From: Ignavibacteriaceae bacterium
GTDB lineage: Bacteria; Bacteroidota; Ignavibacteria; Ignavibacteriales; Ignavibacteriaceae
DNA length: 64,000 nt
Direction: 5' to 3'
Assembly (NCBI GenBank): GCA_020848375.1
Contig: JADLAF010000194.1
Coordinates: forward strand, 1 to 64,000
How positions within the stretch are numbered: the first letter of the stretch is position 1; the number at the start of each line of letters is the position of its first letter. Below the pieces are notes generated by a model that made no database searches, was not told the origin of the DNA, and was given only the letters and a program-made list of their open reading frames with translations. Shown here piece by piece: positions 1-64,000 of this stretch. The position numbers were made by a program, and so were the translations under genes.

Positions 1-1194
1 AATTCGTTTTCCAAAAGAAGTACTTACAATGTATCATACATTACTCCATTGAAAAATAAGAATTCTATCGAAGTGTTAGATAGTCTTATTTGTGTTCTTT
101 TAAACGGAAATAAAATCAAATTTGCATATAATTACAATGAGGATTTAACATTAGATTATTTTACAATGGCTGATTGGTTTAATGGCGAATGGATTTTTTC
201 GGCTAAACATAAAAACACATATAATTTTGAAGGAAAGCTTGAAACCATTCTCTGGGAATGGTTTCAAGCGTCTTCAGGTGAATGGATCAAAGACGCGAAG
301 GTTATTTTTATTTATGATTCTTTAGGAAATAAAATAGCTTCTTCACATCAGGTTTATGATGGACAAAAATTTATTAATTATTTTAAAGATGAATATTATT
401 ATAATGCCGCAAATAATTTATTATCATCAGTACATCAAAATTGGATAGATAGTATATGGGTAAACAGGTCTAAAATTGTTTGGTCTTTTACGCCGGAAAA
501 TGTAAATGATACAACTTTATTTCAGGTTTGGACAAACGCTCAATGGGTAAATTACCAGTTGAATATTTATGAATATGATGCAAAGCTTAATATCATTTCT
601 AATCTGGCAAAAAGATGGCTGGAAAATAATTGGGCGAATATTGGTATGGGTTCATTTGAGTATGATGTTAATAACAATTGTATGCTGAACATTTGGAAAA
701 TAGCAAATAATAATACTTGGGAAAATTGGTTTAGAATATTTTATGAATATGATGAAAATAATAATTTAATTCATCTGTTTGGAGAAGAATGGGAAAATGG
801 TCAATGGGTCCCGGAAGATGAACCTCTAAGTGTTACAAATCCAGATGGTATTGTAATCGGGTTCATAGCTAAAGAACTATTTTTGCATTATAACCCGCCT
901 ACAAGTGTTGAAGGTGAAAAAAATGAAGTTAATGGTTTTAATCTTTTTCAAAATTATCCTAATCCATTTAATCCTAATACAATAATTTCATACAATATTC
1001 AAGAACATTCACTAGTTACATTAAATATATATAACCTCTTGGGAGAGAAAATAAGAACTTTAATACAACAAAATCAAGCTCCGGGGAAATACCAAATTAA
1101 TTTTGATGGAGATAATCTACCTGGCGGGATTTATTTCTATGAATTGATTACAGATAAAATAAAAATAACAAAGAAAATGATACTACTCAGATAA
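1..1194 (+). CDS. T9SS-targeted secreted protein, 5' end outside the window
   Basis: The frame is open from base 1 with no stop, so the gene begins upstream; the TTG at 49 is only an internal candidate. The visible 397 residues contain loosely repeated segments of about 35-45 residues rich in Trp with recurring YEYD and NNN turns, for example around 560-600 and 740-780. The last ~85 residues form a type A T9SS sorting domain with NYPNPFNPN, a LGEKIRTL strand and a terminal KKMILLR basic end. Such proteins cross the outer membrane by T9SS and are attached or released after cleavage of this tail. The ligand is unknown. The gene is visibly more AT-rich than the genes after 2.1 kb, which suggests accessory or transferred DNA. 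Confidence 0.85.
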   Translation, partial: NSFSKRSTYNVSYITPLKNKNSIEVLDSLICVLLNGNKIKFAYNYNEDLTLDYFTMADWFNGEWIFSAKHKNTYNFEGKLETILWEWFQASSGEWIKDAKVIFIYDSLGNKIASSHQVYDGQKFINYFKDEYYYNAANNLLSSVHQNWIDSIWVNRSKIVWSFTPENVNDTTLFQVWTNAQWVNYQLNIYEYDAKLNIISNLAKRWLENNWANIGMGSFEYDVNNNCMLNIWKIANNNTWENWFRIFYEYDENNNLIHLFGEEWENGQWVPEDEPLSVTNPDGIVIGFIAKELFLHYNPPTSVEGEKNEVNGFNLFQNYPNPFNPNTIISYNIQEHSLVTLNIYNLLGEKIRTLIQQNQAPGKYQINFDGDNLPGGIYFYELITDKIKITKKMILLR

Positions 1195-1329
1195 AGAAGT
1201 AAGTATAACCTTCCGCACATTACGGACAGCGTTTTCATTACTGCATTAGTTTTTGGTTTTGTAGTTCCGTTTAACGTTTCTTATGTAAAATAGTTACGTT
1301 ATGAAAGTTTTTTTAATTGTAATATTTGT

Positions 1330-1357
1330 TTGACAGTTTTGGCATAGTAGTTATGGT
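1330..1357 (+). promoter_or_regulatory. possible sigma70-type promoter
   Basis: A perfect TTGACA at 1330-1335 is followed after 16 bases by TATGGT at 1352-1357, a weak -10 match. It lies about 110 bases before the gene remnant at 1466 and could be its former promoter. The call rests on consensus similarity only. Confidence 0.25.
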
Positions 1358-1465
1358 CGGGGGTGTAAAAACTTAGCTGTTATACCCTGTAATAAATATG
1401 ATTGTTGTAAAAGAAGAATAAACAAAAAAATTACAAACAAAAAAGTATTATGCATACAAAACATA

Positions 1466-1679
1466 ATGATATTGTTTTTATTATTGTTATTTATTGATAC
1501 CGCTTACTCGCAATTATTAGAAGGTTATGTGTTGGATGATAGTAATAATACATTAATTGGTGCTAATATTTATTCGGCTACTTCAAATCTTGATGGTCAT
1601 TTTTTAGTTAAAATGAAAAACAGACTGTAATGCTTCAGTTGAAGTGGAATTTGATAGTATAACAATATCGGAATTGTAA
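1466..1679 (+). pseudogene. remnant of exported protein with carboxypeptidase-regulatory-like N-terminal domain
   Basis: An ATG at 1466 opens a 54-residue frame with a hydrophobic signal sequence (MILFLLLLFIDTAYSQ) followed by LLEGYVLDDSN, LIGANIY, SNLDGHFLVK. This is the typical start of a CarboxypepD_reg-like domain as found at the N-terminus of TonB-dependent receptors and other Bacteroidota surface proteins. The frame stops at 1628-1630. A second frame then continues plausibly as DCNASVEVEFDSITISEL up to a stop at 1677-1679, which suggests a frameshift plus loss of the remainder. It is interpreted as a decayed gene; an intact very short protein is less likely. Confidence 0.5.
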
Positions 1680-2124
1680 AATGTAAATGCTCCTGAACTG
1701 CAGCTATTCCCTTCAGAGAAGAGCGCTATTTAAGCCCTTTATCACAAGTATTTTCGCTTTTGTAACTTCTTGCTGCAGAGACTATACAACAGACGAAGGG
1801 GGGGGATTTACTGTGCAGCAATTCGATAAGATCGGCAACACTAATCTGCCCTGAATAGAGGTGTATTAAAATTTCTTGATTCTTAGTTGTTTGTGGTAGT
1901 ATCACCCCCAAATTACCTGTATCTGGTAGAAAATAACTGAATTATCTACAAAAGCAGAGCTCCTTTATTCTGACACCCTCCTTCGCTCACCGCTCATATT
2001 TTTAACTGGCACAAAAAATGTTATTGATTTCTTATGTCGTTTTGCTTCTCAAATGAGAGAATTACACCTGAAGAAGCAATAACCGCATCAATCATTCATT
2101 TATAATCGCTTTTGTGAGGTTATC
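1680..2124. other. 445-nt stretch without a recognisable gene
   Basis: No supported coding region, RNA or repeat is seen. A 61-codon minus-strand frame at 1726-1911 lacks recognisable motifs and includes a run of nine G on the plus strand. The segment probably holds decayed accessory DNA plus the upstream region of the gene at 2125. A TATAAT at 2101-2106 lies 18 bases before that ATG, too close for a normal leader plus RBS, and has no good -35. Confidence 0.4.
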
Positions 2125-3093
2125 ATGTCAGAATTGTTCAAAATTTCAGCACAGGGGATTAGTCCGGATCTTTCATCTTTTAACGGCAGCTATGATGAGG
2201 TTAATCTGGGGGAAAAGACTTCTGGAGAAATTTTTAATCTTTTGCTTCAACTTAAAAAAATCCCGATACCCCAGACTGACGGAGATTTTTGCTATCCCAA
2301 TCTGATTATTCAATCCGGGCAGAATCTTCTGCTTACGCTGACTCCGGGAGATGGTAAGCTGATGGATAATGATACGGGTACTGATATGTCCCTTGAAGCA
2401 ATTGAAAAAGTTCTTGTCACCGGTGAAAGATTCGATAAAAGAGAGCGGCTTCAGCAGAAAATGAAAGAAATTGGCGAAAGAACTGCTCTTAAACCTGAAA
2501 TTCTTCCAACAGACAGAGATAAAGTAAAAAAGAATAACATTGATACGGGGCCTGCATCTCCTCAAATTTCTCTGAAGGTATGGAAAAGCTCCGGATGGAA
2601 AGATTTTACGTATTATTTCCCAATTGTGACGGCCATATTTTGCTTTCAGATTGGTCTTTTGGTTCTTGGTGAAGGCCGTGAGGGAGATGTTGAAATGGTG
2701 CCGTATTTCTTTATCGCAGGCGCTGCACTGCTTCCGCTTATTCTTCCGTTAAGAAAGCTTGGCAGGCATGAATTCCGCATGGGGGTTGACTGGAAAACCA
2801 ATACTCTCTGGTGCTGGCGCGCAAATAAGGGGGTTACCGGCTTTGAACCTGATGCCAACCGGATACGGGGATTTGGGGCAGTGGATTCTACCACAAAAAA
2901 ATTCAATCACCGCTGGCTTACAGATAAATCACAGGCGATGTACCGTATCGACAAGAGTTTTACGGTAGTTATGCAAAAAATGAAAACCGATAACTACCTC
3001 CCCGTTAACGGAAGCAAACTGGCAACTGCAAAAGAAGCCGCTGAGATTATTGAGATGATGAACAAACTCTGGGAGAGCCAGAAAAGTGAGTGA
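2125..3093 (+). CDS. hypothetical protein with two membrane segments
   Basis: This 322-residue protein is not recognised. The ATG at 2125 is preceded by TGAGG with normal spacing, which supports this start rather than the shorter frame at 2114. Residues 1-155 look soluble and charged. Two hydrophobic segments (about 163-181 and 193-209) form a membrane hairpin, followed by a ~110-residue basic C-terminal domain. Both ends are probably cytoplasmic, as an even number of TM segments implies. The downstream gene at 3178 is in the same direction after 84 bases. The role is unknown; signalling or a PH-like membrane-associated domain is conceivable but not shown. Confidence 0.75.
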   Translation: MSELFKISAQGISPDLSSFNGSYDEVNLGEKTSGEIFNLLLQLKKIPIPQTDGDFCYPNLIIQSGQNLLLTLTPGDGKLMDNDTGTDMSLEAIEKVLVTGERFDKRERLQQKMKEIGERTALKPEILPTDRDKVKKNNIDTGPASPQISLKVWKSSGWKDFTYYFPIVTAIFCFQIGLLVLGEGREGDVEMVPYFFIAGAALLPLILPLRKLGRHEFRMGVDWKTNTLWCWRANKGVTGFEPDANRIRGFGAVDSTTKKFNHRWLTDKSQAMYRIDKSFTVVMQKMKTDNYLPVNGSKLATAKEAAEIIEMMNKLWESQKSE

Positions 3094-3177
3094 TATAATT
3101 TAAGGAAAAAGAAGGCATTTTCACCGATATTTGATAATTTGACAGGAGCATTATCGAAAAATTAGTTTTCACGCAAT

Positions 3178-3972
3178 TTGGCTAAAAGTAAATATACTGT
3201 CGAAAAAGAAAACATCCTGAGAAGGATGGTTAAGGACGCCCTTGAGCTTGAGCCGAGCCGGTCTCATTTTTATCTGGCTATTGAAGCAGATATTACTTCT
3301 ATCTACGCTAAACTGCAAAAAAAGAGGAGAGAGGGTAATCCTTACTATGGTATGTCTGCTTTCTTCATGTTCTGCTATATAAAAACCTTGTTAAAATACC
3401 CCGTGGCTAATTCCAGGAGATTAGGGGCTGACCGCATCGTCAAATATCATACTGTGGATATCTTTATGCCGGTCGAAAAGAAGGTTGATGAGGAATTAAT
3501 CCTCTATCCCTCAATGATAAGGAATGCAGATTCATTAAATCTGGAAGATCTCTCCAAAGAATTCTGGAAACTAAGCAATGACCCCGTCATTGAACTTTCG
3601 AAGGTGGAATTGACCTTCCTTAAACTGCCTCGAGTATTTCGGAGAGCGTATTATAAGTGGGCAAAAATCCGTCCCCAGTTATCAAAGGTACTTTTTGGGA
3701 CTTCAGCTTTCAGTACCATATCTATGTATGGTAACGGGAGTCTCTGGGGCTACGGTCTGCCATTTCATACTGTATCAGTGTATATTGGTAATTCGAAGAA
3801 CAAAGTTGAATTATCAGGTACTGAAGCAGTTAACAAGAAGTATGTTGATATTGTTTTTGCGTTTGACCACCGGACTTTAGATGGGGCTCAGGGTGCAAGG
3901 ATCGTTAATTATTTCCGGGGGCTGATTGAGAGGGAAAATTCTGACATTAGGGATTATCTTAAAAATCTCTAA
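3178..3972 (+). CDS. stand-alone 2-oxoacid dehydrogenase E2-type acyltransferase domain protein
   Basis: The 264-residue protein matches the catalytic domain of lipoamide acyltransferases and chloramphenicol acetyltransferases. The active-site motif is DHRTLDG with His231 and Asp235, and a conserved PFHTVSVYIG strand precedes it. There is no lipoyl domain and no E1/E3-binding domain, so it cannot act as an ordinary E2 core alone. The start is uncertain: an in-frame TAG at 3163 limits it, the TTG at 3178 gives the full domain but has no close Shine-Dalgarno sequence, and the next ATG is at codon 17. Acetyl or acyl transfer from CoA to an unknown acceptor is the likely chemistry. No dehydrogenase genes are nearby. 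Confidence 0.8.
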   Translation: MAKSKYTVEKENILRRMVKDALELEPSRSHFYLAIEADITSIYAKLQKKRREGNPYYGMSAFFMFCYIKTLLKYPVANSRRLGADRIVKYHTVDIFMPVEKKVDEELILYPSMIRNADSLNLEDLSKEFWKLSNDPVIELSKVELTFLKLPRVFRRAYYKWAKIRPQLSKVLFGTSAFSTISMYGNGSLWGYGLPFHTVSVYIGNSKNKVELSGTEAVNKKYVDIVFAFDHRTLDGAQGARIVNYFRGLIERENSDIRDYLKNL

Positions 3973-4099
3973 ATTGTATTTGAATTGCTTCTGGAACTTA
4001 TTTGTGTTTCAGGCGTATAAAAATCAGGTTCTGCCGAAATTTTCTTCATTTTTATTTGAAAATAAGCGAAAATGAGTGTAAATTTGAAATTCAAGTTTT

Positions 4100-4184
4100 G
4101 CGGAAGTGGCGGAACTGGTAGACGCGCACGTTTGAGGGGCGTGTGGGGCAACTCGTACGGGTTCAAGTCCCGTCTTCCGCACCA
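4100..4184 (+). tRNA. tRNA-Leu (anticodon GAG), CCA encoded
   Basis: The 85-nt sequence folds as a class II tRNA. The 7-bp acceptor stem is GCGGAAG/CTTCCGC, the anticodon loop contains TTTGAGG, the variable arm is long, and the T-loop is GTTCAAGTC. The A73 discriminator is followed by an encoded CCA at 4182-4184. It reads CTC/CTT leucine codons. Confidence 0.95.
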
Positions 4185-4211
4185 ATTCTTAAATACATCT
4201 GAGGATTCCTA

Positions 4212-4973
4212 ATGCTCAAGAATATTTCTAGCCTTTTGACCGTCTTTGCCGTTTTATTCACCATCTCACTATCTGCTCAGCAGATGAATCCGGATGCTGC
4301 CCGGCTCTATAATGAAGGAAATGAGAAAATGAAAGCAGGCGATTATAATGGTGCAATAACCAGTTTCGACCTGGCATTAGAAAAAGAGAAAGACTACCGG
4401 ATATACTATCAGAAAGGTATTGCACTACGTCGTGCCAATAAGGTACAGGATGCAATTGCCTCCCTCAATGAATGTCTCAAGCTAAAATCAGATTTTGACC
4501 TGGCTTTTAATGCTCTGGGCTCGGCTTACTTTCAGCTTGGAGATTATGCCAAAGCGATTGAAAATTTTGAGAAGGTTGAAAGTCTTTCGAAGAATGCAAC
4601 TTTAAAAGAAAAGGTTAAAGTATCACTTTCCAGCTCTTATACCAAGCTTGGTTCTTCGAGCATGACCGATGGCAACTACGACAAGGCGATTGAATATCTG
4701 ACTAAAGCCACAGTGCTCAATAATTATGATGCAGCTTATCTTTTTTTAGCGCAAGTTTATAACGAAACTGCCAATTACGATAAGGCGATTGAAGCTGCTG
4801 AAAATGCAATTAAACATAAGTCTAAAATCAGCACCGGAGGTCCCTATTATTATATGGGGTTAGCGTACAAAAACAAGGGTGATAAAGCAAAGGCGCTTGA
4901 TGCTTTTAATAAGTCTAAAGCTGACGCCACTTACAGGAAAAACGCCGAGTACGAAATTTCCCTCTTAAAGTAA
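4212..4973 (+). CDS. exported tetratricopeptide repeat protein
   Basis: The 253-residue protein starts at an ATG preceded by GAGGATTCCTA. Residues 1-22 are a signal peptide (hydrophobic core, cleavage near SAQQ). The rest is tandem TPR units of 34 residues with the usual GDYxxAIxxF and AxxxLG helices, for example KAGDYNGAITSFDLAL and QLGDYAKAIENFEK. It should be a periplasmic or outer-membrane-associated scaffold. A strong terminator follows directly, so it is probably transcribed apart from the larger TPR gene at 5038. Confidence 0.85.
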   Translation: MLKNISSLLTVFAVLFTISLSAQQMNPDAARLYNEGNEKMKAGDYNGAITSFDLALEKEKDYRIYYQKGIALRRANKVQDAIASLNECLKLKSDFDLAFNALGSAYFQLGDYAKAIENFEKVESLSKNATLKEKVKVSLSSSYTKLGSSSMTDGNYDKAIEYLTKATVLNNYDAAYLFLAQVYNETANYDKAIEAAENAIKHKSKISTGGPYYYMGLAYKNKGDKAKALDAFNKSKADATYRKNAEYEISLLK

Positions 4974-4983
4974 GAAATTAAGA

Positions 4984-5009
4984 CCCTCGTGAAGCGAGGG
5001 TTTTTTTTT
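4984..5009 (+). terminator. Rho-independent terminator
   Basis: A 6-bp stem CCCTCG/CGAGGG with a 5-nt loop is followed by nine T residues. It lies 10 bases after the stop of the TPR gene at 4973 and separates it from the envelope module that starts at 5038. Confidence 0.85.
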
Positions 5010-5037
5010 AGAAATTCAGTAATACCGTCAGAGATTT

Positions 5038-8007
5038 ATGTTCAGGTTATCAGGAGTTGTTCTTCTCCTCTTTTTACTAACTGGTTCTGTCTTTCCATCA
5101 GGATCAGCATTTCAGGAGGCAATTCTTTTTTATAATAAGGGGTTGTTCGGTCAGACATCCCGGATACTGAAAGACTATATACAAAGTCTGGCCAAAGATC
5201 ATCCTGACAGGGAAACTTCTCTTTACTTTCTTGCAAAATCGAACTACTACCTCGGAATTCACACTTTAGCTGCTGATTACTTCGAACAGTTTAACAGGGA
5301 GTATCCACTTTCGCCCCTTAAAGAACAAGTATATAACAAACTTGGTCTTCATTATTTTGAAACGGGCCTATTCCCTGAATCCAGAGATAATTATTTTTCA
5401 TTAATTAAAGAGTTCCCCGAAAGTGAATTTACTGGTTCAGCTCAATACTGGATAGGGGAGTCTTTTGTTCATGAGGGCAAATTCAGCGAGGCAATCAGTT
5501 ATCTTGAAAATGCCATAAGCAGCAGAAGCGGTAATAAATATCTGGATTATGCTATTTATTCACTTGCCGGAGTTTATGAAAGGAAAGGGGACTATAAATC
5601 GGCAGCTACCTATTACGATGAATTAATTTCTTTTTACCGAAGCAGTCCACTTCTTGCAGCCGCCCAGATTCGTATTGGTTTTTGCTACTTCAAGCTAAAA
5701 GACTATGATGCTTCTATTTTAGAGTTGTCAAATCCGAATATCGGAACAATGACCGCAGAAAAGCAGGCAGAAGCGCTTTACCTTCTTGCCAATGCAATGT
5801 ATCACACTTCCGACTATGAGGGGGCTTATAAAATTTATGCTGATATACAAAATAAATTCCCCTCAATATCTTTTATCCGTGATCTCCGTTATGCATTTGC
5901 ATGGACAAACTTCAGGTTGAATAAATATTCTGATGCATATAAATTTTTTAATTCGGTTTCAGAAACTGAAGATAGTATGGGCATTGAAGCATTCTTCTGG
6001 AAAGGGGAGGCAAAACGGTATTCCGGTCAGCTTGATGAAGCGTTAAAGATTTACGAGCAGTTTCTCTTAAAGTTTCCTGGATCAGAAAAAGTGCAGGGCG
6101 TAAGATATCAGCTTGGGCTGATTTCATATTCAGATAAAAAGTACGAACAAGCTGTTAAATTTCTCATCGGATCAGTAACTGGTAAAGATAAAATTATAAC
6201 ACTCAAATCATATATTCTTCTTGGTGAAATAGAGCTTTACCGGAAAAAATATCAGCTTGCCGATAATTATTTTAATTCGGTTCTCAGCATGAGTCCGGAT
6301 GATGCCTCGCTATTTTACCGTGCACGGTTGGGTAAAGCTATCTCCTCATTCCATCAGGAAAAATTTAAAGATGTTTCTGAAATTCTGAAAAAAATAGAAG
6401 AGGAGAACCCAAACTTCGAGTTTGAAAAAGTGAGTTTCTTTCTTGCTGAAGCTCTTTTTAATCTGAAACAGTATAAAGAGTCCTTAACCTACTATAATAA
6501 AATCAGTACGGACGACAAACAGTTTGGTGCTTATGCACTCTACGGCAAGGCATATACTTACTACAACCAGTCTGACTATAAAAATGCAACTTTTTATTTT
6601 TCCGATTTCCTGAAACTGTTCAAGAATGATGAAAGAGCAGATGATGCTTCATTGCGTCTTGGGGATAGTTTTTTTGCTGTTAGGGATTATGATGCGGCGG
6701 TACGGATTTATAAGGATATACTGGTCAGGAAAAGTAAAGGAGTACGAACAGATTATGTAAATTATCAGCTCGCCCTGGCATATTATAAGGCAGGAAAAAT
6801 TAAGGAATCTCTGGCGGAACTTAATTCTGTCTCAGCGCTTTATTCAAAAAGTGAGTATGGTGAAAATGCGCTTTATCTGGCCGGGTGGATTCATTTTCAG
6901 CAAGCCAACTATAGTGCAGCAATAGATAAATATCTGCTCATGCTCAATACTATGCCCAGATCACGTTTGATTCCCATGATACTGTACTCGATCGGTGACT
7001 CATACTTTAATCTTGGCAGCTATGATTCCTCCATTGCCTATTATAACAGAATAGTTACATCTTATTCGGGAAGCAATTATTTGTTTGATGCTATTAGCGG
7101 TATTCAGTATTGTTATATAGCAAAAGGCGATCTGGAAGGTGCGACTTTAATTATTGACCGCTATGCCCGCCAGTATCGGTCAAGTGCATTCGCGGATGAG
7201 CTGTTTCTAAAAAAGGGAGAAATTTATTACTCAAACGGGGACTATGAAAAAGCGATTGTTTACTATAATGAATTTATAGATTTGTTCCCTGAATCAGAAC
7301 TTACCGCGGATGCTTTTTTCTGGATTGCTAAAAGCTATCGCACAACCGGTAAAGTCCTGGAGGCCAAGCAGACCTTCCGTGCACTTGCTGAAAGATTCCC
7401 GGCTGCTGAAATAACTGTTTCCGCCGTTATTGAACTTGCTTCACTCTATCAGGCGGACAACAATCATGGAGAAGCACTTAAGGTAATTAACTCTGTATTG
7501 GTGAATTTCAGTAAAAGCACAAGGTATCCGGAACTGCTTTACACCAAGGGCAAAATACTTCTTGTAATGAATGATGTAGGCGGTGCTTATGATTTATTTG
7601 ATCAGACTTCAGTTTATTACGTTGATAACTTGTTTGGCGATAAGTCAAAAATTGAATTAGGCAAACTTGAACTGAACAATAAACGTTACAAGAAGGCCGC
7701 TGAAGTTCTTCTGAAAGTTGCCACTAAGAGAAGTGATGATTTGGCTGCTGAAGCACAGTATATTCTCGGACTTGTTTACACGGCAGAAGGAAAAAACAGC
7801 GAGGCAATCACCTCATTTGTAAGGGTGACCAATATCTTTTCATTGTACGATGAATGGGTTACCAAAAGTTTTTTGCGGCTTGGAGAACTCTATGCGAAGT
7901 CCGGTGATAAAAACAAAGCCAAAGAAATGTATAAAAGTGTTTTAGCAAAACACCCTGATGATGAATATGGCAAGGAAGCACAATTAAAGCTGAGGAGATT
8001 GAAATGA
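5038..8007 (+). CDS. giant exported TPR protein, first gene of the TonB/ExbBD module
   Basis: This 989-residue protein has an N-terminal signal peptide (about 1-24). The remainder is a continuous array of more than 20 TPR-like helical hairpins with repeated patterns such as YDxAxxxY, FPxSE, A.Y.LG and GDYEKAIVYYNEFI. The architecture resembles BamD/YbgF-type periplasmic scaffolds but is far longer. The final segment (KAKEMYKSVL, KHPDDEYGKEA) is a canonical YbgF-like TPR. Its stop overlaps the next start as ATGA (8004-8007), so translation is coupled to the barrel gene. It probably organises envelope partners; no catalytic motif is seen. Confidence 0.85.
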   Translation: MFRLSGVVLLLFLLTGSVFPSGSAFQEAILFYNKGLFGQTSRILKDYIQSLAKDHPDRETSLYFLAKSNYYLGIHTLAADYFEQFNREYPLSPLKEQVYNKLGLHYFETGLFPESRDNYFSLIKEFPESEFTGSAQYWIGESFVHEGKFSEAISYLENAISSRSGNKYLDYAIYSLAGVYERKGDYKSAATYYDELISFYRSSPLLAAAQIRIGFCYFKLKDYDASILELSNPNIGTMTAEKQAEALYLLANAMYHTSDYEGAYKIYADIQNKFPSISFIRDLRYAFAWTNFRLNKYSDAYKFFNSVSETEDSMGIEAFFWKGEAKRYSGQLDEALKIYEQFLLKFPGSEKVQGVRYQLGLISYSDKKYEQAVKFLIGSVTGKDKIITLKSYILLGEIELYRKKYQLADNYFNSVLSMSPDDASLFYRARLGKAISSFHQEKFKDVSEILKKIEEENPNFEFEKVSFFLAEALFNLKQYKESLTYYNKISTDDKQFGAYALYGKAYTYYNQSDYKNATFYFSDFLKLFKNDERADDASLRLGDSFFAVRDYDAAVRIYKDILVRKSKGVRTDYVNYQLALAYYKAGKIKESLAELNSVSALYSKSEYGENALYLAGWIHFQQANYSAAIDKYLLMLNTMPRSRLIPMILYSIGDSYFNLGSYDSSIAYYNRIVTSYSGSNYLFDAISGIQYCYIAKGDLEGATLIIDRYARQYRSSAFADELFLKKGEIYYSNGDYEKAIVYYNEFIDLFPESELTADAFFWIAKSYRTTGKVLEAKQTFRALAERFPAAEITVSAVIELASLYQADNNHGEALKVINSVLVNFSKSTRYPELLYTKGKILLVMNDVGGAYDLFDQTSVYYVDNLFGDKSKIELGKLELNNKRYKKAAEVLLKVATKRSDDLAAEAQYILGLVYTAEGKNSEAITSFVRVTNIFSLYDEWVTKSFLRLGELYAKSGDKNKAKEMYKSVLAKHPDDEYGKEAQLKLRRLK

Positions 8008-9593
8008 AACTGAATATAAAAATGCTTGTGTTCCTTCTTGTTTTATCTACAGTGACATTTGCGCAGGACGACACTAAGTCTAATGTTGAACTGCCTGATT
8101 TTGTTATTACCGGTAAGGACCAGATTAATTTCCCGCCGGCAAAAAAAATTAAACCGGATGTGATATCGGCACTTTCAGAAGAATTTATAAATCCTCCTTA
8201 TAAAGCTGAAGAGTTTTCTTCAGGTGAAATAAGCATACCAGAAACAATTGTTTCGTTTAAGAAAGACTCTTCTCTGGTTTTTAATGGGTTGTTCTCAGTT
8301 TATCTGGGTAACCTCTCCCTCCCCGAGCTTAAAGGTAGTTATAATCTGGGTTTTGGTTCATTGCGGCTTACTCCGTCTCTTGAGGTGAAAAAAATCCGCG
8401 ATTTTGAACCGAACAGCGGAGAAAGTATATATAACTTTAATGTTAGTTCAGTTTTTACGCAGGAAAGAGGCGAGGGGTTTTTTAGTGACATAATTGCAGA
8501 CGCGGATGTTTCTTTCTATTCAAGTAACAGGAAACTTTACAAAGACACATTATCGTTCAGGAAAAGGGACTTAAATCTGTTTTCAATGAATGCCGGTATT
8601 AAAAAATATTTTAGCAGTAATTCCACAGTGCATCTTACCGGTGATATTAAATCTGCATCAGTAAATGAGTTTGTCTCTGGGTTGAACAGGGCTTCTTTTG
8701 ACGCGGGTGGTTTCGTTAAATTTTCAAATTTTATACTCTCCGCTGATGCTGAAATCTCCACTATGTCATTAGACAATTATGACAAGGGCTATTATTCTTT
8801 CACCCCAGGTGTTTCATATTTTCAGCCCGGCTCACTTTACATAAGAGTAGCTGGCGGACCCGTAAAGGCAGGCGAAAATAGCGGTATTGGGATTGATGCC
8901 TCAGCCGGATTGAATCTTTCTTCCGCACTAAGTGTCAGTTTCAGCTATGAAAATGGCTGGAAGAGCTCAAATTTGTTTAGTTCACTTGTTTCTGTCCCAT
9001 ATTTCCTGCCTGATTCATTAAGTCAATTGTTCGAAAACCGGAATCATCACCTCAGGTTTGAAACAAAATACAGTTTTAAACACTATTTTGAGGGGTTAGT
9101 TTTCATTAAAACCGGTAAAACAGAGAACATGAACTATTTCTTGAGAGATACTTCTAACGGGGTTTTCAGAGCTTCATCGGCAGATGCCTCATTTGTAGGT
9201 ATGGGGGTTGATCTTAAGTTCCATGAGGGTCCCATGGGTTTTTTATATGGTCATGCTGAACTTAATTCTGTTAAGGATAATAATGACAAAACACTTCCTT
9301 ATCTGTCTTCTCTTCGGGGCAATTTGATCTATGGTAAAAAGCTGAGCAAGTCAATTAGTCTGCTGGCTGGTGCTGAGTATCTTAGTTCTCCTTATGTTGA
9401 CCGGCAGAATCTGAAAGAAAGCAGTTCTTACTTAGACATTAATTTAGCGTTAGAATATAAACTCGGCCTTATTTCAGAGGGAAGTGTGGTTTCATTTAAA
9501 GCGAATAATCTGTTAAATACCGAAAACAACTACTGGGAGGGATACCCTGGCAGACCGGCCGACTTTCGTATTGGTTTGGAAATAAAGTTTTAA
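8004..9593 (+). CDS. outer-membrane beta-barrel protein resembling a TonB-dependent receptor without plug
   Basis: The 529-residue protein has a signal peptide (1-20, ending TFAQ) and then, at about residues 28-42, VELPDFVITGKDQIN. This resembles the LPEVVVTG-type element found just before the plug of TonB-dependent receptors. A plug-sized domain is missing: only about 60 residues precede the beta-rich region of alternating hydrophobic strands. The last strands (NNLLNTENNYWEGYPGRP and a C-terminal RIGLEIKF with final Phe) look like the end of a TonB-receptor barrel. Location between the TPR scaffold and ExbBD/TonB suggests energised outer-membrane function. The substrate is unknown. Confidence 0.75.
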   Translation: MKLNIKMLVFLLVLSTVTFAQDDTKSNVELPDFVITGKDQINFPPAKKIKPDVISALSEEFINPPYKAEEFSSGEISIPETIVSFKKDSSLVFNGLFSVYLGNLSLPELKGSYNLGFGSLRLTPSLEVKKIRDFEPNSGESIYNFNVSSVFTQERGEGFFSDIIADADVSFYSSNRKLYKDTLSFRKRDLNLFSMNAGIKKYFSSNSTVHLTGDIKSASVNEFVSGLNRASFDAGGFVKFSNFILSADAEISTMSLDNYDKGYYSFTPGVSYFQPGSLYIRVAGGPVKAGENSGIGIDASAGLNLSSALSVSFSYENGWKSSNLFSSLVSVPYFLPDSLSQLFENRNHHLRFETKYSFKHYFEGLVFIKTGKTENMNYFLRDTSNGVFRASSADASFVGMGVDLKFHEGPMGFLYGHAELNSVKDNNDKTLPYLSSLRGNLIYGKKLSKSISLLAGAEYLSSPYVDRQNLKESSSYLDINLALEYKLGLISEGSVVSFKANNLLNTENNYWEGYPGRPADFRIGLEIKF

Positions 9594-9603
9594 CATCAGT
9601 ACG

Positions 9604-11460
9604 ATGACTAAATCTGAATTAATCAGGAATATAGCTCTAAAAACAGGTATCCCTGTCTATCAGGCAGTGGATTTTATGGAGATATTTCTTGAATATATAC
9701 GAGAACATGTTGAAGGGGGTAAATCTTTTATCATAGGTGCAATTGGTGAATTCAGACCTGTGCATGTTAATATATCCGGGAAGTTAAATATAAGCAACTA
9801 TGTTGAAGCTATACTTTTTGAGGGGAAAGAACCTTTTACCTCATCCCGGCACTTGTTTGATCTCCCCTCAGCCGAAGCAGCGGTTGATATAAAAGCCGAC
9901 AATCTGCTTAATCTGAGTTTTGATAAGCCAATTATGCCGGCTGACTCTTCTGGCGATACCGAGGCATTTCTTCTCCTCAATGGCAGTCAAAGCAGAGAAT
10001 TGCTTGTTAAGAAAGCTGCAGAATTATTCGGTACAGGAAGTATTTTTGATATCAACACCATCGAATCCTACCTGTCGGTAGCTGACCTGAAAGAGATTAT
10101 AAATAAGGGTGACTCAGAAAGTGATATCCGGAATGCAATTGAAAAGACAGATTCTGAGTCCTGGGAAACTTCTGAAGCATTGGATTGGGAGTTTGGCGGT
10201 GAATGGAAAAAGGAAGTTGAAAGTGAAGATATTTTGCTGGATGCAAATCTTTCCGAATGGAATTTTGGCGGGGAAGAATCACAAACAGTTGAAGAAAGTG
10301 AAATTAGTTTTGATGATTTAACCCGTACTAACCTGGATGTCCTTCAACACGAAAAGGACTACGTCCCGGTGTCTTCCCGCACCAGAGAGCTTCAGATAGA
10401 TCTATCTGAATTAGAGGATGAAGAATCATCCAACCATAAAGAAATTTTTCTTCCACCTGATCCAACCTCCTTTACTCCTCAGAATGATCTGGATTCACTC
10501 TTCAAAAAATCAATTGCTGAGAGTTTTCTTTTTGCAATACCGGATCCCATTGAGAAAAAAGAAGAAGAAAGAAGAGAGGAGAGGAGAAAAGCCAGAGAAG
10601 CTGAGGAAAAGGCATATCTTGAAAATGAGTATAGTTTAAGAAAGCGACTGGAAGCTGAAGGAGAGGGGAATGATGAGACCGGTCAACTTGCCGATGTAAT
10701 CAATTTAAAGCCGAAGCATCATAAAGAAGATGATTATTCAGGGTTTGATCCAAAATCGCTCATAAAAACTCAGCTTCCTAAACTTGCCAAACAGAAGAAA
10801 CCGATCATCTGGACACTGCTCTCACTTCTGTTTGTCGCGGGGGTAGGTTCCACCTTATATATTCATCGGTTTGGAGTTCCCGATTTTGTGGCAAAATATC
10901 TGCCTGAAAAAAAAGGATTTGAACTGCCTCCCATAGTTGCTACTGTTGTTGAAAGAGATTACAATATCCCGGTTACATATCCTTACCGGAAAGCTGCAAA
11001 TCCTTCTGATATTCCAATGCTTGGGATTGACAGCAGTGATTTTGCGCCTATGCCCCAGCCCTCAGTCACGAGCATCAAAAATGATTCTACTGTAATTATT
11101 AAGAAAGACTCGAACCAGGTTGTAACGCCGGTTACCAAACCTGTTGTTACCGATCAAAAACCTCCTGAATCAAGGGAACAGAAGCAACCAGTAATCAGTC
11201 AAAACCCTGTGCAGCCGTCTTCAGAATCTGTATTGGTAAAAGGGAATATATTCCGTGAAGGAGATATTTACACGGTTCAGGTCTCAAGCTGGCGAGAAAA
11301 GACTGTTGCAGAGAAGGAATCAGCCCGTTTACAGCGTCTTGGGTATCCGGCCTATGTTCAGTCAGCGGTAATACCAGGCAGGGGCCGATGGTACAGAGTC
11401 AGGGTCGGAGAGTTTAAGACACTTCAGGAAGCTGAAGAATATTCTAATAAATTAAAGTAA
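9604..11460 (+). CDS. HU-like domain / transmembrane / SPOR domain fusion protein
   Basis: Residues 1-60 match the start of HU/IHF proteins (KSELIRNIALKTGIP, then IGEFRPVHVN), but the long basic beta-arm for DNA wrapping is not obvious. A long acidic low-complexity region (about 110-315) and a charged helix (316-352) precede one membrane segment at 399-421. Lys-rich residues before it place the N-terminus in the cytoplasm. A Pro/Ser/Thr-rich linker leads to a C-terminal SPOR domain (554-618, YTVQVSSW and WYRVRVGEF), which in known families binds denuded peptidoglycan. HU-like plus SPOR fusions occur in Bacteroidota. A bridge between nucleoid and septal wall is an inference. Confidence 0.8.
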   Translation: MTKSELIRNIALKTGIPVYQAVDFMEIFLEYIREHVEGGKSFIIGAIGEFRPVHVNISGKLNISNYVEAILFEGKEPFTSSRHLFDLPSAEAAVDIKADNLLNLSFDKPIMPADSSGDTEAFLLLNGSQSRELLVKKAAELFGTGSIFDINTIESYLSVADLKEIINKGDSESDIRNAIEKTDSESWETSEALDWEFGGEWKKEVESEDILLDANLSEWNFGGEESQTVEESEISFDDLTRTNLDVLQHEKDYVPVSSRTRELQIDLSELEDEESSNHKEIFLPPDPTSFTPQNDLDSLFKKSIAESFLFAIPDPIEKKEEERREERRKAREAEEKAYLENEYSLRKRLEAEGEGNDETGQLADVINLKPKHHKEDDYSGFDPKSLIKTQLPKLAKQKKPIIWTLLSLLFVAGVGSTLYIHRFGVPDFVAKYLPEKKGFELPPIVATVVERDYNIPVTYPYRKAANPSDIPMLGIDSSDFAPMPQPSVTSIKNDSTVIIKKDSNQVVTPVTKPVVTDQKPPESREQKQPVISQNPVQPSSESVLVKGNIFREGDIYTVQVSSWREKTVAEKESARLQRLGYPAYVQSAVIPGRGRWYRVRVGEFKTLQEAEEYSNKLK

Positions 11461-11473
11461 AAAAGGAAAAAGA

Positions 11474-12136
11474 ATGAGTTTACTCGAGATGTTCTTTCAG
11501 GGCGGGTTCATTATGTGGCCTATTCTTATCGCATCTGTAGTAGGTGTGGCCATTTCTATTGACCGTTATCTTGTAATCCGCAAAGCACGACTGAATGCTC
11601 CTAAATTTTTGGCTGCAATCCGCTCTATGGTAAAAAAGAAAGATATTGACGGTGCAATACAGTTCTGTATGGCAGAAAAAACACCTGCTTCAAATATGAT
11701 CAGAAAGGGACTTCGTAAAGTACGCTTTGGCCACAGCCGGGTTAAGGAAGCTATTGAGGCAGCCGGAAAACAGGAAGTTACAAAACTTGAAAAAGGTCTT
11801 AGCGTACTTGCCACAATATCAGGCATCGCCCCGCTCATGGGTTTCCTGGGTACCGTGACAGGTATGATTGGTGCATTTATGAAGATTCAGGATTTACAGG
11901 GGTCTGCAAGTCCGAGTGATCTTGCTTCGGGTATTTGGGAGGCACTCTTAACTACAGCGTTTGGCCTGGGCGTAGGTATTATCGCGCTGATTTTTTATAA
12001 CTACTTCCTTGCAAAAATCACCAAATTAGTAAATGATATGGAAGTAATTTCAACTGATGTTCTCGACAGTCTGGAAGAAGCACTCACGGGTAAAGAACTT
12101 CCTCCTGATCAGGACGAGCTTGAAATGGAATTATAA
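11474..12136 (+). CDS. exbB: MotA/TolQ/ExbB family proton channel subunit
   Basis: The 220-residue protein has three membrane segments (about 12-31, 112-135, 158-180) in the TolQ/ExbB order. The conserved ISGIAPLMGFLGTVTGMIGAF and LTTAFGLGVGI stretches line the proton path. A GGFIMWPIL start is typical of the family. It is followed after 2 nt by ExbD and then TonB, so it should form the motor that uses proton motive force to power the TonB-like protein. Assignment to ExbB rather than TolQ rests on the adjacent TonB-type C-terminal domain. Confidence 0.9.
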   Translation: MSLLEMFFQGGFIMWPILIASVVGVAISIDRYLVIRKARLNAPKFLAAIRSMVKKKDIDGAIQFCMAEKTPASNMIRKGLRKVRFGHSRVKEAIEAAGKQEVTKLEKGLSVLATISGIAPLMGFLGTVTGMIGAFMKIQDLQGSASPSDLASGIWEALLTTAFGLGVGIIALIFYNYFLAKITKLVNDMEVISTDVLDSLEEALTGKELPPDQDELEMEL

Positions 12137-12138
12137 TT

Positions 12139-12546
12139 ATGAAGTTCAGCACCGAAAATAAACCGCTGTCATCATTTAATTTTTCGTCATTGACGGATAT
12201 TGTGATGCTTCTGCTGATCTTTTTCCTGCTTTCCTCTCAGTTTGTTATGCAAACAGGAGTAAAAGTTAAGCTGCCTGGTTCAAAAAGCAATGAGCCGCTT
12301 ACTACATCTAATCTTTCAGTTACTATTACTAATGAGGGAACCGTATATATCGGGACTGAGGTAACCGCACTGAGTGAACTACCGATGAAATTCTCCATCA
12401 TGAAACAGGCAGACAAGGATAATAACCTTATTATAAGAGCTGACAAAACAGTTCCGATTGAAATGGTAATCAAAGTTATTGATGCCGCACGTTCAGCGGG
12501 AATAGATAAATTCATAATCGAAACTGAAAAAGACCGGCTGAATTGA
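12139..12546 (+). CDS. exbD: ExbD/TolR family motor subunit
   Basis: The 135-residue protein has one N-terminal membrane helix (about 18-38) containing Asp20 in SLTDIVMLLLIFF, the residue that corresponds to the essential protonatable Asp of ExbD/TolR. The periplasmic domain shows the usual LPGSKS, VTITNEG and NNLIIRADKTVP elements. It lies between exbB and tonB with gaps of 2-3 nt, indicating one transcript and probable assembly into an ExbB-ExbD complex. Confidence 0.92.
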   Translation: MKFSTENKPLSSFNFSSLTDIVMLLLIFFLLSSQFVMQTGVKVKLPGSKSNEPLTTSNLSVTITNEGTVYIGTEVTALSELPMKFSIMKQADKDNNLIIRADKTVPIEMVIKVIDAARSAGIDKFIIETEKDRLN

Positions 12547-12549
12547 TTA

Positions 12550-13200
12550 ATGGCAACCCGTGCTGAAGAGCGCCAGCGCTCAGTCACTATTTCACTTTTT
12601 TTCCATTTTCTGCTGTTTCTCTTTCTTTTTTTTTACAGAATAGAACCGCAGACTGAAATTCAGGAGTTCATCGAAATCGGATTCGGAGGTGATGGTGCTT
12701 CCATGCTTAGCGGTGTTCCAGACAAGTTGAACGATAATCCTGAAGATGTTAAGCAAAATACTGAGTTAGAAAAAAACGATGATGTAAATCTGCCTAAAGC
12801 CGGTGAGAGCCCTGAAGACCCTTCGGTTAAAAAGGAAACTGAAAAGAAACCGGAAGAAAATAAAAACACTAATAACAGTCAGAATACGAACACTCAGACC
12901 TCCGGCAGCGGATCAACAGGATATGATATAGACTGGGGTGGAATGGGTCAGAGAAAGATATATAGTTTTATTCTGCCTGCCTATCCTGAGGGAGTTAACA
13001 AAAATATTGATATAAGAATACGCTTTACCATTTTACCTGATGGAACTGTCGGGAGTGTATTGCTTTTAGTAAAAGCTGATACCCGGCTTGAAAACGCCGC
13101 AATTACCTCACTGCGGCAATGGAGATTTGAACCTCTGCCTGCTAAACAAAATCAGGTGGTTCAGAATGCGGTTATTACTTTCCCGTATCGGGTACAGTAG
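12550..13200 (+). CDS. tonB: TonB-family energy transducer
   Basis: The 216-residue protein has an N-terminal membrane anchor (about 14-29) and a low-complexity Glu/Lys/Asn-rich linker (about 60-125). A C-terminal TonB domain (about 135-216) contains the family pattern IRIRFTILPDGTVGSV and LRQWRFEPLP. It would transmit ExbBD-generated force to an outer-membrane partner, presumably the barrel encoded at 8004. The linker is Pro-poor compared with classical TonB, so a TolA-like role is also possible. Its 3' end overlaps the convergent gene at 13175 by 26 bases. Confidence 0.85.
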   Translation: MATRAEERQRSVTISLFFHFLLFLFLFFYRIEPQTEIQEFIEIGFGGDGASMLSGVPDKLNDNPEDVKQNTELEKNDDVNLPKAGESPEDPSVKKETEKKPEENKNTNNSQNTNTQTSGSGSTGYDIDWGGMGQRKIYSFILPAYPEGVNKNIDIRIRFTILPDGTVGSVLLLVKADTRLENAAITSLRQWRFEPLPAKQNQVVQNAVITFPYRVQ

Positions 13201-13480
13201 CTTTTTTGAAGTACTCAGGATAATACATCCGGTAAAAAAAGTATTCTGCGATGCACAGAAGAGTTAATGTAATTGCATCCCTGTCATAATATAACCCGAA
13301 TCCTTCCGGATTAATCAGATACTTAGTCGGAATTCCGGCAATTGACCATCCCACAGTAAACAATATCGCAATAAGACCAGCATTAAGGAAGGCAGTTGCA
13401 AGATTTTCTTCCTGCCATTTCTTTGTGAAAATAATAAGGATAAAAAGCAGATGCAGGAAAAATATAAATGCTGTGATCAT
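13175..13480 (-). CDS. small integral membrane protein
   Basis: This 101-residue protein has three hydrophobic segments (about 2-18, 28-47, 68-84) with a short charged tail. The family is not recognised. It is the last gene of a three-gene minus-strand operon. Its ATG overlaps the stop of the gene at 13477 by 4 nt, and its 3' end runs 26 bases into the 3' end of tonB on the other strand. The function is unknown. Confidence 0.7.
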   Translation of the reverse strand: MITAFIFFLHLLFILIIFTKKWQEENLATAFLNAGLIAILFTVGWSIAGIPTKYLINPEGFGLYYDRDAITLTLLCIAEYFFYRMYYPEYFKKATVPDTGK

Positions 13481-13986
13481 TGGTTCTGTGAATCCCTTTT
13501 GAACATAAACGCAAAAAACAGACTGCCCGGGAGGCAGAACAGGGCATTGCTGAGTGAATTGCTTACAAAATAAATGAATGTATAAATTCCTGAAAAACCA
13601 TCATTTTTAATATCTTCCATAAGACTGTTGAGCAACGCAGCAGACTGATCAGCTTCAGGCAGCCCAAGCCCCCTTATTATTTTCATTGCCTCCGGCATCA
13701 TCGCGACAAAGTTATTTGTCTTGAAGATCATAGTTACCACAACTTCAATTATGGTCATAAAAAATGCTGTAAAAATTCCTGCTGCTATTCCGGTTTTTAT
13801 AGCTGACAAAAAAGGACGTTCACCCTTCTCAGGATGGAGGCGGAATTCAAACTTTGAGGCAAAGAATCCGGCTGCGGGTACCAGAATAATGAAAAATATC
13901 TGCATGAGTGAAACACTCAGCAGAGCTGCAAGCCCGAACCCGACAACCATAGCCGGTGATAAAATTCTCTGTAAGTTATTGTTCAT
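13477..13986 (-). CDS. DUF4199-like integral membrane protein
   Basis: The 169-residue protein has four hydrophobic segments: about 9-38 (two closely spaced), 64-86 and 138-160. The pattern of hydrophobic segments resembles the DUF4199 membrane proteins of Bacteroidota, a weak assignment made from overall pattern only. It overlaps the upstream propeller gene by 11 nt and the downstream gene by 4 nt, so the three are co-translated. No catalytic motif is visible. Confidence 0.65.
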   Translation of the reverse strand: MNNNLQRILSPAMVVGFGLAALLSVSLMQIFFIILVPAAGFFASKFEFRLHPEKGERPFLSAIKTGIAAGIFTAFFMTIIEVVVTMIFKTNNFVAMMPEAMKIIRGLGLPEADQSAALLNSLMEDIKNDGFSGIYTFIYFVSNSLSNALFCLPGSLFFAFMFKRDSQNQ

Positions 13987-14842
13987 TAAGTAATGTATCA
14001 GTGTTAATAATGTTTAAATTTCTGCCTGTTATATAAATCAGCCGGTTATTGATCAGAAAAGGGGATTGAATTGTATCTCCATCATGACCGGGGATTTGAA
14101 AGACAAGGGGAGACAAAAACGGTTTTGCGACATTCCGAAGAATTACGGTATTCTTTTTTGTTAATATCAGATACTCGCCGGCAAATCCTGCCAAAAACTC
14201 AGTCTTCTCAAGTTCAAAAAAACTGATGTAATTTAAAAACCGGTCAAAAAGAAAAAGACCTGCTGAATCCTGCACGGCAATATGATCTTTGTCAGAAAAA
14301 ATCTTAACAGGATAATTGAGTTTCCTCTCCGGGAGATTTTCAATGAAATAAACATTGCCCCTTTCTTTGAAGTACTGATCAGCCGTCAATATGATATGGC
14401 TCAGCCGGTCTGCGATAAATATTTCGCCAAACGAATTGACTGTAAATGAAACGGGGTCTGCAACCCCAGCCGAGGTGAAAATATGCTCCAATTTTTGCTC
14501 CCCTCTGAAATTAAGAAGCCGGTCAAAAAGTTTCACCGACTTAGCCCCTCTGTCAAGAATGTACAGGTTCATACCCCGCCAGAAAATACATGCAGGGTCA
14601 ATAAGTGCAGAGGTACCAAATCCGCCGCCGCCTGTTCTTTTTAATTCATTGCCATCAGGGTCGGTTACTACTATTTCCAGAGTACTTTTGTCAATAAGGT
14701 AAAAATTACCACTCTGATCCTGGGTTATGCCCAACGGCTGAAAACCGAGGCGGACCTGACTTTCAATACGGATCTGCTGACCTGTCAGAATACAGGTGAG
14801 AAGAATAAAGATTAATGCGTTAAATACTCTAAAAAACTTCAA
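13976..14842 (-). CDS. exported NHL/beta-propeller-like protein
   Basis: The 288-residue protein starts with a signal peptide (FFRVFNALIFILLTCILTGQQ, about 1-21). It then shows repeated blade patterns: GITQDQSGNFYLIDKS, NLYILDRGAKSVKLFD and NSFGEIFIADRLSH. This is the NHL-type six-bladed propeller motif, though fewer than six clear blades are seen. It is the first gene of the minus-strand operon with two membrane proteins. A binding or scaffold role in the periplasm is inferred. The partner is unknown. Confidence 0.75.
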   Translation of the reverse strand: MKFFRVFNALIFILLTCILTGQQIRIESQVRLGFQPLGITQDQSGNFYLIDKSTLEIVVTDPDGNELKRTGGGGFGTSALIDPACIFWRGMNLYILDRGAKSVKLFDRLLNFRGEQKLEHIFTSAGVADPVSFTVNSFGEIFIADRLSHIILTADQYFKERGNVYFIENLPERKLNYPVKIFSDKDHIAVQDSAGLFLFDRFLNYISFFELEKTEFLAGFAGEYLILTKKNTVILRNVAKPFLSPLVFQIPGHDGDTIQSPFLINNRLIYITGRNLNIINTDTLLNEQ

Positions 14843-14920
14843 AGTTGATTCGGTTTAATTTCACAAAAATAACCAAGTTTACTTGCGAAAAACACTTAAA
14901 ACAGGTAAAAATGGCGTTTA

Positions 14921-14950
14921 AAACGAAAAACCCCGGCGGGAACCGGGGTT
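14921..14950 (-). terminator. Rho-independent terminator downstream of tRNA-Gln
   Basis: On the minus strand an 8-bp stem AACCCCGG/CCGGGGTT with a 6-nt loop is followed by TTTCGTTT. It begins 6 bases after the 3' end of the tRNA gene and also lies upstream of the propeller operon, insulating it. Confidence 0.7.
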
Positions 14951-14955
14951 GAGAG

Positions 14956-15028
14956 CTGTCCTGCTAGGGGTCGAACCTAGACTCTTCTGATCCAGAGTCA
15001 GACGTGTTGCCAGTTACACCACAGGACA
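14956..15028 (-). tRNA. tRNA-Gln (anticodon CTG)
   Basis: The 73-nt sequence has a 7-bp acceptor stem TGTCCTG/CAGGACA, an anticodon stem TCTGA/TCAGA around loop CTCTGGA, and a T-loop GTTCGACCC. The discriminator is G73. No CCA is encoded, unlike the tRNA-Leu at 4100, so a CCA-adding enzyme is required. Confidence 0.93.
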
Positions 15029-15290
15029 ATTTTAAAAGTGAATTGCAAATTTACTAAATTCCTCAAAAAAAAGAAAACGATACTTCCAGGATTTTTTAGA
15101 TATTTGCCACAGTTGGTCAGACGTAGTAAATGCAACGAGAAGTTCCAGATTTCGGAAATCAGACCATTTAATACCCAAAGCAATAAAAATATTATACAAG
15201 AGTAATTTTAAATCCGGTTATCCTTGCAAATATTGATATAATGTTATAACTTTTACATTCAATCATATTCATTTAAAACTCGGAGGAAAA

Positions 15291-18200
15291 ATGCACTCAA
15301 ATACGAGTCGTTTCTCAGGAGGCTGGAGTCTGATGCTGATATTTCTGATAACGTTGCTGTCGGTAAATATAAGCTCACAGGTGACACCCTTATGGGAAAA
15401 ATCACAATTAACCTCAACACTCCCATCCTATATCGGCACCGCAAATAATGAGCGCGGTATTGGGTATGGAGTAGTTAACAGTAATCCGCGGCTTTATGTT
15501 GCCACCGTTACCGGAGGTGCAAAAGCTGTTATTCTTAATGCTCTTACCGGTGATTCTGTCGGAGTTTTATCCGGCAACGGAATAAGTGGCGGTACGCTTA
15601 CACTCACCGATATTGAAGTCTCTTCAGACGGTGTAATCTTCGGAAGCAATCTTGTCACTTCCTCATCAGTAACCACACCATTTAATATTTATAAATGGAC
15701 AAGTGAGTCCGCTGATCCTGTTGTTGCAGTTCAGATGGACTCCGGTTCATTCCGGCTCGGTGATAAATTTACTGTTGTTGGCTCAACTGCAGATAATTCG
15801 ATTATCATTTATGCAGTTGCAGCTTCCAATAATAAAATTGTGAAATTTACCACTACCGATAACGGTGCGACATTCAACAGAGAAGTTATTACAGCTACCG
15901 GATTAGCTTCCGGTACCGCCGGCTCACTGGCTCCTGTTAATAATGGTTTTGATGGCTACTGGGTAAAAGGCGGAGGCGTAAATCTGCGTAGAATTAAAGC
16001 AGACAACACACTTTATTCAGTTGTTCATGCGGACTTTGCTCCGACAAACGGAAACGCAATCCGCTATTTTGAATCAGGTGCTCGTAAGTTCCTGGCAATT
16101 TTTCAAAATGGCGTTACTACCACTGTTGGTACTGCCACTTCATTTTATGAGAGAGTGAGAATTCTCGAGGTCATTAATGATTCAATTGCAGTTCCTGTGG
16201 CTCAGACCTCACGTTTAGGTACTAATGCTAATACGAATGCGGGTGGAGACGTTTCGGTTCGAGACAACGGAAACGGTACCTTTACAATTTTTGCATTCGC
16301 AACAAACAACGGAGTTGGCGCTTATACATTTGATCCTTCAGCGGCATCAATAAACTTCAACTTAGCTTCCACTCAGGATTTTGCAGATGCCTGGGTGCCT
16401 TATGGTTGGTCGAGATACAACGGTTATCTGAATGGGAACCCGATGGCGTTTATAAGCAGTACCTGGGTACCAGATGATTTTGGAAACGTAACTTCCCCTG
16501 TTAACCGCGCTGCCAGAGTTAATATATATGGCACATCCGTTAAACATTTATTAGTTTCACCTGCTATTGATCTTGGTTCTAATAGTCCGGTAAAACAGAT
16601 TGAGTACAATCTTGCACTGACCGGATTCGCTGCAACTACCGCAGCTTTTCTGGGTGTTGATGATACACTTGCAGTTGTTATTTCAACGGACAACGGTACA
16701 ACCTGGTCACCGACTAATATAGTTAAGTTATATAATTCCTCAAGTGTTATCTCCAATACCGGTCAGGCCGAAAAAGTATCACTGGCTGGATATACTGGCG
16801 TCATTCGTGTAGGTTTCTACGCCTCATCAACCCTTTCTAACGCTGATAATGACGCGTTTATTGATGATTTTAAGGTATCAGAAGTTCCCCTTAATCCGGT
16901 TTATTCTGTAGTACCTGAATTCAAAGATTTTGGTGCACTTCAGATAGGCACTTCATCAGCAGCGCAGGTTTTCACCATCACTAACAACGGTGCCGGAGAT
17001 CTTATCGTAAGCTCAGCTTCCTTAGGCGGAGCAAACGCTGCCTCGTTCAGCAAAACTGATAATAATACCTACCCGGCAACAGTGCTTGCAGGTCAGAGTA
17101 TTAACTTCTCCGTTGCTTTTGCACCTGCTGATACCGGTGCAAAATCAGCATTCATAGTTGTAAACCACAATGCTTCAGGCAGTGTTGATACTCTCGAACT
17201 TAATGGCTCAGGAGTTGATTTCACTATTACTACTTTCCCTTATGTACAGAATTTTGACAGTACTGGCGGAGTAGTACCTCCTCCGGGATGGCTAAATCCT
17301 GGAAACTTCTGGGGTAGAGGAACTGTAGCAAAATCACTGCCTTATGCTGCAAGAGTAGCTTATAATCATACTGCCGGTACAAACGGCGCTATTTTGCAGA
17401 CTCCGGCAGTTAATCTTCCTGCAAATGCAAAAATCACCTTCTGGTGGAAGGATGATGATATTACAGCAGGTCGTCCCGCTCCAGTGGAGAAGATTGATGA
17501 TGAAGGTAACGTATTTATGTACGAAGCCCCTTTCATTATTAGTAACGATACTACTTTTTTTGAGATAAGTACTGACAATGGAGCTACATGGACAACACTC
17601 GGCTTCCTCTCTGAGACAGCTCCGAGCGCGGCTTACCTTGAGGCAGTTTTTGATTTATCTGCTTTTGCAGGTAATGGCAGACTGTTCCGCTGGCGTGATA
17701 TGACAAATGCAAGTTTTAGTGCATACGGATCAGGACTTGATGACATCGTCATCGAAGAAGTTCCGCAAATTACCATGGACTGGCACAATCTGCAGTGGCC
17801 TGCCTCAGCAAATATTGTTGCCGGCAGCACAGAAACTATATATACTCAGGGCTGGGAAAATAATGTTACACCTAATCCGGGTCCTGATTCTACAATCACT
17901 GTATGGATTGGTGTCTCAAACGCAAATACCAACCCGAATACCTGGACTACCTGGATACCTGCGGTTTATAATAATCAGCAGGGTAACAATGATGAGTATA
18001 AAGCAGATATCGGAGCCGGACTTGCACCTGGTACATATTATTACGCAAGTAGATGGCAGTTACAGAATGGTCCATACACCTACGGTGGTTATAGCACCGG
18101 TGGCGGCGGATTCTGGGACGGAACAACAAATGTTTCCGGAGTTCTGACCGTAACTCCATTTACGGTAAGTTCACTTCCGTATAGTGAAGGTTTTGAAGCC

Positions 18201-21158
18201 GACTTCCCGCCAACAGGATGGGCGCTTGTTGACGTTAACGGCGGCACAACCTGGATCAAGAGCAATAGTGCACCAAATTCAGGTGCAAACAGTGCCCGTT
18301 ACAACTACAGTGGAACCCTCCCTGGTGATGACTGGCTTATTGCTCCTTCAACAACACTTCAGGCAGGTAAGACTTACAGAGTTGTTTATTACTACAAAGC
18401 ACAGAGTGCTTCTTATGCTGAAAAGCTCAAAGTAGCTATTGGATCAGCTCCGATACCTGATAGTTTATATACAGTACTTGCCGATCATCCAAGCATCGTA
18501 AATACTGCCTATCAAATGGGTTTTGCTACTTTCCAGGTTCCTATGAGTGGCAATTACTTCATCGGATTCCAGGTTTATAGTCTTGCCGATATGTGGTATT
18601 TATTCTTAGACGATGTTGCAATTGTTGAAGTACCACCAGTGGATTATGCAGTAGCTGAAATTAAACAGCTTAATGCCATCCCGACATTCCCTTCTGAGGC
18701 AGTAAATGGCTTAGTGAAAGGGGAAGAAGAACTTGCGGTTAATCCTTCAATGCTTGGAACCGGAGTTGCTTCAGGTCTTCTGAACAGCACAAACATTATC
18801 TTTGGTAGCAATACTTTTACAGATAATAATTTACAGGTTGTTGGGCAGGGTCCGACTCCGTTTAATGTTCAGGCAAACATTCCTGTTTCACTTGATGCAT
18901 ATATTGTAAATGCCGGTTTATCATCAGTACCATTCACGTTAAACTACAGCATAGCCGGTGTGCCGGGTGCTCCTGTAGAGCGTCCTGGTGTTGGTGCTGG
19001 AAACGTTGATACTGTTAATATTGGTGCCTCAGTTCTGAACAGAGGAACCGTTTCAACCGTTGTTGCTATAACGGCAGCCGGTGATACGATCAATTCATTT
19101 AATAACGCAGGTGCAAACCACAAGACCCTCGTTTATCCTGATTCAACTATCAGAAACAGATATGACAATGGTCAGAATCTGCCGAATACCTATATCGGAT
19201 TCGGCACAAACAACATTTCACTGTGGGGTGCTGTAAGATTCACTGCACAGGCAAATGTGAAACTTACGAACGTTGATGCATTCTACAGAACCGAAGCGAG
19301 CTCTGACTCTGTCATGGTTGGTATCTGGGGTCCTGGTGCAACAACATCTGCTCCTGGTCCGCTTCTTTATGTGAAGAAATACGGCGGAGATAACTATCTC
19401 TCAACAGGAGGTGCTTATGTAACACTTCCTCTGGGTGATGATGCCCCTGGCTTCCAGGCAGGAACAGATTACTGGATCTCTTTAATGTTTAACTCGGAAA
19501 TTCAGTTCCCATTGGGTGCACATAACTCACCACTGACCACTCCTGGAAGAAGTTATCTTTCACAGGATACCGGTAAGACCTGGGTTCCGCTTATTGTTAC
19601 AACTGAAAGAGCATGGTTTATTCGTTCTGTTGGTGTAGCTTGGCAGTTACCAGCTCTCACAACTTCGTGGGAAAAGTCTAAATACAAGAGTAATCTCCCT
19701 TCATGGTTCTCACCAAGCGGTAGCACCGAACGCGGCTTCGGATACGGCGTTGTTGGCGGAAACCAGAGACTTTATGTTGTAAGCCGTAACGGCGGACTTA
19801 ATGTAAGAGTTGTCAATGCAATTACCGGTAATGATGCAGGTGCTCTGGATGTTACTGGTATTGCCGGCGGTACTTTCCCTCTGAACGATGCAGGTGTTAC
19901 CATGGACGGCAAAATAATTGCTGCTAACCTGAGAACAACTGCTTTGGATACCTTCCGCGTATATATGTGGAATGATGAAGCATCAGCCCCGGTAAAAGTT
20001 GTAGATTATGCACCTGCACATCTGGTAAGACTTGGTGACAAGATTACCGTTGTTGGTGATTTTTCAGCTAATACCGCTGAAATCTGGGCTGCAAGCGCAA
20101 CCGCAGGTGTAGGCAAAGTATATATCTGGAAAATGACCGGCGGAGCATTTAATGCTTTACCTGATTCAATTACCCTTTCTGATGGAGCAGCAGGCGGTTC
20201 TGCCGCAGTCGGCCCGATCCCTGGCGGCGGATTCTACTGGAATTCCGGTGGAAACAGTGCAAAGAGATACGCTGCAGATGGTACCTTACTCGGAACAGTG
20301 CCAGGAACGGTAGTAGCTACCGGTACTAACGCAATCCGCTATGTTGGTTCAAAAGCAGATGTTGAATACTTTGCTACCTATCAGTACGGTGCTGGAAATG
20401 AAAACGGCCGTGTTGTCGGAGTTCCTGCAGGTGATTTCGCAAGTGCATTTACGTATGGTATTACCCCGAGTATGGGTAATAATTCAAACGCTGGCGGCAC
20501 TGGCGATCTTGAAGTAAGACGGAATCCTGACGGAACAGTTGATGTATTTGTACTCGGTACAAACAACGGTTTTGGTCTTTATCACACAACTGCAGAAGTT
20601 CCTGTTGAACTTACCTCATTTGCAGCAGCTATTTCAGGCAGCGATGTTGTTCTGAACTGGTCAACTGCTTCAGAAGTAAACAACAGCGGCTTCAGCATTG
20701 AAAGAAAAGCAGCAGGTGAGTCATTCACATCAGTTTCATTCGTTGAAGGTAAAGGCAATACTGCTGAATTAAGCAGATATACCTATACCGACAAGAATGT
20801 AACCCCAGGTGTATATACCTACCGTCTGAAACAGATTGATTTTGACGGAACCTTCAGCTATTCAGCAGAAGTTGAAGTTAATGTTGAGATTCCAGGAGTA
20901 TTTGAGCTTGCTCAGAACTATCCGAATCCGTTCAACCCTTCAACCACCATTAAATTTGCGCTTCCAAAAGATGCAAACGTAACGCTTAGTGTTTATAGCG
21001 TACTCGGTGAAAAAGTTGCTACCTTAATTAACGGTTCCCTTAAAGCAGGAAACCACGTTGTTAATTTTGATGCTACAAAACTTGCAACCGGTCTCTATAT
21101 CTATAAACTTGAAGCAGGTGAGTTCTCTGCAACCAAAAAGATGATGTTCCTGAAGTAA
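15291..21158 (+). CDS. giant modular T9SS cargo protein with duplicated DUF4623-like module
   Basis: The 1955-residue protein starts at an ATG with a strong GGAGG at 15282-15286. After a signal peptide (about 1-30) comes a DUF4623-like module (about 35-360). A choice-of-anchor-D/ASPM-like Ig domain follows at about 535-640 (FGALQIGTSSAAQVFTITNN), then two cleaved-adhesin-like beta-sandwich domains (about 650-825 and 960-1115) with linkers. A second DUF4623-like copy lies at about 1455-1770, and an Fn3-like segment precedes a type A T9SS sorting domain (last ~85 residues, NYPNPFNPSTT). The two module copies share SWEKS/LWEKS, ERGxGYGVV and NQRLYV-type blocks. It is a lone gene with its own terminator, probably an abundant surface or adhesive protein. 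Confidence 0.9.
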   Translation: MHSNTSRFSGGWSLMLIFLITLLSVNISSQVTPLWEKSQLTSTLPSYIGTANNERGIGYGVVNSNPRLYVATVTGGAKAVILNALTGDSVGVLSGNGISGGTLTLTDIEVSSDGVIFGSNLVTSSSVTTPFNIYKWTSESADPVVAVQMDSGSFRLGDKFTVVGSTADNSIIIYAVAASNNKIVKFTTTDNGATFNREVITATGLASGTAGSLAPVNNGFDGYWVKGGGVNLRRIKADNTLYSVVHADFAPTNGNAIRYFESGARKFLAIFQNGVTTTVGTATSFYERVRILEVINDSIAVPVAQTSRLGTNANTNAGGDVSVRDNGNGTFTIFAFATNNGVGAYTFDPSAASINFNLASTQDFADAWVPYGWSRYNGYLNGNPMAFISSTWVPDDFGNVTSPVNRAARVNIYGTSVKHLLVSPAIDLGSNSPVKQIEYNLALTGFAATTAAFLGVDDTLAVVISTDNGTTWSPTNIVKLYNSSSVISNTGQAEKVSLAGYTGVIRVGFYASSTLSNADNDAFIDDFKVSEVPLNPVYSVVPEFKDFGALQIGTSSAAQVFTITNNGAGDLIVSSASLGGANAASFSKTDNNTYPATVLAGQSINFSVAFAPADTGAKSAFIVVNHNASGSVDTLELNGSGVDFTITTFPYVQNFDSTGGVVPPPGWLNPGNFWGRGTVAKSLPYAARVAYNHTAGTNGAILQTPAVNLPANAKITFWWKDDDITAGRPAPVEKIDDEGNVFMYEAPFIISNDTTFFEISTDNGATWTTLGFLSETAPSAAYLEAVFDLSAFAGNGRLFRWRDMTNASFSAYGSGLDDIVIEEVPQITMDWHNLQWPASANIVAGSTETIYTQGWENNVTPNPGPDSTITVWIGVSNANTNPNTWTTWIPAVYNNQQGNNDEYKADIGAGLAPGTYYYASRWQLQNGPYTYGGYSTGGGGFWDGTTNVSGVLTVTPFTVSSLPYSEGFEADFPPTGWALVDVNGGTTWIKSNSAPNSGANSARYNYSGTLPGDDWLIAPSTTLQAGKTYRVVYYYKAQSASYAEKLKVAIGSAPIPDSLYTVLADHPSIVNTAYQMGFATFQVPMSGNYFIGFQVYSLADMWYLFLDDVAIVEVPPVDYAVAEIKQLNAIPTFPSEAVNGLVKGEEELAVNPSMLGTGVASGLLNSTNIIFGSNTFTDNNLQVVGQGPTPFNVQANIPVSLDAYIVNAGLSSVPFTLNYSIAGVPGAPVERPGVGAGNVDTVNIGASVLNRGTVSTVVAITAAGDTINSFNNAGANHKTLVYPDSTIRNRYDNGQNLPNTYIGFGTNNISLWGAVRFTAQANVKLTNVDAFYRTEASSDSVMVGIWGPGATTSAPGPLLYVKKYGGDNYLSTGGAYVTLPLGDDAPGFQAGTDYWISLMFNSEIQFPLGAHNSPLTTPGRSYLSQDTGKTWVPLIVTTERAWFIRSVGVAWQLPALTTSWEKSKYKSNLPSWFSPSGSTERGFGYGVVGGNQRLYVVSRNGGLNVRVVNAITGNDAGALDVTGIAGGTFPLNDAGVTMDGKIIAANLRTTALDTFRVYMWNDEASAPVKVVDYAPAHLVRLGDKITVVGDFSANTAEIWAASATAGVGKVYIWKMTGGAFNALPDSITLSDGAAGGSAAVGPIPGGGFYWNSGGNSAKRYAADGTLLGTVPGTVVATGTNAIRYVGSKADVEYFATYQYGAGNENGRVVGVPAGDFASAFTYGITPSMGNNSNAGGTGDLEVRRNPDGTVDVFVLGTNNGFGLYHTTAEVPVELTSFAAAISGSDVVLNWSTASEVNNSGFSIERKAAGESFTSVSFVEGKGNTAELSRYTYTDKNVTPGVYTYRLKQIDFDGTFSYSAEVEVNVEIPGVFELAQNYPNPFNPSTTIKFALPKDANVTLSVYSVLGEKVATLINGSLKAGNHVVNFDATKLATGLYIYKLEAGEFSATKKMMFLK

Positions 21159-21197
21159 TGCACAAGCATTATTAAGAAAATCAAATTTCTACAAAAA

Positions 21198-21226
21198 GCC
21201 CCGGCATTCTGCCGGGGCTTTTTTTT
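21198..21226 (+). terminator. Rho-independent terminator
   Basis: An 8-bp GC-rich stem GCCCCGGC/GCCGGGGC with a 5-nt loop is followed by eight T residues. It ends the transcript of the giant T9SS cargo gene 40 bases upstream. Confidence 0.92.
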
Positions 21227-21588
21227 GTTGATATGTTGATCTTTAGAGTAGCTTCTAGTTTTTCAACCGAGACACTAAGGGGAAGCTAGTAATTCTGCTA
21301 TATGTCACATTACACTGCGAAGGAGAGAAACATCTTGTCCTGATTTTAGGTCTTTTGTATTTTTCACAATAAATTCATCATAACAGGCGAAAACACCCAA
21401 TGTTTCAAGACAAAATCCGATGAAGAGAGTCCTCTCATCATAAAATTATGCTATAAGCTCTCTGTTTTGTGTCAAAATTATGAGTATAAATGATAATGCG
21501 GGTATAATGGGGCGAACTACTCCACAGACAGCCGGGGTAACATAACTGCAGAATTGAAAGTTGAGAATTTAGTAGTTGATTAAACCCG
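21227..21588. other. 362-nt stretch without a gene
   Basis: No open frame with recognisable content is seen on either strand. The segment ends with one arm of an inverted repeat (21551-21570) that mirrors sequence on the far side of the broken four-helix-bundle gene. It may be part of the same inserted unit. Confidence 0.4.
21551..21570 (+). repeat. left arm of inverted repeat around S23-like pseudogene
   Basis: TTGAAAGTTGA at 21554-21564 is the exact reverse complement of TCAACTTTCAA in the heptamer array at 21954-21981. On the gene-proximal side both arms carry GAATTT/AAATTC. Together the arms enclose the pseudogene at 21589-21937. Confidence 0.6.
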
Positions 21589-21937
21589 ATGAGTGAATCA
21601 ATTGTAAGAGAAAAATCATTTGCTTTTGCAGTAAGGATTGTAAAACTAACGCAATATTTACAGAAGCAAGGCGATTTTATCCTTGCCCGTCAATTGCTGT
21701 GGTCGGGCACTTAATGTCCGGGAGGCGAAACATGCTGAGTCAAGAGCAGACTTTATTCATAAAATGAGCATAGCTTTGAAAGAGTCAGGGGAAACGAGTT
21801 ATTGGCTTGAACTACTATTTGCCAGGGAACTTCTTAAAATCAATGAGTATCAATCAATTAAGAAAGATGCTGATGAATTGATAAAAATATTACATTCCAT
21901 AGTAAAATCATCCAAAAGGAAAAAATCTGAAACATAA
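21589..21937 (+). pseudogene. four-helix-bundle (S23/23S rRNA intervening-sequence protein) gene broken by a frameshift
   Basis: The ATG at 21589 starts SFAFAVRIVKLTQYL and ends at a TAA (21712-21714) right after RQLLWSGT. The next frame continues from 21713 as NVREAKHAESRADFIHKM, IALKESGETSYWLELL and ends at 21937. Family members normally read SGTSIGANVREA here. The junction therefore fits a deletion of 11 nt (the codons for SIGA minus one base), which shifts the frame. Restored, the protein would be about 119 residues, the usual family length. These proteins are related to the Avd accessory protein of diversity-generating retroelements and to rRNA intervening-sequence proteins. No reverse transcriptase or variable repeat is seen nearby. 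Confidence 0.85.
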
Positions 21938-21953
21938 ACTCTCAAATTCCAAT

Positions 21954-21981
21954 TTTCAACTTTCAACTTTCAACTTTCAAC
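21954..21981 (+). repeat. four tandem TTTCAAC heptamers
   Basis: Four perfect TTTCAAC units occupy 21954-21981, preceded by AAATTCCAATT. The array lies between the pseudogene and the 3' end of the HIT gene. Its complement appears once at 21554-21564 on the other side of the pseudogene, giving an inverted arrangement. Confidence 0.85.
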
Positions 21982-21989
21982 TCATTTCC

Positions 21990-22337
21990 TCATCCTGGAG
22001 GCCAGTTCATTTTTCTGCCGCCGAGCAGGTGCAGGTGAAGGTGATAGACTTCCTGTCCGCCGTTTTTATCACAGTTTATTACTAATCTGAATCCGTCTTC
22101 TTTTATGCCTTCCTGTTCTGCAATGGTATTTGCTGCAGCAATAAGCTCACCCAGAAGTGTGGTGTGGTCAGGCAGGCGGATTTCGCGTATGGTGGGTATT
22201 TCTAATTTAGGGATTATCAGAATGTGCACCGGTGCCTGCGGGTTTATATCACGGAAGGCAAGTACTGATTCAGTTTCATAAAGGATATTTGCCGGAATTT
22301 CTTTTCTGATAATTTTTGAAAAAATTGTTTCTGCCAC
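21990..22337 (-). CDS. HIT family (histidine triad) nucleotide hydrolase
   Basis: The 115-residue protein has the HIT signature HLHLH at 99-103, with His101 the expected nucleophile, followed by LLGGRKMNWPPG, the HINT-type C-terminus. The N-terminal TIFSKIIRKEIPANILYE and ALVFRD-like AFRDINPQAPVHILIIP segments are typical of HINT/PKCI. It probably hydrolyses adenosine phosphoramidates or aminoacyl-AMP. It is the last gene of the minus-strand operon, 4 nt after the regulator gene. Confidence 0.93.
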   Translation of the reverse strand: MAETIFSKIIRKEIPANILYETESVLAFRDINPQAPVHILIIPKLEIPTIREIRLPDHTTLLGELIAAANTIAEQEGIKEDGFRLVINCDKNGGQEVYHLHLHLLGGRKMNWPPG

Positions 22338-22341
22338 GGTA

Positions 22342-23697
22342 TTATTCTCCTTTTTCTATGCCATATTTTTTCATTTTGTTATAAAGGTGACTCCGCTGAA
22401 TTTCAAGAAGTTCTGCTGTTTTTGAAACATTCCATCCGCTTGCCTCAAGCTGCTTAAGGATAAATGCTTTTTCAGCTTTTTCCTTAAAATCCTGGAATGA
22501 GTTGCTCTGATCAATTAAATCATTAATGGATTGCTTTTCGTAGGGGAGCAGACTTTCCAGGTCACTTTTCTGAATGACTGGTTTGTCAACGATGATGATA
22601 ATGCGCTCAACTATGTTTTTTAGTTCGCGGATGTTTCCTTTCCAGGGGAGCTGCTTCATCAGTTCAATGGCATCGTTGGAAAATTGTTTTGTTTTCTTTT
22701 TATATTTTTCTGAGATTCTTTCCGTGAATGCTTTTACCAGAAGCGGTATATCCTCAGTTCTTTCCCTGAGCGGGGGGATTACGATGGGGATAACATTCAG
22801 CCGGTGGAACAGATCTTCCCTGAAATTACCTTTTTCAATTTCTTCTTTCAGGTTTTTATTTGTTGCGCTTATGATCCTTACATCAACTTCAGTTTTTTTA
22901 TTGCCCCCCACTTTTTCAACTTTTCCTTCTTCTATGATTCGCAACACCTTTGCCTGTGCCTGAAGAGACATATCGCCAATTTCATCGAGAAAGAGTGTTC
23001 CTTTATGGGCAAGTTCAAATTTGCCGGTTTTATTTTGGATTGCACCGGTGAAGGCGCCTTTTTCATGTCCAAAAAGTTCTGACTCAATAAGCTCATTTGG
23101 AATTGCCGCACAGTTAATGTCCACATAAGGGGAGTTTTTCCGCTGGCTCATTTCATGAATTGCTTTAGCAACCAATTCTTTACCCGTGCCGTTTTCACCT
23201 GTTATAAATACCCGCACATCGGTTTCAGCAACCTTTGCGATAAGGTCTAAGACTTTTTTTATGGCAGAGCTTTCCCCCAGGATTTTTGTGTCAGAGAGTG
23301 ACTCTATCCTCAGACGTTCATTTTCTCGCGCAAGGTTAATTTGTGAAAGTGCATTGCGGACAGTTATAAGAAGTTTGTCCCGGTCAATCGGTTTTTCGAG
23401 AAAATCATAAGCCCCAAGCCGGGTTGCCTGCACAGCATTCTGGATGTTGCCATAAGCTGATATCATTACTACCGGAAGCGCAGGATGCACCGCTTTTATC
23501 TGCTGCAAAATTTCAAATCCGTTTGAAGTACCCATCTGGATATCCAGCAGCACCATATCGTAAGCTTCTTCGCTCAGAACTGAAGGCGCCAGGTTGCCGT
23601 CATTGATATATCCGGCGGTGTATTCTTCAAATTCAAGAATCAGTTTTATGCTTTCGCAGATTTCTTTTTCGTCGTCAACTATTAAGATTCGGTTCAT
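22342..23697 (-). CDS. NtrC-family sigma-54-dependent response regulator
   Basis: The 451-residue protein has a receiver domain (1-120) with phosphoacceptor Asp52 and Lys102, and an AAA+ domain with Walker A GENGTGKE (167-174). The sigma-54 contact loop GAFTGA (214-219) and Walker [11 protein letters not shown] are present. A Fis-type helix-turn-helix lies at the end (about 423-447, [20 protein letters not shown]). It should activate sigma-54 promoters after phosphorylation by a sensor kinase. No kinase gene is in the window. Its ATG overlaps the stop of the upstream gene by 4 nt, so it is translated with a catabolic operon it may control. Confidence 0.95.
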
Positions 23698-24302
23698 AGA
23701 TAAAAAAACAGATGATAAATATTATAACCGGTTATAAATACCGAGGGCATGGTTTTCTGTGAGAGCAGATGCCAGCCATACCGCACGCCCAGTTCGTTTA
23801 TGTTTACATCGCGCAAATCAATATCAGCTTCGGTATTAAAGTTTTTTTCGAATAACTCTACAAAGTTACCAAAAAAGCGAACAATGCTGTTGCTGCGCAT
23901 CCGGCAAGCAGCGGAAGCATTTCCAAAAAAATGAGCTAATTTGTCAGCATCTCCGAAATGACCGGCGGGGGAGTCAAACAGAAATCGCCGTGGGATATTC
24001 CTGTTTTTTGCATTATAGGTAGGCAAATCAGCAGCGGGAAGCGGGTAACGGAGTGTTCCCAGACCGAAAGGAAGCTCCATTGGAACCTCACGGTAAGGTA
24101 TAAGCACAAAACAAAGAACCAGAAGTGCTTCTGCTGTGTCATCAGGATACATTTCATTTGACTTTAGGAAGAGGGAGTCAATCAGTTCCAGTTCTGTTAA
24201 GCCCGGATGCCTTACAGTGTCAAATCCTGCCAGATATTCCGAGAGCCCGTCTATGCTAAGACCAAGCTGGCTTCTGTTTTGCGGTTCTGCCGAATCCTGC
24301 AT
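23694..24302 (-). CDS. exported protein of unknown function with YfiM/VanZ-like DK-x2-HF signature
   Basis: The ATG at 24302 gives 202 residues. The frame is open upstream and the 15 preceding residues (RSLTFFILCQLLLV before Met) form a signal-peptide core, so the true start is probably the ATA at 24347 (217 residues; see the separate entry). The family is not securely recognised. DADKLAHFFGNASAA, then NFVELFE and LRDVNINELGVRYG resemble the DK-x2-HF, E and D-x3-N-x2-G pattern of YfiM/DUF2279 proteins such as the one at 54735. The ATG lacks a Shine-Dalgarno sequence. It sits between the carboxyltransferase and the sigma-54 regulator. Confidence 0.65.
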   Translation of the reverse strand: MQDSAEPQNRSQLGLSIDGLSEYLAGFDTVRHPGLTELELIDSLFLKSNEMYPDDTAEALLVLCFVLIPYREVPMELPFGLGTLRYPLPAADLPTYNAKNRNIPRRFLFDSPAGHFGDADKLAHFFGNASAACRMRSNSIVRFFGNFVELFEKNFNTEADIDLRDVNINELGVRYGWHLLSQKTMPSVFITGYNIYHLFFYL

Positions 24303-24347
24303 GACCAGGAGAAGCTGGCAGAGAATAAAAAAGGTGAGTGACCTTAT
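24303..24347 (-). other. probable N-terminal extension with ATA start overlapping the upstream stop
   Basis: In frame with the gene ending at 23694, codons 24347 to 24303 read I-RSLTFFILCQLLLV, completing a signal peptide. The ATA at 24347-24345 overlaps the TAA of the carboxyltransferase gene (24346-24344) as ATAA, the position where ATGA is common in this window. GGAG lies 10 nt upstream. No ATG, GTG or TTG is available in this stretch. ATA initiation, or a recent ATG to ATA change, is inferred. Confidence 0.5.
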
Positions 24348-25999
24348 GTTTGAATCACTCCGGTCTTGAAGGTTTCAAACTCCGGATTATTATCCGCTAT
24401 CTGAATGCACCTGCTTACGAATTCCCGGGTCTGCGCCGGGTCAATTATCTCATCAATCCACAATCTTGCCGCGGCGTAAAGGGGAGTGCTGTGCTTTTCG
24501 TAAAGATGCAGTATTTCGGTTTTCAGTTTGTTTTTATCATCGTCAGAAAGTGTTTTTCCGGACTTTTCAAGTTGTTTCACTTTAATGTCCGTCAGAACCG
24601 ATGACGCCTGATTACCTCCCATTACGGAGATTTTAGCTGAGGGGTAGGCAGCGATAAAGCGGGGGTCATAGGCCTTGCCGCACATGGCATAATTACCCGC
24701 GCCAAAGCTGTTTCCGGTAATGATGGTGATTTTGGGGACAATTGAGTTAGCCACGGCGTTCACCATTTTTGCGCCATCCTTTATAATGCCGCCGTGCTCC
24801 GCCCGTTTCCCAACCATAAAACCGGTAACATCCTGAAGGAAAAGGAGCGGGATTTTCTTTTGATTGCAATTCAGGATGAAGCGGGTTGCTTTGTCAGCAC
24901 TGTCCGAATAGATAACACCCCCCACCTGCATCTCTCCGGCAGCGCTTTTTATAACTTCTCTCTGGTTTGCCACAATACCTATCGACCATCCATCAATGCG
25001 GGCGTAAGCGGTTATTAAACTCTTGCCGTACCCTGCCTTATATTCATCAATTTCAGAATTGTCAGTAATGCGCGCAATCAGTTCGTAGGTATCGTATGGC
25101 TTTATGATTTCATCAGGGAGAACGCCATAAATCTCTTTATAACTGAACTTAGGTGGCTTTGGCTGAATACGGTTAAAGCCGGCTTTATTTCCCGTTTTAA
25201 TTTTGGAAACAAGACTTCTTAAGAGCTGTAAACACTCAACATCATTCTCTGCGATGTAATCAGTCACGCCGGATATATTGGACTGCACCTGTGCTCCGCC
25301 GAGTGACTCATTATCAATTACTTCTCCAATTGCAGCTTTCACCAGATGTGAACCGGCTAAAAATACTGAGCCCTGATTTCTTACGATAATAGTTTCATCG
25401 CTCATTATGGGTAGATATGCTCCCCCTGCAACGCAAGCTCCCATTATTGCGGCTAACTGCGGAATACCCTTTGCAGATAGCCGTGCGTTATTGCGGAAGA
25501 TTCTGCCGAAGTGTTCTTTATCAGGAAAAATTTCTTCCTGTAACGGAAGAAATACACCCGCACTGTCAACCAGATATATGATGGGGATGTTATTCTCTAA
25601 GGCAATTTCCTGAGCGCGGAGGTTCTTTTTACAGGTAATAGGGAACCAGGCACCGGCTTTTACGGTAGCATCGTTTGAAACTCTTACACACTCCTGGTTA
25701 TAAATTTTGCCAATGCCGAAGATGGTACCTGAAGAAGGAGCTCCGCCATACTCCAAATACATATCGTATGCGGCAAACGTACTCAATTCAAAGAATTGGG
25801 TTCCGGGGTCAAGCAGACCAGCAATTCTTTCACGCGCAGTTAGCCGGCCTTTTGCATGGTGTTTTTCGAGTGCATCTTTACCGCCGCCTAGTTTAACTTT
25901 TTCACGTTCGGCTTCTATTTTACGGAGTTTTTCCTTATTTGCATCCTCGCGTATGTGGAAGTCAGGAAGCTGCTCAGCCGGTTTTCCGATGAATGCCAT
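24344..25999 (-). CDS. acyl-CoA carboxylase carboxyltransferase subunit, methylcrotonyl-CoA carboxylase beta type
   Basis: The 551-residue protein has the two crotonase-like carboxyltransferase halves. The segments GGAYLPIMSDETIIVRNQG and FLAGSHLVKAAIGE match the MCC-beta/geranyl-CoA carboxylase branch more than propionyl-CoA carboxylase. GRLTARERIAGLLDPG at the N-terminus and GAGNYAMCGKAYDPRF in the second half are family landmarks. It transfers carboxyl from biotin to an acyl-CoA, probably 3-methylcrotonyl-CoA in leucine degradation. The biotin carboxylase/carrier subunit is not in the window. The acyl-CoA dehydrogenase gene ends 4 nt upstream. Confidence 0.88.
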   Translation of the reverse strand: MAFIGKPAEQLPDFHIREDANKEKLRKIEAEREKVKLGGGKDALEKHHAKGRLTARERIAGLLDPGTQFFELSTFAAYDMYLEYGGAPSSGTIFGIGKIYNQECVRVSNDATVKAGAWFPITCKKNLRAQEIALENNIPIIYLVDSAGVFLPLQEEIFPDKEHFGRIFRNNARLSAKGIPQLAAIMGACVAGGAYLPIMSDETIIVRNQGSVFLAGSHLVKAAIGEVIDNESLGGAQVQSNISGVTDYIAENDVECLQLLRSLVSKIKTGNKAGFNRIQPKPPKFSYKEIYGVLPDEIIKPYDTYELIARITDNSEIDEYKAGYGKSLITAYARIDGWSIGIVANQREVIKSAAGEMQVGGVIYSDSADKATRFILNCNQKKIPLLFLQDVTGFMVGKRAEHGGIIKDGAKMVNAVANSIVPKITIITGNSFGAGNYAMCGKAYDPRFIAAYPSAKISVMGGNQASSVLTDIKVKQLEKSGKTLSDDDKNKLKTEILHLYEKHSTPLYAAARLWIDEIIDPAQTREFVSRCIQIADNNPEFETFKTGVIQT

Positions 26000-26003
26000 T
26001 TGG

Positions 26004-27167
26004 TTACTCCTGAAGCAGTTTTCTTGCTATCACAATGCGCTGAACTTCGCTTGTGCCTTCGCCAATGGTGAGAAGTTTGACATCACGGTAAAACTTTTCG
26101 ACAGGGTAGTCCTTGGTAAAGCCATAACCGCCGAATATCTGTACTGCCTCAATGGCACATTTTTCTGCTGTTTCGGAGGAAAAAAGCTTTGCGATAGCGG
26201 CATCATGCATAATTGGTTTCTGATTATCCTTCAGCCATGCCGCTTTATAGGTAAGTAATCTTGATGCTTCAATCCCGACAGCCATATCAGCAAGTTTAAA
26301 TTGAATCGCCTGGAAACTGTTAATGGGTTTACCGAACTGCTGGCGTTCACCTGAATATTTCACTGAATTAAGCAGCGCGCCTTCAGCAAGCCCGACACTG
26401 AGAGCAGCGATTGAGATTCTGCCCCCTTCAAGTATCTTCATCGTCTGGATGAAACCTTCACCTTCAGTTCCGATAAGGTTTTCAGCAGGAACTGCACAGT
26501 TATCAAATATCAGTTGTGCTGTGTCTGATGCTCTCATTCCCAGTTTGTTTTCCTTTTTGCCGGTGCTGAATCCTGCCATTCCTTTTTCAAGGATAAAAGC
26601 AGAAATTCCTTTTTTACCTTTTGAAGAATCAGAGACTGCCAATACCACAGCGGTCTGGCCAACTGAAGCATGGGTGATAAAATTTTTGCTTCCGTTCAGT
26701 ATATACTTATCTGCTTCCTTTTTGGCCGTGGTTCTCATTGCAGCAGCATCACTTCCGGAGAATGATTCAGTAAGTCCCCACATCCCGATATTTTCCCCGG
26801 TTGCAAGGTCAGGCAGATATTTTTTCTTCTGTGCTTCATTTCCGTTTACGAGGATATGATTTGTGCAAAGTCCGTTATGAGCAGCAACAGAAAGTGCAAG
26901 TGAAGGGTCAACTTTTGCAAGTTCTTCAACTACGATCACGAATTCTGTATATCCGAGTCCTGAGCCGCCATACTCCTGCGGTACAAGGATGCCCAGATAT
27001 CCCATCTCGCCAAGTTCTCGCATCAGATCATGCTGAAACTCCTGTTTTTCATCAAACTCCATAACTACCGGCTTCACTTTTTGTTCGGCAAAGTCACGGA
27101 TGTTTTCCTGAATCATTAATTGTTCCTCTGTAAAAGACAGCAGGAAGTTTCCTGAAGAACTGGTCAT
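26004..27167 (-). CDS. acyl-CoA dehydrogenase
   Basis: The 387-residue protein has the full acyl-CoA dehydrogenase fold: LGILVPQEYGGSGLGYTEF near the N-terminus, WGLTESFSGSDAAAMRTTA in the middle beta domain, and QIFGGYGFTKDYPVEKFYRD with GEGTSEVQR at the C-terminus. In short-chain enzymes the Glu in this last motif is the catalytic base. It uses FAD and passes electrons to ETF. Neighbouring MCC-beta and MeaB make isovaleryl-CoA or another branched short-chain acyl-CoA a likely substrate. Its start overlaps the meaB stop by 4 nt. Confidence 0.93.
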   Translation of the reverse strand: MTSSSGNFLLSFTEEQLMIQENIRDFAEQKVKPVVMEFDEKQEFQHDLMRELGEMGYLGILVPQEYGGSGLGYTEFVIVVEELAKVDPSLALSVAAHNGLCTNHILVNGNEAQKKKYLPDLATGENIGMWGLTESFSGSDAAAMRTTAKKEADKYILNGSKNFITHASVGQTAVVLAVSDSSKGKKGISAFILEKGMAGFSTGKKENKLGMRASDTAQLIFDNCAVPAENLIGTEGEGFIQTMKILEGGRISIAALSVGLAEGALLNSVKYSGERQQFGKPINSFQAIQFKLADMAVGIEASRLLTYKAAWLKDNQKPIMHDAAIAKLFSSETAEKCAIEAVQIFGGYGFTKDYPVEKFYRDVKLLTIGEGTSEVQRIVIARKLLQE

Positions 27168-28141
27168 GTGTTTTCCTCTTTTATAAAATTTTCTTTGAAT
27201 TCCTGCAGAAGTAAATCTGCAATGTGATAAGGGGAGTCTGACTTGCTTTTTCCTGATGCAGAAGCTGCAACAGAGTCAATAGAGTGATTACCCCAGAGAT
27301 ATGTGAGAATTCTGGTTTCAACAATTTCTTTAATGCGGTCATTCCTACGTTCCGCGCGTTTTTTCTGAAAGTTTCCTGAGCCCTCAAGATACGTATGATG
27401 TCTTAAAATCTCCTCTGCAATTTCTTTTGTACCTTTGTTTTCTGATGCAACCGCTTTAATTATATCAGGCATCCATGAGTTTTCGTCATGGTCTCTCAGC
27501 CCCAGTATCGTTCTGATAGCTGAAACTGCCTGTTCAGCGCCTGGACGGTCGGATTTATTTACAATATATGAGTCTGCAATTTCCATCAAACCTGCTTTCA
27601 TTGCCTGAACAGAATCACCTGATTCAGGAACAAGAACGACCAGAGTTGTGTCTGCAGCTTTTACGATATCAAGTTCTGACTGCCCAACACCGACTGTTTC
27701 CATTAGTATATAATCATATCCGGCAGCGTCCAGAACATCAGCCGCATCAATTGCTTTTTTGCTTAAGCCGCCAAGACTGCCTCTGGTTGCCATACTGCGT
27801 ATAAAAATTCCGTCAAGATTTCCGGTTTCCGCCATTCTTACACGGTCACCAAGCAGCGCACCGCCTGAGAACGGGGAAGTCGGGTCAACTGCAATGATGC
27901 CCACTTTTTCCCCCTGACTCAGATAAAACTTTGCAAGCTGATTGGTAAGAGTGCTTTTACCTGCACCCGGAGGACCGGTTATACCGATGCGGTATGCTTT
28001 GCCGGTATGTTTATATAACATGGCAATCAATTCCTCTGAGAGAGGGGACTCTGCTTCTATAAGAGAGATTACGCGTGCAACCGCCCTTTTATCATGTTTT
28101 AAAACGCGTTCAAACAGCCCTTGGTTGCGGCTCTGACTCAT
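27164..28141 (-). CDS. meaB: MeaB/ArgK family G3E GTPase, methylmalonyl-CoA mutase chaperone
   Basis: The 325-residue protein has a P-loop GPPGAGKST near residue 56, a DPTSPFSGGALLGDRVRM switch segment, and an NKSD guanine-specificity motif. These are the hallmarks of MeaB/MMAA, which loads and protects the adenosylcobalamin cofactor of methylmalonyl-CoA mutase. The mutase itself is not in the window. It overlaps nadD upstream and the dehydrogenase downstream by 4 nt each. Its presence ties this operon to branched-chain or propionyl-CoA metabolism. Confidence 0.94.
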   Translation of the reverse strand: MSQSRNQGLFERVLKHDKRAVARVISLIEAESPLSEELIAMLYKHTGKAYRIGITGPPGAGKSTLTNQLAKFYLSQGEKVGIIAVDPTSPFSGGALLGDRVRMAETGNLDGIFIRSMATRGSLGGLSKKAIDAADVLDAAGYDYILMETVGVGQSELDIVKAADTTLVVLVPESGDSVQAMKAGLMEIADSYIVNKSDRPGAEQAVSAIRTILGLRDHDENSWMPDIIKAVASENKGTKEIAEEILRHHTYLEGSGNFQKKRAERRNDRIKEIVETRILTYLWGNHSIDSVAASASGKSKSDSPYHIADLLLQEFKENFIKEENT

Positions 28142-28719
28142 ATATATAGACCGTTTGTTTTTATATATTCCTCAACTTCCGGTGGTAAGAGAAACGAAAC
28201 CGGAAGTCGGTTTTGAATTCTCTCCCTGATAAAGGTGCTGCTGATTTCAATAAACGGGGTATTGATCTGAATCACCTTGCCTGTTGAGTGATATTCAGAA
28301 TATTCTGTATCTATAAAATTTCTTTTTAGAACAACTACATCACAGGTATTCAGAATACCTTCCGGGTCTTTGAATGAGTGAAATCCGGCAAAGGTATCCT
28401 GTCCCAGAATAAGTTCAATATTCCCGAATCTTTCTTTAAAGTATTTGACGGTATCAATCGTAAAGGAAACGCCGCCGCGTGCTGTTTCATAGTCAGAAAT
28501 GGTGAACAATGGAAAATTTTTAATCGCAAGATTAGTCATATTCATTCTGTGTTCTGTGGAGGGAACATCAACACCAACTTTAAATGGGGATATATTGTTA
28601 GGTACAAATACTACTTTTTCATATTTCCTTTGCTCAGCGGCAAACATGAGTGGTATCAGATGACCATAATGAATGGGATTAAAAGTCCCGCCGAAAATTC
28701 CTGTTTTCTTTTGTTTCAA
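28138..28719 (-). CDS. nadD: nicotinate-nucleotide adenylyltransferase
   Basis: The 193-residue protein carries the nucleotidyltransferase motif GGTFNPIHYGH (10-20) and the C-terminal ISSTFIRERI, both diagnostic of NadD. It converts nicotinate mononucleotide and ATP to deamido-NAD in NAD synthesis. It is the first gene of the minus-strand operon. The 131-nt gap to the prsW-like gene upstream probably holds the promoter. Confidence 0.95.
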   Translation of the reverse strand: MKQKKTGIFGGTFNPIHYGHLIPLMFAAEQRKYEKVVFVPNNISPFKVGVDVPSTEHRMNMTNLAIKNFPLFTISDYETARGGVSFTIDTVKYFKERFGNIELILGQDTFAGFHSFKDPEGILNTCDVVVLKRNFIDTEYSEYHSTGKVIQINTPFIEISSTFIRERIQNRLPVSFLLPPEVEEYIKTNGLYI

Positions 28720-28850
28720 AATCCTGTAACCTGAAAGAAATAACTCAGTACGAAATAGTGCGACTATTAATAGTTAAGTAATTAAATATACAGCACTTCA
28801 GTACTATTCAAAAAGTTAACTATTTATTTCCAAAATATACAACAACGGAA

Positions 28851-29825
28851 TCATTGTCCCGGTTCTTCTTTGAATCCGAAATCAGAACCTACGTTTTGGG
28901 TAAAACCTGCAAGCCGTAAACGGATTGCGGCAATTTCAACTCTAAATTGGTCTGCTTTGTGCCCGCTTGAATGGTGTAATTGCTCTTTTCGGAAAGCAAG
29001 TTTTACGCTATTCTGTTTAATTGAATCAGCGGTTTTAGAGTCCAAATTAAAGTTTCCTGCCGGAACCTCGAGCAATACCAGGGGGATAAGGGATGCGGGG
29101 AAGCTGCCAAGATCAGATTCTTTTGTAAGTTCGCGTTTAATGACCTTATATTCCTGATTGATTGAGTACCGAAAAAGTTCCCTAAACAAAAATACAGCTC
29201 CAATCATAAAAATAGGACCAAGCCAGACAGATTCCTCTACCACAACTGCGGAGTTCCAGGTAAAATGGATAATAACTGCAATTACATACCCCGTTCCGGC
29301 TAATAGGATTTTTGTCGGGGTACTTCTGAATTTTGAGATACCCAGAAAAGCGCCAAAAACCGCTGTGCTGATGAAGTGCATAACACACGAAAAAAGAGTC
29401 CTGACAACCACAAGAAAAAGCCATTCACCTCCGCTGGAGGCACCCAGAAAATACAGGAAATTCTCAGTAATACCGAAACCCAGCCCAATTGCGCCGCCAT
29501 ACACCAGACCGTCAGTCAGATTATCAAAATCCTTCTTGGCAATCATGAAGAAGAGGAAGATTCCCTTCATAAGTTCCTCTACGACTGGGGCTATTAAAAC
29601 CGTTTCTGCTAAATCAAGGAGTTCCTCACCGGAAAGAAATCCGGCGATAAAAGCACTTGCAACAGCACTCCCGATTAGTGTAAAGAACACCGCGCCAAAG
29701 GACCCCCAGGCAATGTTCTTTAAGTAAAGCCAGAAGGGTTCTTTGTCATACTTATCGGCCTTTCGTAACCAGAAAAGATAAAGAGTGACGGGTAAAACTG
29801 CTGCTGCTAAAGAAATTAATACCAT
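28851..29825 (-). CDS. PrsW family intramembrane protease
   Basis: The 324-residue protein has about seven hydrophobic segments in residues 1-225. It carries the PrsW-family motifs: EELMKG with Glu83/Glu84, GFGITEN, and HFISTAVFG plus a later HFTWN. Members cleave membrane-bound substrates such as anti-sigma factors within the bilayer. A ~95-residue soluble tail (from about 230) follows the last segment. It is unusual in length and of unknown role. The gene is transcribed divergently from the DUF177-rpmF cluster. Confidence 0.88.
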   Translation of the reverse strand: MVLISLAAAVLPVTLYLFWLRKADKYDKEPFWLYLKNIAWGSFGAVFFTLIGSAVASAFIAGFLSGEELLDLAETVLIAPVVEELMKGIFLFFMIAKKDFDNLTDGLVYGGAIGLGFGITENFLYFLGASSGGEWLFLVVVRTLFSCVMHFISTAVFGAFLGISKFRSTPTKILLAGTGYVIAVIIHFTWNSAVVVEESVWLGPIFMIGAVFLFRELFRYSINQEYKVIKRELTKESDLGSFPASLIPLVLLEVPAGNFNLDSKTADSIKQNSVKLAFRKEQLHHSSGHKADQFRVEIAAIRLRLAGFTQNVGSDFGFKEEPGQ

Positions 29826-30000
29826 AAAGGAATATAATTACCGCCTCAATTTTTACCATCCGGGAAGTGGGAGTGAAAGCTAAATTTAATAATGTTCTAT
29901 AAAATTATGATGATTTTTCGTAAATTTAGCGTTTGCTTAGAGAAAATTGTATAAAAAAACAGATTTTCTTTTGATACAGTTAAATTAGCAGGATCAGGCA

Positions 30001-30513
30001 ATGAGTATAGTAATTAAACTAAATACCTTATCCTTTGGTGAAAACCAGATCGAATTTCCGTTCAAACTGGCGGAAGCCGGTCTCCAGGAGCCATTTATTG
30101 GTGAAGGATTTGCCAGATTTACGTTTGATAAAACTCATCATCAGCTTCTGATGCGATGTGAACTTTTCACCGAAATAGAAACATCTTGTGACCGATGCGG
30201 CAAACAATTGCTAAGAAAGCTCCAAAACGACTTTGATTTTGTCTATCTTTTTGAAACGCCTGAGGAAGAAGACGACAGCTTAAACCTCAGGTATCTTGCT
30301 CCTGAAACTGATAAAGTTGACATTACTCAGGAAATTTTTGATTATGCAAATCTCAGCATTCCGCTGAGGATTTTATGTGATGAAGACTGCAAAGGGCTTT
30401 GTCCCCATTGCGGAAGCAATCTGAATTTGAATTTATGTAATTGCAGTGAAACCCGGGAGGGTTCTCTCTATGAGAAACTGCAGGACATAAAAAAGAAATT
30501 AGAAAACAAATAA
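30001..30513 (+). CDS. DUF177/YceD family 23S rRNA accumulation protein
   Basis: The 170-residue protein has the DUF177 pattern, including CDRCGKQL (63-70) and a C-terminal Cys-rich CDEDCKGLCPHCG plus CNC that could bind zinc. It precedes rpmF by 16 nt, the conserved arrangement in most bacteria. In studied species the protein is needed for normal 23S rRNA accumulation. It opens the fatty-acid cluster; the 175-nt gap upstream, shared with the divergent protease gene, is where its promoter should lie. Confidence 0.92.
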   Translation: MSIVIKLNTLSFGENQIEFPFKLAEAGLQEPFIGEGFARFTFDKTHHQLLMRCELFTEIETSCDRCGKQLLRKLQNDFDFVYLFETPEEEDDSLNLRYLAPETDKVDITQEIFDYANLSIPLRILCDEDCKGLCPHCGSNLNLNLCNCSETREGSLYEKLQDIKKKLENK

Positions 30514-30529
30514 AAATAAAGGTTAGATC

Positions 30530-30709
30530 ATGCCAAATCCAAAACGTAAAATGTCGAAAACCAGACGCGACAAAAGGCGCACACATTATAAAGCTACCGC
30601 CTCAACTCTGGGTAAATGCAGTAACTGTAATGAACTAAAACTGGCTCATCATGCATGCCCCTCCTGCGGCTATTATGACGGTAAGTCAGTATTGCTTCCT
30701 GGTAAATAA
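30530..30709 (+). CDS. rpmF: 50S ribosomal protein L32
   Basis: A 59-codon frame starts at ATG 30530 and encodes the basic N-terminus MPNPKRKMSKTRRDKRRTHY followed by CSNCNELKLAHHACPSCGYY. The CxxC...CxxC pair is a zinc ribbon, so this is the zinc-binding form of L32. Stop is at 30707-30709 and plsX begins 14 nt later. It is the standard yceD-rpmF-plsX order. Confidence 0.97.
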   Translation: MPNPKRKMSKTRRDKRRTHYKATASTLGKCSNCNELKLAHHACPSCGYYDGKSVLLPGK

Positions 30710-30723
30710 TTCAGAAAGACTTA

Positions 30724-31758
30724 ATGGGTTCAGGTTCACCATCTAAGTTCAGAATTGTTCTTGATGCAATGGGGGGTGATTTTTCACCGGTCAATGAAGT
30801 ATTGGCTGCCGGTGAAATCTTTAAAAATCACACCGATATTGACTTAGTTCTGACAGGTGACAAACAAGCCATTCTTAAAACGATGGCTGAAAAAGGTGTA
30901 TCATTTCCTCAGGAGAAGATTATCCATGCTTCCCAGAAGATTGATATGTCTGATTCACCAGTGGCTTCACTCAAGAAAAAGCCGGACTCCTCTATATCAG
31001 TTGGTTGCAAATACGTAGCTGAAGGGAATGCGGAAGCTTTTGTAAGTGCCGGTAATACCGGTGCTGTGGTAACCGCCTCAACCTTTATACTTGGTCGAAT
31101 TGAAGGTGTTGAACGCCCCACCATGGGTACTTTCTTTCCAAGTGAGTCATCAGTGAGTACAATATTTGATGTAGGGGCTTTTGTTGACTCAAAGCCCCAG
31201 CATCTTTTAGGATTTGCCCGGATGAGTACAATTTATGTCAGGGAAATTTATAATATCGCTTCACCCTCAATCGGGCTTCTTACAGTTGGTGAAGAGTCTG
31301 AAAAAGGGGGCAAAACAATTAAAGAGACCCACACACTTCTTAAAGACTCAGGATTAAATTTCTTTGGCAACATTGAAGGCAGGGATATTCTTAAAGGTTC
31401 GGTTAACATCGTGCTTTGTGACGGATTCGTGGGGAATATCGTGCTTAAATTCGGGGAGAGCTTCCCTAAATACCTCAAGACTCTTCTTAAAGAGTATGCT
31501 TCAAGGAGTTTTTTAAATAAATTAAAAGTGCTTATCGTCCGAAGTGTTCTGCGTCAGGCGCTTTCTCCTTTAGATTATCAGTATTACGGTGGAGTATTAT
31601 TACTGGGAGTAAAGAGTGTAAGTATAATAGGGCATGGCTCAAGTACTCCGTTAGCAATAACTAATATGGTGCTTCGTGCCAAAGACTGTATTGAGAAGGA
31701 TGTTGTGAAAAAAATTTCAGCGGCTATCGCTGAATCACCCATGAAGGAAAGTGAATGA
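30724..31758 (+). CDS. plsX: phosphate acyltransferase PlsX
   Basis: The 344-residue protein begins with RIVLDAMGGDFSPVNEV and contains FVSAGNTGAVV and VLCDGFVGNIVLK, the PlsX signature blocks. It makes acyl-phosphate from acyl-ACP and phosphate for phospholipid synthesis. It overlaps fabH by 4 nt (ATGA), so the two are translationally coupled within the plus-strand lipid cluster. Confidence 0.97.
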   Translation: MGSGSPSKFRIVLDAMGGDFSPVNEVLAAGEIFKNHTDIDLVLTGDKQAILKTMAEKGVSFPQEKIIHASQKIDMSDSPVASLKKKPDSSISVGCKYVAEGNAEAFVSAGNTGAVVTASTFILGRIEGVERPTMGTFFPSESSVSTIFDVGAFVDSKPQHLLGFARMSTIYVREIYNIASPSIGLLTVGEESEKGGKTIKETHTLLKDSGLNFFGNIEGRDILKGSVNIVLCDGFVGNIVLKFGESFPKYLKTLLKEYASRSFLNKLKVLIVRSVLRQALSPLDYQYYGGVLLLGVKSVSIIGHGSSTPLAITNMVLRAKDCIEKDVVKKISAAIAESPMKESE

Positions 31759-32753
31759 GAAGAAGATTAAATGCCCGTATTACAGGCGTTGGAATGTATG
31801 TGCCTGATGAGATATTGGACAATAAATTTTTTGAAAAGATTTTAGAGACAAACGATGAATGGATCCGGACCCGTACTGGAATCCAGGAAAGAAGACGGCT
31901 TAACAGCGGGGCAACAAGTGATTTAGCTACTGCTGCTGCCAAAGATTTGATGGAAAAACACGATGTTAATCCGGAAGACCTTGATGCAATAATCGTGGCG
32001 ACTGTTACACCTGACATGTTTTTCCCGGCAACGGCATGTCTTGTGCAGGACAAAATTGGAGCTAAAAAGGCCTGGGGATACGACTTATCCGCTGCCTGTT
32101 CCGGATTTCTCTTTGGCTTACAATCTGGTGCGGCACTCATTGAAAGCGGTAATTTTAAGAAAGTAATGGTAATCGGCGCTGATAAAATGAGTGCCATAGT
32201 TGACTACTCCGACCGTAATACGGCTATTTTGTTTGGTGATGGTGCTTCAGCGGTATTGCTTGAGCCGACTGAAGATGAGTCGCTCGGACTGCAGGACTCA
32301 ATCCTTCGTACTGATGGAAGCGGAAAAGACTTTCTGTTTATGAAAGGGGGGGGCAGTCTTAACCCGCCCACACACGAAACTATTGACCAGAATATGCACG
32401 TTCTCTTTCAGGATGGCAAAGCTGTGTTTAAAGTTGCAGTCAAAGGAATGGCTGATGTTTCATACGAACTGATGCAAAAAAATAATCTTAATGCTGATGA
32501 TATTGCTTACCTTGTGCCCCACCAGGCAAATTTACGCATTATAGATGCTACTGCCGAACGGATGGGTGTTACACGAGATAAGGTAATGATCAATATTGAC
32601 AAATATGGTAACACAACAGCGGCAACCATACCTCTTTGTTTAACCGAATACTACCGTGCAGGTAAACTAAAGAAGGGTGACAAACTCATCCTTGCTGCAT
32701 TCGGAGCAGGATTTACCTGGGGTGCATCCTATCTTGTCTGGAGTCTTGATTAA
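31755..32753 (+). CDS. fabH: 3-oxoacyl-ACP synthase III
   Basis: The 332-residue protein has the FabH triad Cys115 (SAACSG), His256 (HQANLR) and Asn286 (GNTTAA), plus NDEWIRTRTGI near the N-terminus. It condenses an acyl-CoA primer with malonyl-ACP to start fatty-acid synthesis. Its TAA shares the A with the ATG of fabD (TAATG). Confidence 0.97.
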   Translation: MRRRLNARITGVGMYVPDEILDNKFFEKILETNDEWIRTRTGIQERRRLNSGATSDLATAAAKDLMEKHDVNPEDLDAIIVATVTPDMFFPATACLVQDKIGAKKAWGYDLSAACSGFLFGLQSGAALIESGNFKKVMVIGADKMSAIVDYSDRNTAILFGDGASAVLLEPTEDESLGLQDSILRTDGSGKDFLFMKGGGSLNPPTHETIDQNMHVLFQDGKAVFKVAVKGMADVSYELMQKNNLNADDIAYLVPHQANLRIIDATAERMGVTRDKVMINIDKYGNTTAATIPLCLTEYYRAGKLKKGDKLILAAFGAGFTWGASYLVWSLD

Positions 32754-33667
32754 TGGGTAAAAGAGCGTTTTTATTCCCCGGACAGGGTTCTCAGTATGTC
32801 GGAATGGCTAAGGACATTTATGAGAATTCAGTGGAAGCCCGGGAAATGATTAAAACTGCTGACGGAGTTTTGGGTCTGCCTTTATCCTATATAATGTTTA
32901 ATGGACCGGAAGAAGAATTAAAACAGACTGAAATAACCCAGCCGACCATTTTTTTACACAGTGTTATTCTCGCATCACTCATTCGTACTCTTGATAAAGA
33001 TGCAACCGCGGGACACTCGCTCGGTGAGTACTCAGCGCTTGTAAGCTCAGGTGCACTTCAGTTTTATGAGGCCATTCAGCTTGTGAGATTTCGGGGGAAG
33101 GGAATGCAGGTTTCAGGAATCGAAAATCCCGGCACCATGGCCGCTGTTGTCGGGCTAGAGAGCTCGGTATTGGAAGAGCTTTGCGTAGAAGCTTCAGCAG
33201 AAGGGATCGTGCAATGTGCCAATTTTAACTCACCCGGACAGATCGTCATTTCAGGATGTGTATCCGGGGTTAAAAAAGCCATGGAATTAGCAAAAGCCAA
33301 TAAAGCAAAACTTGTAAAGGAATTGGTTGTCAGCGGGGCGTTTCACTCACCCCTGATGCAGAGTGCAAAGGACAAACTGACCGCAGAGCTTGAAAAGTAC
33401 AATTTTTATGATTCGCGGATTCCTGTCTATGTGAACGTAACGGGTGAGCCGGTTACTAAAAAAGATGACTTTAAGGTAATGTTACGCCGTCAGGTAACTG
33501 AACCTGTGCTCTGGGAGCAGACAATCAGAAATATGGTCAGAGACGGATTTGATGAGTTTTGTGAAATAGGTCCTGGTAAAGTACTCCAGGGTCTGGTGAA
33601 AAGAATTAGTCCGGAGTCTAAATGCTTCGGTATTGACACATTTAAGGATCTGGAGCCCTTCCTTTGA
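32753..33667 (+). CDS. fabD: malonyl-CoA:ACP transacylase
   Basis: The 304-residue protein has the oxyanion motif GQGSQYVGM (10-18), the nucleophile Ser89 in GHSLGEY and the partner His in GAFHSPLM. It transfers malonyl from CoA to acyl carrier protein. It lies between fabH and a DUF3109 gene, whose TTG start overlaps its TGA as TTGA. Confidence 0.97.
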   Translation: MGKRAFLFPGQGSQYVGMAKDIYENSVEAREMIKTADGVLGLPLSYIMFNGPEEELKQTEITQPTIFLHSVILASLIRTLDKDATAGHSLGEYSALVSSGALQFYEAIQLVRFRGKGMQVSGIENPGTMAAVVGLESSVLEELCVEASAEGIVQCANFNSPGQIVISGCVSGVKKAMELAKANKAKLVKELVVSGAFHSPLMQSAKDKLTAELEKYNFYDSRIPVYVNVTGEPVTKKDDFKVMLRRQVTEPVLWEQTIRNMVRDGFDEFCEIGPGKVLQGLVKRISPESKCFGIDTFKDLEPFL

Positions 33668-34236
33668 GTACCCCTGAAACTCCCAGAAAAATGATCAAAG
33701 GTTTGTATATTGATCCTCTGATTTTCAGTTTCCCTTTTGGATGCCGGTGTTCTGGTGAATGCTGTCATTACGGAGTTTACATGGATAAGAAAGAGTATGA
33801 AAATACTTTGACTCTAACAGAGCAGCTTATTGAGATATTTGATGAAACTCAGACAAAAGATGTTTCAAAATGGTTTGAGCCGGAGGAAGAAGATAAGGAT
33901 TTCGCCTCAGGCATTGCTGTCGGAACAGAATTGCATAATGGCAAATGTGTTTTTCTTGACAAGCAAGGACTTTGTTCCATACAGAGACTTTCGATGGAAA
34001 AAGGTGAACCCAAGTGGAAAAATAAACCGCTCTATTGCGTTCTTTTTCCTCTGACAATCTATGAAAACACACTGACCATAGATAATGAACATATTGACAG
34101 ACTGAAGACCTGTAATAAAGAAGGCGCTCAGATGAGTATATATGAATCCTGTACAGAAGAAATTATTCATCTTTTCGGACCAGATGGCTTTGCAGAGTTA
34201 CAGGCATATAAAAAAGAATTTGAATCAGAAAATTAA
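33664..34236 (+). CDS. Cys-rich DUF3109 family protein in the fatty-acid operon
   Basis: The 190-residue protein contains GCRCSGECCHYGVYMD near residue 22, KCVFLDKQGLCSIQ and a later YCVLFP. The cysteine clusters resemble YkgJ/DUF3109 proteins, predicted to bind zinc or an iron-sulphur cluster. It starts at TTG 33664, coupled to fabD by a TTGA overlap, and ends 5 nt before fabG. The function is not established. Its position inside the fab genes hints at a lipid-related or ACP-related role. Confidence 0.82.
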   Translation: MSTPETPRKMIKGLYIDPLIFSFPFGCRCSGECCHYGVYMDKKEYENTLTLTEQLIEIFDETQTKDVSKWFEPEEEDKDFASGIAVGTELHNGKCVFLDKQGLCSIQRLSMEKGEPKWKNKPLYCVLFPLTIYENTLTIDNEHIDRLKTCNKEGAQMSIYESCTEEIIHLFGPDGFAELQAYKKEFESEN

Positions 34237-34241
34237 AGTGC

Positions 34242-34994
34242 ATGAGTGAAGTGAATCTGAATGGAAAATCAGCCCTGGTAACAGGCGGCAGCAGGGGAAT
34301 AGGGAGAGCAATTGTTGATGCACTTGCTGTTAACGGCTGTAGTGTGGTTTTTACGTTTGTCAGTTCAGATCAGGCAGCAAAGGAAATTGAAGAAGAATAC
34401 GCTTCCAACGGAATGAAAGTTTACGGATACAAAGCAGACGGTTCTAAGCAGGAGGAGGCAGAATCATCAGTTAAATTTGCGGCTGATACAACTGGATCTG
34501 TGGATATACTTGTTAACAATGCCGGTATTACAAAAGATAATTTGCTGATGAGAATGAACAATCAGGATTTCGAATCTGTATTATCAGCAAATTTAAACAG
34601 TGTATTTTACTACACGAAGGCAGCATCAAAATATATGATGCAAAAAAGATGGGGAAGAATCATCAATATTACCTCGGTTGTGGGACTGATGGGAAATGCC
34701 GGACAAAGCAACTATGCTGCTTCAAAAGCCGGTGTAATTGGATTTACTAAATCAATCGCAAAAGAACTTGCTTCCCGCAACATTACCGCAAATTGTATTG
34801 CTCCTGGATTTATTGAGACAGATATGACCGCGAAGCTGAAACCCGAACAAAAGGATGCATTGCTTAGTCTTATCCCTCTCAGGAAATTTGGACAGTCAAA
34901 CGATATTGCACGTATTGCATCATTTTTATGTTCTGACGCGGCTGGATATATAACCGGTCAGACCATAGCCGTTGACGGCGGAATGACAATGTAA
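34242..34994 (+). CDS. fabG: 3-oxoacyl-ACP reductase
   Basis: The 250-residue short-chain dehydrogenase has the cofactor loop TGGSRGIG (14-21), NNAG (92-95), and catalytic Ser145, Tyr158 and Lys162 in YAASK. The C-terminal GYITGQTIAVDGGM is typical of FabG. It uses NADPH to reduce 3-oxoacyl-ACP. acpP follows after a 39-nt leader. Confidence 0.96.
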   Translation: MSEVNLNGKSALVTGGSRGIGRAIVDALAVNGCSVVFTFVSSDQAAKEIEEEYASNGMKVYGYKADGSKQEEAESSVKFAADTTGSVDILVNNAGITKDNLLMRMNNQDFESVLSANLNSVFYYTKAASKYMMQKRWGRIINITSVVGLMGNAGQSNYAASKAGVIGFTKSIAKELASRNITANCIAPGFIETDMTAKLKPEQKDALLSLIPLRKFGQSNDIARIASFLCSDAAGYITGQTIAVDGGMTM

Positions 34995-35003
34995 TTTTTC
35001 ACT

Positions 35004-35026
35004 AACAACAACAACAATAATAGGAG
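35004..35026 (+). promoter_or_regulatory. unstructured AAC-repeat leader and strong RBS of acpP
   Basis: Four AAC units followed by AATAA (35004-35018) precede AGGAG at 35022-35026, 7 nt before the acpP ATG. A single-stranded A/C-rich leader with a good Shine-Dalgarno sequence is expected to give high translation, fitting the abundance of acyl carrier protein. Confidence 0.6.
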
Positions 35027-35033
35027 TACAACA

Positions 35034-35270
35034 ATGGATGTCGAAGCAAGAGTAAAAGAAATCATCATGGACAAGTTAGGAGTTGAGGAATCAGCAATTA
35101 CCCCTACCGCATCTTTCCAGCATGATCTCGGTGCAGATTCTCTTGATACGGTTGAGCTGATCATGGGTTTTGAAACAGCTTTCAACATTCAGATTCCCGA
35201 TGATGAAGCCGAAAAAATCACCACTGTTGGTGATGCAGTCAGCTATCTGAAATCAAAAGCAGCTAATTAA
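35034..35270 (+). CDS. acpP: acyl carrier protein
   Basis: The 78-residue acidic protein has the phosphopantetheine site Ser36 in [10 protein letters not shown]. It carries growing acyl chains for FabH, FabG and FabF encoded around it, and it is activated by the AcpS encoded at 47495. Length and motif are standard. Confidence 0.98.
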
Positions 35271-35295
35271 CAATAACTGCCTGTAGTATTTTGTT

Positions 35296-35323
35296 GCAGG
35301 GGATGATAACGGTCATCCCTTGC
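35296..35323 (+). other. strong hairpin between acpP and fabF without a T-tract
   Basis: GCAGGGGATGA pairs with TCATCCCTTGC over 11 positions (one G-T wobble) around a 6-nt loop TAACGG. No T-run follows. It could protect the acpP 3' end from decay or reduce read-through into fabF, letting the two be expressed at different levels. Confidence 0.65.
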
Positions 35324-35344
35324 TGAATACTGCATAAAACTCCT

Positions 35345-36589
35345 GTGCGCAAAAGAGTTGTAGTTACTGGTCTGGGTACTATTAATCCGATTGGATTAAA
35401 TACAGAATCTTTCTGGGAATCGCTTGTGTCTGCCAAAAGCGGTGTTGATTTTATTACCCGTTTTGATACCGGGAAATTTGATACAAAGTTTGCCGCGGAA
35501 GTTAAAAATTTTGATCCTTCTCTTTATCTTGATAAAAAAGCCATACGGCGGCTTGACCTTTTTTCCCAATATGCTATTGCTTCTTCTGATCAGGCAGTGA
35601 AGGATGCAGGTATCTCAAGTGGTACAATAGATCCGGATCGAACCGGAATCGTCTATGGGAGTGGTATTGGCGGAGTTGAAACGATGCAGGAGCAGCACTT
35701 TACGTATTTTGAAACAAAAGATCCATCCAGAATTTCTCCTTTCTTTATCACGATGATGATTGCCGATATAGCAGCAGGTCATATTTCAATCAGGTATGGA
35801 TTCAAGGGACCAAATTATTCAACCACATCCGCATGCGCAACTTCTTCGCATGCCATTGCAGACGCGTTCATGATTATACAGCGTGGCGGTGCTGATGTTA
35901 TGCTCTGCGGCGGAAGTGAGGCATGCGTTACTCAGATGGCAATCGGCGGGTTTAACGCCATGCGTGCATTATCAGTTGATAATGAGAATTACAAAACTGC
36001 TTCAAAACCTTTTGATCTTAACAGAAATGGTTTTGTGATGGGTGAAGGCAGCGGCACAATTATTCTTGAAGACCTTGAACATGCGCTTGCTCGCGGCGCT
36101 AAAATATATGCTGAAATAAAAGGTATCGGGCTGACAGCAGATGCGTATCACATGACGCAACCTCACCCTGATGGTGATGGTGCCGTTCGGTCAATGCGAC
36201 TTTCGGTTCGTGATGCTGGAATAAAGGAAAATGAAGTTGATTATATCAATGCACATGGCACCTCAACTCCTTTTAATGATGTAACTGAAACCAAAGCAAT
36301 AAAATCAGTATTCGGGGATTATGCGTATAAGCTTAATGTTTCCTCAATCAAATCAATGACGGGGCATCTTCTCGGCGCAGCCGGTGCAATTGAAGCCATT
36401 GCAACAATACTTGCGGTAAAGAATGATATTATTCCGCCCACTATAAATTATGTAACACCCGATCCTCAATGCGATCTTAATTATACCCCGAACAAAGCTG
36501 TAAAGAAAACGGTAAGAAATGCCATAAGCAATACCTTTGGATTTGGCGGTCATAATGCATCTCTTTTGTTCAGTAAATTTGTTAACTGA
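35345..36589 (+). CDS. fabF: 3-oxoacyl-ACP synthase II
   Basis: The 414-residue protein starts at GTG 35345 (RKRVVVTGLG follows, the usual family start). It has Cys164 in TSACATSSHA, a His in NAHGTSTPFND and a His in SMTGHLLGAAG, the Cys-His-His triad of FabB/FabF. It elongates acyl-ACP with malonyl-ACP. rnc begins 2 nt later. Confidence 0.97.
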   Translation: MRKRVVVTGLGTINPIGLNTESFWESLVSAKSGVDFITRFDTGKFDTKFAAEVKNFDPSLYLDKKAIRRLDLFSQYAIASSDQAVKDAGISSGTIDPDRTGIVYGSGIGGVETMQEQHFTYFETKDPSRISPFFITMMIADIAAGHISIRYGFKGPNYSTTSACATSSHAIADAFMIIQRGGADVMLCGGSEACVTQMAIGGFNAMRALSVDNENYKTASKPFDLNRNGFVMGEGSGTIILEDLEHALARGAKIYAEIKGIGLTADAYHMTQPHPDGDGAVRSMRLSVRDAGIKENEVDYINAHGTSTPFNDVTETKAIKSVFGDYAYKLNVSSIKSMTGHLLGAAGAIEAIATILAVKNDIIPPTINYVTPDPQCDLNYTPNKAVKKTVRNAISNTFGFGGHNASLLFSKFVN

Positions 36590-36591
36590 AT

Positions 36592-37359
36592 ATGCTGGGG
36601 CTCTTCAAAAATTTTCTTAGAAGATCAAAAAACAGAAAAATCCTTTCTAAAGACAGGATAAGAAAAATTGAATCTTTAACAGGAAGGGAAATTGTTCAGC
36701 CGGAAATATTCATGGAGGCACTTACTCACCGCTCACATCTTGATAATAAAAAGTTTCTTGTTTCAAACGAACGACTTGAGTTTTTAGGTGACGCTTTGTT
36801 AGGTTTTGTAGTCGCCGAGGTACTTTCCTCCCATTTCAGTGATAAGGATGAGGGTTTTTTGACGCGAGTCAGAGCGAATTTTGTAAACCGCATGACATTA
36901 TTCTCAGTTGCCTATAAAATAGGGATTCATGATCTTCTTTTTATGAGTGATGAAATAAAATTATCTGAAGGGAGTCCCGGATTTCAGACTATCCTCGCAG
37001 ATGCTTTCGAGGCATTTATTGGCGCTATCTATATCAATCATGGTCTTCCAACTGCTAAAGATTTCATTACGCAGAAGCTTGTCAATCCAAATCTTGAATC
37101 AGGACTTCATCTTGTTGATAATAATTATAAAAGCAGATTATTAGAGTTAATCCAGTCTCTTAAACTGGAGATTCCAAGGTACAAGGTTATTAAAGAGGAC
37201 GGACCCGAACATGACAGGGTATTTACAGTGCAGGCACTGGTAGGGGAACGCGTTCTTGGACTGGGGGTCGGAAAAAATAAAAAAGCCGCGGAGCAGGAAG
37301 CAGCAAAAGTTGCTTATTTAAATTTGACAACTGCAACAACTGATTTTACCGAGAACTGA
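36592..37359 (+). CDS. rnc: ribonuclease III
   Basis: The 255-residue protein has the RNase III signature NERLEFLGDALLG (59-71), the second acidic cluster DAFEAFIGAIY, and a C-terminal double-stranded RNA-binding domain (about 180-250, GPEHDRVFTVQ, KKAAEQEAA). It cleaves dsRNA for rRNA and mRNA processing. Position after acpP-fabF is the conserved order in many bacteria. Confidence 0.96.
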   Translation: MLGLFKNFLRRSKNRKILSKDRIRKIESLTGREIVQPEIFMEALTHRSHLDNKKFLVSNERLEFLGDALLGFVVAEVLSSHFSDKDEGFLTRVRANFVNRMTLFSVAYKIGIHDLLFMSDEIKLSEGSPGFQTILADAFEAFIGAIYINHGLPTAKDFITQKLVNPNLESGLHLVDNNYKSRLLELIQSLKLEIPRYKVIKEDGPEHDRVFTVQALVGERVLGLGVGKNKKAAEQEAAKVAYLNLTTATTDFTEN

Positions 37360-37372
37360 TTTCCATTCCGGA

Positions 37373-37404
37373 TTGTTTTACCTTTTAAATCATCTTTATA
37401 TTTG
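37373..37404 (+). promoter_or_regulatory. possible Bacteroidota-type promoter of gcvP
   Basis: TATATTTG at 37397-37404 fits the -7 consensus TAnnTTTG, and TTG at 37373-37375 lies 21 nt upstream as a -33 element. Transcription would start about 25 nt before the gcvP ATG. No glycine riboswitch is visible. Support is consensus matching only. Confidence 0.3.
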
Positions 37405-37435
37405 TTAATTACTTTATTTATTGTTTGCACTTACG

Positions 37436-40315
37436 ATGAACACTTCAATTTTTGATACTGATTTATTTAAAAACCGCCACAATGGTCCCTCCACTGAGGA
37501 AACAGAATTAATGCTTCAGACGATTGGAGTTGACTCCCTCGAAACTCTCATCAATGAAACCGTCCCTGAAAAAATTCGATTAAAAAAGCCACTCAATATT
37601 AGAAAAGGTATATCTGAGTATGAATATCTGGAATATCTTAAGGCACTTGCATCTAGGAACAAGGTCAATTCATCTTTTATTGGCATGGGGTACTATCCCA
37701 CAATTACACCTCCTGTAATACAGAGGAATATTTTTGAAAATCCGGGTTGGTACACACAATACACCCCGTATCAGGCGGAAATTGCGCAGGGCCGGCTTGA
37801 AGCATTAGTCAATTACCAGACGATGGTTAGCGATTTAACAGGTCTGCCTATTGCAAACGCTTCACTGCTGGATGAAGGCACAGCGGCCGCTGAAGCTATG
37901 CAACTTCTGTTCGCGCATACAAGAAGTACAAAAAAAGATTGCAATAAGTTTTTTGTTGCAAATGATATCTTCCCCCAGACTAAAGAAGTGATTATCACCC
38001 GTGCCGAGCCGCTTGGGATTGAAATAGTACAGGCAAGTTATGCCGATGCATTGACAATAAACGGGATTTTTGGAGTTCTCCTTGGATATCCTGATGGATA
38101 TGGAGCAATTCATGATCTGGAACCGCTTATTAAAGAACTTACAGCAAAGAAGATATCATCAGTAATTACGTCTGATTTACTTGCTCTGGCCTTACTCAAA
38201 CCTCCTGGAGAGTTTGGAGCAGATATTGTAATTGGCACAAGTCAAAGATTTGGTGTGCCGATGGGATATGGAGGACCTCATGCTGCATTTTTTGCAACCA
38301 AAGATGATTTTAAACGGCTTATTCCAGGCAGAATTATTGGTGCTTCTATTGACGCGGAAGGGAATAATGCATATCGTATGGCGCTTCAGACCAGAGAGCA
38401 GCATATTCGGCGTGAGAAAGCAACCAGTAACATCTGCACTGCTCAGGTTCTTCTTTCGGTTATGGCAGGAATGTATGCTGTCTATCATGGGCCTGAGGGA
38501 ATTAAACGCATCGCAAGAAAAGTTCATGCCCTTGCTGCAAAACTAAATGAATTACTTAAGTCAACAAATTACACTCAGCTTAATCAGAATTTCTTTGACA
38601 CCCTTAGAATTAAAACAGGCAGCAGGACTGCTGCAATATATAAAAGAGCTCTTGATTCAGGATTTAACTTACGTCTGATTTCTGAAGAAGAAATAGGCAT
38701 TTCATTTCATGAAGCTGTTTCGATGGTTGACTTCAGTGAACTGGCCGATATTTTTACCAAAACTGAAAATTCATCGCCAAGTCTCCATGCCGCTAAAGAA
38801 TTCAGTGCTGAACCCGTGTTCAATTTAAAATTTATCAGAACGAGCAATTTTCTAACTCATCCTGTTTTTAACAGTTATCATTCAGAACATGAGTTTCTGA
38901 GATATGTTAAGAAACTTGAAAGCAAAGACTTATCACTCACCTCCTCCATGATTCCCCTTGGCTCCTGCACCATGAAACTGAATGCTGCTGCAGAAATGAT
39001 AGGTGTAAGTTACGAAGGATTTTCAGCAATACATCCTTTCGTTCCCAAAGATCAAGTCTCAGGTTACACTCAGCTCATTGAAGAGCTTGAATATGCACTC
39101 AGGGAAATTACAGGATTCGCCGGTGTTTCCCTCCAGCCAAATTCTGGGGCCCAGGGTGAGTACGCGGGGCTTATGGTAATCAGGAAATATCATCATGCAC
39201 GAAACAATTTTCATAGAAATGTCATATTGATACCATCATCCGCGCACGGTACCAACCCGGCAAGCGCGGTTATGGCCGGACTTCATGTCGTAGTTGTTGA
39301 ATGTGATGAACGGGGGAATATCAATGTAGATGATCTCAGGACAAAAGCTGAAAAATTTGCGAATGAGTTAGCTGGGCTAATGGTTACCTACCCTTCAACA
39401 CACGGCGTGTTTGAGGAGTCCATTGTTGATATTTGTCATATTATTCATCAGTTTGGCGGGCAGGTATATATGGATGGGGCAAACATGAACGCTCAGGTTG
39501 GACTTACCAGTCCGGCCGCAATTGGTGCGGATGTTTGTCACCTAAACCTTCATAAAACATTTGCTATTCCGCATGGCGGGGGCGGACCCGGTATGGGCCC
39601 CATCTGTGTGGCAGAGCATTTAGTTGAATATCTTCCCAGTCACTCAGTTGTAAAAACCGGCGGAAAGGAGGGAATCTCTGCAGTTTCTTCAGCACCTTAT
39701 GGGAGTGCAAGTATTCTGCTGATTTCGCTCGGATATATTAAGATGCTTGGTGCAGACGGTGTTACAGAAGCTACAAAAGTTGCTATCTTAAACGCAAACT
39801 ATATTAAGGCGCGTCTCCAAAACTATTATAAGGTGCTTTACACAGGGTCTAAAAACCGCGCAGCTCATGAATTGATTTTTGATATGCGCGACTTTAAAAG
39901 AAGTGCCGGAGTTGAAGTTGAAGATATTGCAAAAAGATTAATGGACTACGGGTTTCATGCGCCGACAGTTTCTTTCCCTGTCGCAGGTACCCTTATGGTT
40001 GAGCCGACAGAAAGTGAGTCAAAAGCAGAACTTGACCGTTTTTGTGATGCAATGATAAGTATTCGGCAGGAAATTGCTGAAATTGAAACAGGAGTGTTTA
40101 ATCAGACTGATAACGTATTGAAAAACTCTCCACATACAATGGCAAGAGTTATCAGCAGTGAATGGACGTACCCGTACACTCGGGAGAAGGCAGCGTTTCC
40201 GCTTCAGTTTGTCAAAGAAAAGAAGTTTTGGCCATCTTCAGCAAGGGTAAACAATGCATACGGTGACAGAAATCTTGTTTGCACGTGTCTTCCGTTAAGT
40301 GAATACACTAATTAA
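37436..40315 (+). CDS. gcvP: glycine dehydrogenase (decarboxylating), P-protein
   Basis: The protein is the undivided form (959 residues from the ATG at 37436; a TTG at 37421 would add five unlikely residues). It has [12 protein letters not shown] at the start, [19 protein letters not shown] in the first half and the PLP lysine Lys707 in [16 protein letters not shown]. It decarboxylates glycine and passes the aminomethyl group to GcvH. The gcvT and gcvH genes are not in the window. Confidence 0.97.
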
Positions 40316-40345
40316 ATTATCAATGTGAAATATGGTCATTAACAA

Positions 40346-40759
40346 ATGTTGTCTGAATATTGTAAAATACTTTCTGAAATTAAATCTATTGCTGTTGTTG
40401 GCATCTCCGATAAACCTGAACGCGACAGCGGTTCGATAGCAAAAATGCTTAAGGATAAGGGATTTACGGTTTATGGCATTCATCCGGTACTAAAGGAAGT
40501 ATTTGGTATTCCGGTATATAGCTCGCTTGCTGAGCTGCCTGAACCAGTTGATTTGGTTGATGTATTTCTTTCATCTGATAAAGTTCCCGTCATTCTTCCA
40601 GGGGTAAATAAATGTAAGGCAAAATATCTATGGCTTCAGCTTGGTGTAACCAGTACAGAAGCAGAAAACTTTTGCAATGAAAAGAATATCGGATTTATTC
40701 AAAATCGCTGCATTGCGGTTGAGTACAGAAACTGCGTTACATTTAAGGGATTATTCTGA
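40346..40759 (+). CDS. CoA-binding (YccU-like) Rossmann protein
   Basis: The 137-residue protein has SIAVVGISDKPERDSGSIA at about residues 13-31 and a typical CoA_binding domain ending IGFIQNRCIAVEY. It is a stand-alone version of the succinyl-CoA ligase CoA-binding fold. The role of this family is poorly known. Its TGA at 40757-40759 overlaps an ATA that probably starts the next gene. Confidence 0.9.
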   Translation: MLSEYCKILSEIKSIAVVGISDKPERDSGSIAKMLKDKGFTVYGIHPVLKEVFGIPVYSSLAELPEPVDLVDVFLSSDKVPVILPGVNKCKAKYLWLQLGVTSTEAENFCNEKNIGFIQNRCIAVEYRNCVTFKGLF

Positions 40760-40821
40760 TAAGAATTATTCTATTTTTATTTGTCCTGTGCATTTCTTCG
40801 GAGAATATTAACGGTAAAGCA
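40759..40821 (+). other. probable N-terminal extension of the barrel protein, ATA start overlapping upstream stop
   Basis: In frame with the gene at 40822, the codons from ATA 40759 read I-RIILFLFVLCISSENINGKA, a complete signal peptide. The ATA overlaps the preceding TGA as TGATA, where TGATG is the common junction. AAGGGA at 40745-40750 provides a ribosome site. An in-frame TAA at 40744 leaves ATT 40750, ATT 40753, CTG 40756 and ATA 40759 as the only upstream candidates. Confidence 0.5.
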
Positions 40822-42096
40822 GTGACTGCTTCAACTACTCCGCGAGACACCTCTGATGTTCGTTTTATTGTAATTGATTCAATATTTATCAGCGGAAATG
40901 ACCAAACACAGGAAGATATTATATTGAAGGAGCTTCCTTTTACTCCGGGTGATACCATCGTGAATTCTCAACTCCATTATTTTGAAGAGCGGGTGTTTAG
41001 TCTTGGTATCTTTAATAATGTAAGTATGAGAATTATGACTCCATCAGGTAAAAATATTCTCCACATACATGTTGTCGAAAGCTGGTATATTTATCCATTA
41101 CCGTTTATTGATTTTAAGGAGAATGACTGGAGCAAGATATCATACGGGATGAATATTCTCATAAAGAATTTCAGGGGACGTAATGAGGATCTATCCTTTT
41201 CTTTTGGTCTTGGTTACGACCCGTTTTACTCTGCCACCTACGTTATGCCCTATCTCATTCGCAGCCAAAATATAAGTCTCTACTTCTTTTCTGAATATGC
41301 TACAGTATCAAATAAAAGTCCGCAAGCTGAAGCGATAACTGGCGGAAAATTTGATAATGAACAATTTACTTTTAATATAGGACTTGGCAAACGGTTTGAT
41401 ATCTATAACAAAGGGGAAGTATTTGCGAGTTACAAAAGACTCACTTCGCCATTCTCAATAAGAGGAATAACTGCTTCCGGAACAGGGACAGATGTAGTGC
41501 CAGCAGTTGCATTTCAATATACGCACGACTCTCGTGATCTGAAACAGTTTCCTGACCGTGGTATTTTCTTTACGTTCCTATCCTCCTATTACGGTTTTAA
41601 TATTGATGATATTAGTTATAATTCGTTAAATAGCGATTTCAGGTTTTATTTCCCAGTAGTTTCTTCATTTACCGGTAAAGTAAAATTTTCAACCCAGCAG
41701 CGGTTTGGCAAAAATATCCCGTTTTATAATTATGCATATCTCGGTCTTGCAGATGAAGTGCGAGGTCACAGAACAGAACGGGTAGAGGGAAAAAAGAGTT
41801 ATTTCGGCTCATTCGAGGTTAAATATCCACTTATTCCAATGTTTGATCTTATTCTGGACCTGCCCCTGATCCCGCGTCAATTGCAGCAGGCAAAAACCGC
41901 ACTTTATTTGACGTTGTTTGCTGATGCCGGATTTGTACAGAATGATGGCAACCCAGTTACTTGGGCGAGTGTTTATTCAGGTTATGGGGTAGGAATTGCG
42001 ATTCCTGCCTTGCCGTTTAACCTAGGTAGAATTGAGTATGCTTTTAATAAATTTGGTAAAGGAGAGCTGATTATTGACCTTGGTCTCTCCTTCTGA
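40822..42096 (+). CDS. BamA/TamA-like outer-membrane protein with one POTRA domain
   Basis: From GTG 40822 the protein has 424 residues but no signal peptide and no ribosome site; starting at ATA 40759 gives 445 residues with a signal peptide. One POTRA domain is seen early (IDSIFISGNDQTQEDIILKE, then NVSMRIM, LHIHVVES). It is followed by a beta-barrel with EVRGHRTERVEGKKSYFGS, matching the conserved loop of the Omp85 superfamily, and a terminal Phe (IIDLGLSF). It may insert or export outer-membrane components. One POTRA is fewer than in BamA. Confidence 0.85.
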   Translation: MTASTTPRDTSDVRFIVIDSIFISGNDQTQEDIILKELPFTPGDTIVNSQLHYFEERVFSLGIFNNVSMRIMTPSGKNILHIHVVESWYIYPLPFIDFKENDWSKISYGMNILIKNFRGRNEDLSFSFGLGYDPFYSATYVMPYLIRSQNISLYFFSEYATVSNKSPQAEAITGGKFDNEQFTFNIGLGKRFDIYNKGEVFASYKRLTSPFSIRGITASGTGTDVVPAVAFQYTHDSRDLKQFPDRGIFFTFLSSYYGFNIDDISYNSLNSDFRFYFPVVSSFTGKVKFSTQQRFGKNIPFYNYAYLGLADEVRGHRTERVEGKKSYFGSFEVKYPLIPMFDLILDLPLIPRQLQQAKTALYLTLFADAGFVQNDGNPVTWASVYSGYGVGIAIPALPFNLGRIEYAFNKFGKGELIIDLGLSF

Positions 42097-42796
42097 CACT
42101 GGTCTTTTTTACTTTCCGGATTTTGTAAGGGAAGGGGAGTTTGTATCTGCTACCGGTGCTGATGAAATGAATCATCTCACAAAGGTGATGAGGAAAAAGA
42201 GTGGGGATAAAATCTACATTACTGACGGGAAAGGCACCTTAATTTTTGGTGTAATTACTCAACTTTCAAGGAAAGAACTCACATTATCTGTTTTATCTGC
42301 TGAACAACAAAACAACCGATTTGAGAGATTTACGGTGCTTCTGCCAATTCTTAAAAATCCTGACAGGTTTGAATTTGCCTTTGAAAAGTCCGTTGAACTC
42401 GGGTTTACTCGTTTTAAAGCGGTAAAATTTCAACATTCTGTTAAATTTGCGGTAAATCTGGACCGTCTTAATCTTAAGGCAATAGCAGCTATGAAGCAGT
42501 CACTACGGTCACATTTACCCCGAATTGAGTACTCCGATTCGCTCAATTCTGCCTTGACGCAGGGGGGAATTCCTTTGTATTTTAATCAAAATGCTCCATC
42601 AGATTTGTCTGAGGATTTCCGTGATTCAGGTGCAAGCTATCTCCTGGTTATCGGTCCTGAGGGGGGTTTTTCTTCGTTTGAGATCGAAATTTTGAAAACA
42701 GGGGTAAGTTACCGGCTTTCCAGAGGGCGGCTGAGAGCTGAAACTGCTGTTATAACCGCTGCATCTTTACTTGCAAATAAGATAGATTTTCAATAA
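42074..42796 (+). CDS. rsmE: 16S rRNA m3U1498 methyltransferase
   Basis: The 240-residue protein has an N-terminal PUA-like domain (FYFPDFV, MNHLTKVMRKKSGD) and the SPOUT trefoil-knot motifs LVIGPEGGFSSFE and LSRGRLRAETAVITA. It uses SAM to methylate U1498 of 16S rRNA. The TTG start at 42074 lies inside the previous gene's 3' end (23-nt overlap); another TTG at 42080 is possible. Confidence 0.93.
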   Translation: MTLVSPSDTGLFYFPDFVREGEFVSATGADEMNHLTKVMRKKSGDKIYITDGKGTLIFGVITQLSRKELTLSVLSAEQQNNRFERFTVLLPILKNPDRFEFAFEKSVELGFTRFKAVKFQHSVKFAVNLDRLNLKAIAAMKQSLRSHLPRIEYSDSLNSALTQGGIPLYFNQNAPSDLSEDFRDSGASYLLVIGPEGGFSSFEIEILKTGVSYRLSRGRLRAETAVITAASLLANKIDFQ

Positions 42797-42845
42797 ACTT
42801 GCCATACACAAAATCACAATCTTTAACGTTTTCCGGGAGGAATAC

Positions 42846-43283
42846 ATGGCCTTTACTTTAAATAAAATTCAGTTAATAGGAAATCTGGGTCAGGATGCTG
42901 AAGTCAGAGTCACCACGAACCAATATACGATAACAACTTTCAGTATCGCAACTGAATACCGTTATAAGAATAAGGATGGTGAGTGGATCAGCGAGACTAC
43001 ATGGCACAGGATTACTTATTATTTTTCACCTTCGGATTTTCTTAGGGAAAATCTGAAAAAAGGTTCAAAAGTTTACGTGGAAGGAAGAATGCGTTCACGT
43101 GAGTACACCGATAAAGATAATATAAAGAAAACCGCATGGGAGGTAATCGCAGAACAGATAATCCCCCTTTCATATAGAGGAAGAGGACCTGAAGAACCGT
43201 CTGTTGAATATTCAGCAGGTGGCGCATCTTCAGCCCCGCCTTCTGCCGAGGTCCCCCCCTCAGATGGTGACCTTCCTTTTTAA
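42846..43283 (+). CDS. ssb: single-stranded DNA-binding protein
   Basis: The 145-residue protein has the OB-fold start NKIQLIGNLGQDAEVR and the acidic C-terminal tail SDGDLPF that recruits partner proteins. The ATG at 42846 follows a strong GGGAGG at 42835-42840. The linker is short and rich in Ala/Ser/Pro. Confidence 0.96.
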   Translation: MAFTLNKIQLIGNLGQDAEVRVTTNQYTITTFSIATEYRYKNKDGEWISETTWHRITYYFSPSDFLRENLKKGSKVYVEGRMRSREYTDKDNIKKTAWEVIAEQIIPLSYRGRGPEEPSVEYSAGGASSAPPSAEVPPSDGDLPF

Positions 43284-43291
43284 TCAAAACA

Positions 43292-44569
43292 TTGGATACT
43301 GAATTATTAATTCAAATAGGAGCACTCGTACTTTTGTTCGGGTGCTCTGCCTTTTTTTCATCTTCTGAAGTGGCTCTTTTCTCGTTACAGAGAAACAAAC
43401 TGACTTCAAACTTTTCCCGCTATCCGCTTGCCTTGCGGTATATAGATTATCTTCTTCAGTACCAGAAAAATCTTCTCGTTACTATTCTGGTGGGGAATAC
43501 TGTTGTAAATGTTGCAGCATCAATACTTTCCGTTTCGCTTGTAATGCAACTCGCCGATGATTTTAGCATCCCGGCTCATATTGCTTTATCGTTTGAAATA
43601 ATTGTACTGACTTTTTTGATCTTAATTTTTGGTGAAATAATTCCCAAAGTAGCAGCCAGAAAAAACCCTGTAAAATTATCACGCTTCTTTTCTTATCCGC
43701 TTTACTGGATGAATGCTGTTCTGTTTCCGTTGGCAGAGTTTTTAACTCAGATTTTATCCGCAGTTTTTTCAAAAATTCGTATAGCTGATACAGGGGGTAC
43801 ACTATCACAAAATGATATTAAAAATATCACCGAACTGGGTAAAAAGAAAGGGGGACTGGTTGATGATGAACATGATCTGATTCAGAGCGTACTTGAATCA
43901 CGCGAACTTTCGGTTGAAGAAATAATGACACCCCGTGTTGATATAATTGCTGTTCATGAAAATACAAATTTAAAAGAATTTGTTTCGCTCTCGCTCTCAT
44001 CTTCCCACAGCAGGATACCGGTTTTCAGGAACAGTATTGATACGATTATAGGTCTTGTGTATGGTAAAGACATTATTCCATTGATGGGCGATTTGAAAAG
44101 TTTTGAGCAATATTCCATATCAAGATTTATAAGACCCGCTATCTTTGTACCTGCGCAAAAAAAAATTCGTGAAATGTTCAGAGACTTTCAGGAAAAGAAG
44201 ATTCACTTTGCTGTGGTAGTAGATGAATTTGGCGGCACTCTTGGTGTGATAACACTTGAAGATGTAATTCAGGTTCTTATTGGTGAAGATGATGCAGAAC
44301 TTGAACGGGGAGATACTTTAATTTTAAAGCTGCGTGAGGGAGTTTATGAAGTAGCTGCCGGGGCAAGACTTTCAGTTATTTTTGAATATCTGAATATACC
44401 TTTTAGTGAATCAGAGTATGAAGCAGATACAATAGGGGGGCTGATTCTTGAAAGAGCAGGAAGAATTCCTGAAAAAGGTTTTTCAATTGAGTGCAGTAAT
44501 TTCCGGCTAACGGTTCTTGAAAGGGATCAAAACCGGCTGACAAAAATCCAATTTTATAAAACCAGATGA
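43292..44569 (+). CDS. CNNM/CorC (HlyC-like) transport protein
   Basis: The 425-residue protein starts at TTG 43292. It has a four-helix DUF21/CNNM membrane domain (about 1-150, with FSSSEVALFSL and FGEIIPKVAARKNP) and two CBS domains (about 210-330, EEIMTPRVDIIAV, FVVD-like AVVVDEFGG). A C-terminal CorC_HlyC domain ends it. Family members are linked to magnesium or cobalt transport. It overlaps the next gene by 4 nt (ATGA). Confidence 0.93.
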   Translation: MDTELLIQIGALVLLFGCSAFFSSSEVALFSLQRNKLTSNFSRYPLALRYIDYLLQYQKNLLVTILVGNTVVNVAASILSVSLVMQLADDFSIPAHIALSFEIIVLTFLILIFGEIIPKVAARKNPVKLSRFFSYPLYWMNAVLFPLAEFLTQILSAVFSKIRIADTGGTLSQNDIKNITELGKKKGGLVDDEHDLIQSVLESRELSVEEIMTPRVDIIAVHENTNLKEFVSLSLSSSHSRIPVFRNSIDTIIGLVYGKDIIPLMGDLKSFEQYSISRFIRPAIFVPAQKKIREMFRDFQEKKIHFAVVVDEFGGTLGVITLEDVIQVLIGEDDAELERGDTLILKLREGVYEVAAGARLSVIFEYLNIPFSESEYEADTIGGLILERAGRIPEKGFSIECSNFRLTVLERDQNRLTKIQFYKTR

Positions 44570-44934
44570 AAACCGGCTGTTTTCTTAAAGGATTTATCAT
44601 TTCAACAATACTGCTTGCGGCAGTATTGTATATAGCAATAAATAAGTTTGATGATTATCTGGCCAGACCGGTAAAAGAGTATCTGGTTGGGATGGCTAAA
44701 AGTGAGTTTATTAAGGAACTTGATAGTTTAAAACTTGAAGTACCAAAAGACTCTATAACTTCGTTTCTTGACAATGCCGGTGAAACAATTATTTTACTGC
44801 CTGGATTTAGCAATGAAAAAATTAGTAGCTTTGCTGATTCACTTGGTAGGGTTTTCGCGGATCAGACAGTAACAGCAAGAGAACTTGAACGTTTACAATA
44901 TTTATTAAAAGAGTTAAAAAGCAATGAAAAATGA
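44566..44934 (+). CDS. small membrane-anchored protein preceding mlaD
   Basis: The 122-residue protein is not recognised. It has one N-terminal membrane helix (about 7-26) and a charged, mostly helical periplasmic part. It overlaps the CorC-like gene upstream by 4 nt and the MCE gene downstream by 11 nt, so it is probably made with them. A role as partner of the MCE protein is a guess from context. Confidence 0.7.
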   Translation: MKTGCFLKGFIISTILLAAVLYIAINKFDDYLARPVKEYLVGMAKSEFIKELDSLKLEVPKDSITSFLDNAGETIILLPGFSNEKISSFADSLGRVFADQTVTARELERLQYLLKELKSNEK

Positions 44935-45838
44935 GAGAAAAACAGAACTAAAGGTGGGTATTACGGTTACGTTTGCCATCATCTTTTTTTTATGGGTTTT
45001 CGGATGGGCTAAGAATTATTCGCTTACAGATTCAAGGAAAGAAGTTGCTGTTCTGTTTGACAATGTTGCCGGTCTTGAGATTGGTGATCAGGCAACAGTT
45101 AACGGTGTAAGGAAAGGGTTTGTAGAATCGGTTACTATTCACCAGGAAGGAGTTCATGTCATTCTCTCATTTGAGTCTGATACCAAACTTCAGGAAGACG
45201 CTTTGTTTTCTGTTACCATGCTCGATTTGATGGGGGGTAAAAGAGTTGAGGTTCACCCCGGTGTTGCTTCAAATGAACTTGACTATTCAAAGATTCACCA
45301 GGGGCAGTTCGTTGCTGATATCCCCAAAGTTATGGAACTGGTAGGTAACTTTAGCGGATCAATACCATCTATTATGAACAAGGTAGATTCTTCATTAACT
45401 GCTCTTAACAGTCTGGTTTCAGATATCAAAATGCAGAACAGTATTCGCAATTCAGTGAGCAACCTGGAGGATATATCGGTTAAGTTAAACGCGATGATTT
45501 CTGAAAACAGAAACGGTATCAGAACTCTTGTGCAAAACTCGGTTGATCTGACCAATGAAACAAAGCAGCTTATCGGCGATAATAAAGAGCTTATCAACAC
45601 TACCTTGCGTGATGTAAATTCTCTTCTCAAAAGTACCGACAAGGTAATTAATGAAATTGAGGGACTGCTCACTGAAACAAAGAACAAAAACAATTCTCTC
45701 GGCAAAGCTCTTTATGATGAGAAATTGATATCCGATCTGCAGGAAACATTATCAACAGTAAAAGAACTTACAAAGGTTCTTGTAGATCAGCTTAAAGGCG
45801 AAGGTGTAAATGTTAATGCTAAAATCGATCTTTTTTAG
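44924..45838 (+). CDS. MlaD-type MCE domain protein
   Basis: The 304-residue protein has one N-terminal membrane helix (about 11-28) and an MCE domain (about 38-115, VLFDNVAGLEIGDQATVNGV, MLDLMGGKRVEV). A long helical tail (about 140-300) is rich in Asn/Ser/Leu heptads. MCE proteins bind lipids and, with MlaE/MlaF, move phospholipids between membranes. The permease and ATPase genes are absent here, so they may lie elsewhere. Confidence 0.92.
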   Translation: MKNERKTELKVGITVTFAIIFFLWVFGWAKNYSLTDSRKEVAVLFDNVAGLEIGDQATVNGVRKGFVESVTIHQEGVHVILSFESDTKLQEDALFSVTMLDLMGGKRVEVHPGVASNELDYSKIHQGQFVADIPKVMELVGNFSGSIPSIMNKVDSSLTALNSLVSDIKMQNSIRNSVSNLEDISVKLNAMISENRNGIRTLVQNSVDLTNETKQLIGDNKELINTTLRDVNSLLKSTDKVINEIEGLLTETKNKNNSLGKALYDEKLISDLQETLSTVKELTKVLVDQLKGEGVNVNAKIDLF

Positions 45839-47495
45839 TCTCGTCCTCTTTCTTTTCGCATTCGAAAGCACTTTTTCTCAGAACGGACCGCTGGTACGTT
45901 CTGAAAATGGCGTTGTTGTTTCAGCCGAAAAACTTGCATCCAAAGTCGGTCTGACTATACTGAAGCAGGGGGGGAACGCTGTTGATGCTGCAGTTGCCGT
46001 TGGCTTTGCTCTTGCCGTTACATATCCTGTCGCAGGAAACATTGGCGGCGGTGGGTATATGATTATTGTTTTCCCTGACGGAAAGAGTACTTCAGTTGAC
46101 TATCGTGAATCTGCTCCTTTTCTTGCAACAAGAGATATGTATCTGGATGAAAAGGGAGAGTTTCTACCCAATCTAAGTCAGAAAGGTGCACTTTCAGCCG
46201 GAGTTCCAGGTTCAGTTGCCGGTTTGATTTATGCACAAAATAAATACGGTAAACTCCCGTTTGGAAAAGTTATTCAGCCAGCCATAAATCTTGCCTCAGA
46301 AGGATTTCCGCTTCCTGTTTCCACAGCACAATCTTTTGAAAACTCTCAAAGATCTTTCAGCGAGTTTCCTGCTTCCATGAAAATCTTCTCGAAAAATGGA
46401 AATTTTTATAAACACGGAGAGATTTTTAAGCAGCCGGATTTATCAAAGACTCTGACAAGAATCAAAAATTCCGGATTTTCCGGTTTTTATGAAGGGGAGA
46501 CTGCTGACCTTATCGTAGCTTCTATGAAGCAAAATAACGGTATAATCACTCACGATGATCTGAAGAGATATAAGCCGGTTGAGCGCGAGCCATTGCGAAG
46601 CAGCTTTCGTGACTATGAAATCATTTCAATGGGTCCGTCCAGCTCGGGCGGTGTAACACTAATAAATATGCTAAATATCCTTGAAAATTTCAATATTGAA
46701 AGGAATGAGTGGGGCAGCAGCCGTTATCTGCATCTTCTCATTGAAGCAATGAAACTAGCTTACGCGGACAGGGCAGAACATTTGGGAGACCCGGATTTCT
46801 TTCCCGTGCCGACAACCGGCTTACTTTCCAAGGAATATGCACTTAAACGCTCTAAACTAATCGGTGAAAATGCCAGTCCGTCTGCTGAGATTTCATTTGG
46901 CAGACCTGAAAGTGAACAGACCACTCACTATTCCGTTTTTGACAAAGATGGAATTGCGGTCAGTGTTACCACGACAATTAATTCAGGATACGGTTCCAAA
47001 CTTGTTGTGGATGGGGCTGGTTTTCTGCTTAATAATGAAATGGATGATTTTTCGGCAAAACCGGGAGTCCCAAATCAGTTTGGTTTGGTTGGTAATGAAG
47101 CAAACGCCATTGAACCCTTTAAAAGAATGTTAAGTTCGATGACACCCACAATCGTACTCAAGAATAACAGACCGTGGCTGATCATCGGAACCCCTGGCGG
47201 CTCGACCATTATAACCGGTGTCTTACAGGTTATTCTGAATGCTACTATTTTTAAGATGGAGCTTCGACAAGCCATAGATATGCCGAGAATTCATCATCAG
47301 TGGCTGCCTGACGAAATTTTTCATGAGAGGCATGCTCTTTCAGTGGATGTAATAGAAAATCTGAAGAATAGAGGTCATATTGTCGGTCAGGTTCGGCAGC
47401 TTAACTTAATGGAGGGGATACTGATTGATCCTGAAACGGGCATAAAGTGGGGGTACAGTGATTCAAGGGGAAGCGGTTCCGCTGAAGGGTACTGA
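45816..47495 (+). CDS. ggt: gamma-glutamyltransferase, exported
   Basis: The protein has 559 residues from the ATG at 45816, whose spacing to AAGGTG (45801-45806) is better than that of the ATG at 45810. A signal peptide ends near FSQNG. GGNAVDAAVAV, the autoprocessing site Gln/TTHYSVFDKDG (nucleophile Thr371 in the 561-residue numbering) and SSMTPTIVL identify GGT. It should mature to two chains and hydrolyse or transfer gamma-glutamyl groups of glutathione in the periplasm. Its TGA overlaps the acpS ATG (TGATG). Confidence 0.95.
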   Translation: MLKSIFFSLVLFLFAFESTFSQNGPLVRSENGVVVSAEKLASKVGLTILKQGGNAVDAAVAVGFALAVTYPVAGNIGGGGYMIIVFPDGKSTSVDYRESAPFLATRDMYLDEKGEFLPNLSQKGALSAGVPGSVAGLIYAQNKYGKLPFGKVIQPAINLASEGFPLPVSTAQSFENSQRSFSEFPASMKIFSKNGNFYKHGEIFKQPDLSKTLTRIKNSGFSGFYEGETADLIVASMKQNNGIITHDDLKRYKPVEREPLRSSFRDYEIISMGPSSSGGVTLINMLNILENFNIERNEWGSSRYLHLLIEAMKLAYADRAEHLGDPDFFPVPTTGLLSKEYALKRSKLIGENASPSAEISFGRPESEQTTHYSVFDKDGIAVSVTTTINSGYGSKLVVDGAGFLLNNEMDDFSAKPGVPNQFGLVGNEANAIEPFKRMLSSMTPTIVLKNNRPWLIIGTPGGSTIITGVLQVILNATIFKMELRQAIDMPRIHHQWLPDEIFHERHALSVDVIENLKNRGHIVGQVRQLNLMEGILIDPETGIKWGYSDSRGSGSAEGY

Positions 47496-47869
47496 TGATC
47501 ATCGGTGTTGGAACTGATGTTATTGAAATCAGCCGTATCAGGGATAGTATAGAAAAATTTGGCGACAGGTTTATCAGTAAGATTTTTACTGAAGCGGAGA
47601 TTGCCTATTGCAGTTCAAAGGCAGACCCGGCTCTGCATTATTCCGGCCGTTTTGCGGTTAAAGAAGCTGTTGTCAAGGCACTTTCTCACGTTTACAAGGG
47701 AGCATTCATCTTTCCTGAGATAGAGGTGCTGAATGAATCTGACGGCATCCCAAAAGTTTTTCTGAAAGGGAGGTTAGAGGGGGTACTGACAGGGAAGATG
47801 GTCATCCATGTATCGTTAAGTCATTCCCTTACTGTCGCTTCCGGTATTGCTGTAATTAGCTCTGATTGA
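47495..47869 (+). CDS. acpS: holo-[acyl-carrier-protein] synthase
   Basis: The 124-residue protein has the AcpS motifs GVGTDVIEISRI with Asp8 and FAVKEAVVKAL with Glu57, the magnesium ligands. It adds 4'-phosphopantetheine from CoA to Ser36 of the AcpP encoded at 35034. Length is standard. Confidence 0.96.
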   Translation: MIIGVGTDVIEISRIRDSIEKFGDRFISKIFTEAEIAYCSSKADPALHYSGRFAVKEAVVKALSHVYKGAFIFPEIEVLNESDGIPKVFLKGRLEGVLTGKMVIHVSLSHSLTVASGIAVISSD

Positions 47870-48032
47870 CCTTTTACCCGCCTTAAAACCCCCAAAACGC
47901 AAATTTGCCTTAGAATAGCACCGTCCTTTTTAATATATTTAAAGTTTGGGTAGGCAAAAATATCCCAAAAATGGCTAAAAAAACTTACAATTTGAGAACT
48001 GCAATAATCCGGCACGTAACCATAAAAGCGAG

Positions 48033-48572
48033 GTGGTCTTCGAAGCAAGAGAAAAAAAATTCGGTTCGCTCAATGCCAAAGTTCTGGTATTAAACCAGAG
48101 CTATGAGCCGCTAACGCTCTGTACTGTAAAAAAGGCCGTAATATTACTTCTTCTTGGAAAAGCTGAAGTAGTGATTAAGGACTCCAGGAAACAGGTGAAG
48201 TCGGTTAGTAGGGCGTTAGAATATCCAAGTGTTATTAGATTAAAACGCTATATTCAGATGCCTTACAAAAAAGTGGTGCTCACCAGGAAAAATGTTTTGC
48301 GCCGAGATGGATACCGTTGTGGCTATTGTGGTAGAGGAGATTTACCTCTTACAGTTGACCATATTATACCAAAAGCGAAGAACGGTACTGATTCATGGGA
48401 GAACCTCGTCTGCGCCTGCACTTCCTGCAATAACCGGAAGGGAGATCGTACTCCGGCGGAGGCAAATATGAAATTGCATATTCGTCCAACTGTGCCAAGT
48501 CATATATTGTTTATAAAAAACAGCATGGGAAGGATAGAAGAAACATGGAAACCTTACTTATATTTAAGCTGA
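48033..48572 (+). CDS. HNH endonuclease domain protein
   Basis: The 179-residue protein contains an HNH domain: CGYCGRGDLPLTVDHIIP with the catalytic DH pair, then ENLVCACTSCNNRKG. The two CxxC pairs bind zinc. An N-terminal LVLNQSYEPLTLCTVKKAV is typical of a widespread bacterial housekeeping HNH family. The GTG at 48033 is the only conventional start in the frame, with a GAGG too close to it, so the start is uncertain. The 163 nt upstream hold no clear gene. Confidence 0.88.
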   Translation: MVFEAREKKFGSLNAKVLVLNQSYEPLTLCTVKKAVILLLLGKAEVVIKDSRKQVKSVSRALEYPSVIRLKRYIQMPYKKVVLTRKNVLRRDGYRCGYCGRGDLPLTVDHIIPKAKNGTDSWENLVCACTSCNNRKGDRTPAEANMKLHIRPTVPSHILFIKNSMGRIEETWKPYLYLS

Positions 48573-48587
48573 ATTATTGTTAATACC

Positions 48588-49568
48588 ATGAAGAAAAAGA
48601 GAATACTCAGCGGAATGCGTCCAACCGGGAAACTTCATCTCGGTCATTATGTCGGAGCCCTTGAAAACTGGATTTCTCTCCAGAATGAGTACGATAATTA
48701 TCATTTAATTGCTGATTATCATGTACTTACAACACGTCTTGAAACATCAGATATTTATCAGGACTCGATTGATATGCTCATTGACTGGCTCGCGGCAGGG
48801 CTGGACCCGGAGAAAAGTCCTATGTTTCGCCAGTCCCAAATAAAAGAACATTCTGAGCTGCATCTGATTTTCTCAATGTTAATCGCTGAAAACCGACTTA
48901 AGAGAAACCCTTCCCTTAAAGACCAGATCCGAGATCTCCATATTGAAAACGTTTCTTACGGTCACCTTGGATATCCCGTTCTGCAGGCGGCTGATATCTT
49001 ATTGTATAAAGGTGATTTAGTTCCTGTAGGTGAAGATCAGCTTCCGCACATTGAAATCACTAGAGAAATTTCGCGTTCCTTTAACAGAACCTATGGTGAG
49101 GTTTTTCCGGAACCAGAATCAAAGTTATCAGTATTTGCCCGATTGACTGGTTTAGACGGCAATGCAAAAATGAGCAAGTCGCTGAATAACAGTATTCTGC
49201 TTTCCGATGAGCCGGCGGTTGTTGAACTAAAAATAAAAAAAGCCGTTACTGATCCTCTTAAGGTGAGAAAGGGAGACCCCGGCAGGCCGGATATTTGCAC
49301 AATATTTTCTTATCATAAAAAATTTAATCCTGCTGAAGTCCCTGCTATTGACCGTGAATGCAGAAGCGGTGCCTTAGGATGTGCTGAATGTAAAAGGAAG
49401 ATTACAACTGCTATTAATGACTTTCTTGCTCCTTTTATTGAGAAAAGAAAAGAACTTGAGTCAAGACCGGATGATGTATTAAACATCCTGCATGATGGTG
49501 AGTCAAGAGCTAAAATAGTTGCCGCTGAAACCATGAGTCAGGTTCGACAGGTAATGAGGATCGGCTGA
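48588..49568 (+). CDS. trpS: tryptophanyl-tRNA synthetase
   Basis: The 326-residue class I synthetase has HLGH (17-20) in RPTGKLHLGHYVG and KMSKS at 194-198. VPVGEDQLPHIE is the tryptophan-type pocket. It charges tRNA-Trp. scpA begins immediately after its stop codon. Confidence 0.97.
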   Translation: MKKKRILSGMRPTGKLHLGHYVGALENWISLQNEYDNYHLIADYHVLTTRLETSDIYQDSIDMLIDWLAAGLDPEKSPMFRQSQIKEHSELHLIFSMLIAENRLKRNPSLKDQIRDLHIENVSYGHLGYPVLQAADILLYKGDLVPVGEDQLPHIEITREISRSFNRTYGEVFPEPESKLSVFARLTGLDGNAKMSKSLNNSILLSDEPAVVELKIKKAVTDPLKVRKGDPGRPDICTIFSYHKKFNPAEVPAIDRECRSGALGCAECKRKITTAINDFLAPFIEKRKELESRPDDVLNILHDGESRAKIVAAETMSQVRQVMRIG

Positions 49569-50282
49569 TTGTATAAAGTACGTCTTGATCATTTTGAAGG
49601 TCCGCTTGATCTACTCCTCTTTTTCATAAGGCGTGATGAAATCGATATCTATGATATACCAATCGCTACAATTACCGGAGAGTTTCTGGAATACGTAAAC
49701 CTTATACAAATGCTCGACCTTGAAACGGCTGGAGATTTTATTCTAATGGCTTCAATGCTGATGCATATAAAAGTAAAAATGCTTCTGCCTCGTGAGATTA
49801 ACGCTAAGGGAGAGGAAATTGATCCGCGTGCTGAACTTGTTGCCAGACTGCTTGAGTACAAACGATACAAAGAAATGTCTGAAGACCTTGGATTTATGGA
49901 GTCGGCTGCTAGAAAAATTTCTTTCCGTGGTTATTATGATGAAGATGTAACAGAAACGTTTGCGGATACGGAAAAATTTCTTAAAAATATAACAGTTTTT
50001 GACCTGGCTAAAGCTTTTAAGAGAATAATGGAGCAGCAAAAGCCGGAAGTAATGCATGAAATAAAAAAAGTAAGTGTTACGATTGATGAGCAGATTTTAT
50101 ATGTAAAATCTCAGCTCGCTGAATTCAAGGAACTGCATTTTCTGAGTCTGATAACCAGCATGCATGAAAAAATCAGAATTGTTGTTACCTTTATTGCACT
50201 GCTTGAATTAACCAAGATGGGGGAAATCGGGATTCGCGAATCCTTTGAGTTTAATGATTTTGTTGTTTATAGTATAAGTTAA
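49569..50282 (+). CDS. scpA: segregation and condensation protein A
   Basis: The 237-residue kleisin starts at TTG 49569 directly after the trpS stop. It has the ScpA N-terminus VRLDHFEGPLDLLLFFIRRDEIDIYDIP and the C-terminal winged helix (FIALLELTKMGEI). With SMC and ScpB it compacts and segregates the chromosome. It shares one base with scpB (TAATG). Confidence 0.96.
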   Translation: MYKVRLDHFEGPLDLLLFFIRRDEIDIYDIPIATITGEFLEYVNLIQMLDLETAGDFILMASMLMHIKVKMLLPREINAKGEEIDPRAELVARLLEYKRYKEMSEDLGFMESAARKISFRGYYDEDVTETFADTEKFLKNITVFDLAKAFKRIMEQQKPEVMHEIKKVSVTIDEQILYVKSQLAEFKELHFLSLITSMHEKIRIVVTFIALLELTKMGEIGIRESFEFNDFVVYSIS

Positions 50283-51049
50283 TGGATAGTCTTTATAATA
50301 ATATCGTCGAAGCTCTGATTTTTTCATCAGATGAGCCAATTCCGCCAAAGCAGATTATTGAGGCGATTAAAGGAATTGATGGTGAAGACATTGAGATATC
50401 TGAAGAAGACATCGAATTATGCGTTGATGATCTAAATCGGAAGTACGAAGAGAATAGTTTTTCTTTCAGAATCAGCAGAATAGCCAGGGGTTTTACATTT
50501 GCCACTAAACCTGAATTCGCCAAATACCTTGGTTTTCTTTCAACTGAAAAAAGCAAAAGAAGACTCAGCCCTGCTGCACTTGAAACTCTGGCTATTATTG
50601 CCTACAAACAGCCGATCACAAAACCTGAACTGGAAGCAATTCGGGGAGTTAATTCTGATTATATCTTGAATATGCTTCTTGAAAAATCTCTCATCACAAT
50701 TACCGGAAGAGCTGAAAAAATTGGGCGTCCGCTTTTATACGGGACAACAGACGAATTCTTGAAATATTTCGGTCTCTACAAAATTTCTGATTTACCCAAG
50801 CCGCGGGAAATTGAAGAAATCATGCAGGATGAAGATTTTCAGGAACAGCGAAGAAAGATATATATGAATGCATTAGAAGAAATAGCGGAGGCATCTGAGT
50901 CTGCTTCGGAAAGTCCTGTAATTACCTCAGATAGTCCTGACAATGGAGACAATTTTGATACCCAGAACGAATTTGATAACCAGGATGAAGATATAGATGT
51001 TACTCTACCTGAAATAAGTGAAACGGATACAGATGATACGGCTCAATAA
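50282..51049 (+). CDS. scpB: segregation and condensation protein B
   Basis: The 255-residue protein has the two winged-helix domains of ScpB, with LSPAALETLAIIAYKQPITK and the following EAIRGVNSDYILNMLLEKSLI. A long acidic tail (from about residue 205) is extra compared with short ScpB proteins. It dimerises and binds ScpA. Its 3' end overlaps the pseudouridine synthase gene. Confidence 0.96.
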   Translation: MDSLYNNIVEALIFSSDEPIPPKQIIEAIKGIDGEDIEISEEDIELCVDDLNRKYEENSFSFRISRIARGFTFATKPEFAKYLGFLSTEKSKRRLSPAALETLAIIAYKQPITKPELEAIRGVNSDYILNMLLEKSLITITGRAEKIGRPLLYGTTDEFLKYFGLYKISDLPKPREIEEIMQDEDFQEQRRKIYMNALEEIAEASESASESPVITSDSPDNGDNFDTQNEFDNQDEDIDVTLPEISETDTDDTAQ

Positions 51050-51740
51050 CTTTATAGCTGCATCGGGAATTTGCTCCCGCAGACAGGCAGACGAATATAT
51101 CAAGCAGGGAAGAGTGGATGTAAATCGTAAAACTGTTACCGATTTTGGTATTTTTATTGAGCCCGATAAGGATGAGGTGCGTTTTGACGGCGAAAAAATC
51201 CGACCAAAAGAACACATCTATATTCTGCTTAACAAGCCCAAAGGGGTTGTATCCACAACATCCGATGAAAAGGGAAGAAAAACAGTAATTGATTTAATTA
51301 AGACAAAAGAACGAATCTTTCCTGTCGGACGGCTTGATTACAACACAACGGGAGTGATACTTCTTACTAATGACGGGGATTTTACTAATGTCATGCTGCA
51401 TCCGGGCAATAAGGTGCCCCGAACGTATATTACTGAAATTCATAAACCGCTTTCGGAAGAGGACCAGCGCAAACTTGAACATGGTTTTGTTTTTGAAGGC
51501 AAATTCTCAAAATTTGAAAAAGTGAAAGTGCAAAAGAAAGGGGAAGTAGTTGAAGTTACGGTTACTGAAGGAAGAAATCATTTTGTTAAAAACTTGTTCA
51601 AGAAGCTTGGTTATTTTGTAAATGAATTGCATAGGAAGTCTTATGCAAATTTTAATGACAGGGATTTGCCATTAGGTGCATACAGATTTATAAATTTGAA
51701 CGAAATTAATGCTTTCTATAAAAATTATGTATCTGAGTAA
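51033..51740 (+). CDS. rluB: RluB/RsuA-type pseudouridine synthase
   Basis: The chosen ATG at 51033 gives 235 residues starting MIRLNNFIAASGICSRRQAD, the normal S4-domain start; a GTG at 51018 adds five residues. The catalytic motif GRLDYNTTGVILLTNDG with the essential Asp identifies the RsuA/RluB/E/F family. Assignment to RluB (23S rRNA) rather than RsuA is by the scpA-scpB-rluB neighbourhood. It overlaps scpB and the peptidase gene. Confidence 0.92.
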   Translation: MIRLNNFIAASGICSRRQADEYIKQGRVDVNRKTVTDFGIFIEPDKDEVRFDGEKIRPKEHIYILLNKPKGVVSTTSDEKGRKTVIDLIKTKERIFPVGRLDYNTTGVILLTNDGDFTNVMLHPGNKVPRTYITEIHKPLSEEDQRKLEHGFVFEGKFSKFEKVKVQKKGEVVEVTVTEGRNHFVKNLFKKLGYFVNELHRKSYANFNDRDLPLGAYRFINLNEINAFYKNYVSE

Positions 51741-53220
51741 AATATATATACTTTTGATCGGGATTTGTTTCATTTCGCAGTCGGTTTTTTCGCAGAATGA
51801 AACTTTTTCAGCCAAAGCATCAACAACTATTGAAGAGCTTAGAAAAGAGTTCGATCAGTTGTTTGATGATCCTGATTTTTTTAACGCACAATGGGGCGTA
51901 TGTATTCAATCTTTAGAAACAGGCGAATTTCTTTACCGTCATAATGAAAACAAACTTCTTATGCCGGCTTCTAATCTTAAATTAGTTACTACTGCTTCTG
52001 GGCTGCAGCTTCTTGGTTCGGAGTTCAGATTCAGGACAGAAATTGGTTATTCCGGTAAAATTGAGGGGACAACACTTAAAGGGGATTTGATTGTCAAAGG
52101 ATTCGGAGACCCAACCATCAGCGGAAGATATACAAAAGACGATGTTCTTAAATATTTTAATGACTGGGCTGACAGTCTCGTTAATCTTGGGATCGAAGAG
52201 GTAACCGGCAACATCATCGGTGATGATAATGCTTTTGATGATATCGGATTAGGAAACGGATGGTCGTGGGATTATGAAAGCTACTGGTATTCAGCACCCT
52301 CGGGAGCCCTTTCGCTGAATGATAATTGTGTTGATATAGTTGTAGCACCTGCTAAACGAGGCGACAAAGCAGACATTAAGATTATTCCTGATAATAAATA
52401 TACGGTAATTGTAAACCGCGTTATAACAGTACCTTTCGACTCTTCAGCAGGAATTGAAATATACCGTGAACGGGGAACTAATGTAATAACGGTTTCAGGT
52501 AAAATCAGAGAGTCCAGCAAGCCGGTTAAATTGTATGCCACTGTAAATAACCCGACACAATATTTTGTTGTAGTTTTAAGAGAGGTTCTAAGAGATAAAG
52601 GCATTAATGTTCGCGGATTTGCAATTGATATTGATGATCTGCAAATTGAAACAGAATCAGATTTTACCGTTATATTTACCCATGAGTCACCGCCTTTAAC
52701 AGAGATTATTAAGGTTATAAATAAAAACAGCCAGAACTTTTATGCAGAACAGCTTCTAAAGGCAATTGCCTATCAAAGAACGGGATTAGGAACTTCAGCA
52801 GCCGGAATACGTCTGATAAAACAAATAACACCACGTATGGGTATCAACTCAGATAATTTTACTATGGCTGATGGTTCCGGATTATCACGCCTTAATCTGG
52901 TATCAGCTCAGCAGTTTGTTTCTTTACTTAGATATATGTACCGATCAGATAATTTTAATGATTTTTATAATTCACTGCCAATTGCGGGTAAGGACGGGAC
53001 GCTCGCTGACCGGATGCGAAAATCTGCCGCATTTGAAAAAATCCGTGCGAAAACAGGATATATTGGCGGCGTGAGGAGTCTCTCCGGCTATGCAGTAACA
53101 GCAGACGGCGAGACGGTTGCGTTTTCGATGATTGTAAATAATTTTACAGTTCCTCTTGTCCTCGCGGAAAATTTGCAGGATATGATCTGCCTGCGGCTCT
53201 CAACACTTAGAAGAAAATAG
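51727..53220 (+). CDS. dacB: D-alanyl-D-alanine carboxypeptidase/endopeptidase, PBP4 (DacB) family
   Basis: From the ATG at 51727 the protein has 497 residues; an ATG at 51709 is also possible. A signal peptide ends near SVFSQNE. Active-site motifs are SxxK with Ser82/Lys85 in PASNLKLVT, SxN in KNSQNFYAEQ, and KTG in RAKTGYIGGV. These match S13 peptidases that trim or cleave peptidoglycan cross-links in the periplasm. Confidence 0.94.
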   Translation: MYLSKIYILLIGICFISQSVFSQNETFSAKASTTIEELRKEFDQLFDDPDFFNAQWGVCIQSLETGEFLYRHNENKLLMPASNLKLVTTASGLQLLGSEFRFRTEIGYSGKIEGTTLKGDLIVKGFGDPTISGRYTKDDVLKYFNDWADSLVNLGIEEVTGNIIGDDNAFDDIGLGNGWSWDYESYWYSAPSGALSLNDNCVDIVVAPAKRGDKADIKIIPDNKYTVIVNRVITVPFDSSAGIEIYRERGTNVITVSGKIRESSKPVKLYATVNNPTQYFVVVLREVLRDKGINVRGFAIDIDDLQIETESDFTVIFTHESPPLTEIIKVINKNSQNFYAEQLLKAIAYQRTGLGTSAAGIRLIKQITPRMGINSDNFTMADGSGLSRLNLVSAQQFVSLLRYMYRSDNFNDFYNSLPIAGKDGTLADRMRKSAAFEKIRAKTGYIGGVRSLSGYAVTADGETVAFSMIVNNFTVPLVLAENLQDMICLRLSTLRRK

Positions 53221-53228
53221 GAGAATAC

Positions 53229-54731
53229 TTGGACCAGTATATAGTTGAAGATACAAATAGTCTTATAGAAAGAAGAATAGAAGAAATTCAACTTCTTCAG
53301 GAGCGCGGTGTTAATGTATTTGCATATTCTTTTGATACAGATTCAAATGCAGCTAAAATAAAAAATGAATTCGTTGATGAATCATTAGCCGAAGTCTCTA
53401 TTGCTGGAAGAATTATGGCAATCCGTCGTATGGGTAAAGCGAGTTTTGCATCTATTCAGGATCAGACCGGAAGAATTCAAATATATATTAAAAAGGATGA
53501 TGTCGGCGAAGTCTATGAGAATTTCAAGCTCATGGATATCGGTGATATTATTGGCATAAGGGGTTATACCTTCAGAACCAAAACCGGTGAAATATCTGTT
53601 CACTGCCGCGAGCTTTTACTTCTGGCTAAAGCGGTCAGGCCAATTCCCATTCCAAAAGAGGTTACTGATGAGCAGGGGAACAAAACGGTATTTGACCAGT
53701 TCGCTGATAAAGAACTCCGGTATCGCCAGCGTTATGTGGATCTGATTGTGAATCCAGAAGTTCGGGATGTTTTTGTTAAAAGAAGTAAAATTATTTCGGC
53801 TATGAGAAGGTTCCTGGATGACAGCGGACTTCTTGAAGTTGAAACACCGGTACTGCAGCCGCAATATGGAGGGGCTTCTGCAAGACCATTTGTTACCAAA
53901 CACAATGCTCTTGGCATTCCGCTTTACCTTCGCATTGCAGATGAGCTTTACCTTAAGCGTCTGATTGTAGGCGGATTTGAAGGGGTATATGAAATTTCAA
54001 AAGACTTCAGAAATGAAGGAATGGATAAAACTCATAACCCTGAGTTTACCATGATGGAGTGTTACGTCGCATACAAAGACTATAACTGGATGATGAATTT
54101 TGTGGAGGATATGGTCAATTATATTGTAGCAAAAGTATTTGAAAAGACTTCATTTGAGGTTGACGGTGTTACCATTTCCTTTGGAGGTAAATGGAACAGA
54201 GTAAGTATGGTTGAAGAGATTAGAAAGAAAACCGGGCTTGATATTCTTACGGCAAATGCAGATGAATTGACCGAGGCAGTTAAAACGCACGGCGGAGAAG
54301 TTGGAAATGTCCGTACGCGGGGAAAGCTGATAGACGAACTTTTCAGTGTAACTGTTCAGCCGGAATTAATTCAGCCCTCATTTGTAATTGATTATCCGGT
54401 GGAGATTTCACCGCTCGCTAAAAAGCACAGAGATATCCCAGGACTGGTTGAGAGATTTGAAGGATATATATGCGGCAGAGAAATTTGCAATGCATTCAGT
54501 GAATTAAACGATCCGTTTGATCAGCATGAAAGATTCAAACAGCAACTTGCAGACCGCGACTCAGGTGATGACGAAGCTCAGGTTTTGGATGAAGACTTCA
54601 TCAATGCTCTGCAATACGGTATGCCTCCAACAGCGGGACTTGGAATCGGGATTGACCGTTTAGTAATGCTGTTGACTAATCAGCCGTCAATACGGGACGT
54701 AATTTTATTCCCTACAATGAAACCTGTCTGA
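53229..54731 (+). CDS. lysS: lysyl-tRNA synthetase, class II
   Basis: The 500-residue protein starts at TTG 53229 after AGGAG. It has an N-terminal OB-fold anticodon-binding domain (about 55-150) and the class II motifs FRNEGMDKTHNPEFTMMEC (motif 2) and GLGIGIDRLVML (motif 3). It charges tRNA-Lys. Confidence 0.97.
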   Translation: MDQYIVEDTNSLIERRIEEIQLLQERGVNVFAYSFDTDSNAAKIKNEFVDESLAEVSIAGRIMAIRRMGKASFASIQDQTGRIQIYIKKDDVGEVYENFKLMDIGDIIGIRGYTFRTKTGEISVHCRELLLLAKAVRPIPIPKEVTDEQGNKTVFDQFADKELRYRQRYVDLIVNPEVRDVFVKRSKIISAMRRFLDDSGLLEVETPVLQPQYGGASARPFVTKHNALGIPLYLRIADELYLKRLIVGGFEGVYEISKDFRNEGMDKTHNPEFTMMECYVAYKDYNWMMNFVEDMVNYIVAKVFEKTSFEVDGVTISFGGKWNRVSMVEEIRKKTGLDILTANADELTEAVKTHGGEVGNVRTRGKLIDELFSVTVQPELIQPSFVIDYPVEISPLAKKHRDIPGLVERFEGYICGREICNAFSELNDPFDQHERFKQQLADRDSGDDEAQVLDEDFINALQYGMPPTAGLGIGIDRLVMLLTNQPSIRDVILFPTMKPV

Positions 54732-54734
54732 CGG

Positions 54735-55700
54735 ATGAAGCAGATTTGCTATCTGATTATTTTTCTTTTAGGGTCTGGTTCCGGATCAAAGCTATTTGCA
54801 GGAGGTCAGGATTCCTTGTTATATATCAGCAAACTTGAACTAATGAATCTGGTCAGAAATCAGCAGAACCTTCCTTACGAAATGAATCTGACTGAATTTT
54901 ACCCTAATGTTGATGTTAACGCTCAGAAGATTGACTATCTGATGTTCGGTTTGCTTGGCACTGCTACTCTGGGCACAGGATTGGCAGTACATTTTTATCA
55001 GGCGAATGCCTGGTGGAAGGAGCAGAGAACGGGGTTTAAAATTGTGAACGACTGGGACTATGCTCTCTGGATTGATAAAGTAGGGCACTTCTACGGAACA
55101 GGATTAATGCAGCATGTTTTTTCAGCAGCTCTTGAAGGTTCTAAATTCAATCTTGAAAACTCCGCCTGGATTGGCGCGGGATTGGCTTTAAGCTTTCAGT
55201 TATTTGTTGAAATAGAAGATGGGTTTGGCCCTCAATGGGGTTTTAGTCCGGGAGATGCCTTGTTTGATGTTTTAGGAGCATCTTATCCGGTATTTCAGTA
55301 TTACTATCCTCATCTGAAAAATTATCAGTTGAAGTTCAGCTATTATCCGGTTGATTTAAATAAGGTGAGTCCGACTTCAGGTCAGAAGCATATTCTGATA
55401 GATGATTATTCAGGACAGAAATTCTGGTTGTCTTTCAGAATGAAGAAACTGCTTCCTTATGACATTGCAAAGATCTGGCCTTCATGGCTGGCTCTGGCAG
55501 TCGGATACGGAGTAAAAAATCTGGACGGCTCCGGAGGCGGGCAGAAAGATGTATATATTGCTTTTGATCTGGATATAGAGGCATTGCCACTTCACGGAAA
55601 AACCTGGGGTTTTATTAAGAATACATTAAATTATGCACATTTCCCTATGCCGGGTGTCCGAGTGACAAACAATGTGGCTTTTTTTGGTCTTTGTTATTAG
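54735..55700 (+). CDS. exported DUF2279 family protein
   Basis: The 321-residue protein has a signal peptide (about 1-23) and the DUF2279/YfiM-like signature IDKVGHFYGTGLMQHVFSAA, followed by LFVEIEDGF and SPGDALFDVLGASYP. The conserved polar residues lie within hydrophobic helices. The family's function is not established; it is often predicted as a periplasmic or outer-membrane lipoprotein-like protein. It lies between lysS and a glycosyltransferase. Confidence 0.82.
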   Translation: MKQICYLIIFLLGSGSGSKLFAGGQDSLLYISKLELMNLVRNQQNLPYEMNLTEFYPNVDVNAQKIDYLMFGLLGTATLGTGLAVHFYQANAWWKEQRTGFKIVNDWDYALWIDKVGHFYGTGLMQHVFSAALEGSKFNLENSAWIGAGLALSFQLFVEIEDGFGPQWGFSPGDALFDVLGASYPVFQYYYPHLKNYQLKFSYYPVDLNKVSPTSGQKHILIDDYSGQKFWLSFRMKKLLPYDIAKIWPSWLALAVGYGVKNLDGSGGGQKDVYIAFDLDIEALPLHGKTWGFIKNTLNYAHFPMPGVRVTNNVAFFGLCY

Positions 55701-55706
55701 AGTGTT

Positions 55707-56432
55707 TTGAAATTAAGTATTATCATCCCGACATTAAATGAAGAGAAACTTCTTCCAAATTTAATGATCCAGCTTCAGGAGATTAAAAAAAAATACCCAG
55801 ATGTTGAGATTATTATTTCAGACGGAGGTAGCAAAGACAAAACTCTGACAATAGCACATGAATTTGGATGTACAATTGTGAAAGATGAAGCAATTAAAGG
55901 AAACATTGCTTCAGGTAGAAACTATGGCGCTGTACATTCAAAAGGTGATGTGTTGCTCTTTATAAATGCAGATATTCGTTTCCAGAATCCTGCAACTTTT
56001 TTTGACTATACTTTTAATAATTTTTCGTCAAGCATTTTTGCTGCTATGACTTGCTACGTCAGAACTTTCCCTGAGGAGTCCCGTCTTGCAGATGAGATTT
56101 TTCATACTTTTTACAATGCCTATTTTATATTTTTGAATCGTATAGGTATTGGAATGGGAAGGGGGGAGTGTCAGGTTGTTAAGCGAAATATTTTTAACGA
56201 AGTAGGTGGTTATAATACCCAACTGGCCGCCGGTGAAGATTTTGATTTATTCAGAAGAATTAGAAACAGCGGTCAGAAAATATTGTTCAATAGAAATTTC
56301 ATAGTTTATGAATCACCCAGACGTTACCGTAAATTAGGTTATTTGGGTGTTGCCTCTCTATGGACAAAAAATGCAGTTTCGATTCTCCTTAAGAATAAAT
56401 CTATTTCCAAAGTCTGGGAGCAGGTGAGATAA
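55707..56432 (+). CDS. family 2 glycosyltransferase
   Basis: The 241-residue protein starts at TTG 55707. It has the GT-A start LSIIIPTLNEEKLLPNLM, the donor-binding IISDGGSKDKT and an NADIRF metal site, then GGYNTQLAAGEDFDLFRRI. It transfers a sugar from a nucleotide donor to an unknown acceptor, perhaps for surface glycans, given the adjoining Wzi-like barrel gene that starts at the next base after its stop. Confidence 0.92.
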   Translation: MKLSIIIPTLNEEKLLPNLMIQLQEIKKKYPDVEIIISDGGSKDKTLTIAHEFGCTIVKDEAIKGNIASGRNYGAVHSKGDVLLFINADIRFQNPATFFDYTFNNFSSSIFAAMTCYVRTFPEESRLADEIFHTFYNAYFIFLNRIGIGMGRGECQVVKRNIFNEVGGYNTQLAAGEDFDLFRRIRNSGQKILFNRNFIVYESPRRYRKLGYLGVASLWTKNAVSILLKNKSISKVWEQVR

Positions 56433-58052
56433 ATGAACCTTCGTCTTATACTTCTGTTTGTAGCCATCGTATATACAATCTGTCCGCAGGAGTTTCAGGT
56501 TAGTAAAAATCATGCTGTTAACGGTTTTATTGATCGCCATTTTGCCTCAGTCGGTAAAACCACAGAAAATTTTTTATATCCGGTTCACCGTGATTTTATT
56601 TATACTTTACTTAGGGAAATTGAATCTTCAGGTGTAACTCTTACGGAAATTGACAAAAATTTACTTGGGCAGTACCTCTCTGAATTCGGTACTCAGACAG
56701 ATCAGAATATACAGAACTTAACGGATTACAGTAACTATAAATTCTTTTCTCCTAAGGAGAGTTATTTTTATTTCAGCGGAACCAGAGACTCTTTTTCAGT
56801 AGGTATAAATCTTCTTGCGGAAATAGGATTTCACTCAAACTTGGAGACCAGTACGTCATCAAGAACCGTACTTCTTGGAGGCGACCTTTCCGCTCGGTTC
56901 GGTCAGCATCTGACCTTTAATTTAAAAGGGCTAAATGGCATTTTTTCGGGAGAAAAATCTTCTATAAGAGAGCAAAGAAGGTACAGCACAAATTATAAGC
57001 TGATGGACGATCCTAACTCATCTTTTTTTGATGAGACTGAGGGAAACGTATCGCTGACCTATCCGGGAATCACCTTTACCTTGGCAAGGGGAGATTTATC
57101 CGCCGGGTTCGGTAAGTTTTCGCCGATAATCAGAGATTTGTATCCCCGGAGTGATTACTTTTCTCTTAATTTAACCTATGGGATACTCAATTACACCTTC
57201 GCGCATGGTTCGCTTTTAGCAGATCCGACCTATTTGTCAGACAGTATAACTGGCGGAATAAGGGAAATTCCGGAAAAGTATATTGTCTATCATAAAGCAG
57301 CTTTTAACCTGACTGACGGGATAAAGGTTCACTTTGGTGAGATGGTTGTTTATTCGGGCAGGGGTATGGATTTGGGATATCTTAATCCGTTTAACTTTTA
57401 CAAAACAGTCGAACATTCCAAGATTGACCGGGACAATACAGCCCTTTTTAGTGCTTTTGAGGCCATTTTGCCTTTTTCTTCAAAATTTTATCTCACTCTG
57501 CTAATGGATGATATAGATTACTCAAAGCTGGGAAGCGGGTGGTGGGGAAACCAGACCCTTCTTCATGCAGGTCTGACCTCTTTTCCGGTAATATCCCACT
57601 TACCCATTGAAATTAGTCTTGAAATTTTGCAAATTCAGCCCTATGTTTTCTCTCACAGGATAAAAAGAAATAATTTCGCTAATTTATCAGTTCCGGTTTG
57701 GGGAGAATTTTCTCCCAATTCGATGAATTACCTACTCTCCTCAGGAGCATGGCTTTCCGGAAATTTCCATACAAAAGTAAGTTATACTTATACTTTAAGG
57801 GGAATGAATGAATATGATTTGGCAGGAAATCTGGTAAAAAATTATGGTGCGAATGTAAATGAGGGACACCGTACCTTTGACTCTGAGTCCATAAATTTTT
57901 TGGATGGGATGCAGGATAAAATGCATACTTTGGAAGCTGAGTTGATTTATCAGCCGGCAAATAATTATTTTCTGAAACTGTTTTATAAATTTTCTGATTC
58001 GACCATCAGAACCATTAATTTTGCTTCATTATATTTAACAATTAAACTCTGA
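56433..58052 (+). CDS. Wzi-like outer-membrane barrel protein
   Basis: The 539-residue protein has a signal peptide (about 1-16) and a beta-rich sequence with GRGMDLGYLNPFNFYKTVEH, a stretch typical of the capsule assembly Wzi family. Many alternating hydrophobic strands and aromatic girdle residues support a barrel. It may anchor surface polysaccharide. The glycosyltransferase just upstream supports a glycan role. Confidence 0.8.
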   Translation: MNLRLILLFVAIVYTICPQEFQVSKNHAVNGFIDRHFASVGKTTENFLYPVHRDFIYTLLREIESSGVTLTEIDKNLLGQYLSEFGTQTDQNIQNLTDYSNYKFFSPKESYFYFSGTRDSFSVGINLLAEIGFHSNLETSTSSRTVLLGGDLSARFGQHLTFNLKGLNGIFSGEKSSIREQRRYSTNYKLMDDPNSSFFDETEGNVSLTYPGITFTLARGDLSAGFGKFSPIIRDLYPRSDYFSLNLTYGILNYTFAHGSLLADPTYLSDSITGGIREIPEKYIVYHKAAFNLTDGIKVHFGEMVVYSGRGMDLGYLNPFNFYKTVEHSKIDRDNTALFSAFEAILPFSSKFYLTLLMDDIDYSKLGSGWWGNQTLLHAGLTSFPVISHLPIEISLEILQIQPYVFSHRIKRNNFANLSVPVWGEFSPNSMNYLLSSGAWLSGNFHTKVSYTYTLRGMNEYDLAGNLVKNYGANVNEGHRTFDSESINFLDGMQDKMHTLEAELIYQPANNYFLKLFYKFSDSTIRTINFASLYLTIKL

Positions 58053-58063
58053 AAAGGGCCAAA

Positions 58064-59668
58064 ATGAATTTTAAAAAGTTCCGAATACCTCTGCTTGTCT
58101 TAGTTCTTACGACCGGTCTTCTGTTAGGGACTCAAATTCAAAAAGTAATCTCTGGAGACAATCTGCTTGAGAATATCAAAAAATTTAATGATGTTCTTAC
58201 GTTTACGGAAAGATATTACGTTGAAGATGTAGATACCCAAAAGTTGGTTGAATCAGCCATAAAAGGTATGCTGGATGAACTCGATCCTCATTCAGTTTAT
58301 ATTCCGGCAAAGCAGATGCAGTCGGTTGAAGAAGAATTCCGAGGTGATTTTGAAGGAATTGGAATTGAATTTCAGATTGTTAATGATACTCTAACGGTTG
58401 TAACCCCGATTACAGGTGGGCCTAGTGAAGCACTTGGTATAATGGCCGGTGACAGGATTATTAAAATTGACAGTGCAAATGCTGTCGGATTTACCAACGA
58501 TGATGTAAGAAAACGGCTGAGAGGACCGGCGGGCACAAAAGTTAAGGTGCTTATTGTTCGAGCCGGGGTTAAAGAGCCGATTGAATATGAAATAACAAGA
58601 GATAAAATCCCGCTTTATTCAGTTGATACCCATCTGATGATTGACAATGTGACTGGGTATGTAAGCATTTCAAGGTTCGCAGAGAAAACCACTGATGAAC
58701 TGATGGAAGCGTTAGTTGATCTTGACAAAAAAGGAATGAAGCAATTGGTGCTTGACTTAAGGAATAATCCTGGCGGTTACCTGAATCAGGCCTTCCAGAT
58801 CGCGGACCTGTTTATTGAAGGAAATAAGAAAATTGTATATACGAGGGGCAGAAGACCTGAATTTAATGAAGACTATTTTTCGAGCCGTACGTATCCTTAT
58901 GAAAAGCTTCCGTTGATTGTTCTCATTAATCGTGGTAGTGCTTCCGCTAGTGAAATTGTTTCTGGTGCTGTGCAAGACTGGGACAGAGGTCTGGTCGTTG
59001 GTGAAACTTCATTTGGCAAAGGATTAGTTCAGAGGCAGTTTCCGTTACCTGATGGAAGTGCAATCAGGTTAACCATCTCTGAATATTTTACACCATCTGG
59101 GCGCCTTATTCAGAGAAAATATAAAGATAAAAAGGAATATTACGAAGAAATAGCTGATCGTGAAGAAGAGCCGGAAGGTGACAACATTGATCACTCTACT
59201 GAGAAGGATACTTCACGTCCCGTTTATAAGACAAACAAAGGAAGAGTTGTTTACGGCGGGGGGGGGATTACACCCGATTTTCTCATTAAGAATGATAAAA
59301 TTACTGATTTGACAACTTCACTGCTCAGAAAGAATGTTTTTTATCTCTTTGCATTGCAATATCTTGATAAAAACGGAAGCGCCATCAAAAATAAGTTTAA
59401 TGGTGATCTTGACCAATTCAAAAAAGAATTCCTGATCACTTCTGATTTATTCAATCAGTTCCTTACCTTTGCTAAAGAAAAAGAGGTAAAAGTTTCAGAC
59501 GATGATCTGAAAGCTGACAAAAAATATATTGAAGCACGTCTCAAAGCTCAGATTGCAAGAAGTTACTGGAAGAATGAAGGATGGTATTCAGTACTGCTTA
59601 CTGAGGATAACTACGTTAGTAAAGCTATGACGCTTTTTGACCGGGCTAAAACCATGGCGGGAATCTGA
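58064..59668 (+). CDS. C-terminal processing (S41) protease, CtpA/Prc family
   Basis: The 534-residue protein has an N-terminal signal/anchor, a PDZ domain (about 85-175, GIGIEFQIVNDTLTVVTPI) and the S41 catalytic core. DLRNNPGGYLNQAFQIADLF, the nucleophile stretch RGSASASEI (291-299) and Lys319 in ETSFGKGLVQ are present. A further C-terminal helical domain (about 400-534) is present. It cuts periplasmic proteins at non-polar C-termini. Confidence 0.95.
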   Translation: MNFKKFRIPLLVLVLTTGLLLGTQIQKVISGDNLLENIKKFNDVLTFTERYYVEDVDTQKLVESAIKGMLDELDPHSVYIPAKQMQSVEEEFRGDFEGIGIEFQIVNDTLTVVTPITGGPSEALGIMAGDRIIKIDSANAVGFTNDDVRKRLRGPAGTKVKVLIVRAGVKEPIEYEITRDKIPLYSVDTHLMIDNVTGYVSISRFAEKTTDELMEALVDLDKKGMKQLVLDLRNNPGGYLNQAFQIADLFIEGNKKIVYTRGRRPEFNEDYFSSRTYPYEKLPLIVLINRGSASASEIVSGAVQDWDRGLVVGETSFGKGLVQRQFPLPDGSAIRLTISEYFTPSGRLIQRKYKDKKEYYEEIADREEEPEGDNIDHSTEKDTSRPVYKTNKGRVVYGGGGITPDFLIKNDKITDLTTSLLRKNVFYLFALQYLDKNGSAIKNKFNGDLDQFKKEFLITSDLFNQFLTFAKEKEVKVSDDDLKADKKYIEARLKAQIARSYWKNEGWYSVLLTEDNYVSKAMTLFDRAKTMAGI

Positions 59669-59672
59669 TTTC

Positions 59673-60509
59673 ATGAAAAAGATTCTGCTTTTCTGCGGAA
59701 TTGCAGTACTGCTCATGGTATCTGGTTATTTATTTAACCCCCTGTCAGCAAAGGAGAATGAACCGGTGAGGATTCAGCTTTCTTCTTCTGAAACAGGACT
59801 TCTTCCCGGCGAGGAGATAACATACCTGGTGCGTTACGGATTCGTGAAATTGGGTGAAATCCGGCTTAAAGTTATAAATCAAAAAACAGAGAAGGGGGAG
59901 GTGATTTATAACACAATCGGTTATATAGATTCTTATTCAGGTATTCCTTTCGTGGATTTACACCAAATTTACGAGAGCAAGGTAAATAAAAACTTTTTTA
60001 GCAATTTTTTCAGGGGGACGGTTAAAAAGGAAGAGTACACAACTTTTACTGAGTACTATTTTGATTATCACAATAAATTACTCAAAGTAAAAAAAGGAAA
60101 GGTACATCCTTATGAAATATGGACTGATTCAAGCGGTATTGCTGAAACAGAGTTTCACGACGGACTATCTATTTTTTATTGGGCAAGAATGAACCTTGGC
60201 AATAAAAAAACTGTAAAGGTACCTTGTTTTGTGAATGAGGAGAAGGTTTATGCACTGGTAAACTACCACAGCAAACCTGAGACAATGGAGATAGATGCAG
60301 TTGATTATGAAATTCCTGTATGGCGTTTAGACGGTCATACCGATTTCGTTAGTGTCTTCGGGCTCACCGGACATTTTGAGGGATGGTTTTCTCAGGATGA
60401 GGCCTGCATCCCTATAGTTGCTAAACTCAATGTAATTATCGGAAAGGTCACAGTTGAACTTATTAAATGGAAAAGACCAGGATGGAATCCGCCAAGAGTA
60501 AAGAGTTAA
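59673..60509 (+). CDS. exported DUF3108 family protein
   Basis: The ATG at 59673 gives 278 residues with a signal peptide (MKKILLFCGIAVLLMVSGYLF). The body has the DUF3108 pattern GEEITYLVRYGFVKLGEIRL, a VDLHQIYESKV segment and a C-terminal GKVTVELIKWKRP, consistent with a beta-rich periplasmic protein. Function of the family is unknown. The longer TTG start at 59637 would overlap the protease gene and hide the signal peptide. Confidence 0.85.
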   Translation: MKKILLFCGIAVLLMVSGYLFNPLSAKENEPVRIQLSSSETGLLPGEEITYLVRYGFVKLGEIRLKVINQKTEKGEVIYNTIGYIDSYSGIPFVDLHQIYESKVNKNFFSNFFRGTVKKEEYTTFTEYYFDYHNKLLKVKKGKVHPYEIWTDSSGIAETEFHDGLSIFYWARMNLGNKKTVKVPCFVNEEKVYALVNYHSKPETMEIDAVDYEIPVWRLDGHTDFVSVFGLTGHFEGWFSQDEACIPIVAKLNVIIGKVTVELIKWKRPGWNPPRVKS

Positions 60510-61030
60510 CACTGAAAACAATAATTTCTTACAAAGGAATTTCTCCAAAAATTGATAAGAGCGTGTTCATTGCTGACGGGGTTAGGATTACCGGTGATGT
60601 GGAAATCGGAGAAAGAAGCAGTATCTGGTTTAATACAGTAATACGAGCGGATGTTAATCATGTCCGGATTGGAAGTAATACCAATATACAGGATAACGCA
60701 ACCCTGCATGTTTCTTATGACTCAACTCCTCTTATAATAGGAGATAATGTAACAGTTGGTCATAACGCTATTCTACATAGCTGTGTTGTAGGTAATAATG
60801 TGCTCATAGGAATGGGTGCAATTGTACTGGATAATACCATCATTGAAAATTTCTCGATGATTGCTGCCGGAGCTATGGTGCGACCGCACTCAAAAATTGA
60901 AACGGGTAAACTTTATGGCGGAATACCCGCGAAGTATATAAGAGATTTGACGCAGGATGAAATGGAGTATTTCCAGAAATCATCTGATAATTATGCTTTG
61001 TATGCTTCTGACTATATGAAAGAAGAATAA
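60467..61030 (+). CDS. gamma-carbonic anhydrase-like hexapeptide protein
   Basis: The 187-residue protein is built of hexapeptide repeats forming a left-handed beta helix (ITGDVEIGERSSIWFNTVIR, IGSNTNIQDNATLHV, IIGDNVTVGHNAILHSC). Histidines in LHV, VGH and ILHSC match the metal-binding triad of gamma-carbonic anhydrases. Catalysis is not certain, since many relatives are structural or acyl-transferase partners. The start overlaps the upstream gene by 43 nt; an ATG at 60482 is an alternative. Confidence 0.9.
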   Translation: MEKTRMESAKSKELTLKTIISYKGISPKIDKSVFIADGVRITGDVEIGERSSIWFNTVIRADVNHVRIGSNTNIQDNATLHVSYDSTPLIIGDNVTVGHNAILHSCVVGNNVLIGMGAIVLDNTIIENFSMIAAGAMVRPHSKIETGKLYGGIPAKYIRDLTQDEMEYFQKSSDNYALYASDYMKEE

Positions 61031-61473
61031 TGAAAAAAGGGCGGGTCAATATTTCATTTCAAAAGAAATTGACTATTGGTGCAACTGATATACGCAAGAT
61101 AGTCAGAAAAATGCAAAACCTGCTCGGATTTGATCTTGAGGAACTGACTTTATCATTTATACTTGATAAATCAATACATGAGATAAACCGGGAATATCTG
61201 AAACATGATTACCCGACTGATATAATCACTTTTGATTATTCTGACAAAGATAAAATCTTTGTTGATGGTGAAATTCTCATTTCTTTTGAAACAGCAGCGG
61301 TTAACGCAAAAAAATTTAATGTAACTCTTGAAAATGAAATTACCCGTTTGGTAATTCACGGAGTTCTTCATCTGCTCGGTTATGATGACAAAACTCCATC
61401 AAAAAAGAAAATTATGAAAAATAAAGAGAACTCTTTGCTAATGCAGGTTCTTAATTCTGAAAATAAGTTTTAA
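61030..61473 (+). CDS. ybeY: endoribonuclease YbeY
   Basis: The 147-residue protein has HGVLHLLGYDD with His110 and His114. The usual third zinc His is Asp120, as is common in Bacteroidota homologues. REYLKHDYPTDIITFDY is the family core. It matures 16S rRNA 3' ends and supports ribosome quality control. Its ATG overlaps the previous stop (TAATG). Confidence 0.92.
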   Translation: MKKGRVNISFQKKLTIGATDIRKIVRKMQNLLGFDLEELTLSFILDKSIHEINREYLKHDYPTDIITFDYSDKDKIFVDGEILISFETAAVNAKKFNVTLENEITRLVIHGVLHLLGYDDKTPSKKKIMKNKENSLLMQVLNSENKF

Positions 61474-61482
61474 CGACATTCA

Positions 61483-63816
61483 ATGGCGAAAAAATTAGTA
61501 ATTGTAGAGTCTCCTTCAAAAGCAAAAACGATAAATAAATATCTTGGGAAGGATTATGTCGTAGAGGCAACAATCGGTCACATCAAGAATCTTCCTAAAT
61601 CAAAATTGGGAATTGATGTTGATAATGGCTTTGTTCCTCAATTTGTTACTATCCGGGGTAAAGGGGATACGGTCAAGAAAATTAAAGACCTGGCAAATAA
61701 AAGTTCTCATATATTCATTGCAACTGACCCTGACCGCGAAGGGGAAGCAATTGCCCAGGATATTGCAGATGTCATTGATGAAAAACATTCTGAGAAAATT
61801 TCAAGAGTATTGTTTAATGAAATAACCAAGAATGGTGTTAAGAGGGGAATGGATGAGCCCCGTCCTATTAATACTGATCTTGTTGCATCACAGCGTGCAC
61901 GCCGGGTTATGGACCGCATTATCGGTTACAAAATAAGTCCTTTTTTATGGCGTTCAGTAGTTTCTGAAGCAGCAAACTCACTTTCGGCCGGCAGAGTGCA
62001 ATCGGTAGCGTTGCGTTTAATCTGTGAGCGTGATGCTGAGATTGATGCTTTTATTGAACAGGAATACTGGTCAGTCGGCTCAATCTTTCTGACTGATAAA
62101 AAGGAGGAGATTCATACCAAACTCCATAGCATTGACGGAGTTCAGATAAAAACTCCGACAAAGGAAAAAAAATCTGACGAGAAAACAGAGTCGGAAACTG
62201 CCGCGGTTAAACACTCAAAATCCATGATCATTCAGAATTCTAAAAATGCTGATGATATTATTGCAAGAATCAAGAAGGTTAAAGATTTTGAAATAAGCAA
62301 TATTGCAAGAAAACATACTAAGCGAAATGCCCCTCCACCATTTATTACAAGCACCATGCAGGCGGAAGCATCGAAAATGCTTCGTATGAGAGCTAAACAA
62401 ACAATGATGTATGCTCAGCGTCTATATGAAGGTGTAACACTTGGTAATGAGGGATTAGTGGGTCTTATTACATATATGAGAACAGACTCAACGCGTTTAA
62501 GTGATGATATATGTAAAGAAGCTTCAGATTTCTTAAAGAATACTTATGGTCTGCAGTACGCGCCAGATACAATTCCTCTCTATGGAAAGAAGAAAGGTTC
62601 TAATGTTCAGGATGCACACGAAGCAATCAGACCTACTTCGTTAAAATATACACCTGAATATGTTAAGCCCTATCTTGATGATCATTCGTTTAAACTTTAT
62701 AGTCTGATCTGGAAACGGTTTTTAGCTTCACAGATGAAACCAGCCGAGTTTGAAACAACTGTTGTTGAAATTACCGGCGATGAATTTCTTTTTAAAGCAT
62801 ACGGACAAGTCTTACTTTTTGACGGTTACACCAAGTTGTATGTTGAACAGGAAGAGTCCACAAAAGAAGATGACAGAGAAGAAGCGAAAAATGATAAAAT
62901 TCCGGCAGGGTTAAATAAGCATGATCAGCTAAAGCTCAAAGTTGTAACTCCGCATCAACATTTTACCAAGCCCCCTGGTAGATATACAGAGAGTTCGCTT
63001 ATAAAGGAATTGGAAAGTCTTGGAATTGGACGACCAAGTACCTATTCTATGATCGTAAGTACTATTGTTGACCGCAAATATGTTGAATCCCGTGAACGGA
63101 AAATTTATGCTACGGAGCTTGGAAAGAAAATTAATGCAATTTTGATAGAGAACTTTCCGGGTATTATAGATACCGGCTTTACTGCCCGGATGGAATTAGA
63201 ACTTGATCAGATTGCCCAGGGCGAATATACCTATTCGGGTGTACTGAATGATTTTTATAATCCGTTTTCATCTGCACTTTCGGTCGTTGAAGACAAGATT
63301 GAAAAAATCATTTGCGAACTTTGCGGTGGTGAAATGGTCATACGGTACGGCAGGTTCGGAAAATTCTTGTCATGCAATAACTATCCTGAATGTAAGAACA
63401 TTAAATCGCTCCGAGAACTGGCCGCTGCTAATCAGGAGCCGGAATATACTGGAGATACTTGTGAAAAATGCGGATCGAGGACTCTTTTCAGAAATGGAAG
63501 ATTTGGTAAGTTCATCGGTTGCGAAAAATATCCTGAGTGTGATTTTATTAAAAATATTACTCTTAACATATCTTGTCCAAAATGTAAGGATGGCGAAGTC
63601 CTTGAAAGAAGATCGAAAAGAGGCAAGATATTCTACGGCTGTTCCAGATATCCGGACTGTGATTTTGTCGCCTGGAATAAGCCAACAATGACGAAGTGTA
63701 TTGCCTGCGGTTCGCCGTATATGGAAGAAAAATACTCAAAGAAAAAGGGCAAATACCTGCAGTGTCCTTCCTGTAAAGAAGAAGTAATACTTGATTCACC
63801 TGAGGAAGAATCTTGA
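61483..63816 (+). CDS. topA: DNA topoisomerase I
   Basis: The 777-residue protein has the TOPRIM start LVIVESPSKAKTINKYLG, DPDREGEAIAQDI and the catalytic Tyr331 in LITYMRTDSTRLS. Four C-terminal Cys4 zinc ribbons follow (CELCGGEMVIRYG, CEKCGSRTLFRNG, CPKCKDGEVLERR, CIACGSPYMEEKY). A Lys/Glu-rich insertion lies at about 225-245. It relaxes negative supercoils. Its TGA overlaps the next TTG start as TTGA. Confidence 0.97.
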   Translation: MAKKLVIVESPSKAKTINKYLGKDYVVEATIGHIKNLPKSKLGIDVDNGFVPQFVTIRGKGDTVKKIKDLANKSSHIFIATDPDREGEAIAQDIADVIDEKHSEKISRVLFNEITKNGVKRGMDEPRPINTDLVASQRARRVMDRIIGYKISPFLWRSVVSEAANSLSAGRVQSVALRLICERDAEIDAFIEQEYWSVGSIFLTDKKEEIHTKLHSIDGVQIKTPTKEKKSDEKTESETAAVKHSKSMIIQNSKNADDIIARIKKVKDFEISNIARKHTKRNAPPPFITSTMQAEASKMLRMRAKQTMMYAQRLYEGVTLGNEGLVGLITYMRTDSTRLSDDICKEASDFLKNTYGLQYAPDTIPLYGKKKGSNVQDAHEAIRPTSLKYTPEYVKPYLDDHSFKLYSLIWKRFLASQMKPAEFETTVVEITGDEFLFKAYGQVLLFDGYTKLYVEQEESTKEDDREEAKNDKIPAGLNKHDQLKLKVVTPHQHFTKPPGRYTESSLIKELESLGIGRPSTYSMIVSTIVDRKYVESRERKIYATELGKKINAILIENFPGIIDTGFTARMELELDQIAQGEYTYSGVLNDFYNPFSSALSVVEDKIEKIICELCGGEMVIRYGRFGKFLSCNNYPECKNIKSLRELAAANQEPEYTGDTCEKCGSRTLFRNGRFGKFIGCEKYPECDFIKNITLNISCPKCKDGEVLERRSKRGKIFYGCSRYPDCDFVAWNKPTMTKCIACGSPYMEEKYSKKKGKYLQCPSCKEEVILDSPEEES

Positions 63817-64000
63817 ATGACATTAGGACGATTTCCAAAAGTTTCCTGATTTATGCTGAAACAGTCTTGCGGTATTCAGAAAATACGATTATGGCTTATC
63901 GCAAAGATTTGGATAAATACGCCTCTTTTTGTGAAAAAACCGGAAAAAGCAGTATTGACCTTCATTCCAGACGTACCGTCATGGGATTTATGGCGGAACT
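63813..64000 (+). CDS. XerC/XerD-type tyrosine recombinase, 3' end outside the window
   Basis: A TTG at 63813 overlaps the topA stop (TTGA). The 62 visible residues (NDIRTISKSFLIYAETVLRY, SENTIMAYRKDLDKYASFC) match the N-terminal SAM-like core-binding domain of Xer recombinases. The catalytic domain lies beyond base 64000. The topA neighbourhood is the usual place of the chromosome-dimer-resolving xerC/xerD gene, so a housekeeping role is more likely than a mobile integrase. Confidence 0.8.
   Translation, partial: MNDIRTISKSFLIYAETVLRYSENTIMAYRKDLDKYASFCEKTGKSSIDLHSRRTVMGFMAE

What the first reader, a model, noticed from the sequence alone, without database searches (positions are those of the whole stretch)
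9604..11460. HU-like domain on a membrane protein with a periplasmic SPOR domain
The N-terminal HU-like fold is predicted cytoplasmic and the SPOR domain periplasmic, separated by one membrane helix and long acidic linkers. This geometry could connect the nucleoid with septal peptidoglycan. The DNA-wrapping beta-arm seems reduced, so protein binding is an alternative to DNA binding.
Basis: partly seen in the sequence, partly recalled or inferred. Interest (0 to 1): 0.6.

Follow-up and report, generated by a model that had tools for sequence, protein, structure and literature searches.

The report
Membrane HU-SPOR protein in Ton-like operon
This gene makes an inner-membrane protein with a degenerate DNA-packaging (HU) domain inside the cell and a domain that grips dividing cell wall outside; the layout was already predicted in related bacteria, but here it sits in a conserved Ton/Tol-like operon, and some relatives carry a second HU gene right beside it.

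Summary
[quoted passage not shown] HU homology is firm: Pfam HU above cut-off, all 33 PDB hits of the family profile are HU/IHF, profile-profile E 6e-13. The arm lacks RNPxTG and its basic charge, so HU-style DNA wrapping by this protein is unlikely. HU-TM-SPOR order is not new: Pfam's HU-CCDC81 proteins of Bacteroidota have it, and Burroughs et al. 2017 predicted a chromosome-partition role for them (content from memory). New as far as I could check: (1) the gene lies in a conserved operon TPR - VITG barrel - HU/TM/SPOR - ExbB - ExbD - TonB across Ignavibacteriales and several other Bacteroidota families, including one with the CCDC81 tandem-HU form; (2) in other lineages a free HU gene directly precedes it, and in one family both HUs keep basic arms, suggesting an ancestral membrane-tethered HU heterodimer; (3) conserved WxFG cytoplasmic and RDYxxPVTYPY periplasmic motifs. 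Best reading: an FtsN/Tol-like septal envelope protein whose HU domain is now mainly protein-binding in this lineage.

The parts
9604..11460 (+). Gene for the HU-like / TM / SPOR protein, 618 aa
9604..9861 (+). HU-like domain, residues 1-86 (a1 3-14, a2 18-35, b 40-44, 48-56, 66-74, 82-86); no RNPxTG arm
9982..10035 (+). Predicted helix, residues 127-144 (pLDDT about 90), after a disordered stretch
10099..10761 (+). Acidic, mostly disordered cytoplasmic linker, residues 166-386 (28 K/R, 61 D/E)
10186..10197 (+). First WxFG motif (WEFG, residues 195-198), followed by a predicted helix 200-216
10258..10269 (+). Second WxFG motif (WNFG, residues 219-222)
10807..10863 (+). Transmembrane helix, residues 402-420, preceded by the K-rich stretch IKTQLPKLAKQKKPI
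10954..10986 (+). Periplasmic juxtamembrane motif RDYNIPVTYPY (residues 451-461), present in recognisable form in 30 of 30 relatives
11266..11457 (+). SPOR domain, residues 555-618; Q559 and R598 invariant in 29 relatives
4980..5004 (+). Terminator-like hairpin just upstream of the operon
5038..8007 (+). Operon gene 1: exported TPR protein, 989 aa
8004..9593 (+). Operon gene 2: probable outer-membrane barrel, 529 aa, mature N-terminus ELPDFVITGKD (TonB-box-like); no Pfam family
11474..12136 (+). Operon gene 4: ExbB/TolQ
12139..12546 (+). Operon gene 5: ExbD/TolR
12550..13200 (+). Operon gene 6: TonB/TolA-like protein

Best explanation
It is the Ignavibacteriales version of the Bacteroidota HU-TM-SPOR protein: a bitopic inner-membrane protein that is the FtsN-like SPOR protein of this organism and part of a six-gene envelope operon. 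The SPOR domain would hold it on denuded (septal) glycan; the near-invariant RDYxxPVTYPY segment just outside the membrane would contact a periplasmic partner; ExbB/ExbD would energise TonB, which would pull on the VITG motif of the co-encoded barrel, so that the operon couples inner membrane, wall and outer membrane at constriction. On the cytoplasmic side the HU-like domain dimerises through its retained core, and together with the WxFG linker motifs binds a cytoplasmic partner, more likely a protein (divisome protein, or a soluble HU on the nucleoid) than naked DNA. Shown by computation: domains, topology, operon, motif conservation, loss of the DNA-binding arm. Inferred: septal localisation, the Ton/Tol-like role, dimerisation, and every partner.
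For: SPOR above cut-off and matching RlpA/DedD SPOR structures, with the glutamine that contacts denuded glycan in RlpA (Q270, PMC6895207) invariant here as Q559. Single N-in TM helix. It is the only SPOR protein of its genome that is an internal-TM bitopic protein: the other two are an exported TPR-SPOR protein and a lipoprotein. Operon gaps in the window are -4, 10, 13, 2 and 3 bases. In 33 named Ignavibacteriales-type loci the barrel neighbour is present in 33, TPR in 29, TonB in 30, ExbB in 23 and ExbD in 20. HMMs trained there find the same neighbours in other Bacteroidota families, e.g. L211 with tandem HU-CCDC81: TPR 2.8e-87, barrel 5e-21, ExbB 1.5e-53, ExbD 1.4e-18, TonB 1.3e-5. No TolB_N in 9 of 9 Ignavibacteriales genomes while controls ring. 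WxFG in 28 of 30 linkers, 46 copies against 0.19 expected by shuffling; RDYxxPVTYPY-type motif in 30 of 30.
Against: No experiment on any member. SPOR domains also occur in proteins without an essential division role. ExbB/ExbD are missing between HU-SPOR and TonB in at least nine loci, and Flavobacteriia-type relatives (L114-L123) lie beside dprA and a thioesterase, not in this operon, so the operon partners are not obligatory. TolB could be missed by one Pfam model. The VITG segment as a TonB box is a resemblance by eye. The own genome is 88.75% complete.
Confidence: 0.5

Rival explanations
1. Direct nucleoid tether: the HU domain binds DNA (as a homodimer or with a soluble HU) and the SPOR domain binds septal wall, so that the protein ties chromosome to division site, as the first reader proposed and as Burroughs et al. 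2017 predicted for HU-CCDC81 proteins (chromosome partition; from memory).
For: True HU homology. In f42 genomes the fused HU is basic (+15, pI about 10) with a DPRTG arm and follows a complete free HU gene with GRNPKTG 10 bases or so upstream; f37 and two further families (L212, L213) also have the free HU + HU-TM-SPOR pair.
Against: In the window protein and 29 of 29 family members RNPxTG is gone; residues 1-79 here carry net charge -2 (family mean +1.1; own canonical HUs +5 and +16) and the linker is strongly acidic. No free HU gene in the Ignavibacteriales operon.
Confidence: 0.2
2. Half of a tethered HU heterodimer: the HU-like domain pairs with one of the two ordinary soluble HUs, so that DNA binding is borrowed from the partner.
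For: HU/IHF proteins are obligate dimers (general knowledge). Dimer-core positions are kept (G48 27/29, F50 28/29, F/Y72 26/29). Free HU + HU-TM-SPOR gene pairs, and the tandem HU1-HU2 fusion of Bacteroidia, both look like two-subunit forms. The L213 free HU matches HU-CCDC81_bac_1 weakly (20.7 bits, cut-off 26) and the fused HUs of L206, L212 and L213 match HU-CCDC81_bac_2 (31.6, 31.7 and 19.7 bits, cut-off 35).
Against: The partner gene is not in the Ignavibacteriales operon; no complex was modelled (only single chains can be folded here); homodimerisation is equally possible.
Confidence: 0.2
3. The N-domain is a relic with no specific function; the protein is just a SPOR protein with a long tail.
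For: In genus g9 (G009, L202 5882-8899) the operon and SPOR end persist while the N-domain has diverged beyond the profile.
Against: The HU-like domain is recognisable across Ignavibacteriaceae and Melioribacteraceae and elsewhere in Bacteroidota, with nearly invariant F24, L29, G48 and F50 at 20-30% overall identity.
Confidence: 0.1

Closest known systems
HU-CCDC81_bac_1/2 - TM - SPOR proteins of Bacteroidota (Pfam PF18174/PF18175; Burroughs, Kaur, Zhang, Aravind 2017, Cell Cycle 16:1093, known here only by title and memory)
   Same: Cytoplasmic HU domain(s), one TM helix, C-terminal SPOR; in L211 (f13) the same operon neighbours
   Different: One HU domain instead of two; its profile matches canonical HU (97.9%) far better than CCDC81_bac (25%); PF18175 only 13.7 bits; long acidic linker with WxFG motifs
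FtsN / DedD / DamX
   Same: Bitopic N-in inner-membrane SPOR proteins with long linkers
   Different: No HU domain in those; NCBIfam FtsN model scores 21.8 against cut-off 107.65 (SPOR part only); different operon
Canonical HU / IHF
   Same: a-a-b-b-b fold, retained dimer-core Gly48/Phe50/Phe72 positions
   Different: Arm motif RNPxTG lost, charge lost, fused to TM and SPOR
Tol-Pal and Ton systems
   Same: ExbB/TolQ, ExbD/TolR, TonB/TolA-like protein, exported TPR protein in one operon
   Different: No TolB found, TonB-type C-domain, an own VITG barrel, HU-TM-SPOR gene inside

Membership tests
HU superfamily (PF00216) | HU fold and sequence profile above cut-off | tested here: met
   25.4 bits > 22.4
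HU superfamily (PF00216) | DNA-intercalating arm with RNPxTG | tested here: not met
   0 of 29
HU superfamily (PF00216) | Dimer, DNA binding | not testable with these tools
   core residues kept, net charge -2
HU-CCDC81_bac - TM - SPOR (PF18174/PF18175) | Two tandem CCDC81-type HU domains above cut-off | tested here: not met
   PF18175 13.7 bits against 35, PF18174 not found; hhalign 25%
HU-CCDC81_bac - TM - SPOR (PF18174/PF18175) | Order HU - TM - SPOR, N-in | tested here: met
   relatives
HU-CCDC81_bac - TM - SPOR (PF18174/PF18175) | Same genomic position (operon orthology) | tested here: met
   L211 carries PF18174+PF18175 HUs in the same operon; not so in Flavobacteriia-type loci
SPOR domain proteins (PF05036) | SPOR profile and the glycan-contacting glutamine | tested here: met
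   48.3 bits; Q559 invariant, compare Q270 of RlpA in PMC6895207
FtsN (TIGR02223) | NCBIfam equivalog score | tested here: not met
   21.8 against 107.65
Tol-Pal system | TolB present in genome | tested here: not met
   TolB_N in 0 of 9 genomes
Tol-Pal system | Septal accumulation, role in outer-membrane constriction | not testable with these tools
   needs microscopy

The most novel reading that the evidence does not exclude
Bacteroidota have an ancestral trans-envelope division machine, encoded as TPR - VITG barrel - HU - HU/TM/SPOR - ExbB - ExbD - TonB, in which an HU heterodimer with one membrane-anchored half links the chromosome to septal wall and, through TonB, to the outer membrane, replacing Tol-Pal; the window holds a derived form that lost the free HU and DNA wrapping.
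Probability: 0.2. Interest if true: 0.85.

Novelty: new variant of a known kind. Interest (0 to 1): 0.52.

Why it matters
How Bacteroidota that lack FtsN and (in these genomes) TolB coordinate constriction of three envelope layers with the chromosome is open. A conserved operon that puts an HU-derived domain, a septal-wall domain and a Ton-type motor side by side gives a concrete, testable candidate. The free-HU plus tethered-HU gene pairs suggest how the tandem HU-CCDC81 proteins of Bacteroidia arose, a family thought to have been passed on to eukaryotes (Burroughs et al. 2017, from memory).

Tried and rejected
PF18175 in the own genome: no match, so the protein is not an ordinary HU-CCDC81 protein. 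Full-length phmmer against PDB: nothing useful; profiles were needed. The Burroughs 2017 paper is not held; only its title was confirmed, through reference lists. Literature searches for an HU-SPOR-Ton operon found nothing, which is weak evidence because the library lacks most subscription papers. Chance similarity of the N-domain to HU was rejected (reciprocal profile hits on canonical HUs in most class genomes). Reversed topology was rejected (and the SPOR side). No tree of HU domains was made: about 55 alignable positions would not resolve it.

Full report
What is there. Window 9604-11460 (+) is one open frame of 618 aa. Pfam places SPOR at 555-618 (1.3e-12) and canonical HU, PF00216, at 1-55 (25.4 bits, cut-off 22.4); the CCDC81-type HU model PF18175 scores only 13.7. 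The closest same-genus relative is 77% identical over the full length, and about two dozen more relatives in the same family are co-linear at 20-33%.

Is the HU fold real? Yes. AlphaFold with 29 relatives gives helices 3-14 and 18-35 and strands 40-44, 48-56, 66-74 (blocks up to residue 50 at pLDDT 85-92; weaker after), then low confidence at 91-123. Foldseek E-values are weak, but the first 28 hits are all HU or IHF. By sequence the family profile matches 33 PDB chains, every one HU or IHF. It also picks up the ordinary ~100 aa HU proteins of most genomes in the class, including one of the two of this genome. HHalign with six HUs: 97.9%, E 6e-13, 83 columns.

Is it still a DNA-binding HU? Probably not in the HU manner. 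The arm motif RNPxTG is absent in all 29 sequences; the hairpin from Gly48 to Phe72 is 24 residues here and 19-31 in relatives against 31 in HupA. Residues 1-79 have net charge -2, pI 5.6; the family mean is +1.1, while the two own HUs are +5 and +16. The dimer-core positions Gly48, Phe50 and Phe/Tyr72 are kept in at least 26 of 29, so dimerisation may be retained.

Topology and linkers. One hydrophobic segment, 402-420, more K/R before than after it in most relatives: HU inside, SPOR outside. Two short motifs stand out: WxFG in 28 of 30 cytoplasmic linkers (46 copies, 0.19 expected in shuffled linkers) and an RDYxxPVTYPY-like segment right outside the membrane in 30 of 30. Conserved motifs in disordered linkers argue for partner proteins rather than plain spacers (inference).

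SPOR. The glutamine that contacts denuded glycan in RlpA (Q270; PMC6895207) corresponds to Q559 by its place in the YxVQV strand, and Q559 is invariant in the family. The full model finds RlpA and DedD SPOR structures. In the own genome the only other SPOR proteins are an exported TPR-SPOR protein and a lipoprotein, so this is the FtsN-like bitopic one; the genome is 88.75% complete.

Surroundings. The gene lies in a run of six genes with gaps of -4, 10, 13, 2 and 3 bases after a terminator-like hairpin at 4980-5004: TPR 989 aa, probable barrel 529 aa, HU/TM/SPOR, ExbB, ExbD, TonB. The barrel has no Pfam family; its mature end begins with a near-invariant LPxFVITG, which looks like a TonB box (resemblance by eye). 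In 33 named loci of the order the barrel is present in 33, TonB in 30, TPR in 29, ExbB in 23, ExbD in 20, other absences being partly contig ends and partly real loss of ExbB/ExbD. No TolB_N domain was found in nine genomes of the order.

Wider family. Eight loci from other Bacteroidota families were taken because of HU-CCDC81 hits in long frames, without regard to neighbours. Seven show the HU/TM/SPOR frame with operon neighbours recognised by HMMs trained on Ignavibacteriales (L206-L209, L211, L212, L213), and L210 shows the neighbours, although my frame picker did not recover its HU-SPOR frame. L211 is decisive: tandem PF18174 + PF18175 HUs, TM, SPOR, in the same operon. Flavobacteriia-type relatives have moved beside dprA. 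So the window protein is a positional orthologue of the HU-CCDC81-TM-SPOR proteins although its HU domain does not pass their profile.

Two-HU forms. In f42 (L154, L165), f37 (L156, L161, L162) and in L212 and L213 a free HU gene of about 90 codons directly precedes HU/TM/SPOR. In f42 both HUs are complete and basic: free, +10 with GRNPKTG; fused, +15 with DPRTG or DPKTG. The simplest story (inference, no tree made) is an ancestral HU pair with one half anchored in the membrane, fused into tandem HU1-HU2 in Bacteroidia and reduced to one degenerate HU in Ignavibacteriales.

Mechanism. I think the protein sits at the septum through SPOR, belongs to a Ton/Tol-like motor encoded with it, and uses the HU-like domain and WxFG motifs to hold a cytoplasmic partner; direct DNA tethering is likelier for the f42-type ancestors than for this protein. 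Domains, topology, operon and motif conservation are computed; localisation, motor role and partners are inferred.

Known or new. HU-TM-SPOR architecture is in Pfam's CCDC81 families, and a chromosome-partition role was proposed in Burroughs et al. 2017 (title confirmed; content from memory; paper not held). I found no description of the operon or of the free/tethered HU gene pairs, but the library is incomplete and that paper may contain it.

Noticed in passing
window 8004-9593 (+); L154 3192-4856; L165 2610-4346: Probable outer-membrane barrel family without a Pfam model, with near-invariant LPxFVITG at the mature N-terminus, conserved across Bacteroidota beside HU-SPOR genes.
   Followed up: partly
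L202 5882-8899: Genus g9 (G009): operon kept, but the HU/TM/SPOR protein is 1006 aa and its N-terminus has diverged beyond the HU profile.
   Followed up: partly
L206-L209: f23 relatives have their own repeated linker motif WG[IV][DE]x[YH]K[DE] in very acidic linkers.
   Followed up: no
L154 4873-5274; L165 2258-2647: f42 operons have a small exported-looking protein with a CNYCH motif (CxxCH, cytochrome c-like) between TPR and barrel.
   Followed up: no
L156, L161, L162: f37 free HU + HU/TM/SPOR pairs lie beside a GAF-domain-like gene and an apolipoprotein N-acyltransferase-like gene, in some cases also a TPR-TM-SPOR gene, instead of the barrel/Ton genes.
   Followed up: no
L034, L035, L036, L037, L040, L043, L046, L053, L074: ExbB and ExbD not detected between HU-SPOR and TonB; TonB follows directly.
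   Followed up: no
window 13175-13480 and 13477-13986 (-), 13976-14842 (-): Two small membrane proteins and an NHL-like protein on the opposite strand downstream are conserved in nearly all Ignavibacteriales loci (29-30 of 33).
   Followed up: no
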